Shown: piece after piece, positions 1-64,000 of the stretch | Position numbering within the stretch: the first letter of the stretch is position 1 | How the letters are laid out: each line of letters opens with the position of its first letter | Origin: Planctomycetaceae bacterium | GTDB lineage: Bacteria; Planctomycetota; Planctomycetia; Pirellulales; Pirellulaceae | NCBI GenBank assembly: GCA_002862205.1 | Contig: PKCN01000267.1 | Coordinates: 1 to 64,000, forward strand | Length of the DNA: 64,000 nt | Reading direction: 5' to 3' | Translations under genes and position numbers: made by a program | The notes under the pieces: generated by a model | Databases searched by the model: none | What the model saw: only the letters and a program-made list of their open reading frames with translations | What the model was told of the DNA's origin: nothing

Positions 1-1
1 G

Positions 2-148
2 GATGCTTTGGAGATTGAGAGACTTCGAAAGGGGGCATTAGAGTACTACGACAAACACCTTGGCCCAAAACGTATTGTGCAACAACTGATGCAACCCAAT
101 GTGTCAAAATTGCATTTGCACGCGCATCTGGCAAAGCCCGCGGCTTAA
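2..148 (+). CDS. C-terminal end of an unidentified protein (partial)
   Basis: The first 148 bases are open in one frame and end in TAA. They encode 48 residues, beginning DALEIERLRKGALEYYDKHL and ending AKPAA. The rest of the gene lies before the window. The piece is charged and probably helical, and no catalytic motif is visible. The fragment is loosely like the tail of a glycosyltransferase, but that is a guess and I assign no function. No terminator-like hairpin is seen directly after the stop. Confidence 0.6.
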   Translation, partial: DALEIERLRKGALEYYDKHLGPKRIVQQLMQPNVSKLHLHAHLAKPAA

Positions 149-230
149 GTTGATTTTTCATTGCATTGTCTGGATGCAATAAAGGATAACACTTCTTTGC
201 AGGCTGCAGGTCTGATCAAACCGCCTGGTG

Positions 231-476
231 TTACCCGGGATTGGCGGGGTATCGCAAACTTGGCTCTGGCGCGGAGTTTGGATCACGATCCGTTCGCGGT
301 TTGTGACCATGGAGAAGGGCTTTCTTGGTTTTCTCTTTTTTTGCTGATTTGACGCTACGGTTTGCGGGTCGGTTACTGGATTTGACCCTGGCGTTTGTTG
401 TGCCCTGTTTGGTTACAGGATAGGTGCCTTTTTCCATGATGCTTCTGATCAAGTGAATGCTCCAATCACTTGTCAC
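231..476 (-). CDS. Small basic hypothetical protein, doubtful
   Basis: This is the only candidate gene in the 149-465 gap. It is an 81-residue ORF starting at GTG, and its first codons overlap the 3' end of the protease gene upstream on the same strand. The middle is rich in Lys, Arg and Ser (SVKSAKKEKTKKALLHGHK). Small basic proteins of this type exist, but I do not recognise a family. A 63-residue ORF lies opposite on the plus strand. Either may be chance; the minus-strand one is slightly favoured because it follows the protease gene without a gap. Confidence 0.2.
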   Translation of the reverse strand: MTSDWSIHLIRSIMEKGTYPVTKQGTTNARVKSSNRPANRSVKSAKKEKTKKALLHGHKPRTDRDPNSAPEPSLRYPANPG

Positions 477-2685
477 TCAGGCGTTGAATGACTGTCTCAC
501 GTAAACGAGTAGCCTCCGCTTGCGCAAATCCTTCATCATCGTGATCAATCAGCCAGTCCAGGTCCCGAATTGCCGCTGCATCTCGTCTTGTCATCATTCG
601 AATCTGGGATCGCATCCTTCTCGCAATGATTGCATCTGGTTGAATAGCGACTGAAGCTTCACAGTACCGGTTGATCCCTTCAGCATCCTGTTGATTGCCA
701 GCGACACCAATCAGATTACCCAATACCCGATTCAGGATTTCGATCGGATCCTGTGAGCGCAAGTCAGCAGCAGTGATGGAGCGATTGCTCCGATTTGTAA
801 CCATATTGGCAGCCTCGTCCATGGTTAGAACTTTACCGCGTTCAAAAACATCGATCAGTTTCTGATCTTTGGCATCAATTACCTGCCGCACGATGAAATG
901 ACCTGGAAGACCCACACCTTCAACTTCAATCCCTATTCTGCGTCCTAATTCCATGTAAAGAATTGAAAGTGTGATGGGCAATCCTTCGCGATCATCGATT
1001 ACACGGTTGAGGTGACTGTTCGCGGGATGATAATACTCAGTACTTCCACCATGAAAGCCATTTTCCTGAAACAGATAGGTATGTAGAGCATCACGCTTAG
1101 TATCTGCGTCATCGGTCCCCTTAATTTTTTCGCTGATTTCCTTTCCCATTTCATCGACTCTGGCCACATACGCATCCACATCGATGTCTGGGTTATCAAG
1201 TTTGGCAATCAACAGTGCTCCCTGCAGCAGCATGTTGTCAGGATCGTTGCGGGCCAACTGGGCAAGTTCTCTCAGGATTGGGGCGATGGTTACATCGGCA
1301 GCAAGGCGGCGCAATTCTGCGGCCTGTTTTTCGAGGCTTGCGACTCTTTGTTTGATCTTTAAATTGGATGCTTCGTCAGTTTCACCAAGATCCATGATGT
1401 CTGTCGGGGTCAGTTCACGAATTCTTGATGGGTGTGAAAAAATGTCACCGATCAATGCCTCTGCCTGCTTTGTCATTGGAGGAACGGCAAGATCAGCACC
1501 GATTTCGAATCGTTTGAAATCAGGTTTGGTGTCTCGGAATTTCACGAGTCCAGATTTCCCCGAGGTCAGTTGTGTATCGCTGGATTCGATCACCAAGTGA
1601 CCATTGACGAAGCACTGCAGTTTGCCAGATTCGATTCTGACGCGTAGTCGATTCCACTCACCAGGCAGATAGTATTTGCTTCGAACTTCTTCGAGGACTT
1701 CCCAAGAATAAACGGATGGACCTTTGAAACAGGTCAGCCTGAGTTGCCCATTGCTGGGGTAAAAACCGTAATGCCGATTTTCGCCATCCGAATGAAACGC
1801 GATGCCCGCTGCACCTGATTCTTGATCCAAGCGAACGCGCACTGCGACCTCGAATGTTGGTTCAGGTACCTCTGATTTGGAGAGACAGAGTGTACGGCCA
1901 CCAAATCCTGACCCGGTACCACGTGCCATGATCATTCCGCCACGTTGGTTCCAGGTGGCGTTGAAAAGGGGCAGCCATTTCTTTTCGTTCACGCGGCCCA
2001 GATTAATCCATCGTTCATACAGCACCGGATTCGATTTTTCACGCAGCGGATCCAGTTGACTGATGGGGATCGCAAATCCCAGATTGTCATCGATCGCGGA
2101 TTTCATGTTGATGATCCCGATCACTTTACCCTCGCTGTCGACCAGTGGGCCCCCGCTATTGCCGGGTTGGGTTGGCATTGCCAATTGAATCATCTCTCTG
2201 CCTTCGATCTCCTGAATTGCAGATACAATCCCCGTCACAACACTGTCACGCATGCCAAGCGGATTTCCAAAGGCAAGAACCCGCGATCCCTTCCCTGGAA
2301 GTGAGTCCGTTGCCAGTTCAAGCGATGGGATTTTGTCTTCGCCAACGTCCACACGCAGCAATGCAAGGTCACTGGTGCGGTCTGATGATTCGACTGCCAG
2401 CACTGGCAGGACGCGGCCTGAAGATAGTTCCACCGTGAACGGTCTGCCTTCTGTTATCACGTGGAAGTTGGTAGCTATCAGGCCGTGAGCGTCAATCACG
2501 AAACCCGTGCCGATCCCCATCTGTTGTCCGTCTCGACCGTTGACACGGATTGTGGCGACCGACGGGTTCACTGATTGGATCAGTTTTTTGAGAACTTGCG
2601 GCTTTACCAAGTTGTTGGGTTCATCAGCAACAGTTGGAAATGCGACAAGACTCAGTACTAATGCAATCGGGAAGAAATGTTGCAT
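466..2685 (-). CDS. Secreted trypsin-like serine protease fused to a LamG/DUF1080-like domain and a SirB1-type transglutaminase-like domain
   Basis: The 739-residue protein begins with a signal peptide (about 1-20, cut near VADEP). Residues 35-215 form a DegP/HtrA-type protease with the full triad: His75 in ATNFHVI, Asp106 in TSDLALL and Ser177 in QPGNSGGP. No PDZ domain follows. Instead residues 225-400 look like a concanavalin-type beta sandwich of the DUF1080/LamG kind (WNRLRVRIESGKLQCFVNG). A charged helical linker comes next. Residues 520-640 then match the SirB1 / Transglut_core2 pattern (HPANSHLNRVIDDREGLPITLS, GLPGHFIV). The C-terminus, which includes a tetratricopeptide-like stretch, follows SirB1 practice. 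The protease probably acts in the periplasm. The ATG start fits the signal peptide. The protease part is certain, the sandwich likely, and the SirB1 part likely. Confidence 0.88.
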   Translation of the reverse strand: MQHFFPIALVLSLVAFPTVADEPNNLVKPQVLKKLIQSVNPSVATIRVNGRDGQQMGIGTGFVIDAHGLIATNFHVITEGRPFTVELSSGRVLPVLAVESSDRTSDLALLRVDVGEDKIPSLELATDSLPGKGSRVLAFGNPLGMRDSVVTGIVSAIQEIEGREMIQLAMPTQPGNSGGPLVDSEGKVIGIINMKSAIDDNLGFAIPISQLDPLREKSNPVLYERWINLGRVNEKKWLPLFNATWNQRGGMIMARGTGSGFGGRTLCLSKSEVPEPTFEVAVRVRLDQESGAAGIAFHSDGENRHYGFYPSNGQLRLTCFKGPSVYSWEVLEEVRSKYYLPGEWNRLRVRIESGKLQCFVNGHLVIESSDTQLTSGKSGLVKFRDTKPDFKRFEIGADLAVPPMTKQAEALIGDIFSHPSRIRELTPTDIMDLGETDEASNLKIKQRVASLEKQAAELRRLAADVTIAPILRELAQLARNDPDNMLLQGALLIAKLDNPDIDVDAYVARVDEMGKEISEKIKGTDDADTKRDALHTYLFQENGFHGGSTEYYHPANSHLNRVIDDREGLPITLSILYMELGRRIGIEVEGVGLPGHFIVRQVIDAKDQKLIDVFERGKVLTMDEAANMVTNRSNRSITAADLRSQDPIEILNRVLGNLIGVAGNQQDAEGINRYCEASVAIQPDAIIARRMRSQIRMMTRRDAAAIRDLDWLIDHDDEGFAQAEATRLRETVIQRLSDK

Positions 2686-2945
2686 TTTGTTTCCTCGAGT
2701 GGTCTGCCGAAATGCGGAGGTATGTCTGTTTTTATCACTTGATCATAGTCCCAATGCATCCTTGGTTCTGACCCAGTACATTGGAAGTTGTGGTGTTGAC
2801 CAGGTCAGTGAACGAAATGGTTGCAGAACACACCGCGTTCATTGCATGATTTATGTTTGTTCGGGTGACGCGATGGCAAGATTGCCAAGGCACGATTCCC
2901 GGAGTACGTATTATACCGTTTTGTTTTTTAGGATTGGTGGTAGCC

Positions 2946-4424
2946 ATGGTTCGTTTTTCCCTGATCGCAGCCTCGTTGGCATTTTTATTGGTTTGGGGCA
3001 ATGATGCCCATGCAGCTGAAGTGAAACAACCCAACTTGGTTTTTGTGCTTGTTGACGATCTCGGTTATATGGACGTTGGAGCGAATAATCCGGCAACTTT
3101 TTATGAAACGCCGAACATTGACAGACTGGCGAATTCAGGGATGCGGTTTACCAGTGGCTATGCAGCCAATCCCGTGTGTTCGCCGACAAGATACAGCATC
3201 ATGACCGGGAAATATCCGAGTCGTGTCGATGCGACCAATTTCTTTGCGGGGAATCGCGGGGGACGTTTCTTGCCTGCACTTCTGAACGATCGTATGCCTT
3301 TGAATGAATGGACACTGGCAGAGGCATTGAAAGCATCGGGCTATGCAACTTTCTTTGCGGGGAAATGGCATCTTGGACCGACGGAAGAGTATTGGCCTGA
3401 ACATCAGGGATTCGATGTGAATGCGGGAGGGCATCGGGCCGGGGGGCCGTCCAAGGCCGGTAAGTACTTCTCACCTTATGCCAATCCAAGACTGCAGGAC
3501 GGCCCCCAAGGCGAACATCTGACTGCACGACTCGCTGATGAAACGGTGGGATTCATTCGGGACCACAAAGAACAGCCGTTTCTGGCCTACCTCTCGTTTT
3601 ATTCAGTTCACACGCCGCTGATGGCGCCGCGTGAACTGGTTGCCAAGTATCAAGACAAAGCCAAGCGTCTGGGTTTGTCGGAGTCCGAAGTGTTTGATGA
3701 TGAAGAACAGGTGTGGCCCAATGCTCGCAATCGTAAGGTTCGTACCTTGCAGACACACCCCACTTATGCAGCGATGGTTGAGTCCATGGACACCGCTGTG
3801 GGCAAAGTGTTGGCAAGTTTGGACGAGTTGGGATTAGCTGAGAACACGATTGTATGTTTAACGAGTGATAACGGTGGTCTTTCTACCTCGGAAGGATCTC
3901 CGACAAGTAACTTGCCTTTGCGTGGTGGCAAAGGCTGGTTGTATGAAGGAGGTATCAGAGAAGCCTTCATGATCCGGGCTCCACGTGTCACCAAACCCGG
4001 GACCATTTGTGACGTGCCCGTGATGAGTATTGACTTTTATCCAACGCTTCTTGAGTTGTGTGGGGTGCCGTCGAACAATCGGAAAGAAATTGATGGTGAG
4101 AGCCTCGTGCCCCTGCTTTCTGGTGCTAAGCAAACAAAACGCAAGTCACTCTTTTGGCACTATCCCCATTACAGTAATCAGGGTGGTTTCCCGGGAGGCG
4201 CCGTTCGGTCCGGGGAGTGGAAGTTGGTTGAGCGTTACGAGGATGGGCGGCACCACTTGTATCATTTGGGAGAGGACATTGGTGAAAGGAATGATGTCGC
4301 TGCTCAACATCCTGAACTTGTGCAGCGGATGACTTCGGAACTTCATGCGTGGTACGAGGAGGTTGATGCCAAGTTTTTGCGAGCCAAGCCCGATGGTCCA
4401 CAGCCATGGATGCCCTCAGAGTGA
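2946..4424 (+). CDS. Secreted arylsulfatase-family sulfatase
   Basis: This is a type I formylglycine-dependent sulfatase, which hydrolyses sulfate esters, probably of sulfated polysaccharides. The metal-binding VDDLG (about 37-41) and the modification motif CSPTR are both present; Cys78 would become formylglycine. GKWHLG and later SDNGG add further metal and active-site residues. I chose the ATG at 2946 over the longer ORF start at 2853. It leads directly into a signal peptide (MVRFSLIAASLAFLLVWG, cut near AHA), whereas the extra 31 residues do not look like a signal. The 492-residue length is normal for the family. The gene stands alone, divergent from the protease fusion. The substrate cannot be told from sequence. 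The matching sulfatase-maturing enzyme is not in the window. Confidence 0.93.
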   Translation: MVRFSLIAASLAFLLVWGNDAHAAEVKQPNLVFVLVDDLGYMDVGANNPATFYETPNIDRLANSGMRFTSGYAANPVCSPTRYSIMTGKYPSRVDATNFFAGNRGGRFLPALLNDRMPLNEWTLAEALKASGYATFFAGKWHLGPTEEYWPEHQGFDVNAGGHRAGGPSKAGKYFSPYANPRLQDGPQGEHLTARLADETVGFIRDHKEQPFLAYLSFYSVHTPLMAPRELVAKYQDKAKRLGLSESEVFDDEEQVWPNARNRKVRTLQTHPTYAAMVESMDTAVGKVLASLDELGLAENTIVCLTSDNGGLSTSEGSPTSNLPLRGGKGWLYEGGIREAFMIRAPRVTKPGTICDVPVMSIDFYPTLLELCGVPSNNRKEIDGESLVPLLSGAKQTKRKSLFWHYPHYSNQGGFPGGAVRSGEWKLVERYEDGRHHLYHLGEDIGERNDVAAQHPELVQRMTSELHAWYEEVDAKFLRAKPDGPQPWMPSE

Positions 4425-4844
4425 TGTTCGACCGACCGCTGTCGTGTGATTGGCTCGCTTGCTGGCTGAGTTGGGTTGCTGCTTGGACATCGAACGGGGC
4501 GGGAAGTATTTGCATGGCTGACAGGGTTGGATTGATTCGGGAAAGGGAGTCGGATCCAAGTAGTTGTTTAGGGTTTATTTCTAATCGAGCTTTGTTGGTT
4601 CGCCCATTTCAATCCAACAGCAAGGCTGTTTGACCAAAGGTGTTCAGGCTGCGTAACCGGTAAAGTCAGTGCTGAGTTTGTGGCTTGTAACGTTTTCTCG
4701 GGATCTACTGTCCCGTTTCGTTGTTCGGTTGTTCCAGTTGTGTCGTGTGAACGGCCGATAACGAACATGGCGCACCGTTCAAACGGCCCGGTTATCCAGA
4801 TTGTCTGGTATAGCGGAAAGCGTGGTAATTCAAGGCTTCATTCC
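4425..4844. other. Intergenic stretch between the sulfatase and the TolC-family gene
   Basis: About 420 bases hold no convincing gene. One ORF (4406-4633) overlaps the sulfatase end and has no recognisable content. The ORF track runs the downstream gene back to 4680, but those first 55 residues look untranslated. A short hairpin (AACAGC-AAG-GCTGTT, near 4616-4630) is visible without a following T-run. Promoters for the outer membrane protein presumably lie here, but I cannot point to one. Confidence 0.5.
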
Positions 4845-7154
4845 ATGCGACTTCGCATTCCGAAAACGTTCTACAGTCGTCATTACGATAGCAAGGTGAT
4901 TCACGAGGGTGACTCCACGTTACATCAAGTGACGTGTGCGGCAGCACCGCCAGTGGTGTTTGCCTTATTTGCCACTTTGGTGTTTTCAGCAATCACGGGG
5001 TGTTCTCTTGCACGGTTCATTCCAGAGGGCAAGCACGACACCAAAAAGTCGTACCACGCCAACCAGGGCTTGAGCATTCAATATCCGGAAGTGAAGCAGT
5101 GTGAGACGCCGACTTTATTGAAGGCACAACAGACACAGTTTCCTTTGACAATGCAGGATCCCGCCGACCTGCCATCTGTTGAGATGTCTTTGCAGGATGC
5201 GATTAATTTGGCGGTCACTTCCAGTCCAGTTCTGCGTACGGTGGGTGCATCTCCTGATGCGCGGCTCGCAGTTCAGGGGGTGGCGACGGTTTATGATCCG
5301 GCTATCACTGCATCCTCACCGCTGCTGGGTACGGAAGCAGCTCTGTCCGCCTTTGATGCCCAATATGCTCAACAGCTTTTTTGGTCGTCAGTTGATCGTC
5401 CTAACAATGTTGCACCCGATGGGATCACCTCTGCTTTCACTCCAAGTGTTTCTTTGGCGAAGAATGCAGCTTTCAATGCGGAATTGTCAAAGACGACGGC
5501 ATCTGGCGGCACTTATGCGTTACGGCATATTGTGAATTATTCGCGGACCAATCAACCATTCCGGGCGTTTGCCAGCGCATTTGATGGTTGGGTGGAAGCT
5601 GAATGGCGGCAACCTTTGGCGCAGGGCGCTGGCTCAACTTACAACCGTATCGCAGGTCCGAGTACGGTTCCTGGCCAATACAATGGAGTCCTGATTGCCA
5701 GAGTCAACGAGGATCTTTCGTTGGTGGATTTTGAGAGTTCTGTGATCCAACTGGTGGCTGACGTGGAGCAGAGTTATTGGGATTTGGTAACTGCCTATCG
5801 CAGATTGGACACTGCAGTGCGTGGCCGAGAATTGGCACGTCGCACATGGGAGTATAATAAGAAGCGTCTGGAGGTTGGCGCTGGCCGTTTGGACGATGAA
5901 GCGCAGGCCCGGTCCCAATATTACAACTTTGAAGCCCAGGTTCAGGCAGCTTTGGCCGGCGCTAATGGGCTTTATAAGATCGAGCAGGATCTGCGATACA
6001 TGGTTGGCATGGTTGCAACCGATGGCCGCTTGTTGCGTCCCACAACCGCACCGATTGATGTTCGGGTCACGTTTGATTGGGAGAGCGCTCTCGCTCAGGC
6101 GTTGCAACGGCGAGCAGAGATTCGCAGGCAGAAGTTCCAAGTCAAGCGTAGAGATATGGAACTGGTTGCCGCTAGGCTCAACTACAAGCCGCGAATTGAT
6201 CTTGTGAGCCAATACCGATGGTACGGTTTGGGGAACCATTTGATTGGCAATAAAGATAGTGCACTCGACAACATGTATGGCGAGATCACTGGTGGCAATT
6301 ATCAGGAATGGCAGACGGGGGTCGACTTGCGATTTCCGGTTGGGCTTCGAGCAGCAGGACTGGCGATCGCCAATGCAAAGCTCAATGTTAAACGCGAACG
6401 TGCCGTCCTTGCCGAAACGGAATTTCTGATCAGTCACAATCTGTCAGATGCTGCTCGACAGATTACGATTACCCATGAATTGTTGGAAACCAATTACGAC
6501 CGTTTGCTGGCTGACTTGAACCAGGTAGATGTTCTTGACGCACGTTACCGAATCGGGTCCGACAATATCCGTGACCTGCTGCTTGCACAGCGGCAGCTCG
6601 TCAATAGTGCAACAGAATTTTACAGTTCGTTGTCACAATACAATCTGGCTATCCGCGACTTCCATCGTGAGAAAGGATCGCTACTGGCCTACAACAATGT
6701 CCAGCTTGCGGAAGGGCCATGGGCCAAGGGCGCAAAGTATGACGCCTACCGCACTGGGCGTTTTTTGCGACCAAGTCTTTGGCCTGGAGCCAAGAATATT
6801 GCTCTGCCGGTGACCAACGGGCCTTTTGATCCCTCGGCTGTGCAAAACTCTTCTGCTCCTGATGTTCCCCCGTCAGAAGCGATGCCAACGCAAGTTCCAG
6901 CAGAGGTCGATTCCGAAACTCAGTCTGAAAAGTTGCCAACCGGTGATCAGGAGTCCCAGTCGCATCAGCCACCGACACCAAAAGTGCTTGAGGACGACAA
7001 TAATGCTGTTTCACCCTCCTCGTCCGAGTCGCATTCTGACGAGTCGAAAGTAATTGGAGTGGGGAATGCGAAGCCTGCTGGAGAGACTCCATTGTCAGAG
7101 TTGCCTGTGCCAGTGGGTGGAAACAGAATTCAGACTGTCAAATCAGTTGATTAA
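4845..7154 (+). CDS. TolC-family outer membrane channel lipoprotein
   Basis: The protein is a TolC/OMF-type outer membrane channel, the exit duct of efflux or type I secretion systems. From the ATG at 4845 it has a charged start, then a hydrophobic stretch ending in a lipobox (FSAITGC), so it is probably lipid-anchored. The body, to about residue 620, has the long alternating helices of the family, with repeated segments such as SYWDLVTAYRRLDTAVRGRELA and YNLAIRDFHREKG. A Pro/Ser/Glu-rich tail of about 130 residues follows and is probably disordered. No membrane-fusion protein or inner membrane pump is adjacent, so the partner pump must be encoded elsewhere. The start is uncertain: the ORF opens at 4680, and GTG codons nearer the signal are also possible. 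The gene converges with trmB. Confidence 0.85.
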   Translation: MRLRIPKTFYSRHYDSKVIHEGDSTLHQVTCAAAPPVVFALFATLVFSAITGCSLARFIPEGKHDTKKSYHANQGLSIQYPEVKQCETPTLLKAQQTQFPLTMQDPADLPSVEMSLQDAINLAVTSSPVLRTVGASPDARLAVQGVATVYDPAITASSPLLGTEAALSAFDAQYAQQLFWSSVDRPNNVAPDGITSAFTPSVSLAKNAAFNAELSKTTASGGTYALRHIVNYSRTNQPFRAFASAFDGWVEAEWRQPLAQGAGSTYNRIAGPSTVPGQYNGVLIARVNEDLSLVDFESSVIQLVADVEQSYWDLVTAYRRLDTAVRGRELARRTWEYNKKRLEVGAGRLDDEAQARSQYYNFEAQVQAALAGANGLYKIEQDLRYMVGMVATDGRLLRPTTAPIDVRVTFDWESALAQALQRRAEIRRQKFQVKRRDMELVAARLNYKPRIDLVSQYRWYGLGNHLIGNKDSALDNMYGEITGGNYQEWQTGVDLRFPVGLRAAGLAIANAKLNVKRERAVLAETEFLISHNLSDAARQITITHELLETNYDRLLADLNQVDVLDARYRIGSDNIRDLLLAQRQLVNSATEFYSSLSQYNLAIRDFHREKGSLLAYNNVQLAEGPWAKGAKYDAYRTGRFLRPSLWPGAKNIALPVTNGPFDPSAVQNSSAPDVPPSEAMPTQVPAEVDSETQSEKLPTGDQESQSHQPPTPKVLEDDNNAVSPSSSESHSDESKVIGVGNAKPAGETPLSELPVPVGGNRIQTVKSVD

Positions 7155-7171
7155 CGAATGGTAATCGTTAT

Positions 7172-7834
7172 TCATTGTCGTTCATAACGCACCCGGTAAA
7201 CCGGAATTTGGTGTTGTCTGCTGCGACGCTCAAAGTGGGTTCGATAGTCGAGATCATGATTTGCAGCAGCTTCCTCTTCCGGTATCGGGACACCGAACTC
7301 AGGTGCGATTTCGGCGATCATCTCAACTGTGTTTTCAAAGTAATCCAGCACATCTGTCCAAAAGTGCAAACGCCCCCCTGGTCGCAGCACTCTTGAAATA
7401 TTGCGAATACTGGCCTCGTTGACGACTCTGCGTTTTCGGTGCCGCTTCTTCCACCAGGGGTCCGGGAAGTAAACATGAACGGCTTCAAGACTTCCCTCAT
7501 CAATGCGATCCTTGAATAGTGGTTCAGCATTTCCGCTGACCATCATGGCATTGCATTTTGAATCTGGCGTATCCGTTCGGGATTTGAGTAGACGTCCCGC
7601 ACAATGCGCGGCGTATTTCGCCATGATCTCAATGCCAAGGAAATTGTGTTTTGGAACGGCGGCAGAAGCGGTTGTCATGAACAGCCCTTTTCCGGACCCA
7701 ATTTCAATTTCCAAAGGGAAGTTGTTGCCGAACAGGCTGGAACTGCTCAGCTTTTCGGGCAGTTCATCGATATCACGCAGCACTTGGGAGAGGTCGAGGC
7801 TGGCAGGAGGACGTTTGATGGGGCTACGTGGCAT
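7172..7834 (-). CDS. trmB: tRNA (guanine-N7-)-methyltransferase
   Basis: TrmB methylates guanine 46 of tRNA using S-adenosylmethionine. The 220 residues show the SAM-binding EIGSGKG (44-50), the FLGIEI acidic strand, and the family signature FPDPWWKKRHRKRR (123-136). That signature carries the catalytic Asp and the tRNA-binding basic run. Near the end THFERR is also typical. Length fits the family. The gene ends 17 bases from the stop of the convergent TolC-family gene. A 14-bp tandem repeat lies just upstream of its ATG. Confidence 0.96.
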   Translation of the reverse strand: MPRSPIKRPPASLDLSQVLRDIDELPEKLSSSSLFGNNFPLEIEIGSGKGLFMTTASAAVPKHNFLGIEIMAKYAAHCAGRLLKSRTDTPDSKCNAMMVSGNAEPLFKDRIDEGSLEAVHVYFPDPWWKKRHRKRRVVNEASIRNISRVLRPGGRLHFWTDVLDYFENTVEMIAEIAPEFGVPIPEEEAAANHDLDYRTHFERRSRQHQIPVYRVRYERQ

Positions 7835-7853
7835 GGGATTGTGTCAAAGAGAG

Positions 7854-7887
7854 CCTGTGATTTTGATCCTGTGATTTTGATCCTGTG
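7854..7887. repeat. 14-bp tandem repeat, about 2.4 copies
   Basis: The unit CCTGTGATTTTGAT occurs twice in direct succession, plus six bases of a third copy. It sits 20 bases upstream of the trmB start, in the divergent space between trmB and the HemD-HemE gene. It belongs to the set of short private-sequence tandem repeats seen across the window. Confidence 0.85.
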
Positions 7888-8019
7888 CAGTGGATGATCG
7901 TCGAACGAGTTCAGGCGAGTTCGGATTGTCCAAGCAAGGACATCGTAACCGGCGGAGATTTCTCTACAATGACGTGTGCGGTTTGAATCAACTCCCGAAA
8001 AACGATGTGCAGTGCGACA

Positions 8020-9945
8020 ATGGCGAACGCAAAAGCCAATTTTAATGGATTGCAGATTGCTGCTCTGGAGAGCAGGCGTGCTGATGATATGGACCGCTTG
8101 ATCTCCAAGATGGGCGGTATTGCCCACGTCAGTCCCTCCATGCGGGAGGTGCCGATTGAGCCCAACCGTGGTGCGATCGATTTCGCGTACCGGCTGATGA
8201 CTGGGCAGGTGAGTGTTGTGATTCTGATGACAGGTGTGGGATTTCGTTATTTATTGCGATCAGTTGAGAAACATGTCGATCGGCAGCGATTTCTTGATTC
8301 GCTTTCGGACGTTGTCACGATTTGCCGGGGGCCCAAGCCTGCAGCGGCGTTGAGAGAGGTCGGTATTAAGGCCACTTATCGTGTGCCGGAGCCGAATACA
8401 TGGCGGGAACTGCTACGGACCATCGATTCCGAGGTCGCTATTGCCAATCAAGTCGTGGGTCTGCAGGAATATGGAGTTACCAATGCATCTTTGATTGCAG
8501 GTTTGGAAGCACGGGGGGCAACCGTGGAGCCAGTCCAGGTTTATGGCTGGGAATTTCCCCAAGACACGACGCCATTGGAAGAAAATATCAAGTCCCTGGC
8601 TGCGGGGCAGAGAGATATGTTGCTGCTGACCAGTGCTCATCAGGTCGTAAATATGCTGAGAATGGCAGAGCAACTCAATCTGGTAGAGTCGTTGCGACAG
8701 GGTTTGCATGGGACCGTAATTGCTTCGATCGGACCGACCACCACGCAAATGCTGGAGGAGTGCGATATTCATGTCGATATGGAACCCAGCCATCCTAAGA
8801 TGGGGCATCTGGTGACCGAAGCAGCACAGCGAGGAGTGAGTTTGGTGGAATCTAAAAAACGTGGTTTTGCGGCATCACCGCCGATTGCCAATCTTGAGCA
8901 TCCTTCCAACGCCAGCCTGTTCATGAGGGCATGCCGCGGAGAACCGACTGAAAGGACCCCCGTCTGGTTGATGCGACAAGCTGGGCGATACATGGCTGAG
9001 TACCGGGAGGTGAGGGCCAAGCAGAGTTTTCTTGAACTCTGCGGACAGCCCAAACTGTGCAGCGAGGTAATGTGCACCGCTGTTGATCGCTTGGGAGTCG
9101 ATGCAGCGATCATCTTCTCTGATCTTCTGCCCATTCTCGTTCCGATGGGATTCGACCTCGAGTTCGCGAAAGGTGATGGCCCCGTGATCCATAATCCTGC
9201 ACGCGATCTGGCTGATGTGAAACGCGTTCGAGGTTTGAACGCACCGCAGGAACTGGACTTTGTCTACGAAACGGTTCGACAAACCCGAGCTGATATTCCA
9301 GAGTCAATTCCTGTCATAGGATTTGCTGGTTCCCCGTTCACGCTCGCCAGTTACGCCATCGAGGGTGGAGGGAGTAAACAGTACGTCAACACAAAAAAAC
9401 TCATGCGGAGCAAATGTGGTGGCTGGAGTCTGCTCATGGAGAAATTGTCCGAGGCAATCACGGTTTACCTCAATCATCAGATCGCAGCGGGGGCACAGTG
9501 CGTGCAGTTGTTTGACAGTTGGGCCGGGTGCCTATCCCCCAATGATTACACGACCTTCGTGCTGCCATGGATGAAACAGATCATCGCCGGTATCACTCCG
9601 GGCGTCCCTGTGATCAATTTCGCAACCGGCAATCCTGAACTGCTGCCACTATTGAGGGGTGACCGCAGGACTGTCGTTGGTGTTGATTGGCGAATTCCTC
9701 TCGATGTCGCTTGGCAGCGGATTGGGCATGATTGTTCGGTGCAGGGAAATCTCGATCCCGCTGTTCTGCTTGCCGAACCGGATGTCATTCGTAACGCGGT
9801 GGATGAACTGCTGCGTTCGGTTGATGGCCGTCCCGGCCACATCTTCAACTTGGGGCATGGGGTTTTTAAGGAGACACCCGTGGAACACGCCATCGCATTG
9901 GTAGAGGCAGTCAAAGATCTATCGCAGCGGCCGACCGAAGATTAG
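8020..9945 (+). CDS. hemE: Fused uroporphyrinogen-III synthase (HemD) and uroporphyrinogen decarboxylase (HemE)
   Basis: One 641-residue reading frame joins two successive haem-pathway enzymes. Residues 1 to about 270 resemble HemD, which closes hydroxymethylbilane to uroporphyrinogen III. They have the two-lobed Rossmann-like fold with motifs such as ALESRRADDM, LMTGVGFRYLL, LLTSAHQV and IGPTTTQML. Residues about 290-640 are a full-length HemE, which decarboxylates uroporphyrinogen III to coproporphyrinogen III. It carries the signature WLMRQAGRYMAEYRE, IIFSDLLPI, GFAGSPFTLASY and FNLGHGVF. The linker is short. ATG 8005 is an alternative start five codons earlier. No other haem genes flank it, so the fusion is likely the only local source of both activities. 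Confidence 0.93.
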   Translation: MANAKANFNGLQIAALESRRADDMDRLISKMGGIAHVSPSMREVPIEPNRGAIDFAYRLMTGQVSVVILMTGVGFRYLLRSVEKHVDRQRFLDSLSDVVTICRGPKPAAALREVGIKATYRVPEPNTWRELLRTIDSEVAIANQVVGLQEYGVTNASLIAGLEARGATVEPVQVYGWEFPQDTTPLEENIKSLAAGQRDMLLLTSAHQVVNMLRMAEQLNLVESLRQGLHGTVIASIGPTTTQMLEECDIHVDMEPSHPKMGHLVTEAAQRGVSLVESKKRGFAASPPIANLEHPSNASLFMRACRGEPTERTPVWLMRQAGRYMAEYREVRAKQSFLELCGQPKLCSEVMCTAVDRLGVDAAIIFSDLLPILVPMGFDLEFAKGDGPVIHNPARDLADVKRVRGLNAPQELDFVYETVRQTRADIPESIPVIGFAGSPFTLASYAIEGGGSKQYVNTKKLMRSKCGGWSLLMEKLSEAITVYLNHQIAAGAQCVQLFDSWAGCLSPNDYTTFVLPWMKQIIAGITPGVPVINFATGNPELLPLLRGDRRTVVGVDWRIPLDVAWQRIGHDCSVQGNLDPAVLLAEPDVIRNAVDELLRSVDGRPGHIFNLGHGVFKETPVEHAIALVEAVKDLSQRPTED

Positions 9946-10174
9946 CCATATGATGCGGCCCATTAGCGGGATTTTGATGCCGAATGCCGCCCGAGCAGCA
10001 GGCTTGGCAGAAAGGCGTTGGCAGGATCTTGCTCCCTGCCGGTGAGGCGGAGCGAAAGTGACGGTAGTACCGCTTTTTGCGGTGCTGTGGGTTCCCAGAA
10101 AGGGGGTTAAGCGTCAGCATTGCAGATGCCGAAACATCCATAGGGCCGGTTCCTTTCCCTCGTGGCAGTTTCAA

Positions 10175-10438
10175 ATGTGGCGTTCTATTTTCATCGCAGT
10201 CGGGATCATGGCGATCATCATTGGCTTGGAATGCCTCCTGATCGATAGTGCAAACTTCTATTCTGCCTCTGATACCGAGGCGGGTGCATTCGTCAATCCG
10301 GTCGCCGCTCCGACGTCCAATGTGCAGCAATGGCGTCCCAAGGAGTGGTTTCCGTGGGTGATTTTGAGCGCTGGTGGTATTACTGTGTTGTATGCCGTCA
10401 CTTTGCCAAAGCGGTTTGGTGGTGCCAGCACCGCGTGA
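10175..10438 (+). CDS. Small membrane protein of unknown function
   Basis: From the internal ATG at 10175 the gene encodes 87 residues with two membrane spans. The first is at the N-terminus (IFIAVGIMAIIIGLECLLI) and the second near the C-terminus (WFPWVILSAGGITVLYAV). A polar loop between them contains WRPKEW. The longer ORF start at 10058 adds 39 residues that do not look like protein. I do not know a function. The clean two-span layout and the two tryptophan-rich turns suggest a real gene. It lies alone between the haem fusion and the LysR regulator. Confidence 0.6.
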   Translation: MWRSIFIAVGIMAIIIGLECLLIDSANFYSASDTEAGAFVNPVAAPTSNVQQWRPKEWFPWVILSAGGITVLYAVTLPKRFGGASTA

Positions 10439-10544
10439 GCAAACTCTCGTGGGTTGACGAATACGTCATCTGAACCTACCTTGCATTAATCTCGCTGCGG
10501 GCTGTGTGCCGCAATATTAGTTTTTTTAATGCACGGGAATCGTC

Positions 10545-11519
10545 TTGCAGCTTCGCACGCTGGAACTCTTCTGCACCATTGCCGAACACCGCAGCTTTTC
10601 CAAGGCTGCGGTGCTTCATCATTTGACCCAGGGTGCAGTGAGTCAGGCGATGCAGCAATTGGAGGAGTCGGTCGGTGTCCAGCTGATTGATCGTTCCAAG
10701 CGGCCGTTGATTCTTACTCCGGCTGGAAAGACCTATTTGAGTGGTCTCCGCGGTATTTTGCGGAGTTACGAGCGGCTTGAACAGGAAGTCCGCAGCACCA
10801 GTCGACAGCTCAGCGGGAAGGTATCCATTGGAACCATTGTTTCGGTGGGGCTCAGTTACATGCCGGAAGCCAGTGAGGCATTTGGCCGCTTGCATCGAGA
10901 TGTTGAGGTGAGGACTGACTTTGGGTCCAACGACCGGGTCTTTGAAATGACAGCCGAAGGCGAGGTTGACTTTGGGCTGGTCAGTTTTCCTCACAGCAAT
11001 AAAGACATTCAGTTTGTGCTCTGGCAGCAGGAACCGATGAGGCTTGTATGTTCATCGGAGCATCCGCTTGCCATACAAAACGAGGTTTCTCTTTCGCAGC
11101 TATCTGGGATCAAGATGGTTTCATTTGATCGTGGCTTGCAGTTACGACAAGAGATAGATCGCTGTTTGGCGAAAGCAGGAATTGCGGCCAACGTATGCAT
11201 GGAATTTGATAACGCGGACTCGATGATCCGGGCGATTCAGGCCAGTCGAGGCATTGGGATTGTCCCGGAAGCGGCGGTACGCCGCGAAACAGCGAACGGC
11301 TCGTTACGAGTTGTTGCGTGTCGAGAATTGCGCATGACGCGTCCTCTTGGCATTATTTTCCGTCGAACTGGCCGACTCAGTCGGGCAGCCAGTGAGTTTG
11401 GTTCCCTGCTTTTGGGGCGACCGCTTGAGGCGGGTAAACGAGTGAAATCCGGCAGCGGGAAGCTGACCGTGGAAGCGGCCACGATTGAGCCAGAAACTGG
11501 TTCGTCAGTCGTCGTCTGA
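10545..11519 (+). CDS. LysR-type transcriptional regulator
   Basis: The first 60 residues form a typical LysR winged helix-turn-helix (LRTLELFCTIAEHRSFSKAA, then QGAVSQAMQQLEESVG). Residues 90-300 form the two-lobed periplasmic-binding-like effector domain. The start is TTG at 10545, placed so that the helix-turn-helix begins at residue 2; the nearby ATG is in another frame. The gene lies immediately upstream of gltB on the same strand, so it may control gltBD, as LysR-type GltC does in Bacillus. That link is inference from position. The tail (about residues 285-324) is low-complexity. Confidence 0.92.
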   Translation: MQLRTLELFCTIAEHRSFSKAAVLHHLTQGAVSQAMQQLEESVGVQLIDRSKRPLILTPAGKTYLSGLRGILRSYERLEQEVRSTSRQLSGKVSIGTIVSVGLSYMPEASEAFGRLHRDVEVRTDFGSNDRVFEMTAEGEVDFGLVSFPHSNKDIQFVLWQQEPMRLVCSSEHPLAIQNEVSLSQLSGIKMVSFDRGLQLRQEIDRCLAKAGIAANVCMEFDNADSMIRAIQASRGIGIVPEAAVRRETANGSLRVVACRELRMTRPLGIIFRRTGRLSRAASEFGSLLLGRPLEAGKRVKSGSGKLTVEAATIEPETGSSVVV

Positions 11520-11535
11520 CAGATGCAAATTGCTG

Positions 11536-11585
11536 TGCTGCAGTGGCGGGCGGTGGATCGCCTTGGTGTTCACTGTCCTGCAGCA
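11536..11585 (+). promoter_or_regulatory. Possible hairpin in the gltB leader
   Basis: In the 118 bases between the LysR gene and gltB, TGCTGCAG (11536-11543) is complementary to CTGCAGCA (11578-11585). Inside, CAGTG and CACTG offer an overlapping alternative pairing, and GGCG/CGCC can form a small inner hairpin. The element would lie in the leader RNA or act as a DNA site. No function is shown; chance pairing is possible. Confidence 0.25.
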
Positions 11586-11637
11586 GAGATTCGGACGCCG
11601 AGTGATGACGGATCCCATCAGGATAAGAAAGTCAAAA

Positions 11638-14600
11638 ATGACCGAGAGTACTATGAAGAAACAGTTTCATTTACCACCCGCGCAGGGGCTCTATGATCCT
11701 GAGCTTGAAAAAGACGCGTGTGGTGTGGGATTCATTGCCCACATCAAGGGTGTGCCAAGCCATCAGAACGTTCTCGATGCAGACCAGATTCTGCAGGCCA
11801 TGGACCACCGTGGTGCGTGTGGTTGTGAGTCCAATACTGGTGACGGTTCTGGCATCATGTGTGGCTTGCCCCACAAGTTTCTGGCCAAGGTGGCTCAGCA
11901 GGATTTGGGGGTTGAATTACCCAATCCGGGGCGATTTGCAGCAGGACTGGTGTTCTTGCCAGAGGACGAATCTGAAAGGGCATTTTGCAAAGAAACGATT
12001 CAGAAGCTTGTGACCGATGCGGGGCAGCTGTTGATCGGTTGGCGAGATGTTCCGCAGATGGCGGATTTTGCTGATATTGGACCAACGGCCCGCACCAGCG
12101 AACCGCGGATAGAACAACTGTTTGTTGGAGCAGAGGATGGTCTTGAGGGTGAAGCCTTCGAACGCAAACTCTACATGATTCACAAGCAGGCGAGCCATTT
12201 GCTGCGTGGCAGTGATGAATTGAAGCAGGCCTTGATGTTTTACATTTGCTCATTGAGCACCAAAGTCATCATTTACAAGGGCATGCTGACCCCAGCGCAG
12301 GTACTTCCGTATTTTCCAGACCTCAGGGATGAGGATTTTGAAACCCATCTGGCGATGGTGCACAGTCGTTTTTCGACAAACACTTTCCCAAGTTGGGACC
12401 GCGCACAGCCTCTCCGATTCATGAGTCACAATGGTGAAATCAACACGCTGCGCGGTAACAAAAACTGGATGAGAGCTCGGGAAGGATCCGCCAAGAGTGC
12501 ATTGTTTGGCGACGACCTGGAAAAACTTTTTCCCGTCGTTGAACCTCACTGCAGTGATTCTGGAACGTTTGACAACGTCCTCGAATTCCTGTTGATGAAT
12601 GGTCGTACGCTGCAGGAGGCAATCATGATGATGGTTCCTGAAGCCTGGCAAAAGCATGAGACGATGCCGGAAGAAAAGCGTGCCCTCTATGAGTACTTTT
12701 CATGCATGATGGAACCCTGGGACGGGCCTGCATCGATCGCGTTCACCGATGGACAGTACATCGGTGCGACGCTTGATCGAAATGGTCTTCGACCCAGTCG
12801 CTATTACATTACCCACGATGATCGTGTGATCATGGGAAGCGAGGTTGGTGTACTGCCGGTGGATCCGGCGATTGTCAAGGAAAAGGGGCGTCTGCAACCC
12901 GGCAAAATGTTCCTCGTCGATTTTAAGGCGGGCCGTTTGATTCCTGACGAAGAACTGAAGAGCGATTTTGCAAGAGTCAAGCCGTACGGAACATGGTTGA
13001 AAGAACAGCGGATCCGCTTGGTTGATCTTCATCCTGAAATGGAGCCACACGGATTTGATAGTGATTCGCTGCTGCCACGTATGCAGGCTTTCGGGTACAC
13101 GGCGGAAACCATGAAATTCATGCTTCGCCCACTTGTTGAGCAGTTGCGTGATCCCGTTGGATCCATGGGCAATGATAGCGCCATCGCGTGTCTCAGCGAC
13201 AAGCCACGCATGATTTATGACTACTTCAAACAACTTTTCGCACAGGTGACTAACCCATCGATCGATTCCATTCGAGAAGAGGTCATCATGTCACTGGAGT
13301 GCTACATCGGGCCAGAAAAAAATCTTCTGGAGGTCAGTCCGGACCATTGCCATCGTCTGTTGGTCGATCATCCGATCTTGACCAACGAAGAGATTGCAGC
13401 CTTGAAGCACCTCAACAACAAAGGCTGGAAGAGCCGCGTGATCGATATCACTTTCGATCGCAGCGAGGGCAAGTCCGGTTTGCGAAAAACGCTTTCCCGG
13501 ATTGCAACTGAAGCAGAGGTGGCAGCGGACGAAGGGATTGAGATGCTGGTGCTCAGTGATCGCTTGATGGGACAGGATCGCGTTCCGGTCAGTGCATTGA
13601 TGGCAGTCGGTGCCGTTCACCATCACCTCGTGAAGCAAGCCAAAAGAACCCGGATCGGGCTTGCAATCGAAACCGGTGAAGCGCGTGAGGTGCACCATCA
13701 CTGCTTGCTGATTGGTTACGGGGCAGATGCGATCAATCCCTATCTGGCCTTCGAATCGTTGTGGCAAGCCAGACGTGACGGGCTGATGGATCCGTCGCTT
13801 GACGATGACAAGGTCGTCGCTGCCTACCGAAAAGGTGTCGGCAAGGGCATGCTGAAAGTCATGGCGAAAATGGGAATCAGTACGCTGCAAAGCTATAAGG
13901 GGGCGCAGATATTTGAGGCTCTCGGATTGAAAAATGAGGTGATCGATGTCTGCTTTGTCGGTACGGCAAGTCGTATTCAGGGGGTCTCTTTCGATGTGAT
14001 TGCTGAGGAGACTCTACGAAGACACAATCTCGGCTTTCCGGAGAACGTTGACAGTCGGTTGAAGCAACTGCCCAACCTCGGGGAGTATCACTGGCGAGCT
14101 GAGGGTGAGAAGCATGCCTGGTCGCCTTTGTCCATTTCCAGCCTGCAGGTCGCTGCACGCAAGAATGACGAGAGCGAGTATTGGAAATTCGCTCAGGCAA
14201 TCAATGAGGACAGTCGCAATCGTTGCACGCTCCGCGGGTTGTTGGAATTCGACGACTCAGCAGCCACATCCGTTCCGATCGAGGAAGTGGAGGCTGCGAG
14301 CGAAATCGTCAAACGGTTCTGCACCGGTGCGATGAGTTTTGGCAGTATCAGTGCGGAGTCGCATGAGACGCTTGCCATTGCCATGAACCGCCTCGGCGGA
14401 AAAAGCAATACAGGAGAGGGTGGCGAAGATCCGATCCGTTTTCAGACCCTTGATAACGGGGACTCCAAACGCTCCGCGATCAAACAGGTTGCGTCAGGTC
14501 GTTTTGGTGTGACCATTGAGTATCTCGCCAATGCGGATGAAATTCAGATCAAAATTTCTCAGGGTGCCAAGCCGGGCGAAGGTGGCGAGTTGCCGGGGCG

Positions 14601-16206
14601 TAAAGTGGATACCAACATTGCCCGAATTCGCTACAGCACGCCGGGGGTTGGTCTGATCAGTCCACCGCCGCATCACGATATCTACTCGATCGAGGATCTT
14701 GCACAATTGATCCATGATTTGAAGAATGCAAATCGTGCCGCCCGGATCAGTGTAAAACTGGTCAGCGAGGTTGGCGTGGGCGTGATTGCCTCTGGTGTTG
14801 CCAAAGCGCACGCGGATCATATTCTGATTTCGGGAGATACCGGCGGTACGGGGGCCTCTCCATTAACGAGTATCAAACATGCTGGTTTGCCATGGGAGTT
14901 GGGGATCGCTGAAACGCATCAGGTGCTTGTGCTCAATGACCTTCGCAGTCGCGTCGTTCTGCAAACTGACGGTGGATTGAAAACTGGTCGAGATGTTGTG
15001 GTCGCCGCATTGTTGGGGGCAGAGGAGTTCGGATTCTCAACAGCACCCCTTATCACTTTGGGTTGCATTATGATGCGGAAGTGTCATTTGAATACCTGCC
15101 CCGTGGGTATCGCGACACAGGATCCTGAGCTGAGGAAGAAATTCAATGGCAAACCAGAGCATGTCGTCAACTATCTGTTCATGGTTGCAGAGGAAGCAAG
15201 ACGAATCATGGCTGAGCTCGGATTTCGAACCATCGATGAGATGGTTGGTCGCAGTGATGTGTTGAAGACGGACAAAGCTATCAATCACTGGAAAGCGGAC
15301 GGGCTCGATCTGACTTCGGTGCTGATGCCGGCGAGCAAGCCACACGATGACGTGGGTGTCATCTGTTCACAGGCTCAGGATCACGCTTTGGAGAAATCTT
15401 TGGACCTGACTGTTTTGCTGGAGAAGGCAAAGCCGGCAATTGAAACCGGAGAGTCGGTCACGATCAGAACTCCGATTGTAAATATCAATCGCACTGTTGG
15501 GACCATCCTGAGTAACGAGGTGGCCAAGCGATATGGTCAGAAAGGCTTGCCCGAAGGAACCATCCGCATTGAATTGGTCGGGTCAGCTGGTCAGAGCTTG
15601 GGGGCGTTTCTGTCCCACGGCATCACCATTGATCTGGAGGGCGATGCAAATGATTACGTCGGCAAGGGGCTGAGTGGTGGACGGATCGTCATTTATCCAC
15701 CTGCAGCGAGCAGTTTCATTGCTCATGAAAATATTTTGATCGGCAACGTCTGCTTGTACGGAGCGACAAGCGGCGAAGCATTTTTCCGAGGTCGGGCCGC
15801 CGAGCGGTTCTGTGTGCGTAACAGTGGTGCCCGCACCGTCGTTGAAGGTGTTGGTGATCATGGTTGTGAGTACATGACTGGCGGACGTGTGGTTGTGCTC
15901 GGCCCCACCGGTAGGAACTTCGCCGCAGGAATGTCCGGGGGAATTGCCTACATTTGGGACCGGGATGGCGATTTTAACCTCAATTGCAATTTGGCAACCG
16001 TGGAATTGGAGAGTCTCACCGACGCCGAGGAAGAGGCCGAGATTCAATCCTTAATTCAAAGTCACGTTGAACTGACAGGCAGTGTCGTGGGAGCAGAAGC
16101 GTTGGCGAATTGGCCACAGTTCATCAGCCAATGCATCAAAGTGATGCCGACAGATTACAAACGTGTTTTGAATGAATTGAAAACACAGACAGCTGCGAAT
16201 GCTTGA
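11638..16206 (+). CDS. gltB: Glutamate synthase, large (alpha) subunit
   Basis: The large subunit of NADPH-type glutamate synthase transfers the amide of glutamine to 2-oxoglutarate. Starting at ATG 11638, a 27-residue propeptide precedes Cys28 in DACGVGF, the N-terminal nucleophile of the class II amidotransferase. The FMN-binding synthase domain follows a central domain. Cysteines in CIMMRKCHLNTC (near residue 1143) hold the 3Fe-4S cluster, and the C-terminal GXGXG beta-helix region ends the protein. The 1522-residue length matches the family. ATGs at 11605 and 11653 are alternatives. I prefer 11638 because AGGATAAGAAAG lies at ribosome-binding distance. The ORF track start at 11485 runs into the LysR gene and is not used. 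gltD follows 76 bases later. Confidence 0.97.
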   Translation: MTESTMKKQFHLPPAQGLYDPELEKDACGVGFIAHIKGVPSHQNVLDADQILQAMDHRGACGCESNTGDGSGIMCGLPHKFLAKVAQQDLGVELPNPGRFAAGLVFLPEDESERAFCKETIQKLVTDAGQLLIGWRDVPQMADFADIGPTARTSEPRIEQLFVGAEDGLEGEAFERKLYMIHKQASHLLRGSDELKQALMFYICSLSTKVIIYKGMLTPAQVLPYFPDLRDEDFETHLAMVHSRFSTNTFPSWDRAQPLRFMSHNGEINTLRGNKNWMRAREGSAKSALFGDDLEKLFPVVEPHCSDSGTFDNVLEFLLMNGRTLQEAIMMMVPEAWQKHETMPEEKRALYEYFSCMMEPWDGPASIAFTDGQYIGATLDRNGLRPSRYYITHDDRVIMGSEVGVLPVDPAIVKEKGRLQPGKMFLVDFKAGRLIPDEELKSDFARVKPYGTWLKEQRIRLVDLHPEMEPHGFDSDSLLPRMQAFGYTAETMKFMLRPLVEQLRDPVGSMGNDSAIACLSDKPRMIYDYFKQLFAQVTNPSIDSIREEVIMSLECYIGPEKNLLEVSPDHCHRLLVDHPILTNEEIAALKHLNNKGWKSRVIDITFDRSEGKSGLRKTLSRIATEAEVAADEGIEMLVLSDRLMGQDRVPVSALMAVGAVHHHLVKQAKRTRIGLAIETGEAREVHHHCLLIGYGADAINPYLAFESLWQARRDGLMDPSLDDDKVVAAYRKGVGKGMLKVMAKMGISTLQSYKGAQIFEALGLKNEVIDVCFVGTASRIQGVSFDVIAEETLRRHNLGFPENVDSRLKQLPNLGEYHWRAEGEKHAWSPLSISSLQVAARKNDESEYWKFAQAINEDSRNRCTLRGLLEFDDSAATSVPIEEVEAASEIVKRFCTGAMSFGSISAESHETLAIAMNRLGGKSNTGEGGEDPIRFQTLDNGDSKRSAIKQVASGRFGVTIEYLANADEIQIKISQGAKPGEGGELPGRKVDTNIARIRYSTPGVGLISPPPHHDIYSIEDLAQLIHDLKNANRAARISVKLVSEVGVGVIASGVAKAHADHILISGDTGGTGASPLTSIKHAGLPWELGIAETHQVLVLNDLRSRVVLQTDGGLKTGRDVVVAALLGAEEFGFSTAPLITLGCIMMRKCHLNTCPVGIATQDPELRKKFNGKPEHVVNYLFMVAEEARRIMAELGFRTIDEMVGRSDVLKTDKAINHWKADGLDLTSVLMPASKPHDDVGVICSQAQDHALEKSLDLTVLLEKAKPAIETGESVTIRTPIVNINRTVGTILSNEVAKRYGQKGLPEGTIRIELVGSAGQSLGAFLSHGITIDLEGDANDYVGKGLSGGRIVIYPPAASSFIAHENILIGNVCLYGATSGEAFFRGRAAERFCVRNSGARTVVEGVGDHGCEYMTGGRVVVLGPTGRNFAAGMSGGIAYIWDRDGDFNLNCNLATVELESLTDAEEEAEIQSLIQSHVELTGSVVGAEALANWPQFISQCIKVMPTDYKRVLNELKTQTAANA

Positions 16207-16282
16207 TCCTGCATGACAGGGACGTAGTTGTTTTTTTATCGCACCAATAAAATCATCGACCTTCATTGAAGGAAAAACTAAC

Positions 16283-17794
16283 ATGGGTAAGCCAACCGGT
16301 TTTAAAGAATTCGACCGCAAGAAAGTACCTTGGCGCCTTCCAGTGGTACGCATCAACGATTACGACGAGATTTATACTGAGCCACGAGTGGAGCACTTGC
16401 AGGATCAGGGAGCGCGCTGCATGGACTGTGGTGTACCGTTCTGTCAATCGACAACTGGATGTCCGATCGATAACCTGATTCCGGAGTGGAATGACCTGGT
16501 TTATAACAATCGTTGGAAAGAAGCCAGCGAGCGTCTGCATAAGACCAATAATTTCCCCGAATTCACCGGCCGAACCTGTCCTGCTCCCTGCGAGGGTTCG
16601 TGTGTGCTTGGAATCACGAATCCACCCGTCACGATTAAGAATATCGAAAATGCGATTATCGATCGCGCGTGGTCAGAGGGATGGATCAAACCTAGTCCGC
16701 CTTCCAGTCGGACAGGGAAATCCGTGGCCATTGTTGGAAGTGGGCCTGCTGGATTATCGGCGGCGGATCAATTGAATAAAGTGGGGCATTGCGTCACTAT
16801 TTATGAGCGGGCTGATCGTATTGGTGGATTATTGCAGTACGGCATCCCCAACATGAAACTCTCTAAAGAGGCTGTGCAACGTCGTGTCGAAAAAATGACT
16901 CAAGAGGGAGTCAAGTTTGTTACGGGCGTTGACATTGGCAAAGATATTTCAACGAGTGATTTGCAGCAGGACTTTGATGCTGTTTTACTTGCCTGCGGTG
17001 CCACCAAGCCTCGTGATTTACCACTCCCAAACCGGGAAGCTGATGGTGTTGTCTTCGCGATGGATTTCCTCACTGGTAATACCAAGCAGATGGTGCACGG
17101 TGATGCTAATAGTGAGAAGTTTATCAGTGCGGAAGGCAAGGACGTGATTGTGATTGGGGGTGGTGATACTGGGACTGACTGTGTCGCAACGAGTATTCGT
17201 CATGGTTGTCGAAGCCTGGTCAACTTCGAATTGTTACCCAAACCACCCGAGGAGCGAGCCTCTGACAACCCATGGCCCGAATGGCCACGGATTTTTCGTG
17301 TGGACTATGGTCATGAAGAAGCGGCGGCCAAGTTTGGGCATGATCCACGACACTATCAATTACTAAGTAAAGAATATCTTCTTGATGAAACTGGTAAGCT
17401 CCGGGGAATCAAAACCGTCCAGGTTGCGTGGAGCAAGAAGGATGACGGTGGCTGGTCGATGAGCGAAGTGGAAGGCTCTGAGAAAGAATGGCCAGCACAA
17501 TTGATCCTGTTGGCGATGGGATTCCTCGGACCCGAGCAGTATGTTGCTGAAGCGGCGGGGCTCGAAGTTGATCCTCGAAGCAACTTCAAAGCTGAGCACG
17601 GCCACTTTGCGACGAATGTGGATGGCGTTTTTGCTGCCGGGGATTGTCGCCGCGGACAAAGCCTTGTTGTCTGGGCGATTAATGAGGGTCGAGGAGCAGC
17701 ACGAGCAATCGATATCTATCTGCAGGGATACAGTGATCTGCCGGCTCCAGGCCAGACGATGGGTACCTCGATGGAAGTTACCATGCAGGGATGA
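16283..17794 (+). CDS. gltD: Glutamate synthase, small (beta) subunit
   Basis: GltD takes electrons from NAD(P)H through FAD and passes them to GltB. The 503 residues contain the N-terminal cysteine clusters that ligate the 4Fe-4S centres (CMDCGVPFC at 46-54, and CPAPCEGSC near 99-107). They also contain the FAD Rossmann motif [10 protein letters not shown] near 152, a second dinucleotide motif [10 protein letters not shown], and the closing FAD motif [17 protein letters not shown]. An AAGGA ribosome-binding sequence precedes ATG 16283. The pair with gltB is almost certainly one operon, closed by the terminator at 17866. Confidence 0.97.
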
Positions 17795-17865
17795 GAAGAG
17801 ACATTCAGAGGTTGCCACCCGAGGCTCAGTGAAGTTTTTTATTCATGACCGAAGTGGTTGTCACT

Positions 17866-17898
17866 AAGCCCTCCCTTGATTTGGGTGGGCTTTTTTTC
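17866..17898 (+). terminator. Rho-independent terminator after gltBD
   Basis: AAGCCCTCCC pairs with GGGTGGGCTT (one mismatch) around a short TTGATTT loop, followed by seven Ts. It lies 72 bases past the gltD stop. The next 270 bases, to 18171, hold a small hairpin (TGCGTG-AAA-CACGCA near 17965) but no gene. Confidence 0.9.
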
Positions 17899-18171
17899 CG
17901 CATCCAGGCCCGTCTGTGAATGCAGTTTGCAGCCGGATGTTGTCGGTTTGCAGAATGGAACCTCTGCGTGAAACACGCATTCTCTGCGTTATCAGGGACC
18001 CAGGGTAGAAGCTGACATTGACATCACCCAAGCTCGCGTCCTACCGTCCCACAGTCCGGCAAAGTTACGTTAATTTACGTCAGCTTTACCGATTTTATGG
18101 ATTCGTTCAACGCTGAACGCCGATGACTCAGATCGAGTCAGTACGGAATTCATGTGTCATAGGTTGGCAGG

Positions 18172-19098
18172 ATGCTTAAAAACACAAAACGAACAATTGC
18201 AGTGGTCACCACCTGTACGCTTGCAGGAATGGTTTCTTCGGGATGTACCTTGTCGGGGCGAAATCTGCTCACGCTCAAGAAGAAAGAACCAGCAGCAGAC
18301 GTGCTGGCAGAAAGTGGTCCCACATCAGCTTTTCCAGTACCGCCCAGTTCGCAGGCGACTCCTTCCGCGATTGCTTCAGTCGCTGGAGGCACCGGAGCAC
18401 CGGCAACAGGTTCTCCTTTGCCACCCTCACAGCCTTCACGGATTGCTGGGTTGAGTGCTTCTCCGGGGTATGCGACATCCCCATTGCCAACGGCACCGAA
18501 TTTGGCAGCAGCGCAAGCTAATGGTATTTACGGTAATTCCGCGACCAAGTCGGTTGGTTTTCAAACACCCGCAGCTCCGGCCAAGAAGGCGAGTGGCTAC
18601 ACGTTTGGCAACAAGGCATTGACCCCTAAAGTTGGGGAATCGGGAACTGCTTTTGCAATGTCTGATTTGACTGAGGAAACTCCCTCAACTTCAGCAACTG
18701 CCAGCAGTGGTTTCCAAGTCCCGGATACAAACTTTGCGAAGCCTGCGTCCACTGGCACTTCAGCGCTACCGGCAATTCCGCAGGGTGGGCTTACCTTTCC
18801 AAGCAACGACACTGCTGCCGCCGCGATTACACCACCCCAGTCGAATGTCGGTGGTTTTGCAGCTCCTGCTGCAGCAGCAGCCTCAACGGGAGAGATTCTT
18901 CCGCCAGCAGCGACGTCACCAGCATTCTCGACGGCAAGCACGGCTTTGGAAGCGGCTGCACCAACTGCAGTTCTTCCGCCGGCGGCTGCCGGCGGAAACA
19001 CAGGATTTGGCGGCTACACGCCAGGCAGCACAGGTTCTGCTACCGGATATCCGAGCGGAACAGAGGCTCCTGCCACTCGCGGTTCGATTTACCGCTAG
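18172..19098 (+). CDS. Low-complexity Ala/Pro/Ser/Thr-rich lipoprotein
   Basis: The 308-residue product has a signal peptide with a lipobox (GMVSSGC, Cys25), so it is probably attached to a membrane. The remainder is dominated by Ala, Pro, Ser, Thr and Gly, with repeated short blocks such as PPAA, and should be disordered. No enzymatic motif is visible. A surface or periplasmic spacer role is possible but unproven. The gene converges with pyrK, with 24 bases between the stops. The long minus-strand ORF opposite it reflects the GC-rich codon pattern and is not a gene. Confidence 0.75.
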   Translation: MLKNTKRTIAVVTTCTLAGMVSSGCTLSGRNLLTLKKKEPAADVLAESGPTSAFPVPPSSQATPSAIASVAGGTGAPATGSPLPPSQPSRIAGLSASPGYATSPLPTAPNLAAAQANGIYGNSATKSVGFQTPAAPAKKASGYTFGNKALTPKVGESGTAFAMSDLTEETPSTSATASSGFQVPDTNFAKPASTGTSALPAIPQGGLTFPSNDTAAAAITPPQSNVGGFAAPAAAAASTGEILPPAATSPAFSTASTALEAAAPTAVLPPAAAGGNTGFGGYTPGSTGSATGYPSGTEAPATRGSIYR

Positions 19099-19122
19099 TC
19101 GGCTGGCAGCAGGTTCTGCTTC

Positions 19123-20004
19123 TCACCAACAGATCTGGTCCGCGTCAAAAATCGGACCTTCGACACAAGTGCGTTTGTAATCCCATTCTTCGGGACCATC
19201 CTGACGGACTTGGGCAACGCATGAGAAGCAGATCCCGATTCCACATGCCATGGGTGTTTCCATGCTGACTTGACAGTCGACACCCGCTGCCAAGCACGCT
19301 TCGGCGACCTTTTCCATCATGATTTCCGGGCCACAGGTCACCACGCGGATCTTTTCTCCTGAATCGGCTAGTTCAGCCAGACGCTCACGAAGAACATCAG
19401 GCACCAGTCTTTGTTGGCCTTTTGATCCATCGTCGGTGCACAGCGTGATTCGAAAGCCTGCCTGTTCAAAGTCTTCAACACCTGCAAGCAGGCTGGCGCG
19501 ACGGGCTCCATAAATGAACTCGACTGCAGACGCCCAGCCATTCTCCCTTGCATCGTCACCGAAGTCCTGAGACGCCATTGCTTCTTTTCCAAGCAGCAGC
19601 ATTGGTGTCTGACCAATGCCCCCGGAAACCATGATCAAACGGTCACAGACGCGGTTGGCAAAGCCGTTACCAAGCGGCCCCCAAAGGGTGACTTGCGCAC
19701 CCAGCGGAGATTCGGCCAAAGCCGTTGTGAATGTGCCCTTCTTCAGGTACACAAGATCGATCCATGTTGGGGTACCTGAATCATCACAAATCACGTCATA
19801 GACAGCCAAGGCGCGACCAATCAGCGGTGCATTGGTGCCTGCCAGACGAACCATCACAAACTGGCCAGGAACCAGGGTGCGGGCAATCGGCTCGGCCGCA
19901 ACACGGATTAAAAAAGTCCCCTCTCCAATTTGATCATTGCGTTCCAGTGGCGCATTAATCTGTTGCATGGAATCAGCGTAGTAGTCAGCGTGCAGCTTTG
20001 ACAT
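19123..20004 (-). CDS. pyrK: Dihydroorotate dehydrogenase electron transfer subunit (PyrK-type)
   Basis: The protein belongs to the ferredoxin-NADP reductase-like PyrK family, which shuttles electrons between dihydroorotate dehydrogenase and NAD through FAD and a 2Fe-2S centre. The FAD domain has PGQFVMVRL and GRALAVYDV (to about 70). The NAD domain has MVSGGIGQTPMLLL (125-138) and TCGPEIMM. The four cluster cysteines near the C-terminus are Cys254, 259, 262 and 280 (MACGIGICFSC, KRTC). The catalytic subunit pyrD is not adjacent. The ATG directly abuts the stop codon of the pseudouridine synthase gene upstream (TAG then ATG), so the two genes are probably co-transcribed and translationally coupled. 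Confidence 0.92.
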   Translation of the reverse strand: MSKLHADYYADSMQQINAPLERNDQIGEGTFLIRVAAEPIARTLVPGQFVMVRLAGTNAPLIGRALAVYDVICDDSGTPTWIDLVYLKKGTFTTALAESPLGAQVTLWGPLGNGFANRVCDRLIMVSGGIGQTPMLLLGKEAMASQDFGDDARENGWASAVEFIYGARRASLLAGVEDFEQAGFRITLCTDDGSKGQQRLVPDVLRERLAELADSGEKIRVVTCGPEIMMEKVAEACLAAGVDCQVSMETPMACGIGICFSCVAQVRQDGPEEWDYKRTCVEGPIFDADQICW

Positions 20005-21315
20005 CTATTTCCCGCGTTTACGGTTGGGACCAGATTTCTTTGGGTTGCCTGTTCGTTTCTTTGATACGGGCGTTCGACCAGCACCGCGGCGGCTCTTGTC
20101 ACGTCCGGTTGATGTTGATTCGGAGCCGGGACCGGTTGTTCGCTTCTTCGTCTTGCGTTTTGTCATGCCGCCGCGTTTCTTGGCAGCTTTTCTGGTTGAT
20201 TGATCAGTATTTTCCTCAGGCTTGGAACGCCGTGGTTTTCGTTTTGAGGTGCTTTTGGAACTTCGCGTTTCAGCTGAATCAGTATCTCCGCCAATCACAG
20301 CTCCCGTGCTAGTGGCCTGATCATAGGAGAAGTTCAATGGGGGCTGTTGTTTGACCACGCTGGGGCGTTTTGATGCTTTGGTCGATTTTTTGGGTCCTCG
20401 AAGCTTCGCAGGTGTGGTGCTTGAGGTCCCCGGTTTAGCAGTTGTTGTTCTCTTCACTCCCTTTCGGGGGGTACCACGTTTTCCCCGGCTGCGTGCGCCG
20501 GGCTCCTCGGCAGCGGTTTCGGTTGCTGACCAAAGTTTTTCTACTTCCTGCGATGTGACAGCTCGATAAGCTCCGGGTGGAACATCCCCTAACCGCAGCG
20601 GGCCCACCGCAATCCGCCGCAGGCTCTGGACCTTGTGTCCCAGTCGGGCCAGAATTCGACGGATCTCACGGTTCTTGCCCTCTCGGAGCACGATTTCCAT
20701 TTCCGTGGAACGGCTTCGTGACTTCAGTAGCTTCGCGCCTTCCACCTGTACGAAACCATCCGAGATGTAGATTCCTTTTCTCATCTGCCGCATGGTTTCA
20801 GTTTCCACTTTCCCTGCCACGGTAACTCGGTAGACCTTTCGGACACCGAATTTGGGGTGGGTTAGTCGCTGTGCAAGTTCACCATCATTGGTCAGCAGGA
20901 TGAGCCCTTCACTACTCCGATCAAGTCTGCCCACAGGAAAAACACGTTCATCTGGTGGAACAAGGTCCACGACTCGCGGGCGGCCCTGCGGATCACGGTT
21001 GGTTGTGACAACCCCGACCGGCTTGTTAACCGCGTAATACACAGACTTTTGTTTTTTCAACAAGACGCCATCGACGCGTACCTTCTGGGTTGAACTGTCG
21101 ACAGTAGAGCCAAGTTTGGTGATGATCTGTCCATCGACAACAACACGACCAGCCTCGATCAGTTCCTCACATTGTCTGCGACTGCCAAAGCCTGCAGAAG
21201 CCAGAAAACGCTGCAGGCGTTGGGACGTGTCAGCCGCCTTGGACGAACGCCGGACTCGCTTTTTTGATGCCGACCGTTTTGAGGTAGATCGTTTGGATAC
21301 AGACTTTTTTGGCAT
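20005..21315 (-). CDS. rluB: RluB/RsuA-family pseudouridine synthase with a long basic C-terminal tail
   Basis: The protein isomerises a uridine in rRNA. Using ATG 21315, a short Ser/Lys-rich start is followed by an S4 RNA-binding domain (about 31-80, LQRFLASAGFGSRRQCEELI). Next comes the catalytic domain (about 93-270) with the active-site Asp132 in GRLDRSSEGLILLTNDG. The remaining 160 residues are Lys, Arg, Ser and Thr rich, without clear fold, and end in KSGPNRKRGK; they probably bind RNA non-specifically. Whether the target is the RluB site in 23S rRNA cannot be told from sequence. The longer ORF start at 21402 lacks support. pyrK follows without a gap. Confidence 0.9.
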   Translation of the reverse strand: MPKKSVSKRSTSKRSASKKRVRRSSKAADTSQRLQRFLASAGFGSRRQCEELIEAGRVVVDGQIITKLGSTVDSSTQKVRVDGVLLKKQKSVYYAVNKPVGVVTTNRDPQGRPRVVDLVPPDERVFPVGRLDRSSEGLILLTNDGELAQRLTHPKFGVRKVYRVTVAGKVETETMRQMRKGIYISDGFVQVEGAKLLKSRSRSTEMEIVLREGKNREIRRILARLGHKVQSLRRIAVGPLRLGDVPPGAYRAVTSQEVEKLWSATETAAEEPGARSRGKRGTPRKGVKRTTTAKPGTSSTTPAKLRGPKKSTKASKRPSVVKQQPPLNFSYDQATSTGAVIGGDTDSAETRSSKSTSKRKPRRSKPEENTDQSTRKAAKKRGGMTKRKTKKRTTGPGSESTSTGRDKSRRGAGRTPVSKKRTGNPKKSGPNRKRGK

Positions 21316-21731
21316 GGAGCTGCCTAAGTGTTTGAATGGAATCCCACAACCTACCAAACCGAGCCATCCTTGTGATGCAGGCTTCCCAGTAAGGTATCTC
21401 AAGGGGGCGGGTATGAGCGTGGCAAAAGAGGCTGGGCCAGGCCTGCTGTGAGACCATGATTCCCAGTGAAACCCTGATTCCCAGTGAGACCCTGATTCCC
21501 AGTGAGACCAAGTATACCAGTGAAACCAAGAATACCAGTGAAACCATGGCAGGGCGTATCAGGTAGTCTTGGTCGCGCAGATGCCGATTGAGCTCACCAG
21601 CGATGGACATTGGCTTGCTACTGTGCGGATTGGCTGCTACGTAATAATATCGGTGATCAGATGCGTCTTTCGGACGAATTCATCTGACTGAAAGAACAGA
21701 CCTTTTCAACGCAGGTCGCCCTGTCGATGAC
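21316..21731. other. Intergenic region carrying an 18-bp tandem repeat
   Basis: About 415 bases separate the pseudouridine synthase start from the end of the small lipoprotein gene. The only structure I see is the 18-bp repeat array at 21458-21547. A 126-residue ORF crosses it on the minus strand, but its core is just the translated repeat (SLGIRVSLGIRVSLG), and it overlaps the synthase start. I do not count it as a gene. Confidence 0.6.
21458..21547. repeat. 18-bp tandem repeat, 5 copies
   Basis: Five adjacent units follow GATTCCCAGTGAGACCCT with a few substitutions. The first three share GATTCCCAGTGA and the last two share TACCAGTGAAACCA. The CCAGTGANACC core is constant. There are no spacers, so it is not CRISPR. 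The unit length is a multiple of three, but the array lies outside the genes I accept. Confidence 0.95.
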
Positions 21732-22007
21732 TTAGCGACCCAACCAAGGCATGGCATCGGGAATGAGCCGATTTCGGACAGGCTCAGCCAATGGTTGTTG
21801 GTAACTTGGTGGGCGTGAGGCCGCATCGTAGGGGCCGATATCATTTTGTGGGTAGGGATCATGCACGACTGCACTGGCCTGCTGCTTGTTGAGTGGGCCG
21901 GGAGGCGTGAAAAAACTCTGGAACCCGCGACACCCTGTGGTGGATAGCAATGCGACCGTGAATGCGATACTCAGCAAGAGTCTGTTTCTAATGCTATTGC
22001 GAGCCAT
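21732..22007 (-). CDS. Small lipoprotein of unknown function
   Basis: This 91-residue protein has an N-terminal signal with a lipobox (LLSTTGC). The mature part is rich in Pro, Gln and Asn (GPLNKQQASAVVHDPYPQND) and ends in IPDAMPWLGR. No domain is recognised. The clean signal, good codon use and defined end make it a likely real gene. It could be an envelope-anchored protein of the kind common in planctomycetes. It lies between manA and the pseudouridine synthase on the same strand, with gaps of more than 200 bases on each side. Confidence 0.72.
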   Translation of the reverse strand: MARNSIRNRLLLSIAFTVALLSTTGCRGFQSFFTPPGPLNKQQASAVVHDPYPQNDIGPYDAASRPPSYQQPLAEPVRNRLIPDAMPWLGR

Positions 22008-22229
22008 GATCGCGAATCCTTTCGAGTCAAGCGTGGGGACTATCGGAGCGTACTAAGTTTCAGAGGTGGAACCAAGAGGAATCGATTTTCGCTGTCAGCA
22101 GAAATTCGGGGCTGAAGCACTTTACGCTGCCCATGGTTCATCGCACTTCCCGAGGGTATGCCTCAAGCTCACCGGACAACTCGCAGCTAAAATGTTTCAC
22201 AAGAGTTCCGATTGCCCGAGTCATTCGTT

Positions 22230-23195
22230 TCACGCTGGCAAGTGCATCTCCATGACGGTGCTGTTTTTCGCAGCTGAGAGATGGCATTTTTGCATCGCTG
22301 CAGGCAGCAAGATGGTCTCACCAGTCGACAATGCCATGATTTCCTCTCCAACACGCAAAGTAGCGTTACCTTTCGGAATCGTCACGATGTGAAACTTTTT
22401 ATCACCGCCTGTTTCAGCCTCTCCCTGCTCCAGCAAATTCAGCCTGAATTTGTCACACGATACAACCGTTTGCCATCCTTCCAAGGCAGGGTCACTGGTA
22501 CGCGCTACCACCGGGCCGCTGGAAAAATCCGTCACTTCTACACCCTGCTGGATGTGCAGAGGGCGAGCTTTTCCTTGTGAATCAGTGCGGTTCCAATCGA
22601 ATAGTCGAAAGGTTGTGTCGCTGGATTGTTGGATTTCGGCAACAAGAAGTCCTGCACCTAGTGCGTGTACCGTTCCCGCGGGGATGAAAACAATATCTCC
22701 GGGTGTTGGATGAAATGAATGGAGAACTTCCTCCGTGGTACCAGCTCTAATCGCTTTTTCCAGCTTGTTGGAATCCACGCCCTGCTTCAGGCCCGCATAG
22801 ATCAGGCTCTCAGGTTGGGCTGCAACGATGTACCAGGCTTCCGTTTTTCCGAGATCAGGTGTCGGCATCTTCAAAGCATATTTATCGCTGGGATGGACCT
22901 GCACTGAGAGCACACGATTGCAGTCCAGATATTTCAACAATAAGGGGAAGGAATCCATGTTTATTCCCTTACCCAACAGCCACTGAGCGTCACTCTGAAT
23001 CAAACTCTTCAGGGTTTTTCCAGTAAGCGGGCCATTCTGAACAACACTTTGGTCTTCACCATGGTCGACCACTTCCCAGCTCTCGGCATAGTCTTTCGCT
23101 GGGCCAATCGGTTTGTTCAGATACTCACCCAGGCCGCGTCCACCCCAAAGGGTCTGTTTCAAGACGGGTGCAAAAGTTAGTGGATAGGGGGTCAT
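22230..23195 (-). CDS. manA: Mannose-6-phosphate isomerase, class I
   Basis: ManA interconverts fructose-6-phosphate and mannose-6-phosphate, feeding GDP-mannose synthesis or mannose use. From ATG 23195 the protein has 321 residues, the size of the short bacterial form. The cupin zinc ligands are visible: LSVQVHPSD (His101), KTEAWYI (Glu119) and the later IPAGTVHALG (His177). The N-terminal PVLKQTLWGGRGLGEY is also typical. The longer ORF start at 23387 reads through the intergenic region and is rejected. It is transcribed away from tatC. Confidence 0.95.
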   Translation of the reverse strand: MTPYPLTFAPVLKQTLWGGRGLGEYLNKPIGPAKDYAESWEVVDHGEDQSVVQNGPLTGKTLKSLIQSDAQWLLGKGINMDSFPLLLKYLDCNRVLSVQVHPSDKYALKMPTPDLGKTEAWYIVAAQPESLIYAGLKQGVDSNKLEKAIRAGTTEEVLHSFHPTPGDIVFIPAGTVHALGAGLLVAEIQQSSDTTFRLFDWNRTDSQGKARPLHIQQGVEVTDFSSGPVVARTSDPALEGWQTVVSCDKFRLNLLEQGEAETGGDKKFHIVTIPKGNATLRVGEEIMALSTGETILLPAAMQKCHLSAAKNSTVMEMHLPA

Positions 23196-23594
23196 TTCAC
23201 TGCTTTGATCGCTGAAAGGCTGAGGTTTGTATCTGAATATTGGCACGTGACGCAGGCGATTCGGCGTCGGGCTGCTACACTGGGGAAGCCGGTTTGGGGA
23301 ACAGGAGCACTGGACGGGCAGTGGAACGATAAGGATCCGAGTCATCCCGAAACGGTACCATGCCTGAACTCGACCCAGAGTTTGCAAATGGTGAGGCCAA
23401 AGTGTCAGGATTGTTGCCTGAGTTACGCGAGCAATCGTCTGACGATGGTGTTGGTTTTTGCATTTTCAGCTCTCCAGATGACTCACCATTTCGCTTTCCC
23501 GATGATCCGCCGGATCATCGCGGGATTGCGAAATTCCCTCCACACTTCTTATCGTATCATTTCACCCTTCAAACCCAATACTGAGATTTGATTC
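23196..23594. other. Divergent intergenic region between manA and tatC, with a palindrome
   Basis: About 400 bases hold no gene I trust; overlapping ORFs of 62 to 128 residues occur on both strands without recognisable content. A perfect inverted repeat lies at 23500-23520 (CGATGATCC-GCC-GGATCATCG), 75 bases before the tatC start. It has no T-run, so it could be an operator or RNA hairpin. A weak -35/-10-like pair (TTGCGA ... TATCGT) lies between it and tatC. Confidence 0.45.
23500..23520. promoter_or_regulatory. 9-bp inverted repeat with 3-base loop upstream of tatC
   Basis: CGATGATCC and GGATCATCG are perfect inverted copies separated by GCC. The symmetry suits a dimeric DNA-binding protein or a leader hairpin. 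No terminator T-tract follows on either strand. Function is unknown. Confidence 0.4.
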
Positions 23595-24707
23595 GTGGAA
23601 AAGCTGTCGCGTCCGAAGGACGACTTGTTTGAAAATTCGACAATGACTTTCGGGGAACACCTCGAGGATTTGCGTCATTCTTTGTTTCAGGCCATGATTT
23701 GGCTGGCCGGTGGTCTGCTCATTGGTCTGTTTTTTGCCAATGATGTGGTGCGATTCGTACAGATGCCGCTTGAGGGGGCAATTGAGCAGTTCAATGCTGA
23801 TCGGGATTTACATCGTCTTGGTTACGATCCATCCGATGAATCCGTCCAGGAGTTGCATAAATTTCTGGCCAAGAACGCGCTGGTTTGGGAAGTCATTTAT
23901 GAGGTGCCTGATGAATTTCAGGCATTGACCATGGAAGCCATGATCCCCAGAGCCGACACGACCGTGCAGCAGGATGCAACGGGGAATGAGCCAGCGGAAA
24001 GCAAAGATGGGTCGGAGCAATCTGTCGCAGAGGGTGTGGTTGATCCTGTGGAAATGTCGAAGATTCTTAATTCGCTTCCCAAGACACTTGAACCCAAGAT
24101 TCAGCTGCGTGAGAACAAGACAAGTTTGAGTTCTCTGAAGATGGAAGAGCCCTTCATGATCTGGGTCAAGGCTGGGCTGATTCTTGGTGCGATCATTGGC
24201 TCTCCAGGAATCTTCTACAATATCTGGTCATTCGTCGCTGCCGGACTTCATGCACATGAGCGGAAGTATGTCTACATCTATCTTCCCTTCAGTATCACAT
24301 TGTTTGTTTCGGGAGTGATCCTGGCATTCTTTCTCGTTCTCCATTTTGTGTTGTCCTTCCTGCTTGCATTCAATGGCAGCATGGATGTTGCGGTTGAGCC
24401 TCGCCTCTCCTACTACGTCAACTTTGTGTTATTGTTGCCGTTAGGTTTTGGGATAGCCTTTCAGTTGCCGCTTGTCATGCTCTTTTTGCAACGAATTGGT
24501 TTGTTTGAAACTCAGGCCTATATCGAGAGTTGGAAGATCGCCGTGCTTGTGATTTTCGTGATTGCCATGATTGTTACACCTGCTGATGTGACAAGCATGG
24601 TCGCGCTCGCTATACCGCTGGTTTTTCTTTATGCGTTGGGCATCTTGATGTGTCACTTAATTCCCAGAAGTCGTGGGTTGGGAAGTGATGCTTACGATCC
24701 TGCTTAA
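23595..24707 (+). CDS. tatC: Twin-arginine translocase subunit TatC with an extended periplasmic loop
   Basis: TatC is the signal-peptide receptor of the twin-arginine export pathway for folded proteins. The N-terminal signature FGEHLEDLRHSL (19-30) is followed by TM1 (about 33-53). Later EPFMIWVKAGLILG and IFYNIWSFVAAGLHAHERK match the TM2 entry region and the following conserved loop. Four further spans follow, including GFGIAFQLPLVM. Between TM1 and TM2, in the first periplasmic loop, about 100 extra residues (roughly 65-180) are inserted, mostly acidic and polar. That makes the protein 370 residues instead of about 250. TatA and TatB are not in the window. The stop codon shares bases with the stop of the convergent acyl-CoA synthetase gene. 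Confidence 0.93.
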   Translation: MEKLSRPKDDLFENSTMTFGEHLEDLRHSLFQAMIWLAGGLLIGLFFANDVVRFVQMPLEGAIEQFNADRDLHRLGYDPSDESVQELHKFLAKNALVWEVIYEVPDEFQALTMEAMIPRADTTVQQDATGNEPAESKDGSEQSVAEGVVDPVEMSKILNSLPKTLEPKIQLRENKTSLSSLKMEEPFMIWVKAGLILGAIIGSPGIFYNIWSFVAAGLHAHERKYVYIYLPFSITLFVSGVILAFFLVLHFVLSFLLAFNGSMDVAVEPRLSYYVNFVLLLPLGFGIAFQLPLVMLFLQRIGLFETQAYIESWKIAVLVIFVIAMIVTPADVTSMVALAIPLVFLYALGILMCHLIPRSRGLGSDAYDPA

Positions 24708-26179
24708 TCGATCAGACGCTGCTGGATAACGTGTCCACGTCGGATGGTTCCTTTTGCGGTCAGTTCCCCGGATTCAATTGACAGTCTGGGGTGAAAAACT
24801 TTGAATTCGCAGCGGATGGGTGTGGGCTGCTTGGCAAGGACTTGAGAGACTTCGTGTTTTACAGATTCAAGCTGGATTTCATTTTCGAGGTTCAGCCAGA
24901 GTTGAAGCTTTTCCTGATAGTGCAGTAACGCGTGATCAATACCGTCGATTTGTTCGACGTCGCGTTCAATAACAGCAGGGTGTAGTTTTCGACCTGATGC
25001 CAGCACGATGACGTCATCCATTCGACCCAGAATTCGAAACTGCTGGGTCGTACTATCACGTTCCGCCAGGTCACCTGTAGCCAGCCAACCATCTGGTGAC
25101 ATTCGCGTTTGTGTGACTTCAGGTTGCCCGAGGTAACCCAGCATCGCATGAGGGCCGCGAACAAGAAGCTGTCCATTTTCGATTGCTGTTTCCCAACCAT
25201 CAACGGGTTTGCCGACCAGTCCAGGCGCTGCGTTGGACGGTGTCGCACTGCTGATAACGGGGCCCGTTTCCGTGAGACCGTAGCCTTGAATCACAGTGAC
25301 GCCCCATGACTGCCATTCCCCAAAGGCACTGCAATCAAGAGGGGCACCGCCACATCCAAGTAGACGCAAGTGGTCAAGGTTTTGTGGCTTTTCACGAAGC
25401 ATTCTGGCCGCCATCGCTGGCACGGTATTGATTAAATGTGGTTCAAGCTGTTCAAGCCGACGAAGCATGCTCTGGTAACCAAGGCATACAGCAAGAGTGC
25501 AACCGCTCAATAACCAGGTGCCAAAATCGCAGGTTCGTGCATAGGCATGTGAAAGTGGCAGAACGGTCAGCCGGAGGTCGGACTGTGTTTGAGGCACTGC
25601 TTTGAGTTTCGCTGCTGCATTGGCAAACTGACCGTCAGCCGAAAGCAACACCGCAAGTGGCTTGCCGGTAGTGCCACTGGTCCAGAGAATCAATGAAGCC
25701 GCTTCTGCAGGTCTGGCTCTCGGACTGCTGCAGGCAGATTCATTGTTTTTTTGTGCAGTGAGTCGCCCGGTTTCAGAATTGGATCGCTGGCTGACCAGTT
25801 CGAACAGTTCCGAAGTGAGCCGTTCCTTGAACTGATCATCAAGCCAGACTCCACCAATCAGTGTTCGGCGTCGTACAAGTTCGGAAGATTCTATCCGCCG
25901 ATCCAGTGGGGCTTCTGTTGTGCCAAGTGCCAGCGAGGCTAATGCGACCACAATGTCCACATCGCGGTTGTCACTCAAGTGAGTGACGCGACGAGCCAAG
26001 TTTGGATCACGGTTCAGCTGATTTTCAATACGTTCAGCAACACGATTGACCACAATCGAGAGTTCATGCCAGGAACACGGGCACGAAACGTTGGCGGCAG
26101 CGTCCAGCAATAATGCTGTTGCATCAGGTCGCGATTGGACCTGATGCTGAAACGCTTCGTAGAGAGTTCTTGGGGACAC
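24704..26179 (-). CDS. AMP-forming acyl-CoA synthetase / ligase (ANL superfamily)
   Basis: This family activates a carboxylic acid as an acyl-adenylate with ATP and then usually passes it to CoA or a carrier. The P-loop-like LILWTSGTTGKPLAV is clear. It is followed by LPLSHAY, QGYGLTETGP (A5 motif), GWLATGDLAE (A7), GRMDDVI (A8) and the C-terminal lysine motif GELTAKGTIRR. The protein is 491 residues and starts with GTG. The N-terminal third is more divergent than usual. The acid substrate is unknown. It follows the aldolase gene by 59 bases on the same strand and may share its transcript. Its stop overlaps the tatC stop (TTAA). Confidence 0.9.
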   Translation of the reverse strand: MSPRTLYEAFQHQVQSRPDATALLLDAAANVSCPCSWHELSIVVNRVAERIENQLNRDPNLARRVTHLSDNRDVDIVVALASLALGTTEAPLDRRIESSELVRRRTLIGGVWLDDQFKERLTSELFELVSQRSNSETGRLTAQKNNESACSSPRARPAEAASLILWTSGTTGKPLAVLLSADGQFANAAAKLKAVPQTQSDLRLTVLPLSHAYARTCDFGTWLLSGCTLAVCLGYQSMLRRLEQLEPHLINTVPAMAARMLREKPQNLDHLRLLGCGGAPLDCSAFGEWQSWGVTVIQGYGLTETGPVISSATPSNAAPGLVGKPVDGWETAIENGQLLVRGPHAMLGYLGQPEVTQTRMSPDGWLATGDLAERDSTTQQFRILGRMDDVIVLASGRKLHPAVIERDVEQIDGIDHALLHYQEKLQLWLNLENEIQLESVKHEVSQVLAKQPTPIRCEFKVFHPRLSIESGELTAKGTIRRGHVIQQRLID

Positions 26180-26238
26180 GGTTCAGTGAATCAACCTCAG
26201 CGGGGTTCAGTGCCGGTCCGTCACTTTCTGGGAACTTG

Positions 26239-27261
26239 TTACGCCGTTACGTTGAGGGTGTCTCGAAGCTTGGCGCCATTTCCAGCTTGTCCGAACGCGG
26301 TCATTCGTGCAACACATACATCTTTCATCGCGGCTCGTGCTGGTTTCAAGTAGGCACGTGGATCGAAGGCGGATGGGTCTTCCTGAAGAACCTTGCGAAT
26401 CGCGCCTGTGATCGCCATGCGGCAGTCAGTGTCTACATTGATCTTACGTACACCACTCTTAATACCACGCTGGATTTCTTCGACCGGTACACCGTAGGTC
26501 TGTTTCATCTGACCACCGTATTGGTTGATGATGTCCTGCAGGTCCTGTGGAACACTGCTGCTACCATGCATCACCAAGTGAGTATTAGGAAGCTTTGCAT
26601 GAATTTCTTCAATGCGGGTCATCGCCAGTACCTCACCGGTCGGCTTGCTGGTGAACTTGTAAGCGCCATGGCTGGTTCCAATCGCTACAGCCAACGCATC
26701 AACACCGGTTTCCTCTACGAAACGGGCCGCTTCGTCCGGATCAGTCAGAAGTTGTTCGCGACTTAATTCACCCACGGCTCCGTGGCCGTCTTCCTGCTCT
26801 CCCTCACCGGACTCGAGCGAACCAAGGCAACCCAGTTCACCTTCGACACTGACTCCCTGTGCGTGTGCCAATTTGACGACTTCTGCGGTGACCCGCACGT
26901 TGTAGTCAAAGTCAGCAGGCGTCTTGCCATCTTCTTCGAGTGAACCGTCCATCATCACGCTGGTGAAACCGTTGTCGATGGCTGATTGGCAAGTGGACGG
27001 ACTGTTGCCGTGGTCCTGATGCATCACAATCGGGATGTGGGGATAGAGTTCTGTCGCCGCTACCATCAGGTGCCGCAAATAGGCATCCTGAGAGTACGAT
27101 CGGGCACCGCGGGATGCCTGAATGATTACAGGCGAATCAGTTTCCTCGGCTGCCTCCATGATCGCCTGGATCTGCTCCATGTTGTTGACGTTGAAAGCGG
27201 CGACGCCGTAATCATTCTCGGCTGCGTGATCGAGAACGACGCGAAGAGGAACCAAAGCCAT
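26239..27261 (-). CDS. fba: Class II fructose-bisphosphate aldolase
   Basis: The zinc-dependent aldolase cleaves fructose 1,6-bisphosphate to two triose phosphates in glycolysis, or runs in reverse in gluconeogenesis. Recognisable parts are [17 protein letters not shown], the zinc-binding HQDHGNS (about 81-87), the acidic loop [23 protein letters not shown] with a further zinc histidine, and [13 protein letters not shown] near the C-terminus. The 340-residue length fits the CbbA-like branch. The downstream gene is the acyl-CoA synthetase. Confidence 0.97.
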
Positions 27262-27797
27262 GAGCTCTAACCTAAAGTACGGGGGAGAAACGATTTGGAC
27301 AAACGCACAGGGATTATCGCGGCACCCAATAAAGTCGCAAGGTCCTAGCTGCTGGCGGGTGAATTGGCTCCGTTAAATCCCTGTTGGGGAGTCCCAGTTC
27401 ACCTTTTCTTGCTCAGATTCTTGTCTTACTGTTTCAAAAACAAGAGCATTCTCAGCTTTTCAAACGCGTTGTGGTTCTTTTGCCAGTCTCAAAACCGTGG
27501 CTCAAATGCCCCATGAAGTTGGGGTGGCAATCTCTTGGTCCCATAAATTGGGCTCACGGCAAGGAGGTCCGGCAGTTCAAGTCTTTGTGGCATGATCAGG
27601 CGAGCTGAATGGGTGAGATCATGCTTGTGTGGTCACTGTAAGGCTGCCGCCCGCCTTCATGCAGCACGCCGTACCACAAGATCGCTATCCCTGAATTGGG
27701 CGGATCGGGTGATTTGCTTGGCAGCCTTGATTGATTTGCTTGGCAGCCTTGGTGCCGAGTCGTGCATCGCTGGTTTGCACCTGTTCGGGATTTTGGC
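27262..27797. other. Intergenic region between aldolase and dehydratase genes
   Basis: About 535 bases without a credible gene. Two plus-strand ORFs (27384-27608 and 27592-27828) lack domains, and the second runs into the dehydratase end. It contains a 22-bp direct duplication at 27710-27753. The aldolase promoter should lie next to 27261 on the minus strand, but I cannot define it. Confidence 0.5.
27710..27753. repeat. 22-bp direct repeat, 2 copies
   Basis: TGATTTGCTTGGCAGCCTTG occurs twice with a 22-base period. It lies 45 bases from the end of the dehydratase gene. It is one of the short tandem duplications typical of this window. Confidence 0.85.
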
Positions 27798-29747
27798 TCA
27801 GGGAGTTTCCGGCTTGTTCAATTGCTGAATGATTTCGTCGACATCATAGACACATCCACCCCATGTTCCTCCGCCGGCTTGTTGCAAGGCCGCCCAAAGC
27901 CGCGTGTCTTCGGGCATGTTTGGATCAACGCGTAACGCGGGATGGGGTGAGCGATCAGCCAGCACTTGGTCTGGGCTTAGGTCGGTTCCGGCATCATCGC
28001 CAATGAAGTTGACATGTCCCTCAAGTGTGTGGCAATTGACCTTGATGTCGATCATGTCACCGTCGCGGACCTTGGCTATCGGGCCCCCCGCCAAAGCTTC
28101 AGGGCCAACGTGACCAATGCATGCCCCGGTGCTGACGCCAGAGAATCTTGCGTCGGTCACCAATGCGACCTCTTTGCCGAAGGATAAATATTTAAGTGCG
28201 GATGTAATCTGGTAGGTTTCTTCCATTCCGCATCCAATTGGCCCTCGGCCAATCAAGACGATCACGTCACCTGCCTTGATGTTATTTTCTGTTTGCCCTT
28301 TGATTGCTTTGATGGCATCTGGTTCCGCAGTAAATACTCGTGCAGGCCCCCGTTTGTGATAGATGCCATTGTCGTCCAGAACAGCGGGGTCAATGGAAGT
28401 CGCTTTGATCACTGAACCTTCTGGGCAAAGGTTACCTTCTGGAAAACACACGGTACTTGTGAGTCCGATTTTTCTTGCACGTGCCGGAGGAATGATCACA
28501 TCGTCAGCTTCAACGCCGTCGGCTGCCTGCAAATGATCACGGCAGATTTGTCGTCGATCACAGCTTACCCACCGGTCCAGCAACTCATCCCATGTCATTC
28601 CACTCACTGTTTTTACATCTGTCTTGAGCAGACCAAGCTCACGAAGGTGCCATGCGACTTCCGGAACTCCACCTGCCAGAAACATACGAATGGTTGGGTG
28701 CCCAGTCGGGCCATTGGGAAGGCAATCAACAAAGCGTGGAACAAGTTGGTTGACTTCACGAAAAGCCGCTGCGTCAGGTTTTTGGATGCCTGCTGCTGCT
28801 GCTATGGCGGGAATATGCAGCAGCAGATTGGTGCTGCCTCCCACCGCAGCGTGAATCAGCATCGCGTTGTAGACCGAATCTGCCGTCAATATATCTTGCA
28901 GCGTTTCGTTTCGATCCACCATCCCGCGTGCTGCATCTGCCGAGTCTCGGGCAAGCTGCGTCCAGATCGGTTGACCACTTGGTGCTAATGCTGCATGCGG
29001 CACTGTCATGCCCAACGCCTCTGCAACCACCTGACTGGTTGCGGCTGTTCCCAGGAATTGGCAACCACCCCCCGGAGTTCCACAAGCTCGGCAGCCTTCC
29101 AGTGATGCTTCCTCAAGTGACATTTCACCTCGGCTGTAGCGGGCACCAATGGTTTGCACTTTACCAGCATCTTCGCCAGTGGTGGGTGGTAAGGTGACAC
29201 CACCAGGAACCAGCACGCTTGGCGAAGTGCTGCAGCCTGCAAGTGCCATCATCATGGCGGGAAGCCCTTTGTCACAGGTGGCAATTCCAATCACGCCCTT
29301 GCGCTGTGGTAACGAACGAATCAGTCGACGCATGACAATGGCAGCATCATTGCGATATGGCAGGGAGTCAAACATGCCATGGGTTCCCTGGCTTCGTCCA
29401 TCACAGGGATCACTTACAAATGCCGCAAACGGAACCCCCTCGTGGAGTGTCAGTTGTTCAGCTGCAGCCTGCACCAATAGGCCAACTTCCCAGTGCCCTG
29501 TGTGATACCCGAGGGCGACCGGTGATCCATCAGGATTACGAACTCCACCCTGAGTGCTGAGAATCAGATATTGATCACCTAACACGCGTCGCGGGTCAAA
29601 GCCCATGCCCACGCTCTGAGTAAGACCGAAGATGTCTCCGCTGGTCCAGTGACGCAGGATTTCATCGCTGAGAGGCAGTTTTCCCGCTGGACCCGGTGCG
29701 TGGGTGCTGAGCGTTTCGACGTTTGGCGTGGTAAAGAAGTTGTGCAT
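27798..29747 (-). CDS. yjhG: YjhG/YagF-family sugar-acid dehydratase (IlvD/Edd superfamily)
   Basis: The protein belongs to the iron-sulfur dehydratases and most resembles the YjhG/YagF branch, whose characterised members dehydrate D-xylonate. At 649 residues it is longer than IlvD and fits YjhG. Cluster cysteines occur in [27 protein letters not shown] and [22 protein letters not shown] and the C-terminal [17 protein letters not shown] are superfamily hallmarks. In this window it stands next to no xylose genes. A role in pentonate use is inferred from the family. It is oriented like the helicase gene upstream, with 350 bases of repeat-containing DNA between. Confidence 0.9.
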
Positions 29748-30099
29748 GGAGCAATGGGTTGGCTGGGGCTCGCAGCAGAATCTCAGAAGATCTAGCCGTG
29801 TGAGTTGATGGGATGTGAAGATGTTCTATCGGGCACGTGCTGTCGCCAAGAGTTTATCAATCCCGACCATCAATCTCAAAGGATCCCCCCTCGATGCGTT
29901 TCTGAGTTCCGGTGAGTTATCGCCCGCCAGCCATCTTATTTGCGAATCAGCGGAAGCCATTGCAACCTGCGGAAGCCATTGCAACCTGCGGAAGCCATTG
30001 CAACCTGCGGAAGCCATTGCAACCTGCGGAACTGCCGCCAAGCTTCGCAAGTCCGGCAAGCGATGTTCCTTTTTTTCCAGCTTAGCGTCCATTTCCAGC
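29748..30099. other. Repeat-bearing intergenic region between helicase and dehydratase
   Basis: About 350 bases without a supported gene. It carries the 19-bp array at 29950-30031 and part of the 18-bp duplication at 30074-30107. The 273-residue plus-strand ORF across it (29815-30636) is made of translated repeats followed by helicase antisense and is rejected. Confidence 0.6.
29950..30031. repeat. 19-bp tandem repeat, 4.3 copies
   Basis: GCGGAAGCCATTGCAACCT is repeated four times without a single change, followed by six bases of a fifth copy. The perfect identity points to recent expansion. There are no spacers, so it is not CRISPR. A period of 19 would shift the frame of any ORF crossing it. 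Confidence 0.95.
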
Positions 30100-30107
30100 T
30101 TAGCGTC
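30074..30107. repeat. 18-bp duplication spanning the helicase stop codon
   Basis: TTTCCAGCTTAGCGTCCA is followed at once by TTTCCAGCTTAGCGTC. The helicase stop (TAA on the minus strand, 30100-30102) lies inside the second copy. The first copy carries the same TAA just downstream, so the stop codon itself has been duplicated. Confidence 0.85.
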
Positions 30108-31377
30108 GCCGTTTGACTTTTCGGTGCATCGGGTTGAGTCGCTTTCGTGCGGGCTCTTCCGGAGTTTTTGGTTCTGGAGGTTTGGGAGGCGGGGCAATCG
30201 CCTCAAATCCCTCAATGGAATCGCGTTTGAGCTCTTTGTTGATCCTTTGCTCGATGCTGGTGAGGACATCTCCTTCACCGGGGACGACGAAAGTGAAGGC
30301 GATGCCTTCGCGGCCCATACGCCCTGTTCGCCCAACGCGGTGGACATAGTCATCACAATCTTGCGGCACATCGTAGTTGATGATGTGCGAAATCGTACTG
30401 ATGTCGATGCCGCGACCGACAACGTCAGTTGCGAACAGGATTTTCAGTTTGCGATCTCGCAAGCTCTGCAAGACTCGATCCCGTTCACGTTGCTGCATGT
30501 CTCCATGCATACTGCCACAGTTATCGTGGGTGTGACTGAAGTGTCGATACAATCGATCTGTACCACGTTTGGTCCTGCAGAACACAATCGCTTGCTCCGG
30601 ATCTTCTCGTCTCAGCAGATGATCGAGAAGTGTTGATTTGCGATCGTGTGCAACTGTGAAATAGCGTTGCTCAATGGTTTCGACTGCCATCTCATTCTTG
30701 CAGCAGTCGATGACGGCGGGATTCACCATGTAGGACTCGGCGAGACGTCGTACTGTTGGTGGAAGCGTTGCTGAGAGTAAGAGTGTTTGACGATCACGCG
30801 GACATTTTCTCAGAATCCGCTCGATCTGCGGACGAAAACCAATGTCCAGCATGCGGTCGGCTTCATCCAGAACCACGCACCACACACTGTTGGTTCTCAG
30901 CGATTTGCGTTGCAGGTGATCATGCAAACGCCCGGGTGTACCGACGACAATTTGCACTCCATTTTCGAGTTGTCGCAATTGTCCATTGATGTTCTTGCCA
31001 CCAGCTAGAACGGCGACTTCTGTGTCGACGCCCCAAGCCATGCGTTGCGTTTCCCGGCCAACCTGATCGGCCAATTCGCGGGTTGGCACGACGATAATGG
31101 CTTGGGGATCCTTGCAATCCTCGAGAGAATCGAGTTGCTCAAGGATGGGAATCGCAAACGCGGCCGTTTTACCCGTCCCCGTTCGGGCTTGTCCAATCAC
31201 GTCCTCTCCCTCCATCGCCAGCGGGATCAATTGGGCTTGGATCGGGGATGGCGTGCTAAAACCCGCCTTTTTCAATGCCCGTCGCATCACAGGCGATAGA
31301 TCGAGTTCGTCGAACGACTCGACGGTGTTTTCGGTTTCGTTTTCGGTCTCAATCGTGTTTTCAGCTGTTTGATTCAT
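30100..31377 (-). CDS. DEAD-box ATP-dependent RNA helicase
   Basis: The protein has all main motifs of the DEAD-box family: the Q-motif region (STPSPIQAQLIP), Walker A ARTGTGKT (64-71), PTRELA, DEAD in VVLDEADRML, SAT in LLLSATLPP, and the C-terminal HRVGRTGRMGR. It would remodel RNA or ribosomal precursors with ATP. The first 20 residues are acidic and repetitive (TENETENTVE), and the tail is basic and Pro-rich, ending KVKRRR. The ATG at 31377 is preferred over the ORF start eleven codons earlier. A basic tail of this kind is shared with RhlE-like helicases. Its stop codon lies in an 18-bp duplication. Confidence 0.95.
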   Translation of the reverse strand: MNQTAENTIETENETENTVESFDELDLSPVMRRALKKAGFSTPSPIQAQLIPLAMEGEDVIGQARTGTGKTAAFAIPILEQLDSLEDCKDPQAIIVVPTRELADQVGRETQRMAWGVDTEVAVLAGGKNINGQLRQLENGVQIVVGTPGRLHDHLQRKSLRTNSVWCVVLDEADRMLDIGFRPQIERILRKCPRDRQTLLLSATLPPTVRRLAESYMVNPAVIDCCKNEMAVETIEQRYFTVAHDRKSTLLDHLLRREDPEQAIVFCRTKRGTDRLYRHFSHTHDNCGSMHGDMQQRERDRVLQSLRDRKLKILFATDVVGRGIDISTISHIINYDVPQDCDDYVHRVGRTGRMGREGIAFTFVVPGEGDVLTSIEQRINKELKRDSIEGFEAIAPPPKPPEPKTPEEPARKRLNPMHRKVKRRR

Positions 31378-31483
31378 GCAGGCAGTGTAACGTTCTGCCC
31401 TGGTTTGCACTACGCGGAATTAATCTGCTCATTTCCCACGGTAAATTGAGTTGTTGGTTTGCCATACCTCAAGCATGCCCACG

Positions 31484-31543
31484 CTTGGCTGGCGTGAGCG
31501 GTTCTTGGCTGACATGAGCGGTTCTTGGCTGACATGAGCTGCT
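31484..31543. repeat. 20-bp tandem repeat, 3 copies
   Basis: CTTGGCTGACATGAGCGGTT occurs three times in a row. The first copy reads GGCGTGAG where the others read GACATGAG, and the last ends in TGCT. No spacers separate the copies. Confidence 0.9.
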
Positions 31544-31564
31544 GACAGGCCCATTTCAGGGATC

Positions 31565-31658
31565 GTTCCCGTTTGGGTGGGTGACTTTGGCCACGACCGG
31601 GAACCGTTTGCCGTTGCAGAAACCCGTTTCAGACTGAAAGTCTGTCTCGCTGGACGGG
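31565..31658 (+). promoter_or_regulatory. Possible structured leader upstream of the sugar ABC operon
   Basis: Two adjacent folds can be drawn. The first pairs GTTCCCG (31565) with CGGGAAC (31598-31604), enclosing GTGG/CCAC. The second pairs CCCGT (31623) with ACGGG (31654-31658), enclosing a perfect CAGACT-GAA-AGTCTG hairpin. Just downstream, GTTGC/GCAAC and AAGGAA/TTCCTT could form a pseudoknot (31672-31715). It lies about 180 bases before the binding-protein gene. It could be a leader RNA, but chance pairing is not excluded. Confidence 0.25.
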
Positions 31659-31758
31659 ATAGCACGGCATGGTTGCAAGGAAGCTGGAAATCGCGTGTCT
31701 GGCAACTTGTTCCTTAATTCGTCCATTTCGCGACACGGAGTGTTCGGCTGTTGTTTGA

Positions 31759-31786
31759 CTAAAATCTGGAGGCTAAAATCTGGCAG
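31759..31786. repeat. 14-bp duplication
   Basis: CTAAAATCTGGAGG is followed by CTAAAATCTGGCAG. The element lies about 55 bases before the start of the sugar-binding protein gene and may overlap its promoter. Confidence 0.7.
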
Positions 31787-31839
31787 ATCGGGGAATCCGC
31801 CCCTTTCCTCACCAAATTACCCCGCTATCGAGCCCTGAT

Positions 31840-32925
31840 ATGCAACGCATCTTATTTTTTACGCTCCTGCTGGCCACGGTTGTTGCGGGGTGTAACGATC
31901 CATCCAACGATGATTTGCGAGTGCTGACTGATGCGGATAGTGGTGATGCAACCGCAACACAGGGTGATACCGATAGTAAGCAACCGAGCGTTGCGTTTGT
32001 GACCAACCAGATCGCCGACTTCTGGAAGATTTCTGAAGCTGGATGCAATGATGCGGAGAAGGATTTTGATGTTGAAGTTCAAGTGCGAATGCCATCGCAA
32101 GCGACTGCAGTTGAACAAAAGCGAATCGTGGAAGACTTGCTGACTTCAGGAGTCGAAGCGATAGCGATCAGTCCAATTGATGCAGACAATCAGGTGGATT
32201 GGCTCAATACCATTGCCCAGCAAGTTCCGTTGATAACGCACGATTCTGATGCTCCTGCTTCGGATCGATTGATGTACATCGGCATGGACAACTATGCGGC
32301 AGGGCTTACCTGCGGCGAGTTGGTAAAAAAAGCGTTGCCTGACGGTGGAAAAGTCATGCTATTCATCGGACGTCTGGAACAGGACAATAGCAAGTTTCGA
32401 AGGCAGGGGGTCATCGATGCGTTGCTGGGGCGAGAACGCGATATGGAATATTATCGAAGTCAACCGGATGCGTGGGATCCGGTTGATGATGAAATTTCCG
32501 ACGACAAGTACACGATTCTGGGAACGATCACCGATCAGGGAAAACCAGAGGTTGCCCAGTCAAAGGCGGAAGATGCCCTGAACACCTATCCCGGTATCAA
32601 TGCGATGGTCGGATTGTTCGAATACAACCCACCTGCTTGTTACAAGGCACTCGAAAAAGCAAATAAGCTTGGTGCTGTGAAGCTGATTGGTTTTGATGAA
32701 AATGATATCACTCTGCAGGCGATCAAGGATGGAACTTGCACTGGAACGGTCGTCCAAAATCCGTACGATTACGGGTATCAATCAGTGCGTGTCCTGACTG
32801 AGTTGTTGCGCGGTTCTAAGAGCGCGATTCCGGAAAGTAAGTATCTGGACATTCCGCCTCGGCCAATCACCAAAGACAATGTTGATGAGTTCTGGGCCGA
32901 TTTGAAAGCCAAGAAAGGTCAGTAA
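31840..32925 (+). CDS. Sugar ABC transporter substrate-binding lipoprotein (RbsB-like)
   Basis: This is the binding component of a ribose/galactose-type ABC importer. A signal peptide ends in a lipobox (VVAGC, Cys18), so the protein is membrane-anchored. A short acidic linker leads to the periplasmic-binding fold, beginning [21 protein letters not shown]. The type I (RbsB) pattern is seen in [38 protein letters not shown] and IGFDEND. The 361 residues are normal. The ATPase follows with a 41-base gap and then the permease overlaps it by one base, so the three genes form one operon. The sugar is unknown. Confidence 0.94.
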
Positions 32926-32966
32926 AGTCTTGCTTGGATTATCTTCTCAACAATTGCGGCGTACCT

Positions 32967-34493
32967 ATGACTGAGGTTGATACGCCACTTCTGGAAGTTC
33001 GTGAAATCGGAAAGCAGTTTCCGGGCGTCAGGGCGTTGCATGGTGTCAATCTCACGGTGCAGCAGGCAGAAGTGCTTGCCGTGATTGGAGAAAATGGTGC
33101 TGGGAAAAGCACCTTGATGAAGATTCTTGCTGGCGTGCAACTTCCCGACGGTGGGCAAATCCTGATTGATGGAAAACCCGTTACGCTGGACTCGGTCAAG
33201 GCGTCGTTGGATAGTGGAGTGGCTTTGATTCATCAGGAATTGAATCTCGCGGAAAATTTGCAGGTGGGTGAGAATATCTACCTTGGACGTGAACCCAACC
33301 GCTACGGTTTCATTGATCGAAAGCAAATCAATCGTGACGCGTCTCTCGTGCTGCAGCAGATTGGTTTGGAAGTGGCGCCAACCACACCCTTGAGTGAGCT
33401 ATCGATCGGTCAACGCCAGATGGTCGAGATTGCAAAAGCAATGTCGGTGGGTGCGAGAGTGCTGATCATGGATGAACCAACTTCCAGTTTGTCCAGCGCC
33501 GAGGCAGAACGGTTGTTTCAAGTCGTGAATGACTTGCGCGAACGTGGCGTTAGTATTATCTACATTTCACACCGTCTGGGTGAGGTGCAGGCGTTAGCAG
33601 ATCGTGTGGTTGTTTTGCGGGATGGCGAAAATGCCGGCGTGTTGGATCGAGATGAGATCAGCCATGACAACATGGTCCGTATGATGGTAGGGCGGGACGT
33701 TTCCCAGTTTTATTCCAGAGAAACTCTCCCCATTGGGGATGTGGTTTTATCTGTGGAGGGAATTCGCACGCCCGCTTGGCCTGAACATGAACTCACGTTC
33801 TCGATTCGGAGCGGTGAGATCGTTGGGATATCAGGTCTTGTGGGAGCGGGACGTACAGAAATGTTGCGCACGCTGTTCGGGGTCGATCGTCCAGTATCAG
33901 GTCGGGTCGTCGTAGAGGGAAAACAGGTTGACTTGGCTTCACCACTGGCGGCGATTCATGCCGGGATTGCACTGGTGCCTGAGGATCGAAAGCTGAACGG
34001 TCTGGTCATCGACATGAGTGTTCGGCATAACATCGGACTTGCTGCTTTGTCACGCAATCGTTTGGCTGGTGGGTTCTTGAACCGGGCGGTTGAGCGTCGG
34101 GATACCACGCAAATGATACGTGATCTGCGCATTAAAACCCCCAATGATGCACAAATTACCCGCTTCCTTTCGGGCGGCAACCAACAGAAGGTGGTGCTGG
34201 GCAAGTGGCTTTCCATGATGCCAAAGATTTTGCTGCTTGATGAGCCAACACGCGGTATCGACGTGGGTGCAAAGCAGGAGATTTATCAATTGATGGAGCA
34301 GCTTGCCCGAGACGGTCTTGCCGTTCTGTTTGTCTCGAGTGAGATGGAAGAGATAATGGGGATGAGCGACCGGACCATTGTGATGCATGAAGGATGCATC
34401 ACTGGTGAGCTTGAACGATCAGAATTGTCGGAAGAAGCCATCATGCAATTGGCGACTGGCAAAGCAAATGAAGGGGCAACGGTAATAAATTGA
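32967..34493 (+). CDS. Sugar ABC transporter ATP-binding protein, double domain (RbsA-like)
   Basis: The 508-residue protein contains two nucleotide-binding domains, as in RbsA and MglA. The first has Walker [10 protein letters not shown], signature [14 protein letters not shown] and Walker [12 protein letters not shown]. The second has the usual altered Walker [11 protein letters not shown], a clear signature [14 protein letters not shown] and [11 protein letters not shown]. The start is taken at ATG 32967, the first with a normal N-terminus; the ORF track begins at a TTG 33 bases earlier. Its stop TGA shares a base with the ATG of the permease (TGATG), which suggests coupled translation. 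Confidence 0.96.
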
Positions 34494-36025
34494 TGAATGC
34501 AAAATCGCTTGGTATTTTCGGTCTGTTGGTGATGCTTTTTGTTTTTATGGTGCTGATGACCTCAGACCCATGGACGGACATCTTCAGTAGCACCTTTTTG
34601 CAGGCGAATAACCTCGAGAACTTGCTGCGGCGGGTTTCCATGTACGGTCTGCTTGGGATCGGTGTGGCATTCGTCATCATTACGGGCGGGATTGATCTGT
34701 CGGTTGGTTCCATTGTTTGTCTGGCTGGTTGCCTGCTTGGAATCTTTCTGCAGGTCGACTATCAGCCTGCATCTGTTTTCGATGTTCGCAGTGCTGATCA
34801 GGAAAAAAAGAGTGTGGTCATCTATGGCAATGCGGAGGACAAGTACGAAGTTGGCGACAAGCTCCGTATGTACCGCGGCAGGCAGCCAGCGGTGTTGACG
34901 GTGTTGGGGTTGGAGCCTGTGCAGTTAGCCGATTCTGATAATCAGCCGGTCGGAGTCGGGACAATCTTGGATGTTCAGGGACTGTCGCGGGATGAGGATT
35001 CCGGGCAGGTCGCCAAGGCGTTTGAAGTCATCGATTTTGGTCTTGCCCAAACTGACCAACCTGCCTGGGTCAAGCTGGTTGATGTGCCCTTCGAGCTGAC
35101 GCCGCGCGATCGTGTCTCCTTTTTTCACCCCACGTTAGGGCTGAAAGATTTGGTCGTCAGTTCAGCAACCCAAGAAGGTGGGATTTCGAGGATCGAGTTT
35201 GTGCAATCACTTGGTGAGCGATTTTCGAAAGAGTGGATGGCGATGCCGACCGAGCGAAAGCAGCGGATGGCGATCCCGCTTGCGATCATGTCGGTTTTGG
35301 GAATTGCCGGATTTCTTGGTTTGTTGCATGGGCTACTTGTGACGCGTGTCCACCTGCAACCATTTGTTGTCACACTCTGTGGCTTATTGATCTATCGGGG
35401 AATTTCCCGCTGGTTAGTCGATGACAATCCGGTGGGCTTTGGAATCGAGTACAAGGAAACTCTTAGCCCATTGGGTTCCGGAAAAATGTCGTTACTTGAG
35501 TGGGGAGATGGAGCGCAGACATTTGGAATCCCCTACCCACTTTTTGTGTTTCTGTGTGCTGCAATTGTTGCTGCAATCTTCCTCAATTTGACGATTTGGG
35601 GACGCTATTTGATGGCGCTTGGTAGCAATGAGGAAGCAGCCCGTTACAGCGGGATTCGAACCGGGCGTGTGACGATCTTGGCGTATGTGATTTGTACGGT
35701 GTCCGCTGCCACCGGAGGTATCCTCTTCGCTCTTGATTCAGGATCGATTTCACCTTCAAGTTTTGGCAATTTTTATGAACTCTATGCGATTGCTGCTGCT
35801 GTTCTTGGTGGTTGCAGTCTTCGAGGTGGTGAAGGATCAATTTTTGGGGTCATCGCGGGGACAGCTGTGATGATGTTGCTGAACAACTTGATCTTGTTGC
35901 TAAAAATTCCGGACCGACTGGAGTTCACGATCATCGGCTTGGTGATTTTGATTGGGGTCACCCTGGACGAAACCGTGCGTCGCATAGCGGCACGCCGGCG
36001 AGCGATGAAGTCGGGCCAGAATTAG
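34493..36025 (+). CDS. Sugar ABC transporter permease (RbsC-like) with a large inserted domain
   Basis: This is the membrane subunit of the importer. Family features include GGIDLSVGS near residue 63, HLQPFVVTLCGLLIYRGISR, LGSNEEAARYSGI, and the C-terminal LGGCSLRGGEGSIFG. Between the GGIDLSVGS span and the next membrane span (IPLAIMSVLGIAGFLGLL) about 170 residues are inserted (roughly 85-255). They are soluble and beta-rich in character (KSVVIYGNAEDKYEVGD, LRMYRGRQPAVLTVLG). Ordinary RbsC proteins have a short loop there and about 320 residues, against 510 here. The insertion could sit on the periplasmic or cytoplasmic face; I cannot decide. Confidence 0.92.
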   Translation: MNAKSLGIFGLLVMLFVFMVLMTSDPWTDIFSSTFLQANNLENLLRRVSMYGLLGIGVAFVIITGGIDLSVGSIVCLAGCLLGIFLQVDYQPASVFDVRSADQEKKSVVIYGNAEDKYEVGDKLRMYRGRQPAVLTVLGLEPVQLADSDNQPVGVGTILDVQGLSRDEDSGQVAKAFEVIDFGLAQTDQPAWVKLVDVPFELTPRDRVSFFHPTLGLKDLVVSSATQEGGISRIEFVQSLGERFSKEWMAMPTERKQRMAIPLAIMSVLGIAGFLGLLHGLLVTRVHLQPFVVTLCGLLIYRGISRWLVDDNPVGFGIEYKETLSPLGSGKMSLLEWGDGAQTFGIPYPLFVFLCAAIVAAIFLNLTIWGRYLMALGSNEEAARYSGIRTGRVTILAYVICTVSAATGGILFALDSGSISPSSFGNFYELYAIAAAVLGGCSLRGGEGSIFGVIAGTAVMMLLNNLILLLKIPDRLEFTIIGLVILIGVTLDETVRRIAARRRAMKSGQN

Positions 36026-36440
36026 AATTCAAATCGAATGGTGCCAACTGTCGCGTTGTGTTTTTTGCCAACGATTCAACGAACTCCACCGGGTTTCTGT
36101 TCAGGATCCTCTACTGCGTGCATGGGATTGGAGCTTCTGCTTTGGGTTCGAATCGTTCTTAATGGCATGTCTTGAAACGCCTGGTAAACTGTGGCGTTCC
36201 CGCTGGGTTTGCTTGAATTGCCGAATGTGAGCATTGTGTCTTCTTTCTGAATTTCCTTTTACGTGACACGGTTCCTACGATCCTTAAATCTGGAATGAAG
36301 GGTAGGTGTTTGAGGTAACCGGACTTAAGTCGAGCTTCATTTGTTGGTGGAGCAGACCTCCTCTTGTCGAATTTTAGAGATAGCCAGTTCCACGTTCGAT
36401 TCTCGAACGTGGAAGTCCAGACTTTCGACGGATTCGAACT
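36026..36440. other. Intergenic region with a 27-base palindrome
   Basis: About 415 bases between the sugar importer and the soluble histidine kinase. No gene is supported; a 64-residue minus-strand ORF at its end has no recognisable content. The outstanding feature is the 12-bp inverted repeat at 36388-36414. A segment with GGTTCGAATC near 36145 recalls a tRNA T-arm, but no cloverleaf can be built. Confidence 0.5.
36388..36414. promoter_or_regulatory. Perfect 12-bp inverted repeat upstream of the histidine kinase
   Basis: TTCCACGTTCGA and TCGAACGTGGAA are exact inverted copies around a TTC loop. The element ends 26 bases before the GTG start of the kinase gene. No T-run follows, so it is not a standard terminator. 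It suits either a symmetric operator or an RNA hairpin in the leader that could hide the ribosome-binding site. Confidence 0.55.
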
Positions 36441-37910
36441 GTGTCCAAATCTCAGCTAAAAAATTCCAGCGGACATCTTTCCAAACCCATTCGTCGATCA
36501 ACCAATCTGGCGTCGCTTGATGTGGCATCACACTTGATGAGCGAGACTGCGCATGATTTGCGTTCCCCGTTGACTACCGTGCGAGAGTCCATGCGTCTGA
36601 TCAAGGATGGCGGTAATGCCAGTCTTACTTCAGAGGAAATTCTTTATCTTGACGCGGCGATGGATCAGTGCGATTGCATGTTCCAGATGATTAACGAAAT
36701 GGTCCAGTTGCAGCGTTTGCGTACAGGGATTCCCCGCGTGGATCGGCAATGGGTGTCAATCTCCAAAATACGGCAATCCATCGAGGAAACACTTCGTCCC
36801 TGGGCCTTGCCGCGAAAAATAGATGTCCTCTGGGACATCATGGTCGATGCTGAAACGAAGGTTTATGCGGACCTTGCCCTGATCCGGCGACTCGTCGTGA
36901 ATCTGGCGACAAATGCGATCCGTGTGACTCCCGAAAGTGGTGTTGTGCTGGTGCAGTTGCAATGTCCACGTGGCGGTAACGCGGTGCGTTGGGCGGTGCT
37001 TGACCGTGGAGGTGGGATCAAGCGGAGGGTGCTCCAGCAGATGTCGAGCAATCGTTCCGCCAATGGTGCCGATGGGGTAGCTGAATCATCATGCGGCAGT
37101 GAGGGGCTTGGATTGCTAATCTCACGCCAATTGGCAGCGTTGCATTTTTCTGATTTGCAGATTTGTTCCCGATTTGGACAAGGCACAGAGGTTTCATTCA
37201 CGACTGTGTCCGGAGGTCCGAGAGGTGTCGCTGAGACTTGGTCAAATTGGCGGTTGAAAAATCGCCACGTTCTGCAGAAGCCAAGGTATCGTGATGGCAA
37301 ACTGCAAAGAGTGGATCACGGGAATCATGCTGCTGGCGACCATTTACAGGAGAAAGAGGTCGAATTGCCATTCATGTCCGCCACGCTGTCTCACAACGCA
37401 ACCCGTCCGAGGTCTGACAAGCAGGTGGTTACCGGAGTCGTTTCGTTGGGTGCTGCCGTACCCCGAACTACTGCCGACAGGTTCGACCGTCTTCTGCAGC
37501 GCCAGCAACGCATGTTCGATCTCGTGTATCGAGCCGAATCACGTAAGTGGGTTTGGGCTTTTGATATTGATCCTGAGTCCATTCAGGCCCGGATCGAATC
37601 CATCAGTGATGAGGCAACCAGACAACTGCCCGATGCCAGAATGAATTGGTCTGCGACGCAAATCATTCCAATTGGTGATCGAGTAACCCACTCGCGTCTC
37701 AGTGATTTGTTGGTCCGGTCAACTTTAGCTGCATTAAGCCTTGCGAATGTGAATGACCAAGACGAAGTTCGTCTCGGTACGCTTCCCATCGGTGTGTCCA
37801 AAGTCGCTTCGGGCAGATTGGATGATGAGATGCGACGTTTAACGCAGCGGTTCAGTTCGGAATCCCGCATTCTGGCAAAGCAGGTGGAAAAACTCTGCTC
37901 GGGCATTTGA
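36441..37910 (+). CDS. Soluble histidine kinase with an uncharacterised C-terminal domain
   Basis: The protein has a HisKA dimerisation helix with His38 in AHDLRSPLTTVRES. It also has a HATPase domain with the N box LVVNLATNAIRVTPESG, G1 DRGGGI and G2 GSEGLGLLISRQLA. There is no signal peptide, membrane span or recognisable sensor domain, so it acts in the cytosol. After the ATPase domain (about residue 265), some 220 residues follow with no family I know. They contain FDRLLQRQQRMFDLVYRAESRKWVWAF and a region with ARIESISDEA. No response regulator is adjacent. The start is GTG 36441; an in-frame stop lies at 36381, and the first internal ATG is near His38. Confidence 0.85.
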   Translation: MSKSQLKNSSGHLSKPIRRSTNLASLDVASHLMSETAHDLRSPLTTVRESMRLIKDGGNASLTSEEILYLDAAMDQCDCMFQMINEMVQLQRLRTGIPRVDRQWVSISKIRQSIEETLRPWALPRKIDVLWDIMVDAETKVYADLALIRRLVVNLATNAIRVTPESGVVLVQLQCPRGGNAVRWAVLDRGGGIKRRVLQQMSSNRSANGADGVAESSCGSEGLGLLISRQLAALHFSDLQICSRFGQGTEVSFTTVSGGPRGVAETWSNWRLKNRHVLQKPRYRDGKLQRVDHGNHAAGDHLQEKEVELPFMSATLSHNATRPRSDKQVVTGVVSLGAAVPRTTADRFDRLLQRQQRMFDLVYRAESRKWVWAFDIDPESIQARIESISDEATRQLPDARMNWSATQIIPIGDRVTHSRLSDLLVRSTLAALSLANVNDQDEVRLGTLPIGVSKVASGRLDDEMRRLTQRFSSESRILAKQVEKLCSGI

Positions 37911-38092
37911 ATTGCTCATGCTGAAATCGCACTCAGCCGCCAGCAATTCTCGACATCGAGTTCTTCAGCCCACGTCTTCCCGGTTGATGTCACGTTAGGC
38001 CGATGCTGCTACAGCAGCTTTTCGCCAATCCACGCGTTTTCGACGCTCTCGCTCGGGATCTTGTGGTGTTGATCTCAAACGCTCATCGCCAC

Positions 38093-38124
38093 AAAAAAAG
38101 CGTTGTGAGCAGGGCTCACAACGC
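38093..38124 (-). terminator. Rho-independent terminator for the coiled-coil protein gene
   Basis: Read on the minus strand, GCGTTGTGAGC-CCT-GCTCACAACGC forms a perfect 11-bp stem followed by seven Ts. It lies 30 bases past the stop of the minus-strand gene at 38154. Confidence 0.92.
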
Positions 38125-38153
38125 GCTGGATGAAGTGATCAAGCTACGGCGAA

Positions 38154-39644
38154 TCAAGGGGCAAGGACTTTGTTGCCCTCTTGCATTCGCTTCGCAGGCT
38201 TGTTGTAAATTTCCGCACCAGTGTTTCGCAGCCGATTTCCGCTGGCGTACGGTTCAGGTGGAAAGTCTTCGCCGCGGGTTGCTGACCCCAAGGGAGTCGT
38301 CACCGTATCGTTAAGTGTTTTCAGGTAGTTCTGCAACTTCCAAGCTGGAATGACAGTGAGTCCCAGTTCTTTCGCTTTGGTTTTGACTTTGCTCATGGCG
38401 GCGATTGCCGCGAGGGTATCGTCATTTGCCGCTCCCCCTGCATCGGATTCTTCTCCGATCACCAAGAATCGGATGGTGGCATCAAGCTTGCCGGAACTGG
38501 TGGCTCCTGAAGCCGTTAATTCAGCCGCAATGACAGCGCCAGCTGCCCGGATCTGCCCTTTCAATGCCTCGTTGTCCGGACGTCCATCACCGTTGACATC
38601 AATGTTACCGGCCAAGGCGATTTTGACGACTCTACCCGGCGCCCAGAATGGCGAAAAGATTTTGTCGCCTGGGATGATGGGGTCTTTGATTTCCGGGAAA
38701 GCCACGACTCGAGCTTGTGCCAGATGTGGCCCTTGGATCTGCGTGACTTGAATGGTCGCTTTGACTTTAGCATCTCTCAAACGTGTCTCGTCACCGTCGA
38801 TGACACCAAAGGTGACACCCGGCCTTAATTCATCTGCCGATCCGAGATTGATGGTGGTGATGTTACCGCCGCGAGCGACGTATCGAACTTCACCCTGCGT
38901 GGTTTCAAACTGGTCGCTCCTTAACCGGTTCAGCTCGGACTTCTGCGTGCTGATCGTACCTTTGAGTGCTTCCTTCTCGTTCGACAAGTTGGTGTACCGC
39001 GTACTTGCAGTCGATTTGAAGTTGTTGAATTCTTTCTCAATCTTGTTTCGCGAGTCGACAACTTTTTCCTTTTCCAAATTCATGCTTTCCCGGTCCGCCG
39101 CGTATTCCCGGTCAAGCGTTGCTTTCTCCGACTCGGCTTTTTTTCGAGCTGATACAGCGGCAGTGGTCAGAGCTTCAGCATCGGCGACCTTTGAATCCTT
39201 TTCTGCTCGGATCGTCTCCTCCCGCGCTTTTGAGTCAGCGAGAGTTGCGTTCCGACCGCGAAGGGCCTTGGCCAGGTACTGAGGCAGGTATGGGTAGTTG
39301 CGTTGCGAAGCTTCGACACCGTCGTCGAAATAGGACATGTCTCGTGCATACTGAGTTTCAATCGTTTTCATGTCAGGGTCATCCGACACGTTCTCTTTCA
39401 TCATATCGATTTGTTCTTGCGTGAATGAGCCAACGCCAAGCATGGCTTTCAAGCGAGTGGCCTGTTGGTCCAGTCTCGCTACCTCTGTCTTCACGTTTTC
39501 GAGCGAAGCTGACGTGCTTTCCTCTTTCGCTGTGACCGTATCATTGTGTCGCCAAAGAAAAAAGTTCAAGCACAACGACAGGACAAGGAAAATCAGGCAG
39601 GCAATCAAAGAGCCGCGGATGACGGAATCGTCGCGAGCTACCAT
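38154..39644 (-). CDS. Membrane-anchored coiled-coil protein of unknown function
   Basis: The 496-residue protein has one membrane span near the N-terminus (about 11-31, LIACLIFLVLSLCLNFFLW). It is followed by a long, highly charged coiled coil (about 35-240: ESEKATLDREYAADRESMNLEKEKV and similar). The C-terminal part (about 240-496) is globular and polar, with INLGSADELRPGVTFGVIDGDE and NIDVNGDGRPDNEALKGQI. The latter recalls a Ca-binding DxNxDGxxD loop. No enzyme motif is seen. It may be an envelope scaffold. It is divergent from the pseudopilin operon, sharing a 375-base control region, and has its own terminator. A role with the pseudopilins is possible but unproven. Confidence 0.8.
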   Translation of the reverse strand: MVARDDSVIRGSLIACLIFLVLSLCLNFFLWRHNDTVTAKEESTSASLENVKTEVARLDQQATRLKAMLGVGSFTQEQIDMMKENVSDDPDMKTIETQYARDMSYFDDGVEASQRNYPYLPQYLAKALRGRNATLADSKAREETIRAEKDSKVADAEALTTAAVSARKKAESEKATLDREYAADRESMNLEKEKVVDSRNKIEKEFNNFKSTASTRYTNLSNEKEALKGTISTQKSELNRLRSDQFETTQGEVRYVARGGNITTINLGSADELRPGVTFGVIDGDETRLRDAKVKATIQVTQIQGPHLAQARVVAFPEIKDPIIPGDKIFSPFWAPGRVVKIALAGNIDVNGDGRPDNEALKGQIRAAGAVIAAELTASGATSSGKLDATIRFLVIGEESDAGGAANDDTLAAIAAMSKVKTKAKELGLTVIPAWKLQNYLKTLNDTVTTPLGSATRGEDFPPEPYASGNRLRNTGAEIYNKPAKRMQEGNKVLAP

Positions 39645-40019
39645 TTTTGTTCTTTGAGGTGAAGGGAACGGAGATGGGGTGGAACGCCAGCGATCTGGGC
39701 GGCAAAGGGCCGCGCGTTGGCCCTCCCTAACATTATTTACTTTCTACGTATATTCTACTGCGGTTCGCGGAGAAATCCGGCTCAAGTCACAGGTTTCTGG
39801 GACTTTTGACGGTTGTTCGCTTCGTGCCGAGTTCACTTCCTAGCCAAATTCGGCTGAAATGTGTCCGTTTGTACGCTCTCCATGCGATTGGGTTCTAAGT
39901 CCGAGGTTGGAATGAAATCGGAACTATCCCTAGCCAGCGTGGTTATTATAGTTGTTGAGACGATTCAGATATCGTCTTTTAGGCACCTACTTACTTCACG
40001 AAAAAGTCCGGCAAAGGCA
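39645..40019. other. Divergent control region ahead of the pseudopilin operon
   Basis: About 375 bases between the coiled-coil gene (-) and gspG (+). The gspG ORF stays open upstream to 39861, but the extra residues do not look like a prepilin leader. AGGGCC-GCGCGTT-GGCCCT (near 39710) is a small inverted repeat, followed by an AT-rich patch. Promoters for both directions must lie here; I cannot assign them. Confidence 0.45.
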
Positions 40020-40454
40020 ATGCACTACCGCAATCACATTCGATCGCACCGATCATCCCACTCAGCCCGAAGCGGCTTCACCTTGCTCGAGTTGCTTCTG
40101 GTTCTCGCAATCCTTATCGTCATCATCGGGATTGGCGTTACCAACTTCGGCGGTGTTCAGGCTGGAGCGAACCGCGACGCCACCGAAATCACTTTAAACA
40201 GCCTCAAAGACAACATAAAAATGTACAAAATCCGTATGAACGGACTCCCTGAAAATCTCGAAATGCTCAGAGATGGGCCCACGGATGCGAACAAGAAGGC
40301 CAAATGGGTTTCTGCAATCGTTGAAGAGATTCCCACAGATTCGTGGGAAAACGACCTAGAATACAATGTCAGCGGTGGGAGTTTCGAATTGCGGAGCTCG
40401 GGGCTTGATCAACAAATGAATACTGCTGACGACATTATCGTCGAAGGAAACTAG
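40020..40454 (+). CDS. gspG: Type II secretion major pseudopilin GspG-like
   Basis: GspG is the main subunit of the pseudopilus that drives substrates through the type II secretin. From ATG 40020 the protein is 144 residues. The prepilin leader ends SARSG, with cleavage before FTLLELLLVLAILIVIIGIG; Glu is at position +5. The mature part has the GspG pattern, with LNSLKDNIKMYKIRMNGLPENLEML and a C-terminal DPWENDLEY-like PTDSWENDLEYNV. The longer ORF start at 39861 is not used because a class III leader should be short. It is the first gene of the seven-gene operon, 86 bases before gspH. Confidence 0.92.
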   Translation: MHYRNHIRSHRSSHSARSGFTLLELLLVLAILIVIIGIGVTNFGGVQAGANRDATEITLNSLKDNIKMYKIRMNGLPENLEMLRDGPTDANKKAKWVSAIVEEIPTDSWENDLEYNVSGGSFELRSSGLDQQMNTADDIIVEGN

Positions 40455-40540
40455 CCCGAGGTTTTCCACGTGCACTGCGGGCAGGATTGCTCCAGACGGT
40501 GGTTGACCGAAGGCCCGGTTTTTCAAGTTCAGTCAGCCCC

Positions 40541-41161
40541 ATGCGGGAATTTTCATTGTCACGTCGATCTGCATTCACGCTACTCGAGCTCTTGCTGGTG
40601 ATCGCCATTCTTGCCGCTTTGGCTTGTATGACGATGCCAAAGTGGGGCATGCTGTTGAATGATCGTCGGCTTATGCGGGCTGGAGATCAGGTCCGCAGCA
40701 GTGTTGCCAGATTGCGCGTCGAAGCGATGCGTTCGGGCAGGGTTATCATGCTCGAAGGGATGCTCGAAGGAGACAGTTTACGGGCCAAACCTTTCTATTC
40801 TGCGACGGACGCGACCGAGGCCATCGATCAGACCGGTACAGGGTCAGAATTGCTCTCCGGGGCTGATCAGGTGTCGGCGGTTGTGGTCGAGCAAGACGAA
40901 TCGGCCATCGAGACAATCGAACTGCCCGATGAGATCACGGTTACCGGGGTCAGCGTCGTGTCTGCGGCTCGCGGCATGGAAATTGAAGAACTCACCGTGT
41001 CGGATCAAGGCGAAGGCTGGAGTCGTCCAGTACTCTTCTACCCCGATGGCTCGACCAGCACCGCTTTGATCAGCATGGCACACCCAACAATGGGACGCAT
41101 TGTGGTCAAGATTCGGGGAATCACAGGTGATGCGACTGTCAGCGAGGTGCTTGCACCATGA
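40541..41161 (+). CDS. gspH: Type II secretion minor pseudopilin GspH-like
   Basis: From ATG 40541 the protein has 206 residues. The leader is MREFSLSRRSA, followed by FTLLELLLVIAILAALACM. The residue before the cleavage point is Ala rather than the usual Gly, and Glu is at +5. The mature protein begins PKWGMLLNDRRLMRAGDQVRSSVARLRVEAMRSGR, which matches GspH. GspH is a minor pseudopilin, and I infer that it helps cap or build the pseudopilus. Its stop overlaps the ATG of the next gene (ATGA). Confidence 0.87.
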   Translation: MREFSLSRRSAFTLLELLLVIAILAALACMTMPKWGMLLNDRRLMRAGDQVRSSVARLRVEAMRSGRVIMLEGMLEGDSLRAKPFYSATDATEAIDQTGTGSELLSGADQVSAVVVEQDESAIETIELPDEITVTGVSVVSAARGMEIEELTVSDQGEGWSRPVLFYPDGSTSTALISMAHPTMGRIVVKIRGITGDATVSEVLAP

Positions 41162-41676
41162 CCTGTTGCGCGATTGAGAATCAAAGATCGAAACCAGATC
41201 GTGTTGATCATCGGATGCGACGTGGATTTTCGTTATTGGAAATCCTTCTCTCGTTGGCAATCCTTGGTGGTTCTTTGGCGATTTTGAGTCGCATTGTTGA
41301 TACTGGAATCACAGCTGCCAGAGAAGCTCGGGATTTGTCGATTGCACGCATGATCTGCCAAGCGAAGCTCTCCGAGGTATTGCTCAACAGTACGGCTGGA
41401 TTCACACCACAGGCTCAACCGCTAACACCAGTGGATTCTTTCGACTCCCAGTCCACTACTCCATTTGAGTTTTCGGTTGAAGTCCAGCCGGGGCAACTTG
41501 GAGGCATTCTGCTGATCCGCGTTGTTGTTGAAGCACAGAACCCTGACGGCGGTGTTCCACTTGCTCGGTACTCTCTTGTTCGCTGGATGATTGATCCCGC
41601 CTTGGGACTGGAGGAGTTGGAAGAGGAAGAAGAAGCTGCCCGAGAGGAAGCCGCCGGCGTGGAGGGCTCAGCATGA
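41158..41676 (+). CDS. gspI: Type II secretion minor pseudopilin GspI-like
   Basis: The 172-residue protein has a leader ending RRG, then FSLLEILLSLAILGGSLAIL with Glu at +5. It continues with ARDLSIARMICQAKLSEVL, which matches the GspI pattern. The gene uses ATG 41158, which overlaps the gspH stop. A later ATG at 41215 would give a shorter leader, closer to the usual length, and is a fair alternative. The C-terminal segment is rich in Glu (LEELEEEEEAAREEAA), which is not usual for GspI and is probably disordered. Confidence 0.85.
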   Translation: MTCCAIENQRSKPDRVDHRMRRGFSLLEILLSLAILGGSLAILSRIVDTGITAAREARDLSIARMICQAKLSEVLLNSTAGFTPQAQPLTPVDSFDSQSTTPFEFSVEVQPGQLGGILLIRVVVEAQNPDGGVPLARYSLVRWMIDPALGLEELEEEEEAAREEAAGVEGSA

Positions 41677-42671
41677 TGAGCATCAAGCGACAGGCGATGA
41701 GGGCATTTACGCTGCTGGAAGTATTGTTGACTCTGGCGATGTCGGTCGTGTTAATGGGACTGATAGGGACAGCATTTCAGTTCTACGCGGTCGACATGAA
41801 CGTGCGGAATATGGATATCCGGCAGACCCAGTTGGCGGCTGCTGTGATGCAAATGATCGAGGATGATTTGCGTGCCACGCTACACAGTGAACCGGCCGAT
41901 ATGTCGGGGCTCGAGGAACTTCTTTCTTCCAGCCTGGGGGGCGAGGAAGAAGGTGGCCAACGTAGTAGCGGGGGAGAGAGCGAAGAAGATCTTTCAGCCG
42001 CTGGGATCAGTATGGCAGAGGAGCCGATTGAAGAAATCGAAACAACGAATCTTGATCTCACCAGTGGTGTTGCTGTTTTGCAGACGCCAGGACTGATTGG
42101 CAATCAGTATCAAATCCAGCTCGACTTGAGTCGGCTGCCGCGATTGGAAGAGTACGTTCAGATGATGGACGCGAACACAGCAACGTTACAAGACGTGCCA
42201 AGTGATTTAAAGACGGTCGCGTATTACGTGCAGTCCGAAGATTCTACTGCTGGCGTGATGGATTCTCTCGCGGAACTTGATCCAGACGCGACCGATTTGA
42301 TGTCAGGTGGTCTGGTGCGTAGGTCGCTTGATCGCGCGGCGACCGTCGAAGCTGCGACCATGGGGAATATCAGTACCCTCAATCAGACGGGTGACCTGCT
42401 GGCACCCGAAGTCAAGTCAATCGAGTTTTCGTACTGGGATGGGCTGATGTGGCAATTGGAATGGAGCAGTGATGAATTTGGTGAGCTGCCACTCGCTGTG
42501 CAGGTGCGGATTTACATGATTGATCCCGCTTTGGCAGCGACTGAGGACTCCAATACGCTTTCCTCGTTGGGACCGGACTCCATGCGTGCGTTCTCGCACA
42601 TTGTTCGGTTACCTATGGCTGTGGCGATAGAGACCGAGGAAGAAGAGGATTTGTCGGAGGCCGGACTATGA
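41673..42671 (+). CDS. gspJ: Type II secretion minor pseudopilin GspJ-like
   Basis: The 332-residue protein starts MMSIKRQAMRA followed by FTLLEVLLTLAMSVVLMGLI, with Glu at +5 and Ala at -1. QLAAAVMQMIEDDLRATL is typical of GspJ. Residues about 85-110 are a Ser/Glu/Gly insertion (SSLGGEEEGGQRSSGGES), and the protein is about 130 residues longer than common GspJ. The reading frame overlaps gspI by 4 bases and gspK by 4 bases. Confidence 0.85.
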   Translation: MMSIKRQAMRAFTLLEVLLTLAMSVVLMGLIGTAFQFYAVDMNVRNMDIRQTQLAAAVMQMIEDDLRATLHSEPADMSGLEELLSSSLGGEEEGGQRSSGGESEEDLSAAGISMAEEPIEEIETTNLDLTSGVAVLQTPGLIGNQYQIQLDLSRLPRLEEYVQMMDANTATLQDVPSDLKTVAYYVQSEDSTAGVMDSLAELDPDATDLMSGGLVRRSLDRAATVEAATMGNISTLNQTGDLLAPEVKSIEFSYWDGLMWQLEWSSDEFGELPLAVQVRIYMIDPALAATEDSNTLSSLGPDSMRAFSHIVRLPMAVAIETEEEEDLSEAGL

Positions 42672-44380
42672 AACAGTCAGTCAAATTGCCACATCGGGGA
42701 TTTTTTCTGGTGCTCGTGCTGATTGTCATCGCGATTGCGACGATGGCGGTTTACTCCTTCACGGATCTGATGCTGGCTTACGATGACTCCGCCTATTTAA
42801 CCGGTGACATCGTGCAAACCAGAGTTAATGTTGAGTCGGGTGCCGAAACAGTCCGGTTGTTGCTCTCAGAGCCGCCTGAAATGCGGTTTGATTATGGTGG
42901 CGTTTATAACAATCCCCAGATGTTTCAGGCTGTGTCTGTTTCTCTGGGAGATGATAATTCAACACCCTCGAATTTCTCAATTCTTGCACCTGGATTGAAC
43001 CAAGACGGCAGATTGGCTGGACTGCGATTCGGGCTGCAAAATGAATCGGCGAGGTTGAATCTCAATGCGCTGACTGTGCTGGAAAATAGTCCAGCCGGCA
43101 TGCTAGCCTCTGCCCTCACTACCACCGATGAATCGGAAGCTTCAAGCGAAGAGGAAACCAGCGATAATATCGCGGTTTCCCTTCTGCTGACTCTGCCAGG
43201 CATGACTGAAGATATTGCTGACGCGATTCTTGATTGGTTGGATGAGGATGAAGAGGTGCGGGCATTCGGTGCGGAAGCAGAGTACTACTCGACACTGCCC
43301 ACCCCATATGTGCCCAAGAATGGCCCAGTTTTAAGCGTTGAAGAATTGTTGCTCGTGCGGGGGGTCACTCCCTCTCTCTTGTTTGGTGCCGATGCAAACC
43401 GCAACGGAGTGCTGGACGCTGACGAGCAGCAGCGTTTCGGAGTAACGGTTGAGACCGCCGGTTCACTCGGGTGGGCGGCATACCTCACTGTGCATGGTGC
43501 TGAAGCAAGCAAACAACGCGATGGCAGTTTTCGGGTCAATGTAAATCAGGATGACTTGGAACTACTGTACGAGGAATTGTCCGAAGCCATGGAGAACGAC
43601 GACTACGCAACGTTTATCGCAGCGTATCGGATTGCCGGGCAGTCAAATTCAACAATGGCTCTTTTGAGTGGAGATAGCGGAGGTGCGCAACAGGCGGAGG
43701 TCGAAGGCCGTTGGACAGCCGACTTGATGAGTGAATTTGATCTCAGTGGTGGCGGTGGGACTTCGTTGACACAGGTTTTAGATCTGGTTGGAGCGACAGT
43801 AACGGTTGGTAACGGTGATAACGCCCGCTCCTATGCTTCTCCCTTCGCCGAAGACCTGATTTCAATGGGCTTGTACATGCCGATTTTAATGGACACTTTG
43901 ACCACACAAGAGGTCGAAGTTATGCCAGGTCGGATTAATATAAACGAGTGTCCCGCAGAACTCTTGTATGGAATTCCTCTGCTTCCAGAGGAAGCGATCG
44001 AAGGCATCATTGAGACGCGAGATGTTAACTCTGACGATCCCAATCGTCAGTTCGAAACGTGGCCGCTCGTTGAGGGTTTGGTAACGCTCGATGAAATGCG
44101 GCAACTGACACCGCTGATTACCTGTGGTGGAGATATTTACCGATTACAGGTTGTTGGATATTTCGAGCAAAGTGGAGTTTCGAGTCGAGCTGAGGTGATC
44201 ATCGATGCGACGACCGTGAACCCCAAAATAGTGTTGTGGCGGGACTTGAGTCACTTGGGTAGAGGGTTTGATCTTTCTGTTCTGGGATCTAGGTCGTTCA
44301 CCGGCCTTGAGGGTGAAAGTGGAGCGGTTGACAGTGCAGCGGTTGACAGTGGAACGGTTGACAGCGCAGCGGGAAATTGA
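42668..44380 (+). CDS. gspK: Type II secretion minor pseudopilin GspK-like
   Basis: The 570-residue protein has the short leader MKQSVKLPHRG and then FFLVLVLIVIAIATMAVYSF. There is no Glu at +5, as in GspK. GspK is the largest minor pseudopilin and sits at the tip with GspI and GspJ. Helix-hairpin-helix-like segments are present, e.g. LLLTLPGMTEDIADAILDWLDEDE and INECPAELLYGIPLLPEEAIEGIIETRD, as in GspK. The length is well above that of enterobacterial GspK, with extra Ser/Glu stretches. The last residues are a threefold VDSAA-type repeat encoded by a 15-bp repeat. Confidence 0.88.
   Translation: MKQSVKLPHRGFFLVLVLIVIAIATMAVYSFTDLMLAYDDSAYLTGDIVQTRVNVESGAETVRLLLSEPPEMRFDYGGVYNNPQMFQAVSVSLGDDNSTPSNFSILAPGLNQDGRLAGLRFGLQNESARLNLNALTVLENSPAGMLASALTTTDESEASSEEETSDNIAVSLLLTLPGMTEDIADAILDWLDEDEEVRAFGAEAEYYSTLPTPYVPKNGPVLSVEELLLVRGVTPSLLFGADANRNGVLDADEQQRFGVTVETAGSLGWAAYLTVHGAEASKQRDGSFRVNVNQDDLELLYEELSEAMENDDYATFIAAYRIAGQSNSTMALLSGDSGGAQQAEVEGRWTADLMSEFDLSGGGGTSLTQVLDLVGATVTVGNGDNARSYASPFAEDLISMGLYMPILMDTLTTQEVEVMPGRININECPAELLYGIPLLPEEAIEGIIETRDVNSDDPNRQFETWPLVEGLVTLDEMRQLTPLITCGGDIYRLQVVGYFEQSGVSSRAEVIIDATTVNPKIVLWRDLSHLGRGFDLSVLGSRSFTGLEGESGAVDSAAVDSGTVDSAAGN
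44324..44368 (+). repeat. 15-bp in-frame tandem repeat, 3 copies, at the end of gspK
   Basis: GCGGTTGACAGTGCA, GCGGTTGACAGTGGA and ACGGTTGACAGCGCA follow each other and encode AVDSA-AVDSG-TVDSA. The array ends 9 bases before the last codon. The unit is a multiple of three, so it adds residues without shifting the frame. Confidence 0.85.
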
Positions 44381-44518
44381 GGAGCGGTGCTGGTCGACTT
44401 GCCCATTGCAGGAATGAGGGCAGGACGTAAGGTTGCTGTGGATTTGGTTGTAGGTAGGTTTTGTGTGTCACGAATAGCCAGTGCGAGATATCGACTTCAT
44501 GCATGAAGTGAGAAAAAA

Positions 44519-46339
44519 ATGGTAAGAAAATTAGCAATCGATTGGGATGAAAGTGAGTTGAGGTTGGTGGCTGCGCAATGCAGCGGCAGCAATGTCAAAG
44601 TCACTGATGCCCGGGTGATTCCGATTGAAGACAATGTTCTCGATACCCTCAAAGCCGCACTCGCCGGTAAGGGGATGGAAAATACGGAGACATTAGTCGC
44701 CATTGGACGGGGTCAGGCAGAATTGCGGGAATTGCAATTACCACCTGTGCCAGAAGATGAACTACCTGACATGGTCCGGTTTCAGGCAAGTAAGAGTTTT
44801 GCGACCGCTGGCGACAATGCGAATGTTGATTATCTCGTCACCAACCGAAGCGATGCGGGTGTCGAGATGATTGCAGCGGCGTTGGGTGAACAGGAGTTGG
44901 CCAGAATACGTGGCATATGCGAGTCAGGAAGCCTCGTTGCGAAACGGATTTCGATTCGACCTCTCTCGGCTGCTGCTCTTTACCTGCTGAAGCGGGAGCG
45001 ATCCAGCGGCAACGATACCGTGTTGATCGATCTGCTTTCTGAGGAAGCGGAAATTGTTGTTGCGCGAGATGGACGCGTTATCTTCGTTCGAACCGTTCGG
45101 ATGCCCTCTGCGGAAGCTGCACGTGGGCGAGCGTTAGCTGGTGAACTCAAACGCAGTCTGGTTGCGTGTGGATCCAGCGGGACTTTGGAGCGAGTCGTTC
45201 TGTGGGGTCAGGCAGCAGTGCACTCGCAGGATGTCGAGATGTTAGCGGAAGCTACTGACAGCAAAGTTGAGGTTTTAGACCCATTCTCGCTCGTCGAAGT
45301 GGACCGCAACACAAAAGGGAAGATGCCTGAGCATGTTGGGCGTCTGGCTCCCCTGGTTGGTCTTTTAGTTGCGGATGAAACAGGGGCTGATCGTCTGCTT
45401 GACTTCTTGAATCCGCGAAAGCGGGTGGAAGTTGTCGAAAGTCCGTATCGTAAATACCTGATCGCTTCGGTTCCCATTGCCGTGGCCGCCCTGGTGGGTT
45501 TCTTGATCTATCGGCAGCTTGGGGCTTTGGATCAGCAAATTGAGGTTTTGAAAACGACCAACAAGCAAAAAGAAAAAGATGTCAAAGCGGCTGATGTTAG
45601 CATCGCACGTACCGAGACAGTCGATAGGTATTTGGATAGTGATGTTAACTGGCTCAATGAGGTACGTCGGCTTGCAGCGAAAGCTCCCGAGTCGGACAAG
45701 TTGATTGTGCGAAGCCTTAACGCTGCTACTGATAACCGAAACGGTGGTGGTAGGATGACCGTCGATGTGGCTGTTACCGAGCCATCTGTCATCGGCGAAT
45801 TTGAGGCTGCTGTCCGTGGTGATTCCCGCAAAGTTGAAGGTGATGGTGCGAGGGATTTGGGCACGTCCAATCAATATCGCTGGAGCATCAAAGAGACGAT
45901 CAAGATCGCACCCGAGTACGTTCGTGAGCAGCGGTACACCGGGATGCGTGGAGTTGTTGAGGAGCCCGGCAGCGAGTTGGATCAACCTGAATCCACTTCG
46001 GAGAACGATCCGGTGAGCGAACGTGAGGCAGGAGGCTCGGAACAAGCGGTTGTCCGTTCCGAGACTGAACAATCCGAGGCTCTCGATGGCGAGAAAGCCG
46101 GATCGGCCCCGGATGTGGTTCCAGGACAAGAAAAAGACGCTGATCCCGGTAATGAGGGTGACGATGTACCTGGCGATGCAGATCCACCCGCAGTGGGGGA
46201 ATCTGGGAAATCAGAATCCGGTGATGATCCGGCGGAGGGTGCAGCCGGGGAAGAATCGGAAACCAGTCCCGAACGTGAAGCAGAAGCGAATTCGGATGAT
46301 GATGTTGTTGCTGAAATTCGAACAGAGGTGAAGTCATGA
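44519..46339 (+). CDS. GspL-like assembly protein: PilM-type ATPase fold plus PilN-like domain and acidic tail
   Basis: Residues 1 to about 300 have an actin-like PilM/GspL-cyto pattern, with MVRKLAIDWDESELRLVAA, LVAIGRGQAELRELQLPP, MVRFQASKSF and NDTVLIDLLSEEAEIVVARDG. A membrane span follows (about 308-330, YLIASVPIAVAALVGFLIYRQ). After it comes a PilN-like periplasmic stretch to about 470. The last 135 residues are acidic and repetitive (ESGDDPAEGAAGEESE), probably disordered. PilM plus PilN in one chain is the architecture of GspL. The gene lies 138 bases after gspK and overlaps the next gene by 4 bases. It would link the secretion ATPase to the inner membrane platform. Confidence 0.82.
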   Translation: MVRKLAIDWDESELRLVAAQCSGSNVKVTDARVIPIEDNVLDTLKAALAGKGMENTETLVAIGRGQAELRELQLPPVPEDELPDMVRFQASKSFATAGDNANVDYLVTNRSDAGVEMIAAALGEQELARIRGICESGSLVAKRISIRPLSAAALYLLKRERSSGNDTVLIDLLSEEAEIVVARDGRVIFVRTVRMPSAEAARGRALAGELKRSLVACGSSGTLERVVLWGQAAVHSQDVEMLAEATDSKVEVLDPFSLVEVDRNTKGKMPEHVGRLAPLVGLLVADETGADRLLDFLNPRKRVEVVESPYRKYLIASVPIAVAALVGFLIYRQLGALDQQIEVLKTTNKQKEKDVKAADVSIARTETVDRYLDSDVNWLNEVRRLAAKAPESDKLIVRSLNAATDNRNGGGRMTVDVAVTEPSVIGEFEAAVRGDSRKVEGDGARDLGTSNQYRWSIKETIKIAPEYVREQRYTGMRGVVEEPGSELDQPESTSENDPVSEREAGGSEQAVVRSETEQSEALDGEKAGSAPDVVPGQEKDADPGNEGDDVPGDADPPAVGESGKSESGDDPAEGAAGEESETSPEREAEANSDDDVVAEIRTEVKS

Positions 46340-47514
46340 ATGAGAGAGAAAAAAATCTCGTCAAGATCATCGGAGCGATACTTGTGATGTATCTGCTTTG
46401 GGCTGGATACGGGCGTTACCAGTCTGCTGTCTCGCAACGGACCAGACTGATTTCGCAGTTGACGAGCAGGCAAAAAGAGCTTTCCGAGAAGATTAACATG
46501 GGAGCAGTGGCTGACGGTACTTTTGGTGAGTACCGGGCGCGATCTCTACCAAGTAACGTTGAAGCTGCAGACAGCCAGTACAGAAAATGGCTGCTGGCAT
46601 TAGTTCACGGCAGGGAAATGGATAATGTTGACGTCAGCAAGGCGACTTCTCGAACAATCTCTGGGATCTATCAGAAATTTGATTTTGGAATCAAAGGCTC
46701 GATGGATTTGCCTGCACTGATAGGGATGATGCACGACTTTTATGCAAAGGATTACTTGCATCGGATTCGTGAGTTATCAATCAGCCCCCGCAAAGGTGGT
46801 TTCACGGTTTCAATGAAGGTGGATGCGATTGGTCTGGCAAACGCTCCCAATGACTTACCAGAACGTCCTGAACCGTCTTACCGGGTTGATGCAGATGCTC
46901 AGGCATACATCGATGCGATTATGAACCGCAATCTTTACGAGCCACCAAACCAGGCACCTCGTTACAGCGGTGGCCGATCCATTGAAGCGATCGTCGGTCG
47001 GGATTCACCGACCCCTTTGACCTTCAAAGATCCCGAAGGACATGACGTGAGATTCGAACTTGCAGAGGAACCCCCGGAGTTTGTTCGTCTCGATTCACGA
47101 AGCGGGACGTTGCGAGTCAAATCTGACGTTACGCAGGAATTTGAATTGCTGGTACGGGCGATCGACAGTGGTTATCCACAGCAGACGACAGAACAGACGA
47201 TTACTGTGCGAGTCGTCGATCCCCCGCCCCCCCCAGTCGCGCCGCCTGCCGAGCCATCGTTTGATGATGCTTCCCAGACTGTGCTGACAGCATTGTTGCA
47301 GGTGCGAGGCGACTGGACTGCTTGGATGCACGTGAGAACTCGTGACGAGACGTTGAAGCTGAAAATCGGTGATACGTTTGAAATCGGTACTCTCAAGGGC
47401 ACCATCTTTGATGTGACGCCTCGCTATGCGACGTTGGAAATCGATGGCAGACGCTTTGAATTGAGGCCGTCTGGTAATTTGGGAGTTGCAGCCAAACGCG
47501 CCGAGTTGGATTGA
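46336..47514 (+). CDS. GspM/PilO-like protein with cadherin-like and GspC/PilP-like segments
   Basis: The 392-residue protein has a membrane span at about 9-25 (IIGAILVMYLLWAGYG). It is followed by a PilO/GspM-like periplasmic region to about 180, with SQLTSRQKELSEKIN and MHDFYAKDYLHRIRELSISPR. Residues about 225-300 look like a cadherin-type segment (PTPLTFKDPEGHDVRFELAEE, LRVKSDVTQEFELLVRAID). A PPPPPVAPP linker then leads to about 75 residues (VRTRDETLKLKIGDTFEIG, IFDVTPRYATLEIDGRRFEL). These resemble the pilus-side PilP or GspC homology-region fold that contacts secretin. If so, one protein joins GspM and GspC functions. It is the last gene of the operon. Confidence 0.72.
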   Translation: MNEREKNLVKIIGAILVMYLLWAGYGRYQSAVSQRTRLISQLTSRQKELSEKINMGAVADGTFGEYRARSLPSNVEAADSQYRKWLLALVHGREMDNVDVSKATSRTISGIYQKFDFGIKGSMDLPALIGMMHDFYAKDYLHRIRELSISPRKGGFTVSMKVDAIGLANAPNDLPERPEPSYRVDADAQAYIDAIMNRNLYEPPNQAPRYSGGRSIEAIVGRDSPTPLTFKDPEGHDVRFELAEEPPEFVRLDSRSGTLRVKSDVTQEFELLVRAIDSGYPQQTTEQTITVRVVDPPPPPVAPPAEPSFDDASQTVLTALLQVRGDWTAWMHVRTRDETLKLKIGDTFEIGTLKGTIFDVTPRYATLEIDGRRFELRPSGNLGVAAKRAELD

Positions 47515-47571
47515 TTCGGATGCGGAACTGTAAGTGGACAAGGTAGGGAACTCGTTGCACGAAAGAGCCTG

Positions 47572-48330
47572 TTGAGCGAATCTGCCCGTGTATCAGCGAT
47601 TCATTGCAAATCGCTTGCCATTGATTTTCCGGGTGAAATCCGTGCTGTCGACCACGTCGATCTGACGGTAAATGCTGGTGAGATTGTTTCTTTGATTGGT
47701 CCAAGTGGCTGCGGCAAAACAACATTGCTGCGACTGATGGCCGGTCTTGAAATCCCCACGGATGGTTCTGTCAGTCTTGATCCACCGGTGGTCGGACATG
47801 CTGGTGGTATTGCTTTTGTTTTTCAACAGCCTTCATTATTACCGTGGAGAACCACGCTCGAGAATGTGGTGCTGCCGCTCGATTTGATTGGCAGAGGTTC
47901 CAGGCAATCCCGTCGCGAACTTGCATCCAAGATGCTCGAAACTGTCGGTTTGGAACATGCGGCGACAAGATTTCCATCAGAATTGTCTGGTGGAATGAAA
48001 ATGCGAGTATCCATTGCAAGAGCACTGGTCACTGATCCGCATGTACTCTTGCTTGACGAGCCTTTTGCAGCACTCGACGATATGTTGCGGAATCAGCTTG
48101 GACAACTGCTCTTGGAGCTTTGGGAAAAGCGACGCTTCACGGTTGTGATGGTAACCCATAACATTGCTGAGTCAGTGCTTTTATCTCAACGAATTGCAGT
48201 GATGCGGGAGGGAACGTTGGCAAAAATTCTCGAAAATCCACTTCCTCAGCCACGCAACGAACAATTGCGGACAACGATCGAATTCGGAGAATTTTATGGT
48301 CACGTCAGTCATGCTCTGCGAGGAGATTAG
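47572..48330 (+). CDS. ABC transporter ATP-binding protein, NitT/TauT type
   Basis: The 252 residues have Walker A GPSGCGKTT, Q-loop QQPSLLPWRTTLENV, signature LSGGMKMRVSIARAL, Walker B LLLDEPFAALDD and the His switch VTHNIAES. The VAFVFQQ and LPWRT segments are typical of the NitT/TauT/Ssu family, whose members import nitrate, sulfonates or thiamine precursors. The start is TTG 47572; a GTG 15 bases later is also possible. The permease begins 4 bases after its stop (ATG 48334), and the binding protein follows, so this is a three-gene operon. Confidence 0.93.
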   Translation: MSESARVSAIHCKSLAIDFPGEIRAVDHVDLTVNAGEIVSLIGPSGCGKTTLLRLMAGLEIPTDGSVSLDPPVVGHAGGIAFVFQQPSLLPWRTTLENVVLPLDLIGRGSRQSRRELASKMLETVGLEHAATRFPSELSGGMKMRVSIARALVTDPHVLLLDEPFAALDDMLRNQLGQLLLELWEKRRFTVVMVTHNIAESVLLSQRIAVMREGTLAKILENPLPQPRNEQLRTTIEFGEFYGHVSHALRGD

Positions 48331-48333
48331 TTG

Positions 48334-49140
48334 ATGGCTGCAACGAATTCGCTTCGCTTGCGTGAAATACTGGTGAGTATTGTTTTGGTTGCCACTGTCG
48401 CGGGTGTGGTGCTTGGTATTTGGGAACTCATTGTCTGGAAATTTGAATTGCCCAAAGCACTTCTGCCAACGCCTAAGCAGTGTTGGGATGCTGCTGTACT
48501 GGAGAAGCTTCCGCTTTTTCGAGCTACCCTCTCCACCGGTTTTGCCGCAATTGCCGGCTTGCTGGTTTCTGTGGTGATCGGTTATTCCATGGCGGTCATC
48601 TTTAGCCAGTCGCGTGGTCTGCGTCTGGCTCTGTTTCCCTATGTCATCCTGTTGCAGACAGTACCAATCGTGGCTATCGCCCCACTGTTGATCATTTGGA
48701 GTGGATATACATTTCGTACGGTTGTCATTGTTACTGCAATTGTCTGTCTATTTCCAATCGTCAATAGTGTCACCGGTGGGCTGTTGAGCACCAAGCAGGA
48801 TACGAATGACCTGTTTCGTCTGTACGGAGCTGGACGCTGGAAACGGTTATTGCATTTGCAGATCCCATCATCAGTCAATCATTTGATGCTTGGCATCAAG
48901 ACCAGTAGCGGATTAGCGGTGATTGGTGCCATCGTGGCAGAATTTTTTGTCGGAAATGGGACCACCTATGATGGTTTGGGAACCTTGATGACAGGTTGGA
49001 CCGCATTGGTGAAAACGGATGCATTGGTATCTGCTGTGTTTGCATCAGCCTTATTGGGGGTGTTGATGTTTGGATCGGTGCATCTGATTTCAACAGTATG
49101 TCTTAGGCGTTGGACGCAAGTTGCGACTGGGAGTGGTTGA
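48334..49140 (+). CDS. ABC transporter permease, NitT/TauT type
   Basis: The 268-residue permease has about six membrane spans. The family EAA-like loop is in GAGRWKRLLHLQIPSSVNHLMLGIKTSSGLAVIGAIVAEFF. The first span (LVSIVLVATVAGVVLGIWELIVW) and LLPTPKQCW resemble SsuC/ThiX. It starts at ATG 48334; the ORF track uses the TTG just before. The substrate is not revealed. It lies between its ATPase and the binding lipoprotein. Confidence 0.92.
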   Translation: MAATNSLRLREILVSIVLVATVAGVVLGIWELIVWKFELPKALLPTPKQCWDAAVLEKLPLFRATLSTGFAAIAGLLVSVVIGYSMAVIFSQSRGLRLALFPYVILLQTVPIVAIAPLLIIWSGYTFRTVVIVTAIVCLFPIVNSVTGGLLSTKQDTNDLFRLYGAGRWKRLLHLQIPSSVNHLMLGIKTSSGLAVIGAIVAEFFVGNGTTYDGLGTLMTGWTALVKTDALVSAVFASALLGVLMFGSVHLISTVCLRRWTQVATGSG

Positions 49141-49277
49141 GTATCGAGTCCCGATCAGCGATACCGGTGTTTTGAGAGGAAGTTGTCAAGTGAGTCGTGT
49201 TTTTCGGTTCACATGGCAGAAGGGGCTTCCCCAGAGCAATCCATGGGTGTGATACTGTAGAGGTATTTCATTCGTTT

Positions 49278-49284
49278 GGAGGTG
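49278..49284 (+). promoter_or_regulatory. Strong ribosome-binding site for the binding lipoprotein
   Basis: GGAGGTG lies eight bases before ATG 49293. It decides the start: the ORF track would begin 96 bases earlier, without this signal and without a lipoprotein leader at the N-terminus. Confidence 0.8.
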
Positions 49285-49292
49285 TTTGTTTT

Positions 49293-50297
49293 ATGAACCG
49301 TATCGTTTCTCTTTCCTGCGGCCTCGCCATTCTTGCCATGAGTGGCTGTGGGTCATCGCTCGACCCGTCCACTAATGCCGGGCAGAACACTGAAGGTAGC
49401 TCATCGGAAAATTTGCCTGTAGCGATTCAGCTGAATTGGTATCCCGAATCCGAACATGGCGGAGTCTTTCAAGCAGAGTCCGACGGAGCATACACAACAG
49501 CAGGTTTGCAGGTCGATATTCGACCCGGGGGACGAAGCGCTCCCGTCGCACAGGAACTGGCCTTGGGACGGGTTCAGTTTGGATTCGCCAACGCCGATGA
49601 CGTTGTTGTTTATCGTCGCCAAGGTCTTGATGTGGTAGCTGTTTTAGCTGCCATGCAGGACAATCCGCGATGCATTCTTGTGCAGCAGAAGAGTGGCGCC
49701 GAGTCCTTGAATGATCTGGCGGGCTTGACGCTGCAATGCCAGGCAGGGAGACCCTATCTGGAGTTCATGCGATCCAAAGGCTTGCTCGATAAAGTCAAGG
49801 AAGTGCCGTACTTTGGATCCGTCGCTTCGCTGGTTGCTGACCCGAAAATTGCCATTCAAGGATACTCCTGTGCCGAGCCACTCCTGGCGGAACAGGAAGG
49901 CGCGAAGGTGCGAGTGCTGATGGTCAGCAAATTGGGCTGGAATCCTTATTCGAGCGTGCTTGTCACGACCAGTAAACTGATCCAGGAACAGCCAGACATG
50001 GTGCGCGCTTTTGTGAAGGCAACTCAGGCTGGTTGGAAGTCCTACTTGAAGGACCCCACCAAGGGAAACACGGCCATTCTCAAAGCGAATCATCATGGCA
50101 TGACAGCGAATGTGCTCAAGTTCGGGAGCGAACAAATGCGCGCTCTTGCAATGCCGCCTGGGGAACAATCCAAGGTATTTGGGAACATGTCTCTTGAAAG
50201 ATGGACCGGGCTGGTGAAGCAGATGGATGCACTTGACCCATCGCAGGCCAATCTGGTCAAGCCGGAAGATTGTTTCACCGACCAATTCCTGAAATAG
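49293..50297 (+). CDS. ABC transporter substrate-binding lipoprotein, NMT1/ThiY-like
   Basis: From ATG 49293 the protein has 335 residues. The signal ends in a lipobox (LAMSGC, Cys19), followed by a Ser/Asn-rich linker. The binding fold starts LPVAIQLNWYPESEHGGVFQAESDGAYTTAGLQVDI. Closest in pattern are NMT1/ThiY-type proteins that bind hydroxymethylpyrimidine precursors or related small molecules (NWYPESEHGG, GFANADDVVVYRR). Nitrate or sulfonate binding is also possible. It completes the three-gene importer. The stop codon lies in a 14-bp duplication. Confidence 0.9.
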   Translation: MNRIVSLSCGLAILAMSGCGSSLDPSTNAGQNTEGSSSENLPVAIQLNWYPESEHGGVFQAESDGAYTTAGLQVDIRPGGRSAPVAQELALGRVQFGFANADDVVVYRRQGLDVVAVLAAMQDNPRCILVQQKSGAESLNDLAGLTLQCQAGRPYLEFMRSKGLLDKVKEVPYFGSVASLVADPKIAIQGYSCAEPLLAEQEGAKVRVLMVSKLGWNPYSSVLVTTSKLIQEQPDMVRAFVKATQAGWKSYLKDPTKGNTAILKANHHGMTANVLKFGSEQMRALAMPPGEQSKVFGNMSLERWTGLVKQMDALDPSQANLVKPEDCFTDQFLK

Positions 50298-50318
50298 TCA
50301 CGATGAAATAGTGACGCT
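50291..50318. repeat. 14-bp duplication over the binding-protein stop codon
   Basis: GAAATAGTCACGAT is followed by GAAATAGTGACGCT. The TAG at 50295-50297 ends the binding-protein gene, and the second copy carries a further TAG. The pattern of a duplicated gene end recurs in this window. Confidence 0.75.
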
Positions 50319-50346
50319 CAGTGGAGCTAAATTGGCTTGATTGGTG

Positions 50347-51198
50347 TCAGGCTGCTCTGCTGCGTGACACTGGACGGCCAATCGAAGTTGTAGGGCCGAT
50401 ATGTCGACCCAAGGTCTCAATCTCAAGCTGAAGCAATTGTCGCACCACTTCGGTTGCTGTTGGACGCTCATCAGGTTCCTTGGCAACCATCTGCTGAACC
50501 AGATCTGCAACCGGCTCAAGCAACATCTGGCTGACCTGTTCGGTGCGTGTGATCCAGTGCCAAAGCACCCGTCCCAGCGAGAAGATATCCATGGCTGGGA
50601 TCGCAGCCAACTTGCCTGTAAGTGCCTCTGGCGAGGCGTATTCGGGCGTACCACGAAAGTGGTGGCCAGCGACCGTATGAACTCGTGAAGCAAACCCAAG
50701 ATCGACCAGAGTGACATGTCCGCGGGGGCCCACAACACAATTTTTGGGTTTCACATCGCCGTGAATCCAGCCAGTACTGTGCAGGGTATCCAAGGCCTGA
50801 GCAACCTGTCGAATGAGCCAAAGAGCCACCGGGAGCGGTTTTTGGGAGACCGACTCCAAGTGGATTTGCATCGATTCTCCTTCCAACCGGGGCATCACCA
50901 GATAAGGTTGGCTGGATGTCGTTGATGCATCCAAAAGAGCAATCAGGTTGGGATGACGGGCAACACTTGCTGCTGCTATCGATTGCAAAATTTGCCTGCT
51001 GCCTTCGACATGATCAGAGCCGCCCATGGCTCGTTTGATCACATAGTCCCAGCGAGGGCTGTCAACGGCATCGGCAGGCTGTGCCAGCAGCAATTGGGTA
51101 GTTGAACTCTCATTAACCACGTCCCCAAGTCTCCAGATCCCCAGGATTGCCGGTTGCTTGCATTTCTCGTGGGATCGATTTGACGAAACATCAGTCAC
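50347..51198 (-). CDS. Serine/threonine protein kinase (Hanks type), single domain
   Basis: The 283-residue protein is a eukaryote-like kinase without membrane span or extra sensor domain. The VAIK-equivalent lysine is in WDYVIKRAM. HGDVKPKNCVV replaces HRDLKPEN, giving an RD-lacking form (Gly-Asp), and LVDLGFA stands for DFG. GTPEYASPEAL is the APE region, followed by DIFSLGRVLWHW. The N-terminal glycine loop is weak (GIWRLGDVVNESSTTQLLL). Start is GTG 51198. Kinases of this type are abundant in planctomycetes. It converges with the binding-protein gene and is divergent from the ABC exporter. The 275 bases to the next gene start hold nothing I can define. Confidence 0.88.
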   Translation of the reverse strand: MTDVSSNRSHEKCKQPAILGIWRLGDVVNESSTTQLLLAQPADAVDSPRWDYVIKRAMGGSDHVEGSRQILQSIAAASVARHPNLIALLDASTTSSQPYLVMPRLEGESMQIHLESVSQKPLPVALWLIRQVAQALDTLHSTGWIHGDVKPKNCVVGPRGHVTLVDLGFASRVHTVAGHHFRGTPEYASPEALTGKLAAIPAMDIFSLGRVLWHWITRTEQVSQMLLEPVADLVQQMVAKEPDERPTATEVVRQLLQLEIETLGRHIGPTTSIGRPVSRSRAA

Positions 51199-51473
51199 GG
51201 TGGGAAGCCCTCAGCAGTCGTTCTCAAGGTAAGTGCAGCACTCACGGCCTTGGTGTTAAGTCGACTATTCCTGCGTCGAACTGGGAATTCATTTCCCGTT
51301 GTGCGGCAAATTTCTGCTGTTTTCAACAGAATCTGCGTTCGATTCTCGATTTCGCAATTCCGCTCATGGTCCGAAACGTCGATTTTCGGGGTAGCGTTCG
51401 GGCGTGAAAAAAGACGACCCTACAAGACCGCACTTGTGGTGCAGAGTGCTGTCTTGACAATGAGACTTAAAAC

Positions 51474-52424
51474 GTGAATTACGCTCGTCCGACCCCTGCT
51501 TTGGCGATCCATGACTTGCAAAAGTCGTATGGAGATTTGCATGCATTGAAAGGCGTGACCTTTGGCCTTCATCGAGGTGAGCGTCTGGCATTTTTGGGAC
51601 CCAACGGAGCTGGGAAGACGACGTTGATTCGGTGCCTTGCTGGTCTGACCAAGGCTGACCATGGCGAGATATTTTTATCGGGGAGACCTTTTAAAAGTCT
51701 GGAGTCCAGGCAGCAAATCGGTTTTGTCCCGCAAGAGATCGCTTTGTACGCCGATTTAACGACCCGTCAAAATCTGGAGGCGTTCGGTCGGTTTCATGGT
51801 TTGCGACGCCGCAAACTCCGCGAACGTCTCACATGGGCCCTGCAATGGACTGGATTGGAAGATCGTGCTGATGACTTGGTGGGCACGTTTTCCGGTGGTA
51901 TGCAGCGGCGTGTGAATCTTGCTTGCGGTGTCATGCACGAACCAGATATTTTGCTGCTCGATGAACCAACCGTAGGTGTTGATCCGCAGAGTCGGCAGCG
52001 GATCTTTACGATGTTGGACGAACTCAGTACCTCAGGGACCTCGATTCTGTTAACGACGCACCATCTTGATGAGGCGGAGGAGCGCAGTGATCGGATTGTG
52101 ATTCTTGATCAGGGAAAAGTTGTAGCGGATGGCTCGATTGATGAGCTGGTAGAGCAGTCTGTTGGTACCCAACGTCTTGTGCGTTTGCGAATCGATCGAC
52201 CGCTTTCGTCACCCATTCGTGAAGGAGTGGCTGCGGGTGCAGTTTCGTATGGAAATTCCGGTGAGGATGAAATTTCCACACGAATTGATGATGTTTCAAA
52301 CCATTTGCCGGGGCTGATTGAGCTCGTGCGCAGAAGGGGTTATGGAATTGCTGACGTCCAAGTTGAGTCGCCATCGCTCCATCATGTATTCCTCCATCTG
52401 ACGGGTTATGAATTGCGTGACTGA
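51474..52424 (+). CDS. ABC exporter ATP-binding protein (CcmA/DrrA-like)
   Basis: The 316-residue ATPase has Walker A GPNGAGKTT, Q-loop GFVPQEIALYADLT, signature FSGGMQRRVNLACG, Walker [13 protein letters not shown] and the switch LTTHHLDEAEE. This pattern fits ABC-2 exporters that move drugs, lipids or polysaccharides out of the cell. A C-terminal regulatory extension of about 85 residues follows. Start is GTG 51474. The permease starts 28 bases after the stop, so the pair forms a transport unit. The substrate is unknown. Confidence 0.94.
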   Translation: MNYARPTPALAIHDLQKSYGDLHALKGVTFGLHRGERLAFLGPNGAGKTTLIRCLAGLTKADHGEIFLSGRPFKSLESRQQIGFVPQEIALYADLTTRQNLEAFGRFHGLRRRKLRERLTWALQWTGLEDRADDLVGTFSGGMQRRVNLACGVMHEPDILLLDEPTVGVDPQSRQRIFTMLDELSTSGTSILLTTHHLDEAEERSDRIVILDQGKVVADGSIDELVEQSVGTQRLVRLRIDRPLSSPIREGVAAGAVSYGNSGEDEISTRIDDVSNHLPGLIELVRRRGYGIADVQVESPSLHHVFLHLTGYELRD

Positions 52425-52451
52425 TACGCCGATGTTCAAAGAGATGCTCAT

Positions 52452-53645
52452 ATGATCTTGACTGTGCTTCAAATCAGCTTTCGCCGCTTGCTCCACAATC
52501 GAGTGGAGTTGCTGCTGACATTTCTGGTGCCCATTGCCTTTTTTAGCATTTTTGCTGTTATCTTTGGCGGCGGTTTGGGTCGGGGCACGACGCCAAGAAT
52601 CAAAGTTGTTGCAGTTGACGAAATGCAATCCGTGGTCAGTCGTCAAGTCATGTCAGCGCTGCGTGAACAGGAGAGCTTGCGTTTTGTTCGCGAGAATGAT
52701 GCAGATGCATTGCAGCGTGACGAGGCAATGGAATTGGTGCGTTCAGGGAGTGCGACCATGGCAATCGTTTTTCGAAATGATCACGATCAGTTGGCTGCGG
52801 AGTTGATGGCCGATGCATCTGATCAGGTTGCAGCACAGGTCGTCTCTGCTTTGGTCAATCGATCGATGATGTTGTCGGAAGCTGAGTACCAAGTCTCTCA
52901 GCTTACTGATAGTGACCAGAATGATACCGAGGATTCGGTGGATGCCGTTGCAACGGGAGTTCCAAAGGATGAGCCGTTTGGTATCGAAGCATCGCTTCAG
53001 CGTAAAGTCGAAGTCATTGATGTGATGGGTGAAGGGAAAGCCAACCCGGTCGTTAGCATGTACGCTTCGGGTATCGCTGTCATGTTTCTGCTGTTTGGGG
53101 CAACGGGTGGCGGTGGGGCATTACTCGAAGAGCGGGAGAATCAAACGCTTGACCGTTTGTTGTCAACACAGATGTCGATGGACCAACTATTGCTCGGTAA
53201 ATGGTTTTATATGAGTAGTATCGGAGTGCTGCAGGTTGGTGTCATGTTCTTGTGGGCTCAATTTGTTTTCAATGTGGATCTGTTGGGTCATTTGGATGGT
53301 TTCTTGATGATGACGGTGGTGACCGCATTGGCAGCCTCTGCTTTTGGCTTGTTTCTTGCCACTCTCTGCAAGTCACGAGGACAATTGAATGGGCTGTCCG
53401 TGATCCTGATCCTGACCATGAGTGCTCTTGGGGGATCCATGGTCCCCAGATATCTGATGAGTGATGAGTTGCAGCAATATGGGCTTTGGACTTTCAACGC
53501 ATGGGCTCTCGATGGGTACACCAAAGTGTTTTGGCGGGAATTGCCCGTGGATGCTCTTGCTCCACAGCTTGCGGTCCTGCTGACCAGTGGAGTCGTGTTT
53601 CTGCTTGCCGCCAGAGTCTTGGCTGTACGCTGGGAAACCAATTGA
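52452..53645 (+). CDS. ABC-2 type exporter permease
   Basis: The 397-residue membrane protein has an N-terminal span (LLTFLVPIAFFSIFAVIFGGG) and a large extracytoplasmic domain (about 40-200). A membrane region of five spans follows near the C-terminus (GIAVMFLLFGATGGGGALLEERENQTLDRLL and onward). The pattern matches ABC2_membrane_3. It partners the ATPase just upstream. A hairpin lies 30 bases downstream and may end the transcript. Confidence 0.91.
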   Translation: MILTVLQISFRRLLHNRVELLLTFLVPIAFFSIFAVIFGGGLGRGTTPRIKVVAVDEMQSVVSRQVMSALREQESLRFVRENDADALQRDEAMELVRSGSATMAIVFRNDHDQLAAELMADASDQVAAQVVSALVNRSMMLSEAEYQVSQLTDSDQNDTEDSVDAVATGVPKDEPFGIEASLQRKVEVIDVMGEGKANPVVSMYASGIAVMFLLFGATGGGGALLEERENQTLDRLLSTQMSMDQLLLGKWFYMSSIGVLQVGVMFLWAQFVFNVDLLGHLDGFLMMTVVTALAASAFGLFLATLCKSRGQLNGLSVILILTMSALGGSMVPRYLMSDELQQYGLWTFNAWALDGYTKVFWRELPVDALAPQLAVLLTSGVVFLLAARVLAVRWETN

Positions 53646-53675
53646 GGGATGCCGACCGCTGTCTGGTTTTCAGAG

Positions 53676-53706
53676 GCACAGGAACGCCGCTTCGGCTCAC
53701 CTGTGC
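53676..53706 (+). terminator. Possible terminator or RNA hairpin after the ABC exporter genes
   Basis: GCACAGG pairs with CCTGTGC, and inside it GCCG pairs with CGGC around a CTT loop, leaving symmetric three-base internal loops (AAC/TCA). The structure starts 30 bases after the permease stop. The following bases (GAGCTTGACTTTG) contain only a weak T-tract. A regulatory or stability role is as likely as termination. Confidence 0.35.
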
Positions 53707-53851
53707 GAGCTTGACTTTGCCGTTTGTACGCGGCTTTCCTGGGAATTCCGCTCTGGAAGCAATTTTGAAGGCTGCCGGTGATTGATTGGTAGGTTTCTGA
53801 TCCATTACCTTGAGCACTGGTTTTCTGACGAATGAACTAATACACCAGAGT

Positions 53852-54703
53852 ATGAAAATGGATTCTTGGCCAATTGGCGTCTTTGCTTCCGTGGATGCGG
53901 GGCTGGGGGTTGCCTGGGACGTGATCTCACAATTAAAAGTTCCCACAATCCAGTTGCATGCACCAAGTCCTGAAAAACGCAATCAGGAATCAGCCGAAGC
54001 TTTTCGAGCGCAATTGAGTGAGATGGGAGTTCGATGTAGCGCGGTCTTTGGTGGGTTCGAAGGCGAAAGTTATGCGGATATCCCCACCGTCGTACGAACG
54101 GTGGGATTGGTGCCTGCCGAGACGCGGCAAACGCGGCTGAATGAAATGTTGGAGATTTCAAATTTTGCCAGCTGGTTGGGCTGCGACACGGTTGCTCTGC
54201 ACTTGGGATTCATTCCTCACGATCCACAGGCAGAAGGGTACGCGGATATTGTTGATGTGACCCAGCAGCTCTGTGACCATTGTGCGGGCCATGGTCAGTT
54301 CCTGCATTTGGAAACCGGTCAGGAAACTGCGGAGGGTCTGCTTGAATTTATCAAACAGGTCGATCGCAATAATTTGAAAATCAATTTTGACCCCGCCAAT
54401 ATGATTCTTTATGGAACCGGCGAGCCGATTGAAGCTTTGCGTGCGGTCGGTGAACACGTCCGAAGCATCCACTGCAAAGACGGCACATGGAGCGACAAGC
54501 CCGGAGAGACTTGGGGTGCCGAAGTGCCACTGGGTAAAGGTGATGTTGGTATGGAAAACTATCTGCGTACGCTGAAAGAAATTGGATACGATGGGCCGCT
54601 GACGATTGAGCGGGAGATTCCGCAGGATCCAGAAAGGCAATTGGCTGAAATTGGGCAGGCGATCGAATTGCTGACCAAGCTTCGGGCAGAGGTCTTGGGT
54701 TGA
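53852..54703 (+). CDS. Sugar phosphate isomerase/epimerase, TIM barrel (xylose isomerase-like)
   Basis: The protein belongs to the AP endonuclease 2 / xylose isomerase-like TIM-barrel family. Characteristic are VPTIQLHAPSPE, VALHLGFIP, FLHLETGQETAEGLLEF (metal-binding Glu), INFDPANM, SIHCKDG and LTIEREIP. The barrel acts on an unknown sugar or derivative. The start is taken at ATG 53852 (ATG 53858 is equally possible); the ORF start at 53810 adds residues without support. The stop codon TGA is the first three bases of a 16-bp tandem repeat, which then runs on for 64 bases. Confidence 0.87.
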   Translation: MKMDSWPIGVFASVDAGLGVAWDVISQLKVPTIQLHAPSPEKRNQESAEAFRAQLSEMGVRCSAVFGGFEGESYADIPTVVRTVGLVPAETRQTRLNEMLEISNFASWLGCDTVALHLGFIPHDPQAEGYADIVDVTQQLCDHCAGHGQFLHLETGQETAEGLLEFIKQVDRNNLKINFDPANMILYGTGEPIEALRAVGEHVRSIHCKDGTWSDKPGETWGAEVPLGKGDVGMENYLRTLKEIGYDGPLTIEREIPQDPERQLAEIGQAIELLTKLRAEVLG

Positions 54704-55015
54704 AGCACTACGTCTTTGAAGCACTGCGTCTTTGAAGCACTGCGTCTTTGAAGCACTGCGTGATTCATTGAGACACGCCATGTCGCAATCACTGGTTGTG
54801 ACTCGCGTGATACCCCGAGCGATCAGCTTGTCAAGAAATGCTGTCGTGATCTCTGTTCCTTTGGCAAGAATTTTGATGTTCATTTTGCCGATTTCGTTCA
54901 TCAACGCATGCAGGATCTTGCCACGGGTAAATGATGGATCGTCAGGGAAGTGAATTTTGCCTTGAGGGCCTTTCGTATCTTGTGGGGCAGTACCATGAAT
55001 CACAGGTTCAGACAT
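54158..55015 (-). CDS. Hypothetical protein whose C-terminus is altered by a tandem repeat
   Basis: The ORF from ATG 55015 begins MSEPVIHGTAPQDTKGPQGK and has a plausible folded first part. This runs to about residue 80 (FTRGKILHALMNEIGKMNIKILAKGTEITTAFLDKLIARGITRVT, then SDCDMACLN). After that it reads the 16-bp repeat as ASKTQCFKDAVLQRRSAS. It then continues about 540 bases antisense to the isomerase gene, which is unlikely coding. The real product may be only about 80-100 residues, with its natural end lost by the repeat shifting the frame. The ORF track starts at 55120; I prefer 55015. The function is unknown. Confidence 0.4.
   Translation of the reverse strand: MSEPVIHGTAPQDTKGPQGKIHFPDDPSFTRGKILHALMNEIGKMNIKILAKGTEITTAFLDKLIARGITRVTTSDCDMACLNESRSASKTQCFKDAVLQRRSASTQDLCPKLGQQFDRLPNFSQLPFWILRNLPLNRQRPIVSNFFQRTQIVFHTNITFTQWHFGTPSLSGLVAPCAVFAVDASDVFTDRTQSFNRLAGSIKNHIGGVKIDFQIIAIDLFDKFKQTLRSFLTGFQMQELTMARTMVTELLGHINNIRVPFCLWIVRNESQVQSNRVAAQPAGKI
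54701..54764. repeat. 16-bp tandem repeat, 4 copies, at the end of the isomerase gene
   Basis: TGAAGCACTGCGTCTT follows itself four times; the first copy has an A for G and the last ends in GAT. The isomerase stop is the first TGA. On the minus strand the unit is open in all three frames (KTQCF, KDAVL, QRRSAS). Its period is not divisible by three, so a change in copy number shifts the frame of any gene crossing it. Confidence 0.95.
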
Positions 55016-55134
55016 GCAACGCCACTTGCTATGTCTGGTCATCGGCAAATTCAGTTGCTTGGATCGAGCCAAGTTTTGATCAATGAAGCGGGTTCGTTGA
55101 GCATGACATTCCCATGGCAAGTGATCGTCTGAGG

Positions 55135-56940
55135 TCAGGACTTTTCTGTACCTGGCAGCCCAGTAGGGATGCGAAGGGTAAAACTTGCCCCCCCACCAGC
55201 GATTGCTTCGTAGGTCAGGGTGCCTCCGTGGGCATTTGCTGTCTGCTTGGCGAGCGCCAGCCCAAGTCCAACCCCTGCAGCGGTCTCAGCTGCCTGCTCT
55301 GCAGATTTACTGAATGGTTGAAAGATTTTGTGCTGCATCGATTCGGGCACACCAGGGCCATGATCTGATACCGTGATCACGACTTTGTCGTCGTCCACTA
55401 TTTTTGCGATCAAGTCCACTCTTGAATCACTTCCTGACTTGGCATACTTCGCCGCATTGTCGATCAGATTGAAGATGACCTGTTCCATTGCAGGGGGATC
55501 TGTATTCCACTGTCCGTCGGTTGGGGAACTGATTTCAAGTGTCATTCCGGATTGATTCAACCGCTCTATCAGCCGTGGCGAAATACGATCAATCCAGTCA
55601 CACAGTGTGATTACTTCCGTTGCAGGAATGGTGGAAGTTCGTTCCAGTTTGGAATACCGCAGCACATTGTCAATCAAATGTGTGAGGCGATCTGATTCCT
55701 GTCGCAGGGTTTCCAGGTACTCCTTGCGGTCCGCCGGATCACTGACCATGTCGCGAGAAAGCAGGTCTGTGTAAAGTCGAAACGTGGTCAGAGGGGTTCG
55801 TAATTCGTGGGTTACTGCGGAAACAAACGTTGCTCGACGCTCACTCAATGCGATCAGCTTTTGCAGGAATATGGCCGCAATTGCGGCGGCCGCGAGCAGC
55901 GTAAACCATGCTATCAGCAGAGCGTTGTGGGTAGGCGACCAGTTGTAGGGAGCAGGCTCTGGTTTGGGTGCAACCAGTCGAGCTGGTAAAGCCGCCAAGG
56001 TGATTGCGGGATCCAGGTTATCGTCGCCTCTGACAGGCAGGAAGTCTGCCCTCGGCAGCAGGTCATTGATGCTCGATGCCATTGAGGATTTGAGTTGCAT
56101 CCAGTCAACCCACACTCCTTCGAGGCCATCGGCATCTCCTCGCTTCGGTCGGACGACAAATAATTGATCGTTTACCCAGATGGTCATAAGACGTTTGCCT
56201 GAGGAACCCCATTGTTCTGTCAGGGATTGGATCCCATCCGCACCAGGATTGCTATCCGCATTTTCTTTGCGGCGTGCCGTCTGTTCTGGATAGTTGAAAG
56301 CCATTTGCTGTTGGACTGCCATGTTTCGGTTCAGCAATTCCAAGTCACCGTTGGGTAATTGCGAATCGAACTGGGATTGTGAGTCCACTGTCTCTTGCCG
56401 GTTGTATTGGAGGTTGCTGGCATACACATCCACTTCGTTGGTATAGCTGCTTTGGGGCAGATTTGCTTCGACAACAACATCCACGTGTGGCAGCACTTGA
56501 TTCGCTGCATTGATGAGCGCACTTGCGGATACAACGTCAGTCAGTGCGACCAATCGTTCCGATTCTCTGGGGTTGCTCTTGTTTGTGGAGGAAACAAATT
56601 CGGGCCGGGGTCGGTCTTTTGTTCCATCTACAACTTGTACAATTGTGAAATGGTCTTTGACAAAAGGTTGATTGGAAGCGTCAATCGTTTGATTGTCAGG
56701 TGGATCAAGTAGTGTTGCAATGAACGGTCCCAAACGAGAGTCGAGTCGCCACAAGGCGACGACCGTATCTTGCTGAAGTCTTTCGCGTTGTTGGCTCTCT
56801 GTTCGTTCGCGACCTAGTCGCAGGGCGTGTTCAGAAAGACTGATGAGACCGATGGTGATGCAGGCCAGTATCAGGGCGAACAGGCACCAGATGGCGTTGG
56901 GACGCGATAATTTACGACTAGCGATGTGTTTGATCGTCAT
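55135..56940 (-). CDS. Sensor histidine kinase with a large periplasmic domain
   Basis: The 601-residue kinase has a membrane span at about 17-37 and a second near 340-362. Between them lies a periplasmic region of some 300 residues with no known domain (e.g. RPEFVSSTNKSN, NLPQSSYTNEVDVYASN). HisKA follows with THELRTPLTTFRLY (His about 385). Then come the HATPase N box FNLIDNAAKYAKSG, SDHGPGVPE and GVGLGLALAKQ. It is paired with the response regulator gene upstream on the same strand, with a 4-base overlap (ATGA), so they form a two-component system. The signal is unknown. Confidence 0.94.
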   Translation of the reverse strand: MTIKHIASRKLSRPNAIWCLFALILACITIGLISLSEHALRLGRERTESQQRERLQQDTVVALWRLDSRLGPFIATLLDPPDNQTIDASNQPFVKDHFTIVQVVDGTKDRPRPEFVSSTNKSNPRESERLVALTDVVSASALINAANQVLPHVDVVVEANLPQSSYTNEVDVYASNLQYNRQETVDSQSQFDSQLPNGDLELLNRNMAVQQQMAFNYPEQTARRKENADSNPGADGIQSLTEQWGSSGKRLMTIWVNDQLFVVRPKRGDADGLEGVWVDWMQLKSSMASSINDLLPRADFLPVRGDDNLDPAITLAALPARLVAPKPEPAPYNWSPTHNALLIAWFTLLAAAAIAAIFLQKLIALSERRATFVSAVTHELRTPLTTFRLYTDLLSRDMVSDPADRKEYLETLRQESDRLTHLIDNVLRYSKLERTSTIPATEVITLCDWIDRISPRLIERLNQSGMTLEISSPTDGQWNTDPPAMEQVIFNLIDNAAKYAKSGSDSRVDLIAKIVDDDKVVITVSDHGPGVPESMQHKIFQPFSKSAEQAAETAAGVGLGLALAKQTANAHGGTLTYEAIAGGGASFTLRIPTGLPGTEKS

Positions 56941-57647
56941 GAGGTTTCGACCAATTCGGAATCAATCATATAGCCCTTGCCGCGAATGGTTTTGATGGCT
57001 TCATTGGCGCCGCACACATGCGCGAGCTTTTCTCTTAATCTCGCTATGTGCATGTCGACCGTTCGTGTCGTAACACCCTTTGCGTCAATTTGCCAGACAC
57101 CTTGCAGTAATTCGTTTCGGCCAATCGCTCTGCCCGGGTTCCTGCTGAGGTAATCGAGTAGTGAGCATTCCCGTTCCGAAAGAACCTGCGTCAAGCCTGT
57201 GGCAGATTTGATTTCACGGCTGTTCCAGTTGATCTCTCCATGGGGCAGCGAGAGTGAAGGAGTTTGTGCTGAACGTGTGGGAGAGCGACGAAGCACAGCT
57301 TCTACACGCGCAAGAAGTTCGTCGACACTGAATGGTTTGACCACATAATCATCAGCCCCCAGGCGGAGCCCTTTGATGCGATCCTGTTCCTCTCCTTTGG
57401 CGGTCAGTATGATCACAGGAAGTGTTGGTTTCTGCTTGCGTATTTCACACAGTACATCAAGACCATGTCCGCCGGGTAAAACCAAATCGAGTAGTACCAG
57501 GTCACACGGCTTGCCGATTGCTTTCTCAATTCCAATTTCAGCTCGATCTGCTTGCCAGACAACGTGCCCCGTAGCCTTGAGTGAATCAACGATCCCGCGT
57601 CGGATGGCGGGGTCGTCTTCGATTGTAAGAATGCAGGGGGCTGGCAT
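56937..57647 (-). CDS. OmpR/PhoB-family response regulator
   Basis: From ATG 57647 (236 residues) the N-terminal receiver has the acidic pair in TIEDDPAIR, the phospho-acceptor Asp in LVLLDLVLP, and the conserved Thr and Lys in IILTAKGEE and DDYVVKPF. The C-terminal winged helix is of OmpR type (LSERECSLLDYLSRNPGRAIGRNELL, RTVDMHIARLREKL, IKTIRGKGYMI). The earlier ORF start at 57803 does not fit a receiver domain. It partners the adjacent histidine kinase. Confidence 0.95.
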   Translation of the reverse strand: MPAPCILTIEDDPAIRRGIVDSLKATGHVVWQADRAEIGIEKAIGKPCDLVLLDLVLPGGHGLDVLCEIRKQKPTLPVIILTAKGEEQDRIKGLRLGADDYVVKPFSVDELLARVEAVLRRSPTRSAQTPSLSLPHGEINWNSREIKSATGLTQVLSERECSLLDYLSRNPGRAIGRNELLQGVWQIDAKGVTTRTVDMHIARLREKLAHVCGANEAIKTIRGKGYMIDSELVETS

Positions 57648-57688
57648 ATTGGTTACCGCTAGAAGGAAAGTCTCAGGTATATCTTTTT

Positions 57689-58993
57689 CTATTTGGTTGA
57701 TGTATTCAAGGCTTCTGTTCCTGAAATATTGCTTGTCTCTGCGTTGTGTCGACCTCTGTTTTCCAAGGCGATGTAACGATCGTCTGGCGATAAACCCAAC
57801 CACGGGTCGTCGAGGGGCATTAAGAATAGTTCTTCGTAGATCCGATGGGTCAGAAACTCGTCGTCTCCTGTTTCCAGATTCTGCGTGTACCAGTCATCCA
57901 ATTTAGGCTGCAGTCCGTATAGGTTAAAGAAAGAGTCCTGCTCGACCCGTGGTGCTGATGCGTCAACCATCCGGAGCACGGGCAATTCCGCAGCCATCTT
58001 CAAGGGGGCAAGTCTCATCGCCGCCGATGCATTTGATGACTTCTTGTCCAGTCGGGATCTGGTCAGCACGCCAGATGTCAATTTCAAGCTTTCAGCCGCG
58101 AGCTTCCATTTTGGATCAAGTGGGTTCAGATCAATCACCATTTGATTGTCGCGAATCGTGAGTTCGCTTTTTTGGCGTCTTCGCTGTGCCCGCTCACGAT
58201 GCCAAATTTGTATTTTGCGTTTGCGTTCCGATTCGGACAGTAACTGGACCTCATGGTGCAGATTGAGTACGGAGTGTGTCCAGCGAATGAATGCGTCGGG
58301 CGTGACTAAACCAGGTAACGCATCAATCACGCGGCCGTCCTTGTTGAGGACAAAGTGCACGCTGTTCCCAATGATCGGCTGACGCAGTTTTCGTCCATTG
58401 CCAAAATCAATCGTGGCAATGGGGACATCGCGTACGGGTTGCCAGTGCAAAATGAATCGCTGTCGCAGTAAGCTGGCGATTTCCGGATTGGTGTAAAGAA
58501 CTTGCCTGAAGAAGCGACTGTTAGCACAGCTCAGCTCTTCATCAAGATTTCCCAGCATTCGGAGACTCAGAATTGGCCGATCAAGTTCATTCGATCTGGC
58601 TTTTGCTGCAACCAGTGATTTGTACCAGTAGAGCCGGCATGCGATTGCTTGTTTTTGGCCCGCAATGATATCCAGTTGCTGGTCAATCAGTTCCAATTGA
58701 CGTGAGTCAGTACCGTTCTCAGCTTGGATTTTTCGTGCTACGACGGCGGCATTCAAACCCTGCGGACCAAAGTATCTGAGTTGATTGGTCACCTGAGAAA
58801 GTTCTTTGAGTTGCTTTCGCGAGAGGTTTTGATTTGCAGTGATTGACAACATGCGTGCTGCCAGACGCTCAGCTTTCTGTGCTTCAAAGTCCCCGGAATT
58901 GATTCCGTAGGTTCCAAAGGCAGGCGCCGTAGCGTCCCCGATAAGGAACGCAGGAAGCATGATTAATGACCACAGCCAGGTTTGCTTTTTCAT
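57689..58993 (-). CDS. Secreted protein with a possible thioredoxin-like segment
   Basis: The 434-residue protein has a signal peptide (LWSLIMLPAFLIGDATAPAFG). Its first half is helical. Residues about 140-250 have a thioredoxin-like layout (RPILSLRMLGNLDEELSCANSRFFRQVLYTNPEIASLLRQRFILHW, then VHFVLNKDGRVIDALPG). It has a lone Cys rather than CXXC, so redox chemistry is not implied. The C-terminal part is charged and unassigned. It lies just upstream of the response regulator gene on the same strand, 41 bases away, and may be co-transcribed. I do not recognise the family more exactly. Confidence 0.7.
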   Translation of the reverse strand: MKKQTWLWSLIMLPAFLIGDATAPAFGTYGINSGDFEAQKAERLAARMLSITANQNLSRKQLKELSQVTNQLRYFGPQGLNAAVVARKIQAENGTDSRQLELIDQQLDIIAGQKQAIACRLYWYKSLVAAKARSNELDRPILSLRMLGNLDEELSCANSRFFRQVLYTNPEIASLLRQRFILHWQPVRDVPIATIDFGNGRKLRQPIIGNSVHFVLNKDGRVIDALPGLVTPDAFIRWTHSVLNLHHEVQLLSESERKRKIQIWHRERAQRRRQKSELTIRDNQMVIDLNPLDPKWKLAAESLKLTSGVLTRSRLDKKSSNASAAMRLAPLKMAAELPVLRMVDASAPRVEQDSFFNLYGLQPKLDDWYTQNLETGDDEFLTHRIYEELFLMPLDDPWLGLSPDDRYIALENRGRHNAETSNISGTEALNTSTK

Positions 58994-59339
58994 TGATGAC
59001 TCCCTGTTTCATGCGTGAAATGTGGGTGATCTGTGCCACCTCCATGAAAGTTTAGGTGTCATCGCATGGTTGTGCGGTAACGGCTTTGTAACGTGCTGCT
59101 GGTGCTTCGTGTCAGAGGAAATAGCAGTATCGCAGATCGGCTGATACACCTGACGTGGGATGCCTGCATGAAAGCGGCGGCAACGAGATTCAGAGTGAAT
59201 CTTCATTTGCCTTTGGATCAGTCCGTGGATTGGATTACCCGCATGCCACAAGCAACACCGACTATTGACCCATCTCCCCAAGACGTGCAGTTTTATCCCC
59301 AAGACGTGCGGTTTTTGCAGTCGGACACGTTTGGGTGGA
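58994..59339. other. Intergenic region with a 21-bp duplication
   Basis: About 345 bases between the long TolC-like gene and the secreted protein gene. A 21-bp duplication lies at 59275-59316. Plus-strand ORFs here extend into TolC antisense and are rejected. No terminator with T-run is evident. Confidence 0.5.
59275..59316. repeat. 21-bp duplication
   Basis: TCCCCAAGACGTGCAGTTTT A/T is followed by a second copy with one change (TGCGG for TGCAG). It lies 24 bases past the stop of the TolC-like gene. No inverted symmetry is present. Confidence 0.8.
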
Positions 59340-62300
59340 TTACTGGTTCTCGCTGGGGGCAGTCAACTCGGGTACGAGTGGCGGGTTCAATCCAGTTTCG
59401 TCCGCGTCTGCCGAAGGAGCGACGTTTGCGTCGGCAGCAGGAACGGCAGCGGCGTCTTCTTCCTCTTTCAGAATCTTGGCTTCACCAGCATCGGGCTTTG
59501 TTTTGGAGTCTGTGGATGTATCGGGTGTTGGCATTTCAACCGGTAGCGGCATGTCCTCGGACTCCAACGTCTGCAGTGGCATGGCTTCGGTTGGCAAGTT
59601 TGCACCTTCCTCTTCCAATCCCGGCAATTCTTCGATGGGCATACCATCGATCGTAATGGGTTGGTCGTTGCTGATTTTGTAGACTGGCGCCGTGAATTCA
59701 GGCTCACGTGGAAGCGGGTTGTATCGTAGCCCGCAGTCGTTGCATCCGCAGTCGATCAGGCCGTCCAGAGTGGTGCCCGGGTATTGCAGCAATGTTTCTG
59801 GAGAGATTTTACCTGGATCGATCCACAATCCCTCAGGGGTCAATTCCATGGTTCCCAAGTCGAGGTCCAGATTTCGGCGAACGGTTTCGTAGTTCACATA
59901 AACACCGAGGAGACCATTTTGTGCGTCGAGCAACGCAGACAAAGCCTGGATGGTATCTCGTGCTTCAGTTGCGCCGGATCCGGTTTGGGCGGTCGACTCC
60001 CTCAGATCTCTTAAGTCAGCGTTGAGTTCGATCTGGTCGGCAGCGATGCCAACTAACTTGCGGCGGTATTCAAATGCCAGTCGGTCACGCATCAACTGCC
60101 GTATCTCGGCACGCAGAGTTTGCCAAATAGCATCTTCAAACTGGTAGTAATCACGTTTTTTCTGCTCATAGTTGATCAGAATTCTTCGGTAATTGTTTCG
60201 TTCAACCAGTCTCGTGATCGGGGCGTCCCACTGTAACGCAATGTCCAGATTTCCTGTCTTGTTAAGCACAGGTCCGTTCACGTCCGAGGACCCAATTCCA
60301 CCGCGTATGTCGACGTTCAACTCGCTTTCCAAATCATCTGCAACCACTTCAATTTGACGCCATGCGTCGACAAGGGCCGCTCTTGCATTCGCGTAGTCCC
60401 TACGGTTTCGTCTTGCGATTTCAAATGCGACATCAGGTGAAATATCAACTTCCGGCAATAGGATGCTTTCTGTTCTGGCTTGAGCCTGAAGCAGTTGCAG
60501 TACGAGAACATCATTACCGAGGTCAGCTACCAGATCCTGCGAAGCGAGGATCACGTTGTCTCTGAGTTGACGAGCAAGGTCACGAGGGTCAATTTTTCCC
60601 GGCGCTGCATCTTGAAGACTCTTGAAAGAATCCTGCAGTTGGTTCAGCTTGGTAAGGTAAGCATTCAGTCGTGCCTTCAATTTTTCCTGGTCTTCGACTA
60701 GCTCTGACAGCAGTCCTGCCAGTTTTGATGTATCAAAAATGGACTCGTCAATGTCTGCGACGTTCAGCAGGCCGCAGATACTACCCTGCTCTGCAATGAA
60801 CAACTCTTTCAGACTTTTGGCCTGACTTGTGCGTTCCGGGATTGCTTTTTCGAGAACCGCAATGTCCTGCAGTACGGCGGGCAAATCCGTCTTGATGACG
60901 TCACGTAAGAAGTTTTCGAGTGGCTCCAGTTCGACTTCCAGTTCACGCAGTGACTCAGCCAATTCCGGGGTCCACTCGATTTGGGAAACGGGAAGCCCGG
61001 TATCCTCATCGATTTTGAATTGGCTTCGCTCCAGAATCGAGATATTCAATTCTCCGACATTTGTCCTCAGGATGCTCAATTCCTCCCTACGTTTTAAGAG
61101 TCGTTGATCGATCAGTTCAAATTGCTTCAGGATCGGGTCGTCCAATTCCACACAGATGTACGGAGGAAGTCCCAGCGTGCGTAGAAACTGGTCAATGCCG
61201 AGTTGGAAATTCGCTTGTTGTGAAACCAGGCTGTTGAGTGAACTTGTAAGCTGTTGGCGGGTTTGTGCAACCTGCAACCGCTGACGAACGATACTCTGCG
61301 AATCAGGGATCGTCGTCAGCAACTCGATGAGGGTATCTTCAAAAAGCAGCAGAACCTCACGTTGCCGGGTGATGTTTTCCTCAAGGTTGCGGATGGTGAG
61401 TTGCCGTTGCAGAAGTCCGATAAATCCTCCGGCCGATGCGAAGCCTGAGGGACTCAGTGAGATTGTTCCGACAGCAGTCTGTACATTGGCTGAGACTCGG
61501 TTGCCTGTCGTGACGTTGAGGTAAAACCCGCGACGAAATCTTTCAAATGCTCTGACCCCTGCCAGAAGTTCACGCTCGGATTGTGTGAGCCCTTCCATGA
61601 CCTTGTCGCGACCTGCATTACGCAGCAGCGGCATTAACAGGGTAAAGTCCAGTACATTGGCAGCGGTGCTTGAACTGGAATCACCAAGGTTCCATACAAT
61701 CTCGTTTGCCAGACCAACAAGCAGGTTCCCGCCGGTAGCAAAATTGCGATTCATTCGCATGCTACGGTCCCCCAACGTCAGATTCGTTGGCCCGCCCCGT
61801 TCGGTGCCCAGAATGCTCTCAGCACCCCCAAAAAATTGGGTGTCAAACTGAAAACGCTCACCGCTCACATCGAGAGCAACCAGGTACAGTTGCTCAAGTT
61901 GCTCTTGGTACTCCGGTGATTCCAACAATGCAATTTGGGTCGCATTTTCTGCATTGAGAACCAAAACACCGTCTTCATTCAGTGGTAGAAACTGCCACCA
62001 GTCGGGACTTTCAGCCCCATTGGTCAGGCCGGCTGCCTCCCACAGCGGGTAACCCCGGCGACCATCGACACATTGCATGTAGCGGTAGGACGCTGGATCA
62101 TCCAATGGCATGGGCTGAAAATCGAGGTCAAAAGGATTGAACATTCGACTTCGGCGATCAACATCGATCCTGAGGGGCACATTGGGCGGTCTGGCGACTG
62201 CCGCGGCTTTCTGGTCAATCAGGTGATATGCCTCCATATCCGCCTGTTTCCGATAATACTGCCTGTGACATCCCGTCGCGGTACACGCGAACAGCGTCAA

Positions 62301-62342
62301 AAGAGTGAGTAGGCTGAGGTGAGGTCTCTGAGAGTGTTTCAT
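59340..62342 (-). CDS. Long TolC-like outer membrane lipoprotein
   Basis: From ATG 62342 the protein has 1000 residues. A lipobox (FACTATGC, Cys25) follows the signal. TolC-like helical segments with NATQIALLESPEYQEQLEQLYLVALDVS (about 145-170) and ARRNRRDYANARAALVDAWRQIEV later indicate an outer membrane efflux protein. Between the two halves lies a long charged coiled coil (about 420-620: ELSILRTNVGELNISILERSQ). The C-terminus is acidic and Pro-rich. It is more than twice the size of E. coli TolC. No pump subunits are adjacent. The last 90 residues are low-complexity. It is oriented opposite to the next gene, which begins at 62776. Confidence 0.82.
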   Translation of the reverse strand: MKHSQRPHLSLLTLLTLFACTATGCHRQYYRKQADMEAYHLIDQKAAAVARPPNVPLRIDVDRRSRMFNPFDLDFQPMPLDDPASYRYMQCVDGRRGYPLWEAAGLTNGAESPDWWQFLPLNEDGVLVLNAENATQIALLESPEYQEQLEQLYLVALDVSGERFQFDTQFFGGAESILGTERGGPTNLTLGDRSMRMNRNFATGGNLLVGLANEIVWNLGDSSSSTAANVLDFTLLMPLLRNAGRDKVMEGLTQSERELLAGVRAFERFRRGFYLNVTTGNRVSANVQTAVGTISLSPSGFASAGGFIGLLQRQLTIRNLEENITRQREVLLLFEDTLIELLTTIPDSQSIVRQRLQVAQTRQQLTSSLNSLVSQQANFQLGIDQFLRTLGLPPYICVELDDPILKQFELIDQRLLKRREELSILRTNVGELNISILERSQFKIDEDTGLPVSQIEWTPELAESLRELEVELEPLENFLRDVIKTDLPAVLQDIAVLEKAIPERTSQAKSLKELFIAEQGSICGLLNVADIDESIFDTSKLAGLLSELVEDQEKLKARLNAYLTKLNQLQDSFKSLQDAAPGKIDPRDLARQLRDNVILASQDLVADLGNDVLVLQLLQAQARTESILLPEVDISPDVAFEIARRNRRDYANARAALVDAWRQIEVVADDLESELNVDIRGGIGSSDVNGPVLNKTGNLDIALQWDAPITRLVERNNYRRILINYEQKKRDYYQFEDAIWQTLRAEIRQLMRDRLAFEYRRKLVGIAADQIELNADLRDLRESTAQTGSGATEARDTIQALSALLDAQNGLLGVYVNYETVRRNLDLDLGTMELTPEGLWIDPGKISPETLLQYPGTTLDGLIDCGCNDCGLRYNPLPREPEFTAPVYKISNDQPITIDGMPIEELPGLEEEGANLPTEAMPLQTLESEDMPLPVEMPTPDTSTDSKTKPDAGEAKILKEEEDAAAVPAADANVAPSADADETGLNPPLVPELTAPSENQ

Positions 62343-62775
62343 GAGTCGGATGACCGCTAAAACTGTGCAATTCGTTAAGATCAAAGAGGATTGCTGACAC
62401 TGGATTTTGGCAATCCCCGCATTTAAATCAGTTCGACCGGTTCGATGGATTAATCCAGCAATATGCTCCCTGCGTTACAAACCGCTTGGGCAGAACGAGC
62501 CCACAGAGGCCGACTGGGTAAGCGTTGACGATTCTGCAGGCTCTGAGACTGCTGTTTTTGGTACCCGTTATCTGGGGGGGGCGGATGGTGGCGGCAAAAA
62601 AATCCTCTTTCACTGTGGCAGCCGAGAAATCCTTGACGTTACAAATAGCCCAACTTAATATCTCTTATAGGCACTTTTTGCCGCTCCTCTGAGAAACAGT
62701 GCGTTGATACCGGTGTGCTGATGCCGATTCAGATGATGTACCTCCATCTCTAGCTGTGATGATTGCAAAGCGAAC
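62343..62775. other. Divergent intergenic region between TolC-like and membrane protein genes
   Basis: About 430 bases with no gene I trust. ORFs of 61 to 83 residues overlap on both strands without recognisable content. A run of Gs (TCTGGGGGGGGCGG, near 62573) interrupts the middle. Promoters for both flanking genes should lie here. Confidence 0.45.
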
Positions 62776-64000
62776 ATGATAATTCTCGCAAGCGTGCTGT
62801 TTCTTTTACTGGTCGGCTTTGCTGTCGTCGTTTGGAAAGCCGCCTCGAACTGGCGTTGGTTCAACATCGTGGCCATTGTGCTGACGATGTTCTTGGCCAT
62901 CGCTTTCCTGTTCCCAACTGCTGTGGTACTCAAGAGCCGCTCTGCTTGGCACAAGATCCAAGCGGATTTGGAAAAGCAGGTGGTCGATCTTCAAGGCGAG
63001 ACGAAGCGAATCAAGCTGGGGGAAGTGGTCGGTGCCGATTCAGCGCGGAGCGGTGGTTTGGTTGATCTGCAGAGTGAGCTTGGCGCGTTGGCACTGGAAG
63101 CTGGTCGTCGTTGGCGCAATTTGCAATACAAGAGCGGTAACCTCAACGCGAAGCCAATCTCCATTTTACTCGGTGCACCGCCCGTTGCCGGGATTGGTGG
63201 GCAACCTGCCGAACCTGCTGGCGATGCAGCGAACAAGCCATTGGTACCAGATCAAACACTGGTGTATGGCTTTTCCGAGGTAGAGGATGATGAGAGCCTG
63301 GTCATGGCTCCCATGTTCTACTTGGGCGAATTCATTGTGCAAGCAAGCAACGCCAATGAGCTAACGCTGGTGCCGGCAGGACCGCTTGAAGACAACCAGG
63401 TGGAATACATCAAGCAAGGAAAGGCCCGCAGCTGGTTGCTATGCGAACTGTTGCCGCCGGACGGTCACTACCCTTTCCTGGCTTCGGATGAGCCTGAAAC
63501 TGGTAACTGCTTGGGCAGTGTTGACGAAGCTCTGGTGAAGTCTCTCCTTGTAGAGGCCTCCGAACAGACACAACGAGCCTACTTGGATGATGGACGCTCG
63601 AAGGATCCGGATGATCCGCCAGCGACGCATTGGGTTGAAGTGCAGTTTACGAAGAAACACAAAATTCAGGTTGATAGCCCCGGCCAGCAACGAAGTTTGA
63701 TTGATGGTGGCTTTTATGATGGCAGTGGTAGGGCTCTGGATGCCGCACTGCAGCATGGTGCCGATGGCTACATCACTTTTGAAATTGGTGACAAGGTCTT
63801 ACTGAAGATTGAAGGAGCAACAGAGTTGTTGAACTCGGATGTCGCCAAGAAGTTGGGTGATTACTTTCTGCGACCGCTCAATGATTACGGATTTTTATTC
63901 AGTCGTATTCGACTCAATCTGATAAAACTTGCGGACCAGAATAAGGAACTCACCTCGGAGAAAGCTGTCTTGGAGGAAATGTTTGGTAAGACACAGCAAA
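62776..64000 (+). CDS. Membrane-anchored protein of unknown function (partial, runs off the end)
   Basis: The frame from ATG 62776 stays open for 408 codons to the window edge, so it is missing from the ORF track. Two hydrophobic segments at the N-terminus (IILASVLFLLLVGFAVVVW, and IVAIVLTMFLAIAFLFPTAVVL) are followed by a short coiled coil (KIQADLEKQVVDLQGETKRIK). A polar, mainly extracytoplasmic region comes next. Its later part has strand-rich motifs (THWVEVQFTKKHKIQVDSPGQQ). A second coiled coil begins near the edge (LIKLADQNKELTSEKAVLEE). No family is recognised. Confidence 0.75.
   Translation, partial: MIILASVLFLLLVGFAVVVWKAASNWRWFNIVAIVLTMFLAIAFLFPTAVVLKSRSAWHKIQADLEKQVVDLQGETKRIKLGEVVGADSARSGGLVDLQSELGALALEAGRRWRNLQYKSGNLNAKPISILLGAPPVAGIGGQPAEPAGDAANKPLVPDQTLVYGFSEVEDDESLVMAPMFYLGEFIVQASNANELTLVPAGPLEDNQVEYIKQGKARSWLLCELLPPDGHYPFLASDEPETGNCLGSVDEALVKSLLVEASEQTQRAYLDDGRSKDPDDPPATHWVEVQFTKKHKIQVDSPGQQRSLIDGGFYDGSGRALDAALQHGADGYITFEIGDKVLLKIEGATELLNSDVAKKLGDYFLRPLNDYGFLFSRIRLNLIKLADQNKELTSEKAVLEEMFGKTQQ

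Follow-up and report, generated by a model that had tools for sequence, protein, structure and literature searches.

A planctomycete pseudopilin operon that probably ends in a GspM-GspC fusion of a type II secretion system

The locus described here raises the question of whether the last gene of a pseudopilin operon joins the functions of GspM and GspC in one chain, and what that chain would contact. The window is a stretch of 64,000 nucleotides from a Planctomycetaceae bacterium (contig PKCN01000267.1 of assembly GCA_002862205.1), and the operon occupies positions 40020 to 47514. An earlier note had read it as gspG-H-I-J-K followed by a gene for a GspL-like protein (PilM and PilN parts in one chain) and by a final protein, with no separate gspC, secretin, ATPase or gspF nearby. 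This layout is borne out: the ORFs lie at these positions, all are intact, and the Pfam and NCBIfam assignments agree (see the table). A homologue search of the window for secretin, N-domain, ATPase, GspF and GspC proteins found none elsewhere in it. The full pseudopilin set of a type II secretion system (T2SS), G, H, I, J, and K with prepilin motifs, is recognized by Pfam and NCBIfam. GspL has the PilM match and the one predicted transmembrane (TM) segment (by hydropathy) expected of it, and its translation ends in a long acidic, low-complexity tail. For gspG, a longer ORF with a GTG start at 39861 is an alternative. The source is a planctomycete resembling Rhodopirellula/Rubripirellula: the closest GTDB loci belong to these genera, and the last protein there is 76-83% identical. 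Taken with the evidence below, the operon very probably encodes the pseudopilus and inner-membrane platform of a planctomycete-type T2SS, with a gspM-gspC fusion (MC) as its last gene, whose homology region (HR) is predicted to dock onto an N0 domain.

Table. Genes of the operon and segments of its last product (positions in the window; res., residues of MC)
Feature	Position	Strand	Remarks
gspG, major pseudopilin	40020..40454	+	ATG start; Pfam T2SSG 1.5e-13; GFTLLE prepilin motif
gspH-like minor pseudopilin	40487..41161	+	Pfam N_methyl 3.5e-5; orthologues of relatives equally placed
gspI-like minor pseudopilin	41158..41676	+	NCBIfam gspI 1.2e-5; Pfam N_methyl
gspJ-like minor pseudopilin	41673..42671	+	Pfam T2SSJ 0.0012
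gspK	42668..44380	+	Pfam T2SSK_1st 5.8e-18; NCBIfam GspK 2.4e-18
gspL	44519..46339	+	PilM-like cytoplasmic part, TM ~311-338, periplasmic part; Pfam PilM 7e-5; NCBIfam pilM 8.7e-9
Probable GspM-GspC(HR) fusion (MC), last gene	46336..47514	+	392 aa
MC, GspM-like part	46336..46869	+	res. 1-178; TM, coiled coil, beta-beta-alpha-beta-beta; T2SSM in 8/36 orthologues, best 0.0012
MC, N-terminal TM helix	46354..46413	+	res. 7-26; sole TM, common to M and C parts; hydropathy
MC, RN[LI]F-type motif before C part	46927..46938	+	res. 198-201, RNLY here; kept in orthologues and separate C genes
MC, Ig/cadherin-like insert	46960..47220	+	res. 209-295; lineage-specific; Pfam Cadherin 6e-4
MC, Pro-rich linker	47221..47256	+	res. 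296-307
MC, GspC HR-like domain	47260..47493	+	res. 309-386; Foldseek PulC HR; profile chain to GspC

The Pfam matches of the window's own MC are weak, namely the cadherin match (residues 235-293) and a sub-threshold T2SSM match (residues 1-50, 0.13). T2SSM stays below its cut-off in the orthologues as well, and the position of the gene after gspL and the predicted secondary structure agree with a GspM assignment. Full-length MC modelled with AlphaFold2 (AF2) from a shallow alignment reached a pLDDT of 46 and was used for secondary structure only. Orthologues of the M part stand alone, at about 190 residues, in other planctomycete classes. The single TM helix belongs to the M part, and the protein ends just past the HR; neither a membrane anchor of its own of the GspC type nor a PDZ or coiled-coil C-terminus is found in MC. 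The domain order first proposed for the protein (M-like part, cadherin-like segment, Pro linker, C part) holds for the M part, linker and C part. The cadherin segment, by contrast, is an insert and not a core feature: it is confined to the family of the window and a small number of further families, occurs twice in one locus (L066), and is missing from most orthologues, which have the M part (1-205) directly followed by the C part (about 297-387) in some 295-350 residues. In 13 of 36 orthologues the insert matches the Pfam family He_PIG (best 1.3e-23), and a single-sequence phmmer search of MC against the PDB finds chiefly cadherins.

The identity of the C-terminal domain was addressed by folding it alone with AF2 from the window and related-locus sequences. 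The model, of moderate quality, has seven strands and one helix, with a pLDDT of 67.5 overall and 74-83 in the core; the published HR fold is built of two sheets with six strands in all, and PilP is the homologue closest to it (PMC3169554). The first-ranked Foldseek match of the model is the HR of PulC (6hcg_e; prob 0.94, TM 0.53/0.65), although its E-value of 0.57 is not significant alone. The second T2SS fold match is the HR of GspB (prob 0.66), and the other listed matches reach at most 0.33. PilP is not among the top 50 Foldseek matches, and no MC orthologue matches Pfam PilP. A sequence-profile search of the PDB with the domain gave repeat artefacts (Pizza designs), which were rejected. 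In hhalign, the domain matches a profile of four GspC sequences with P 2.2e-4 and a score of 29.2, versus 24.0 for the best unrelated decoy among 256 ORFs scored. Because comparisons with single GspC sequences were weak (P 0.013 for E. coli, 0.0017 to 0.023 for planctomycetes), an intermediate was sought in the unfused C gene of other planctomycetes. The fused C part matches these separate syntenic genes (prob 95.4, P 1.8e-8); they in turn match GspC (prob 92.2, P 5.7e-7), and one of them matches Pfam T2SSC at 1.3e-4. The HR is thus recognized by its fold and by this chain of profiles rather than by a direct Pfam match, as T2SSC does not match the fused C part in the window, in its orthologues, or in the Pirellulales search. 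On the sequence comparisons and the predicted fold, then, the C-terminal domain of MC is GspC HR-like and not PilP; the earlier note had left the choice between the two open.

This identification bears on an alternative in which the operon would belong to a type IV pilus or another pilus-like fibre and its last gene would be a PilO-PilP fusion. Such fusions are already known, as cited in PMC3169554; planctomycetes carry pili-like fibres on their crateriform structures (PMC5394234); and the L protein resembles PilM. However, the operon has the full G-H-I-J-K set with the GspG and GspK families, L is a single chain of the PilM-plus-PilN type, PilP is missing from the top fold matches, and the same genome has distinct PilB/PilT/PilC and Tad-type loci. 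A pilus is thus an unlikely function. The HR could also be of the GspB/OutB type, in which case M would be fused to a secretin-anchoring scaffold and GspC would have been lost. The rank of the GspB HR in the Foldseek search points this way, as do weak Pfam T2SSB matches (0.033) in two orthologues. Yet the PulC HR outscores that of GspB, and it is GspC profiles, and once Pfam T2SSC, that the separate gene between M and D matches, which makes a GspB-type domain distinctly improbable. A third view, that the C part descends from some other small beta domain and resembles the HR through convergence, draws on the Foldseek E-value and on the missing direct Pfam match. It is very improbable given that the syntenic separate C gene shares the RN[IL]F motif and the Pro linker as well as the profile match.

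The GspM-GspC reading gains further weight from its distribution. A profile search with the last protein found MC in 93 of 147 Pirellulales genomes, from 62 of 89 genera, and a domain layout kept so widely is not due to chance. The proposal that a GspM-like part is joined to a GspC HR is upheld by conservation as well as by fold and profiles, and the fusion is an old one. The fusion of the sister order (family f21) usually has 560-670 residues, with Ig-like repeats separating M and C and with the same neighbours. Other planctomycete classes (clusters L141-L145, L148) share the order E-F-G..K-L-M-C-D and have homologous M and C. They differ in that M is a protein of ~190 aa by itself. C has its own gene (210-235 aa, with an RN[IL]F motif, a Pro linker, and an HR-like domain), which lies between M and the secretin gene; the secretin has N0 and three Secretin_N domains in those scored. 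Deeper lineages have three further fusions (L146, L147, L155). In a tree of the E protein (the ATPase), the Planctomycetia systems group as a single clade with support of 100/97 and 99/97. Once genome G318 is counted, the fused group no longer forms one clade, a result on which two E trees agree; the second omits G432, which is aberrant, with a very long branch, and gives p-AU 0.029, with long branches. Because of G318, the fused state needs more than one change on this tree. The Pfam model PF11356 recognizes a separately encoded GspC in just 3 of the 147 Pirellulales genomes, which leaves the fusion as the sole C candidate detectable in most of them.

In relatives with a single locus, the gene order is E-F-G-H-I-J-K-L-MC-D-lipoprotein, and the gene for a further protein, N, adjoins E in some and is more distant in others. 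The window's genus and those close to it have the system split among loci. In a complete genome (G122), D and the lipoprotein gene lie at 2.81 Mb, N-E-F at 3.48 Mb, and G to MC at 4.78 Mb, with all parts intact. The search of the window's own genome for the parts missing from the operon, a check that the earlier note had proposed, was successful: N-E-F lies on contig C97, and contig C4 carries the 5' part of D, the secretin gene, at its very edge. The split that the note had described is therefore real in this genome, but it is not a general trait, since in many relatives a single cluster encodes most or all of the system. Orthologues of E and F are clustered with MC in relatives, and an orthologous E is present in all 16 family genomes tested. 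For the secretin, full D proteins are found in congeners and in the clusters; this assembly holds the first ~185 residues, cut by the contig end and 85% identical to the N-terminus of a congener's D. Three loci have Peptidase_A24, the prepilin peptidase domain. A paralogous system appears to be spread over contigs C172 (D, lipoprotein, and a giant N), C350 (E, F, G), and C312 (H to an MC paralogue of 295 aa). Although the components are unlinked here and D is cut short, it is scarcely credible that the operon is a decaying remnant separated from its secretin and motor, given the intact ORFs, the 76-83% identity of MC across six related MAGs, the same three-way split with intact parts in the complete genome, and the consistent presence of E.

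A separate gspC elsewhere in the genome had been named beforehand as evidence against the fusion. One does exist, on contig C22, as part of a second T2SS of canonical type, and so does not refute the fusion. This system has the gene set D-E-F-G-H-I-K-C-L-M, and it differs from that of the window in that C (Pfam T2SSC 3.3e-11), L, and M each have a gene of their own and D has the ordinary three N repeats.

What would the HR of MC contact? In known T2SSs, the HR binds N0 (PMC3169554, PMC6882859). The 16 Pirellulales D proteins tested carry 7-9 copies of Secretin_N, and N0 was not found in any of them at E-values up to 10, although it may have diverged beyond recognition. In the sister order, by contrast, N0 is present on D. 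The N-terminus of the N protein resembles a signal peptide; the protein contains 4-5 Secretin_N repeats but lacks a secretin domain, and the paralogue has about 24 repeats by the profile used here. A profile seeded from true secretins only detects an N0 domain in N at 6.5e-9 to 1.7e-4, and a widened profile reaches 3e-26 on the N protein of another genus. In an order-wide search with the N0-containing part of N, 92 of the 147 genomes have both an N-type protein and the fusion, 1 the fusion only, 2 N only, and 52 neither (Fisher 4e-36, ignoring the relatedness of the genomes). Because the HR binds N0 in known systems and N0 is detected on N and not on D, N0 of the N protein is the likeliest partner of the MC HR. 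The idea of a fused connector reaching from the inner membrane to the secretin therefore stands as regards the fusion, but the secretin probably does not carry the N0 partner.

Comparison with known systems indicates what is unusual here. The Klebsiella Pul T2SS (PMC6882859, PDB 6HCG) has the same pseudopilins G-K, E, F, L, M, C-HR fold, and secretin family. However, PulC and PulM are separate chains, measured at 2:1 (PMC6882859), whereas the fusion of M and C in MC fixes 1:1 per chain, and PulD has N0, the HR docking site, whereas in Pirellulales N0 is detected on the extra N protein and D carries 7-9 Secretin_N copies. The nearest precedent for MC comes from Pseudomonas putida, whose PilO-PilP fusion (Q88CU9, cited in PMC3169554) joins PilO, the homologue of M, to PilP, a homologue of the HR. 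As that source describes it, this is a type IV pilus protein; MC belongs to a system with a G-K pseudopilus and has a GspC-type HR, a single TM, a Pro linker, and, in some families, Ig inserts. An N0-type fold on a non-secretin protein also has precedents in type IV secretion, in VirB7 of Xanthomonadaceae (PMC3093366) and DotD (PMC2951367); as far as these sources describe it, N0 there belongs to other machines and is not followed by a Secretin_N stack. The open-access papers searched yielded, for planctomycetes, no account of a GspM-GspC fusion, nor of a secretin that lacks N0 and is accompanied by a separate N0 protein.

In the arrangement proposed, MC would be anchored by the single helix of its M part, whose coiled coil and ferredoxin-like domain would pair with GspL over the GspE/GspF motor. 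The C part, composed of the Pro linker and the HR, would extend into the periplasm and dock on N0, most plausibly that of the N protein, and this contact would tie the platform to the outer-membrane channel. N would stack beneath the N domains of D, giving a bridge in the order M-C, N, and elongated secretin, and the pseudopilus would drive the substrate through the lengthened channel. The Ig insert and the extra N domains may act as spacers for a wide periplasm, and the machine is predicted to secrete folded proteins. The periplasm of planctomycetes is variable and sometimes greatly enlarged, and their crateriform outer-membrane structures touch the cell membrane (PMC5394234); a longer, modular bridge would be consistent with such a periplasm. 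A broader, tentative idea is that the T2SS bridge of Planctomycetia has been rebuilt from modules: the HR was fused to M (an obligate 1:1), the Pirellulales secretin lost N0, and N (N0 plus 4 to ~24 Secretin_N) became an adapter stack between the fused connector and a secretin of greater length, as would suit a periplasm that is wide and variable, with the several N paralogues of a genome as perhaps exchangeable adapters. That such an envelope-spanning machine could underlie the crateriform structures, pinning the cell membrane to the outer membrane, is pure speculation.

The number and arrangement of GspC and GspM are a live question: crystallographic work argued for 1:1 from PilO-PilP fusions (PMC3169554), and cryo-EM gave a PulC:PulM ratio of about 2:1 (PMC6882859). 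A natural M-C fusion, which sets 1:1 per chain and is kept in two planctomycete orders, is a ready test system. Detection models that treat gspC as mandatory (PMC6668835) may overlook such systems, given how few Pirellulales have a gspC that Pfam can recognize. If true, an N0-less secretin with N0 on a separate stack protein would alter the view of how platform and channel engage. Together, the M-C fusion and the relocation of N0 to the periplasmic N protein would be an unusual way for planctomycetes to bridge their two membranes.

The window's GspL, encoded directly before the M-C fusion gene, has at its C-terminus a long tail of about 115 residues that is acidic and of low complexity, a feature unusual for GspL. 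Elsewhere in the window, uroporphyrinogen-III synthase (HemD) and uroporphyrinogen decarboxylase (HemE) share a single ORF. The same genome carries a second H-I-J-K-L-MC set, whose fusion paralogue of 295 residues likewise joins the M and C parts, without the Ig insert. In a congener, a TGA lies in frame within the gene for the ATPase (E) and interrupts it; this may be an error in the assembly.

Coordinates of the features (G000, the window's own genome; G118, the congener; G257, another planctomycete)
Feature	Locus	Genome, contig	Position
GspL		window	44519-46339
HemD/HemE ORF		window	8005-9945
Second H-I-J-K-L-MC set	L068	G000 C312	1094-6567
E gene with TGA	L096	G118 C79	10016-11707
Further secretin	L028	G000 C64	17-3511
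Further secretin	L094		2993-6373
4213-aa ORF	L167	G257 C86	96-12737
Giant N protein	L024	G000 C172	1-6915

Another conserved secretin, of ~1130-1160 residues, is apparently solitary, and no Pfam Secretin_N repeats are present in it (L028, L094). One other planctomycete has a 4213-aa ORF that matches the D secretin family; it contains an N0 domain and ~42 Secretin_N repeats, and an M-C fusion gene lies directly upstream.

The giant N protein of G000 exceeds 2300 residues and runs on into contig C350. It has N0 and ~24 Secretin_N-like repeats, and lacks a secretin domain. N-type paralogues number several per genome, often three and up to 14 matches (G000 C97, C172, and C176; most Pirellulales). 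Those within one genome may be exchangeable adapters.
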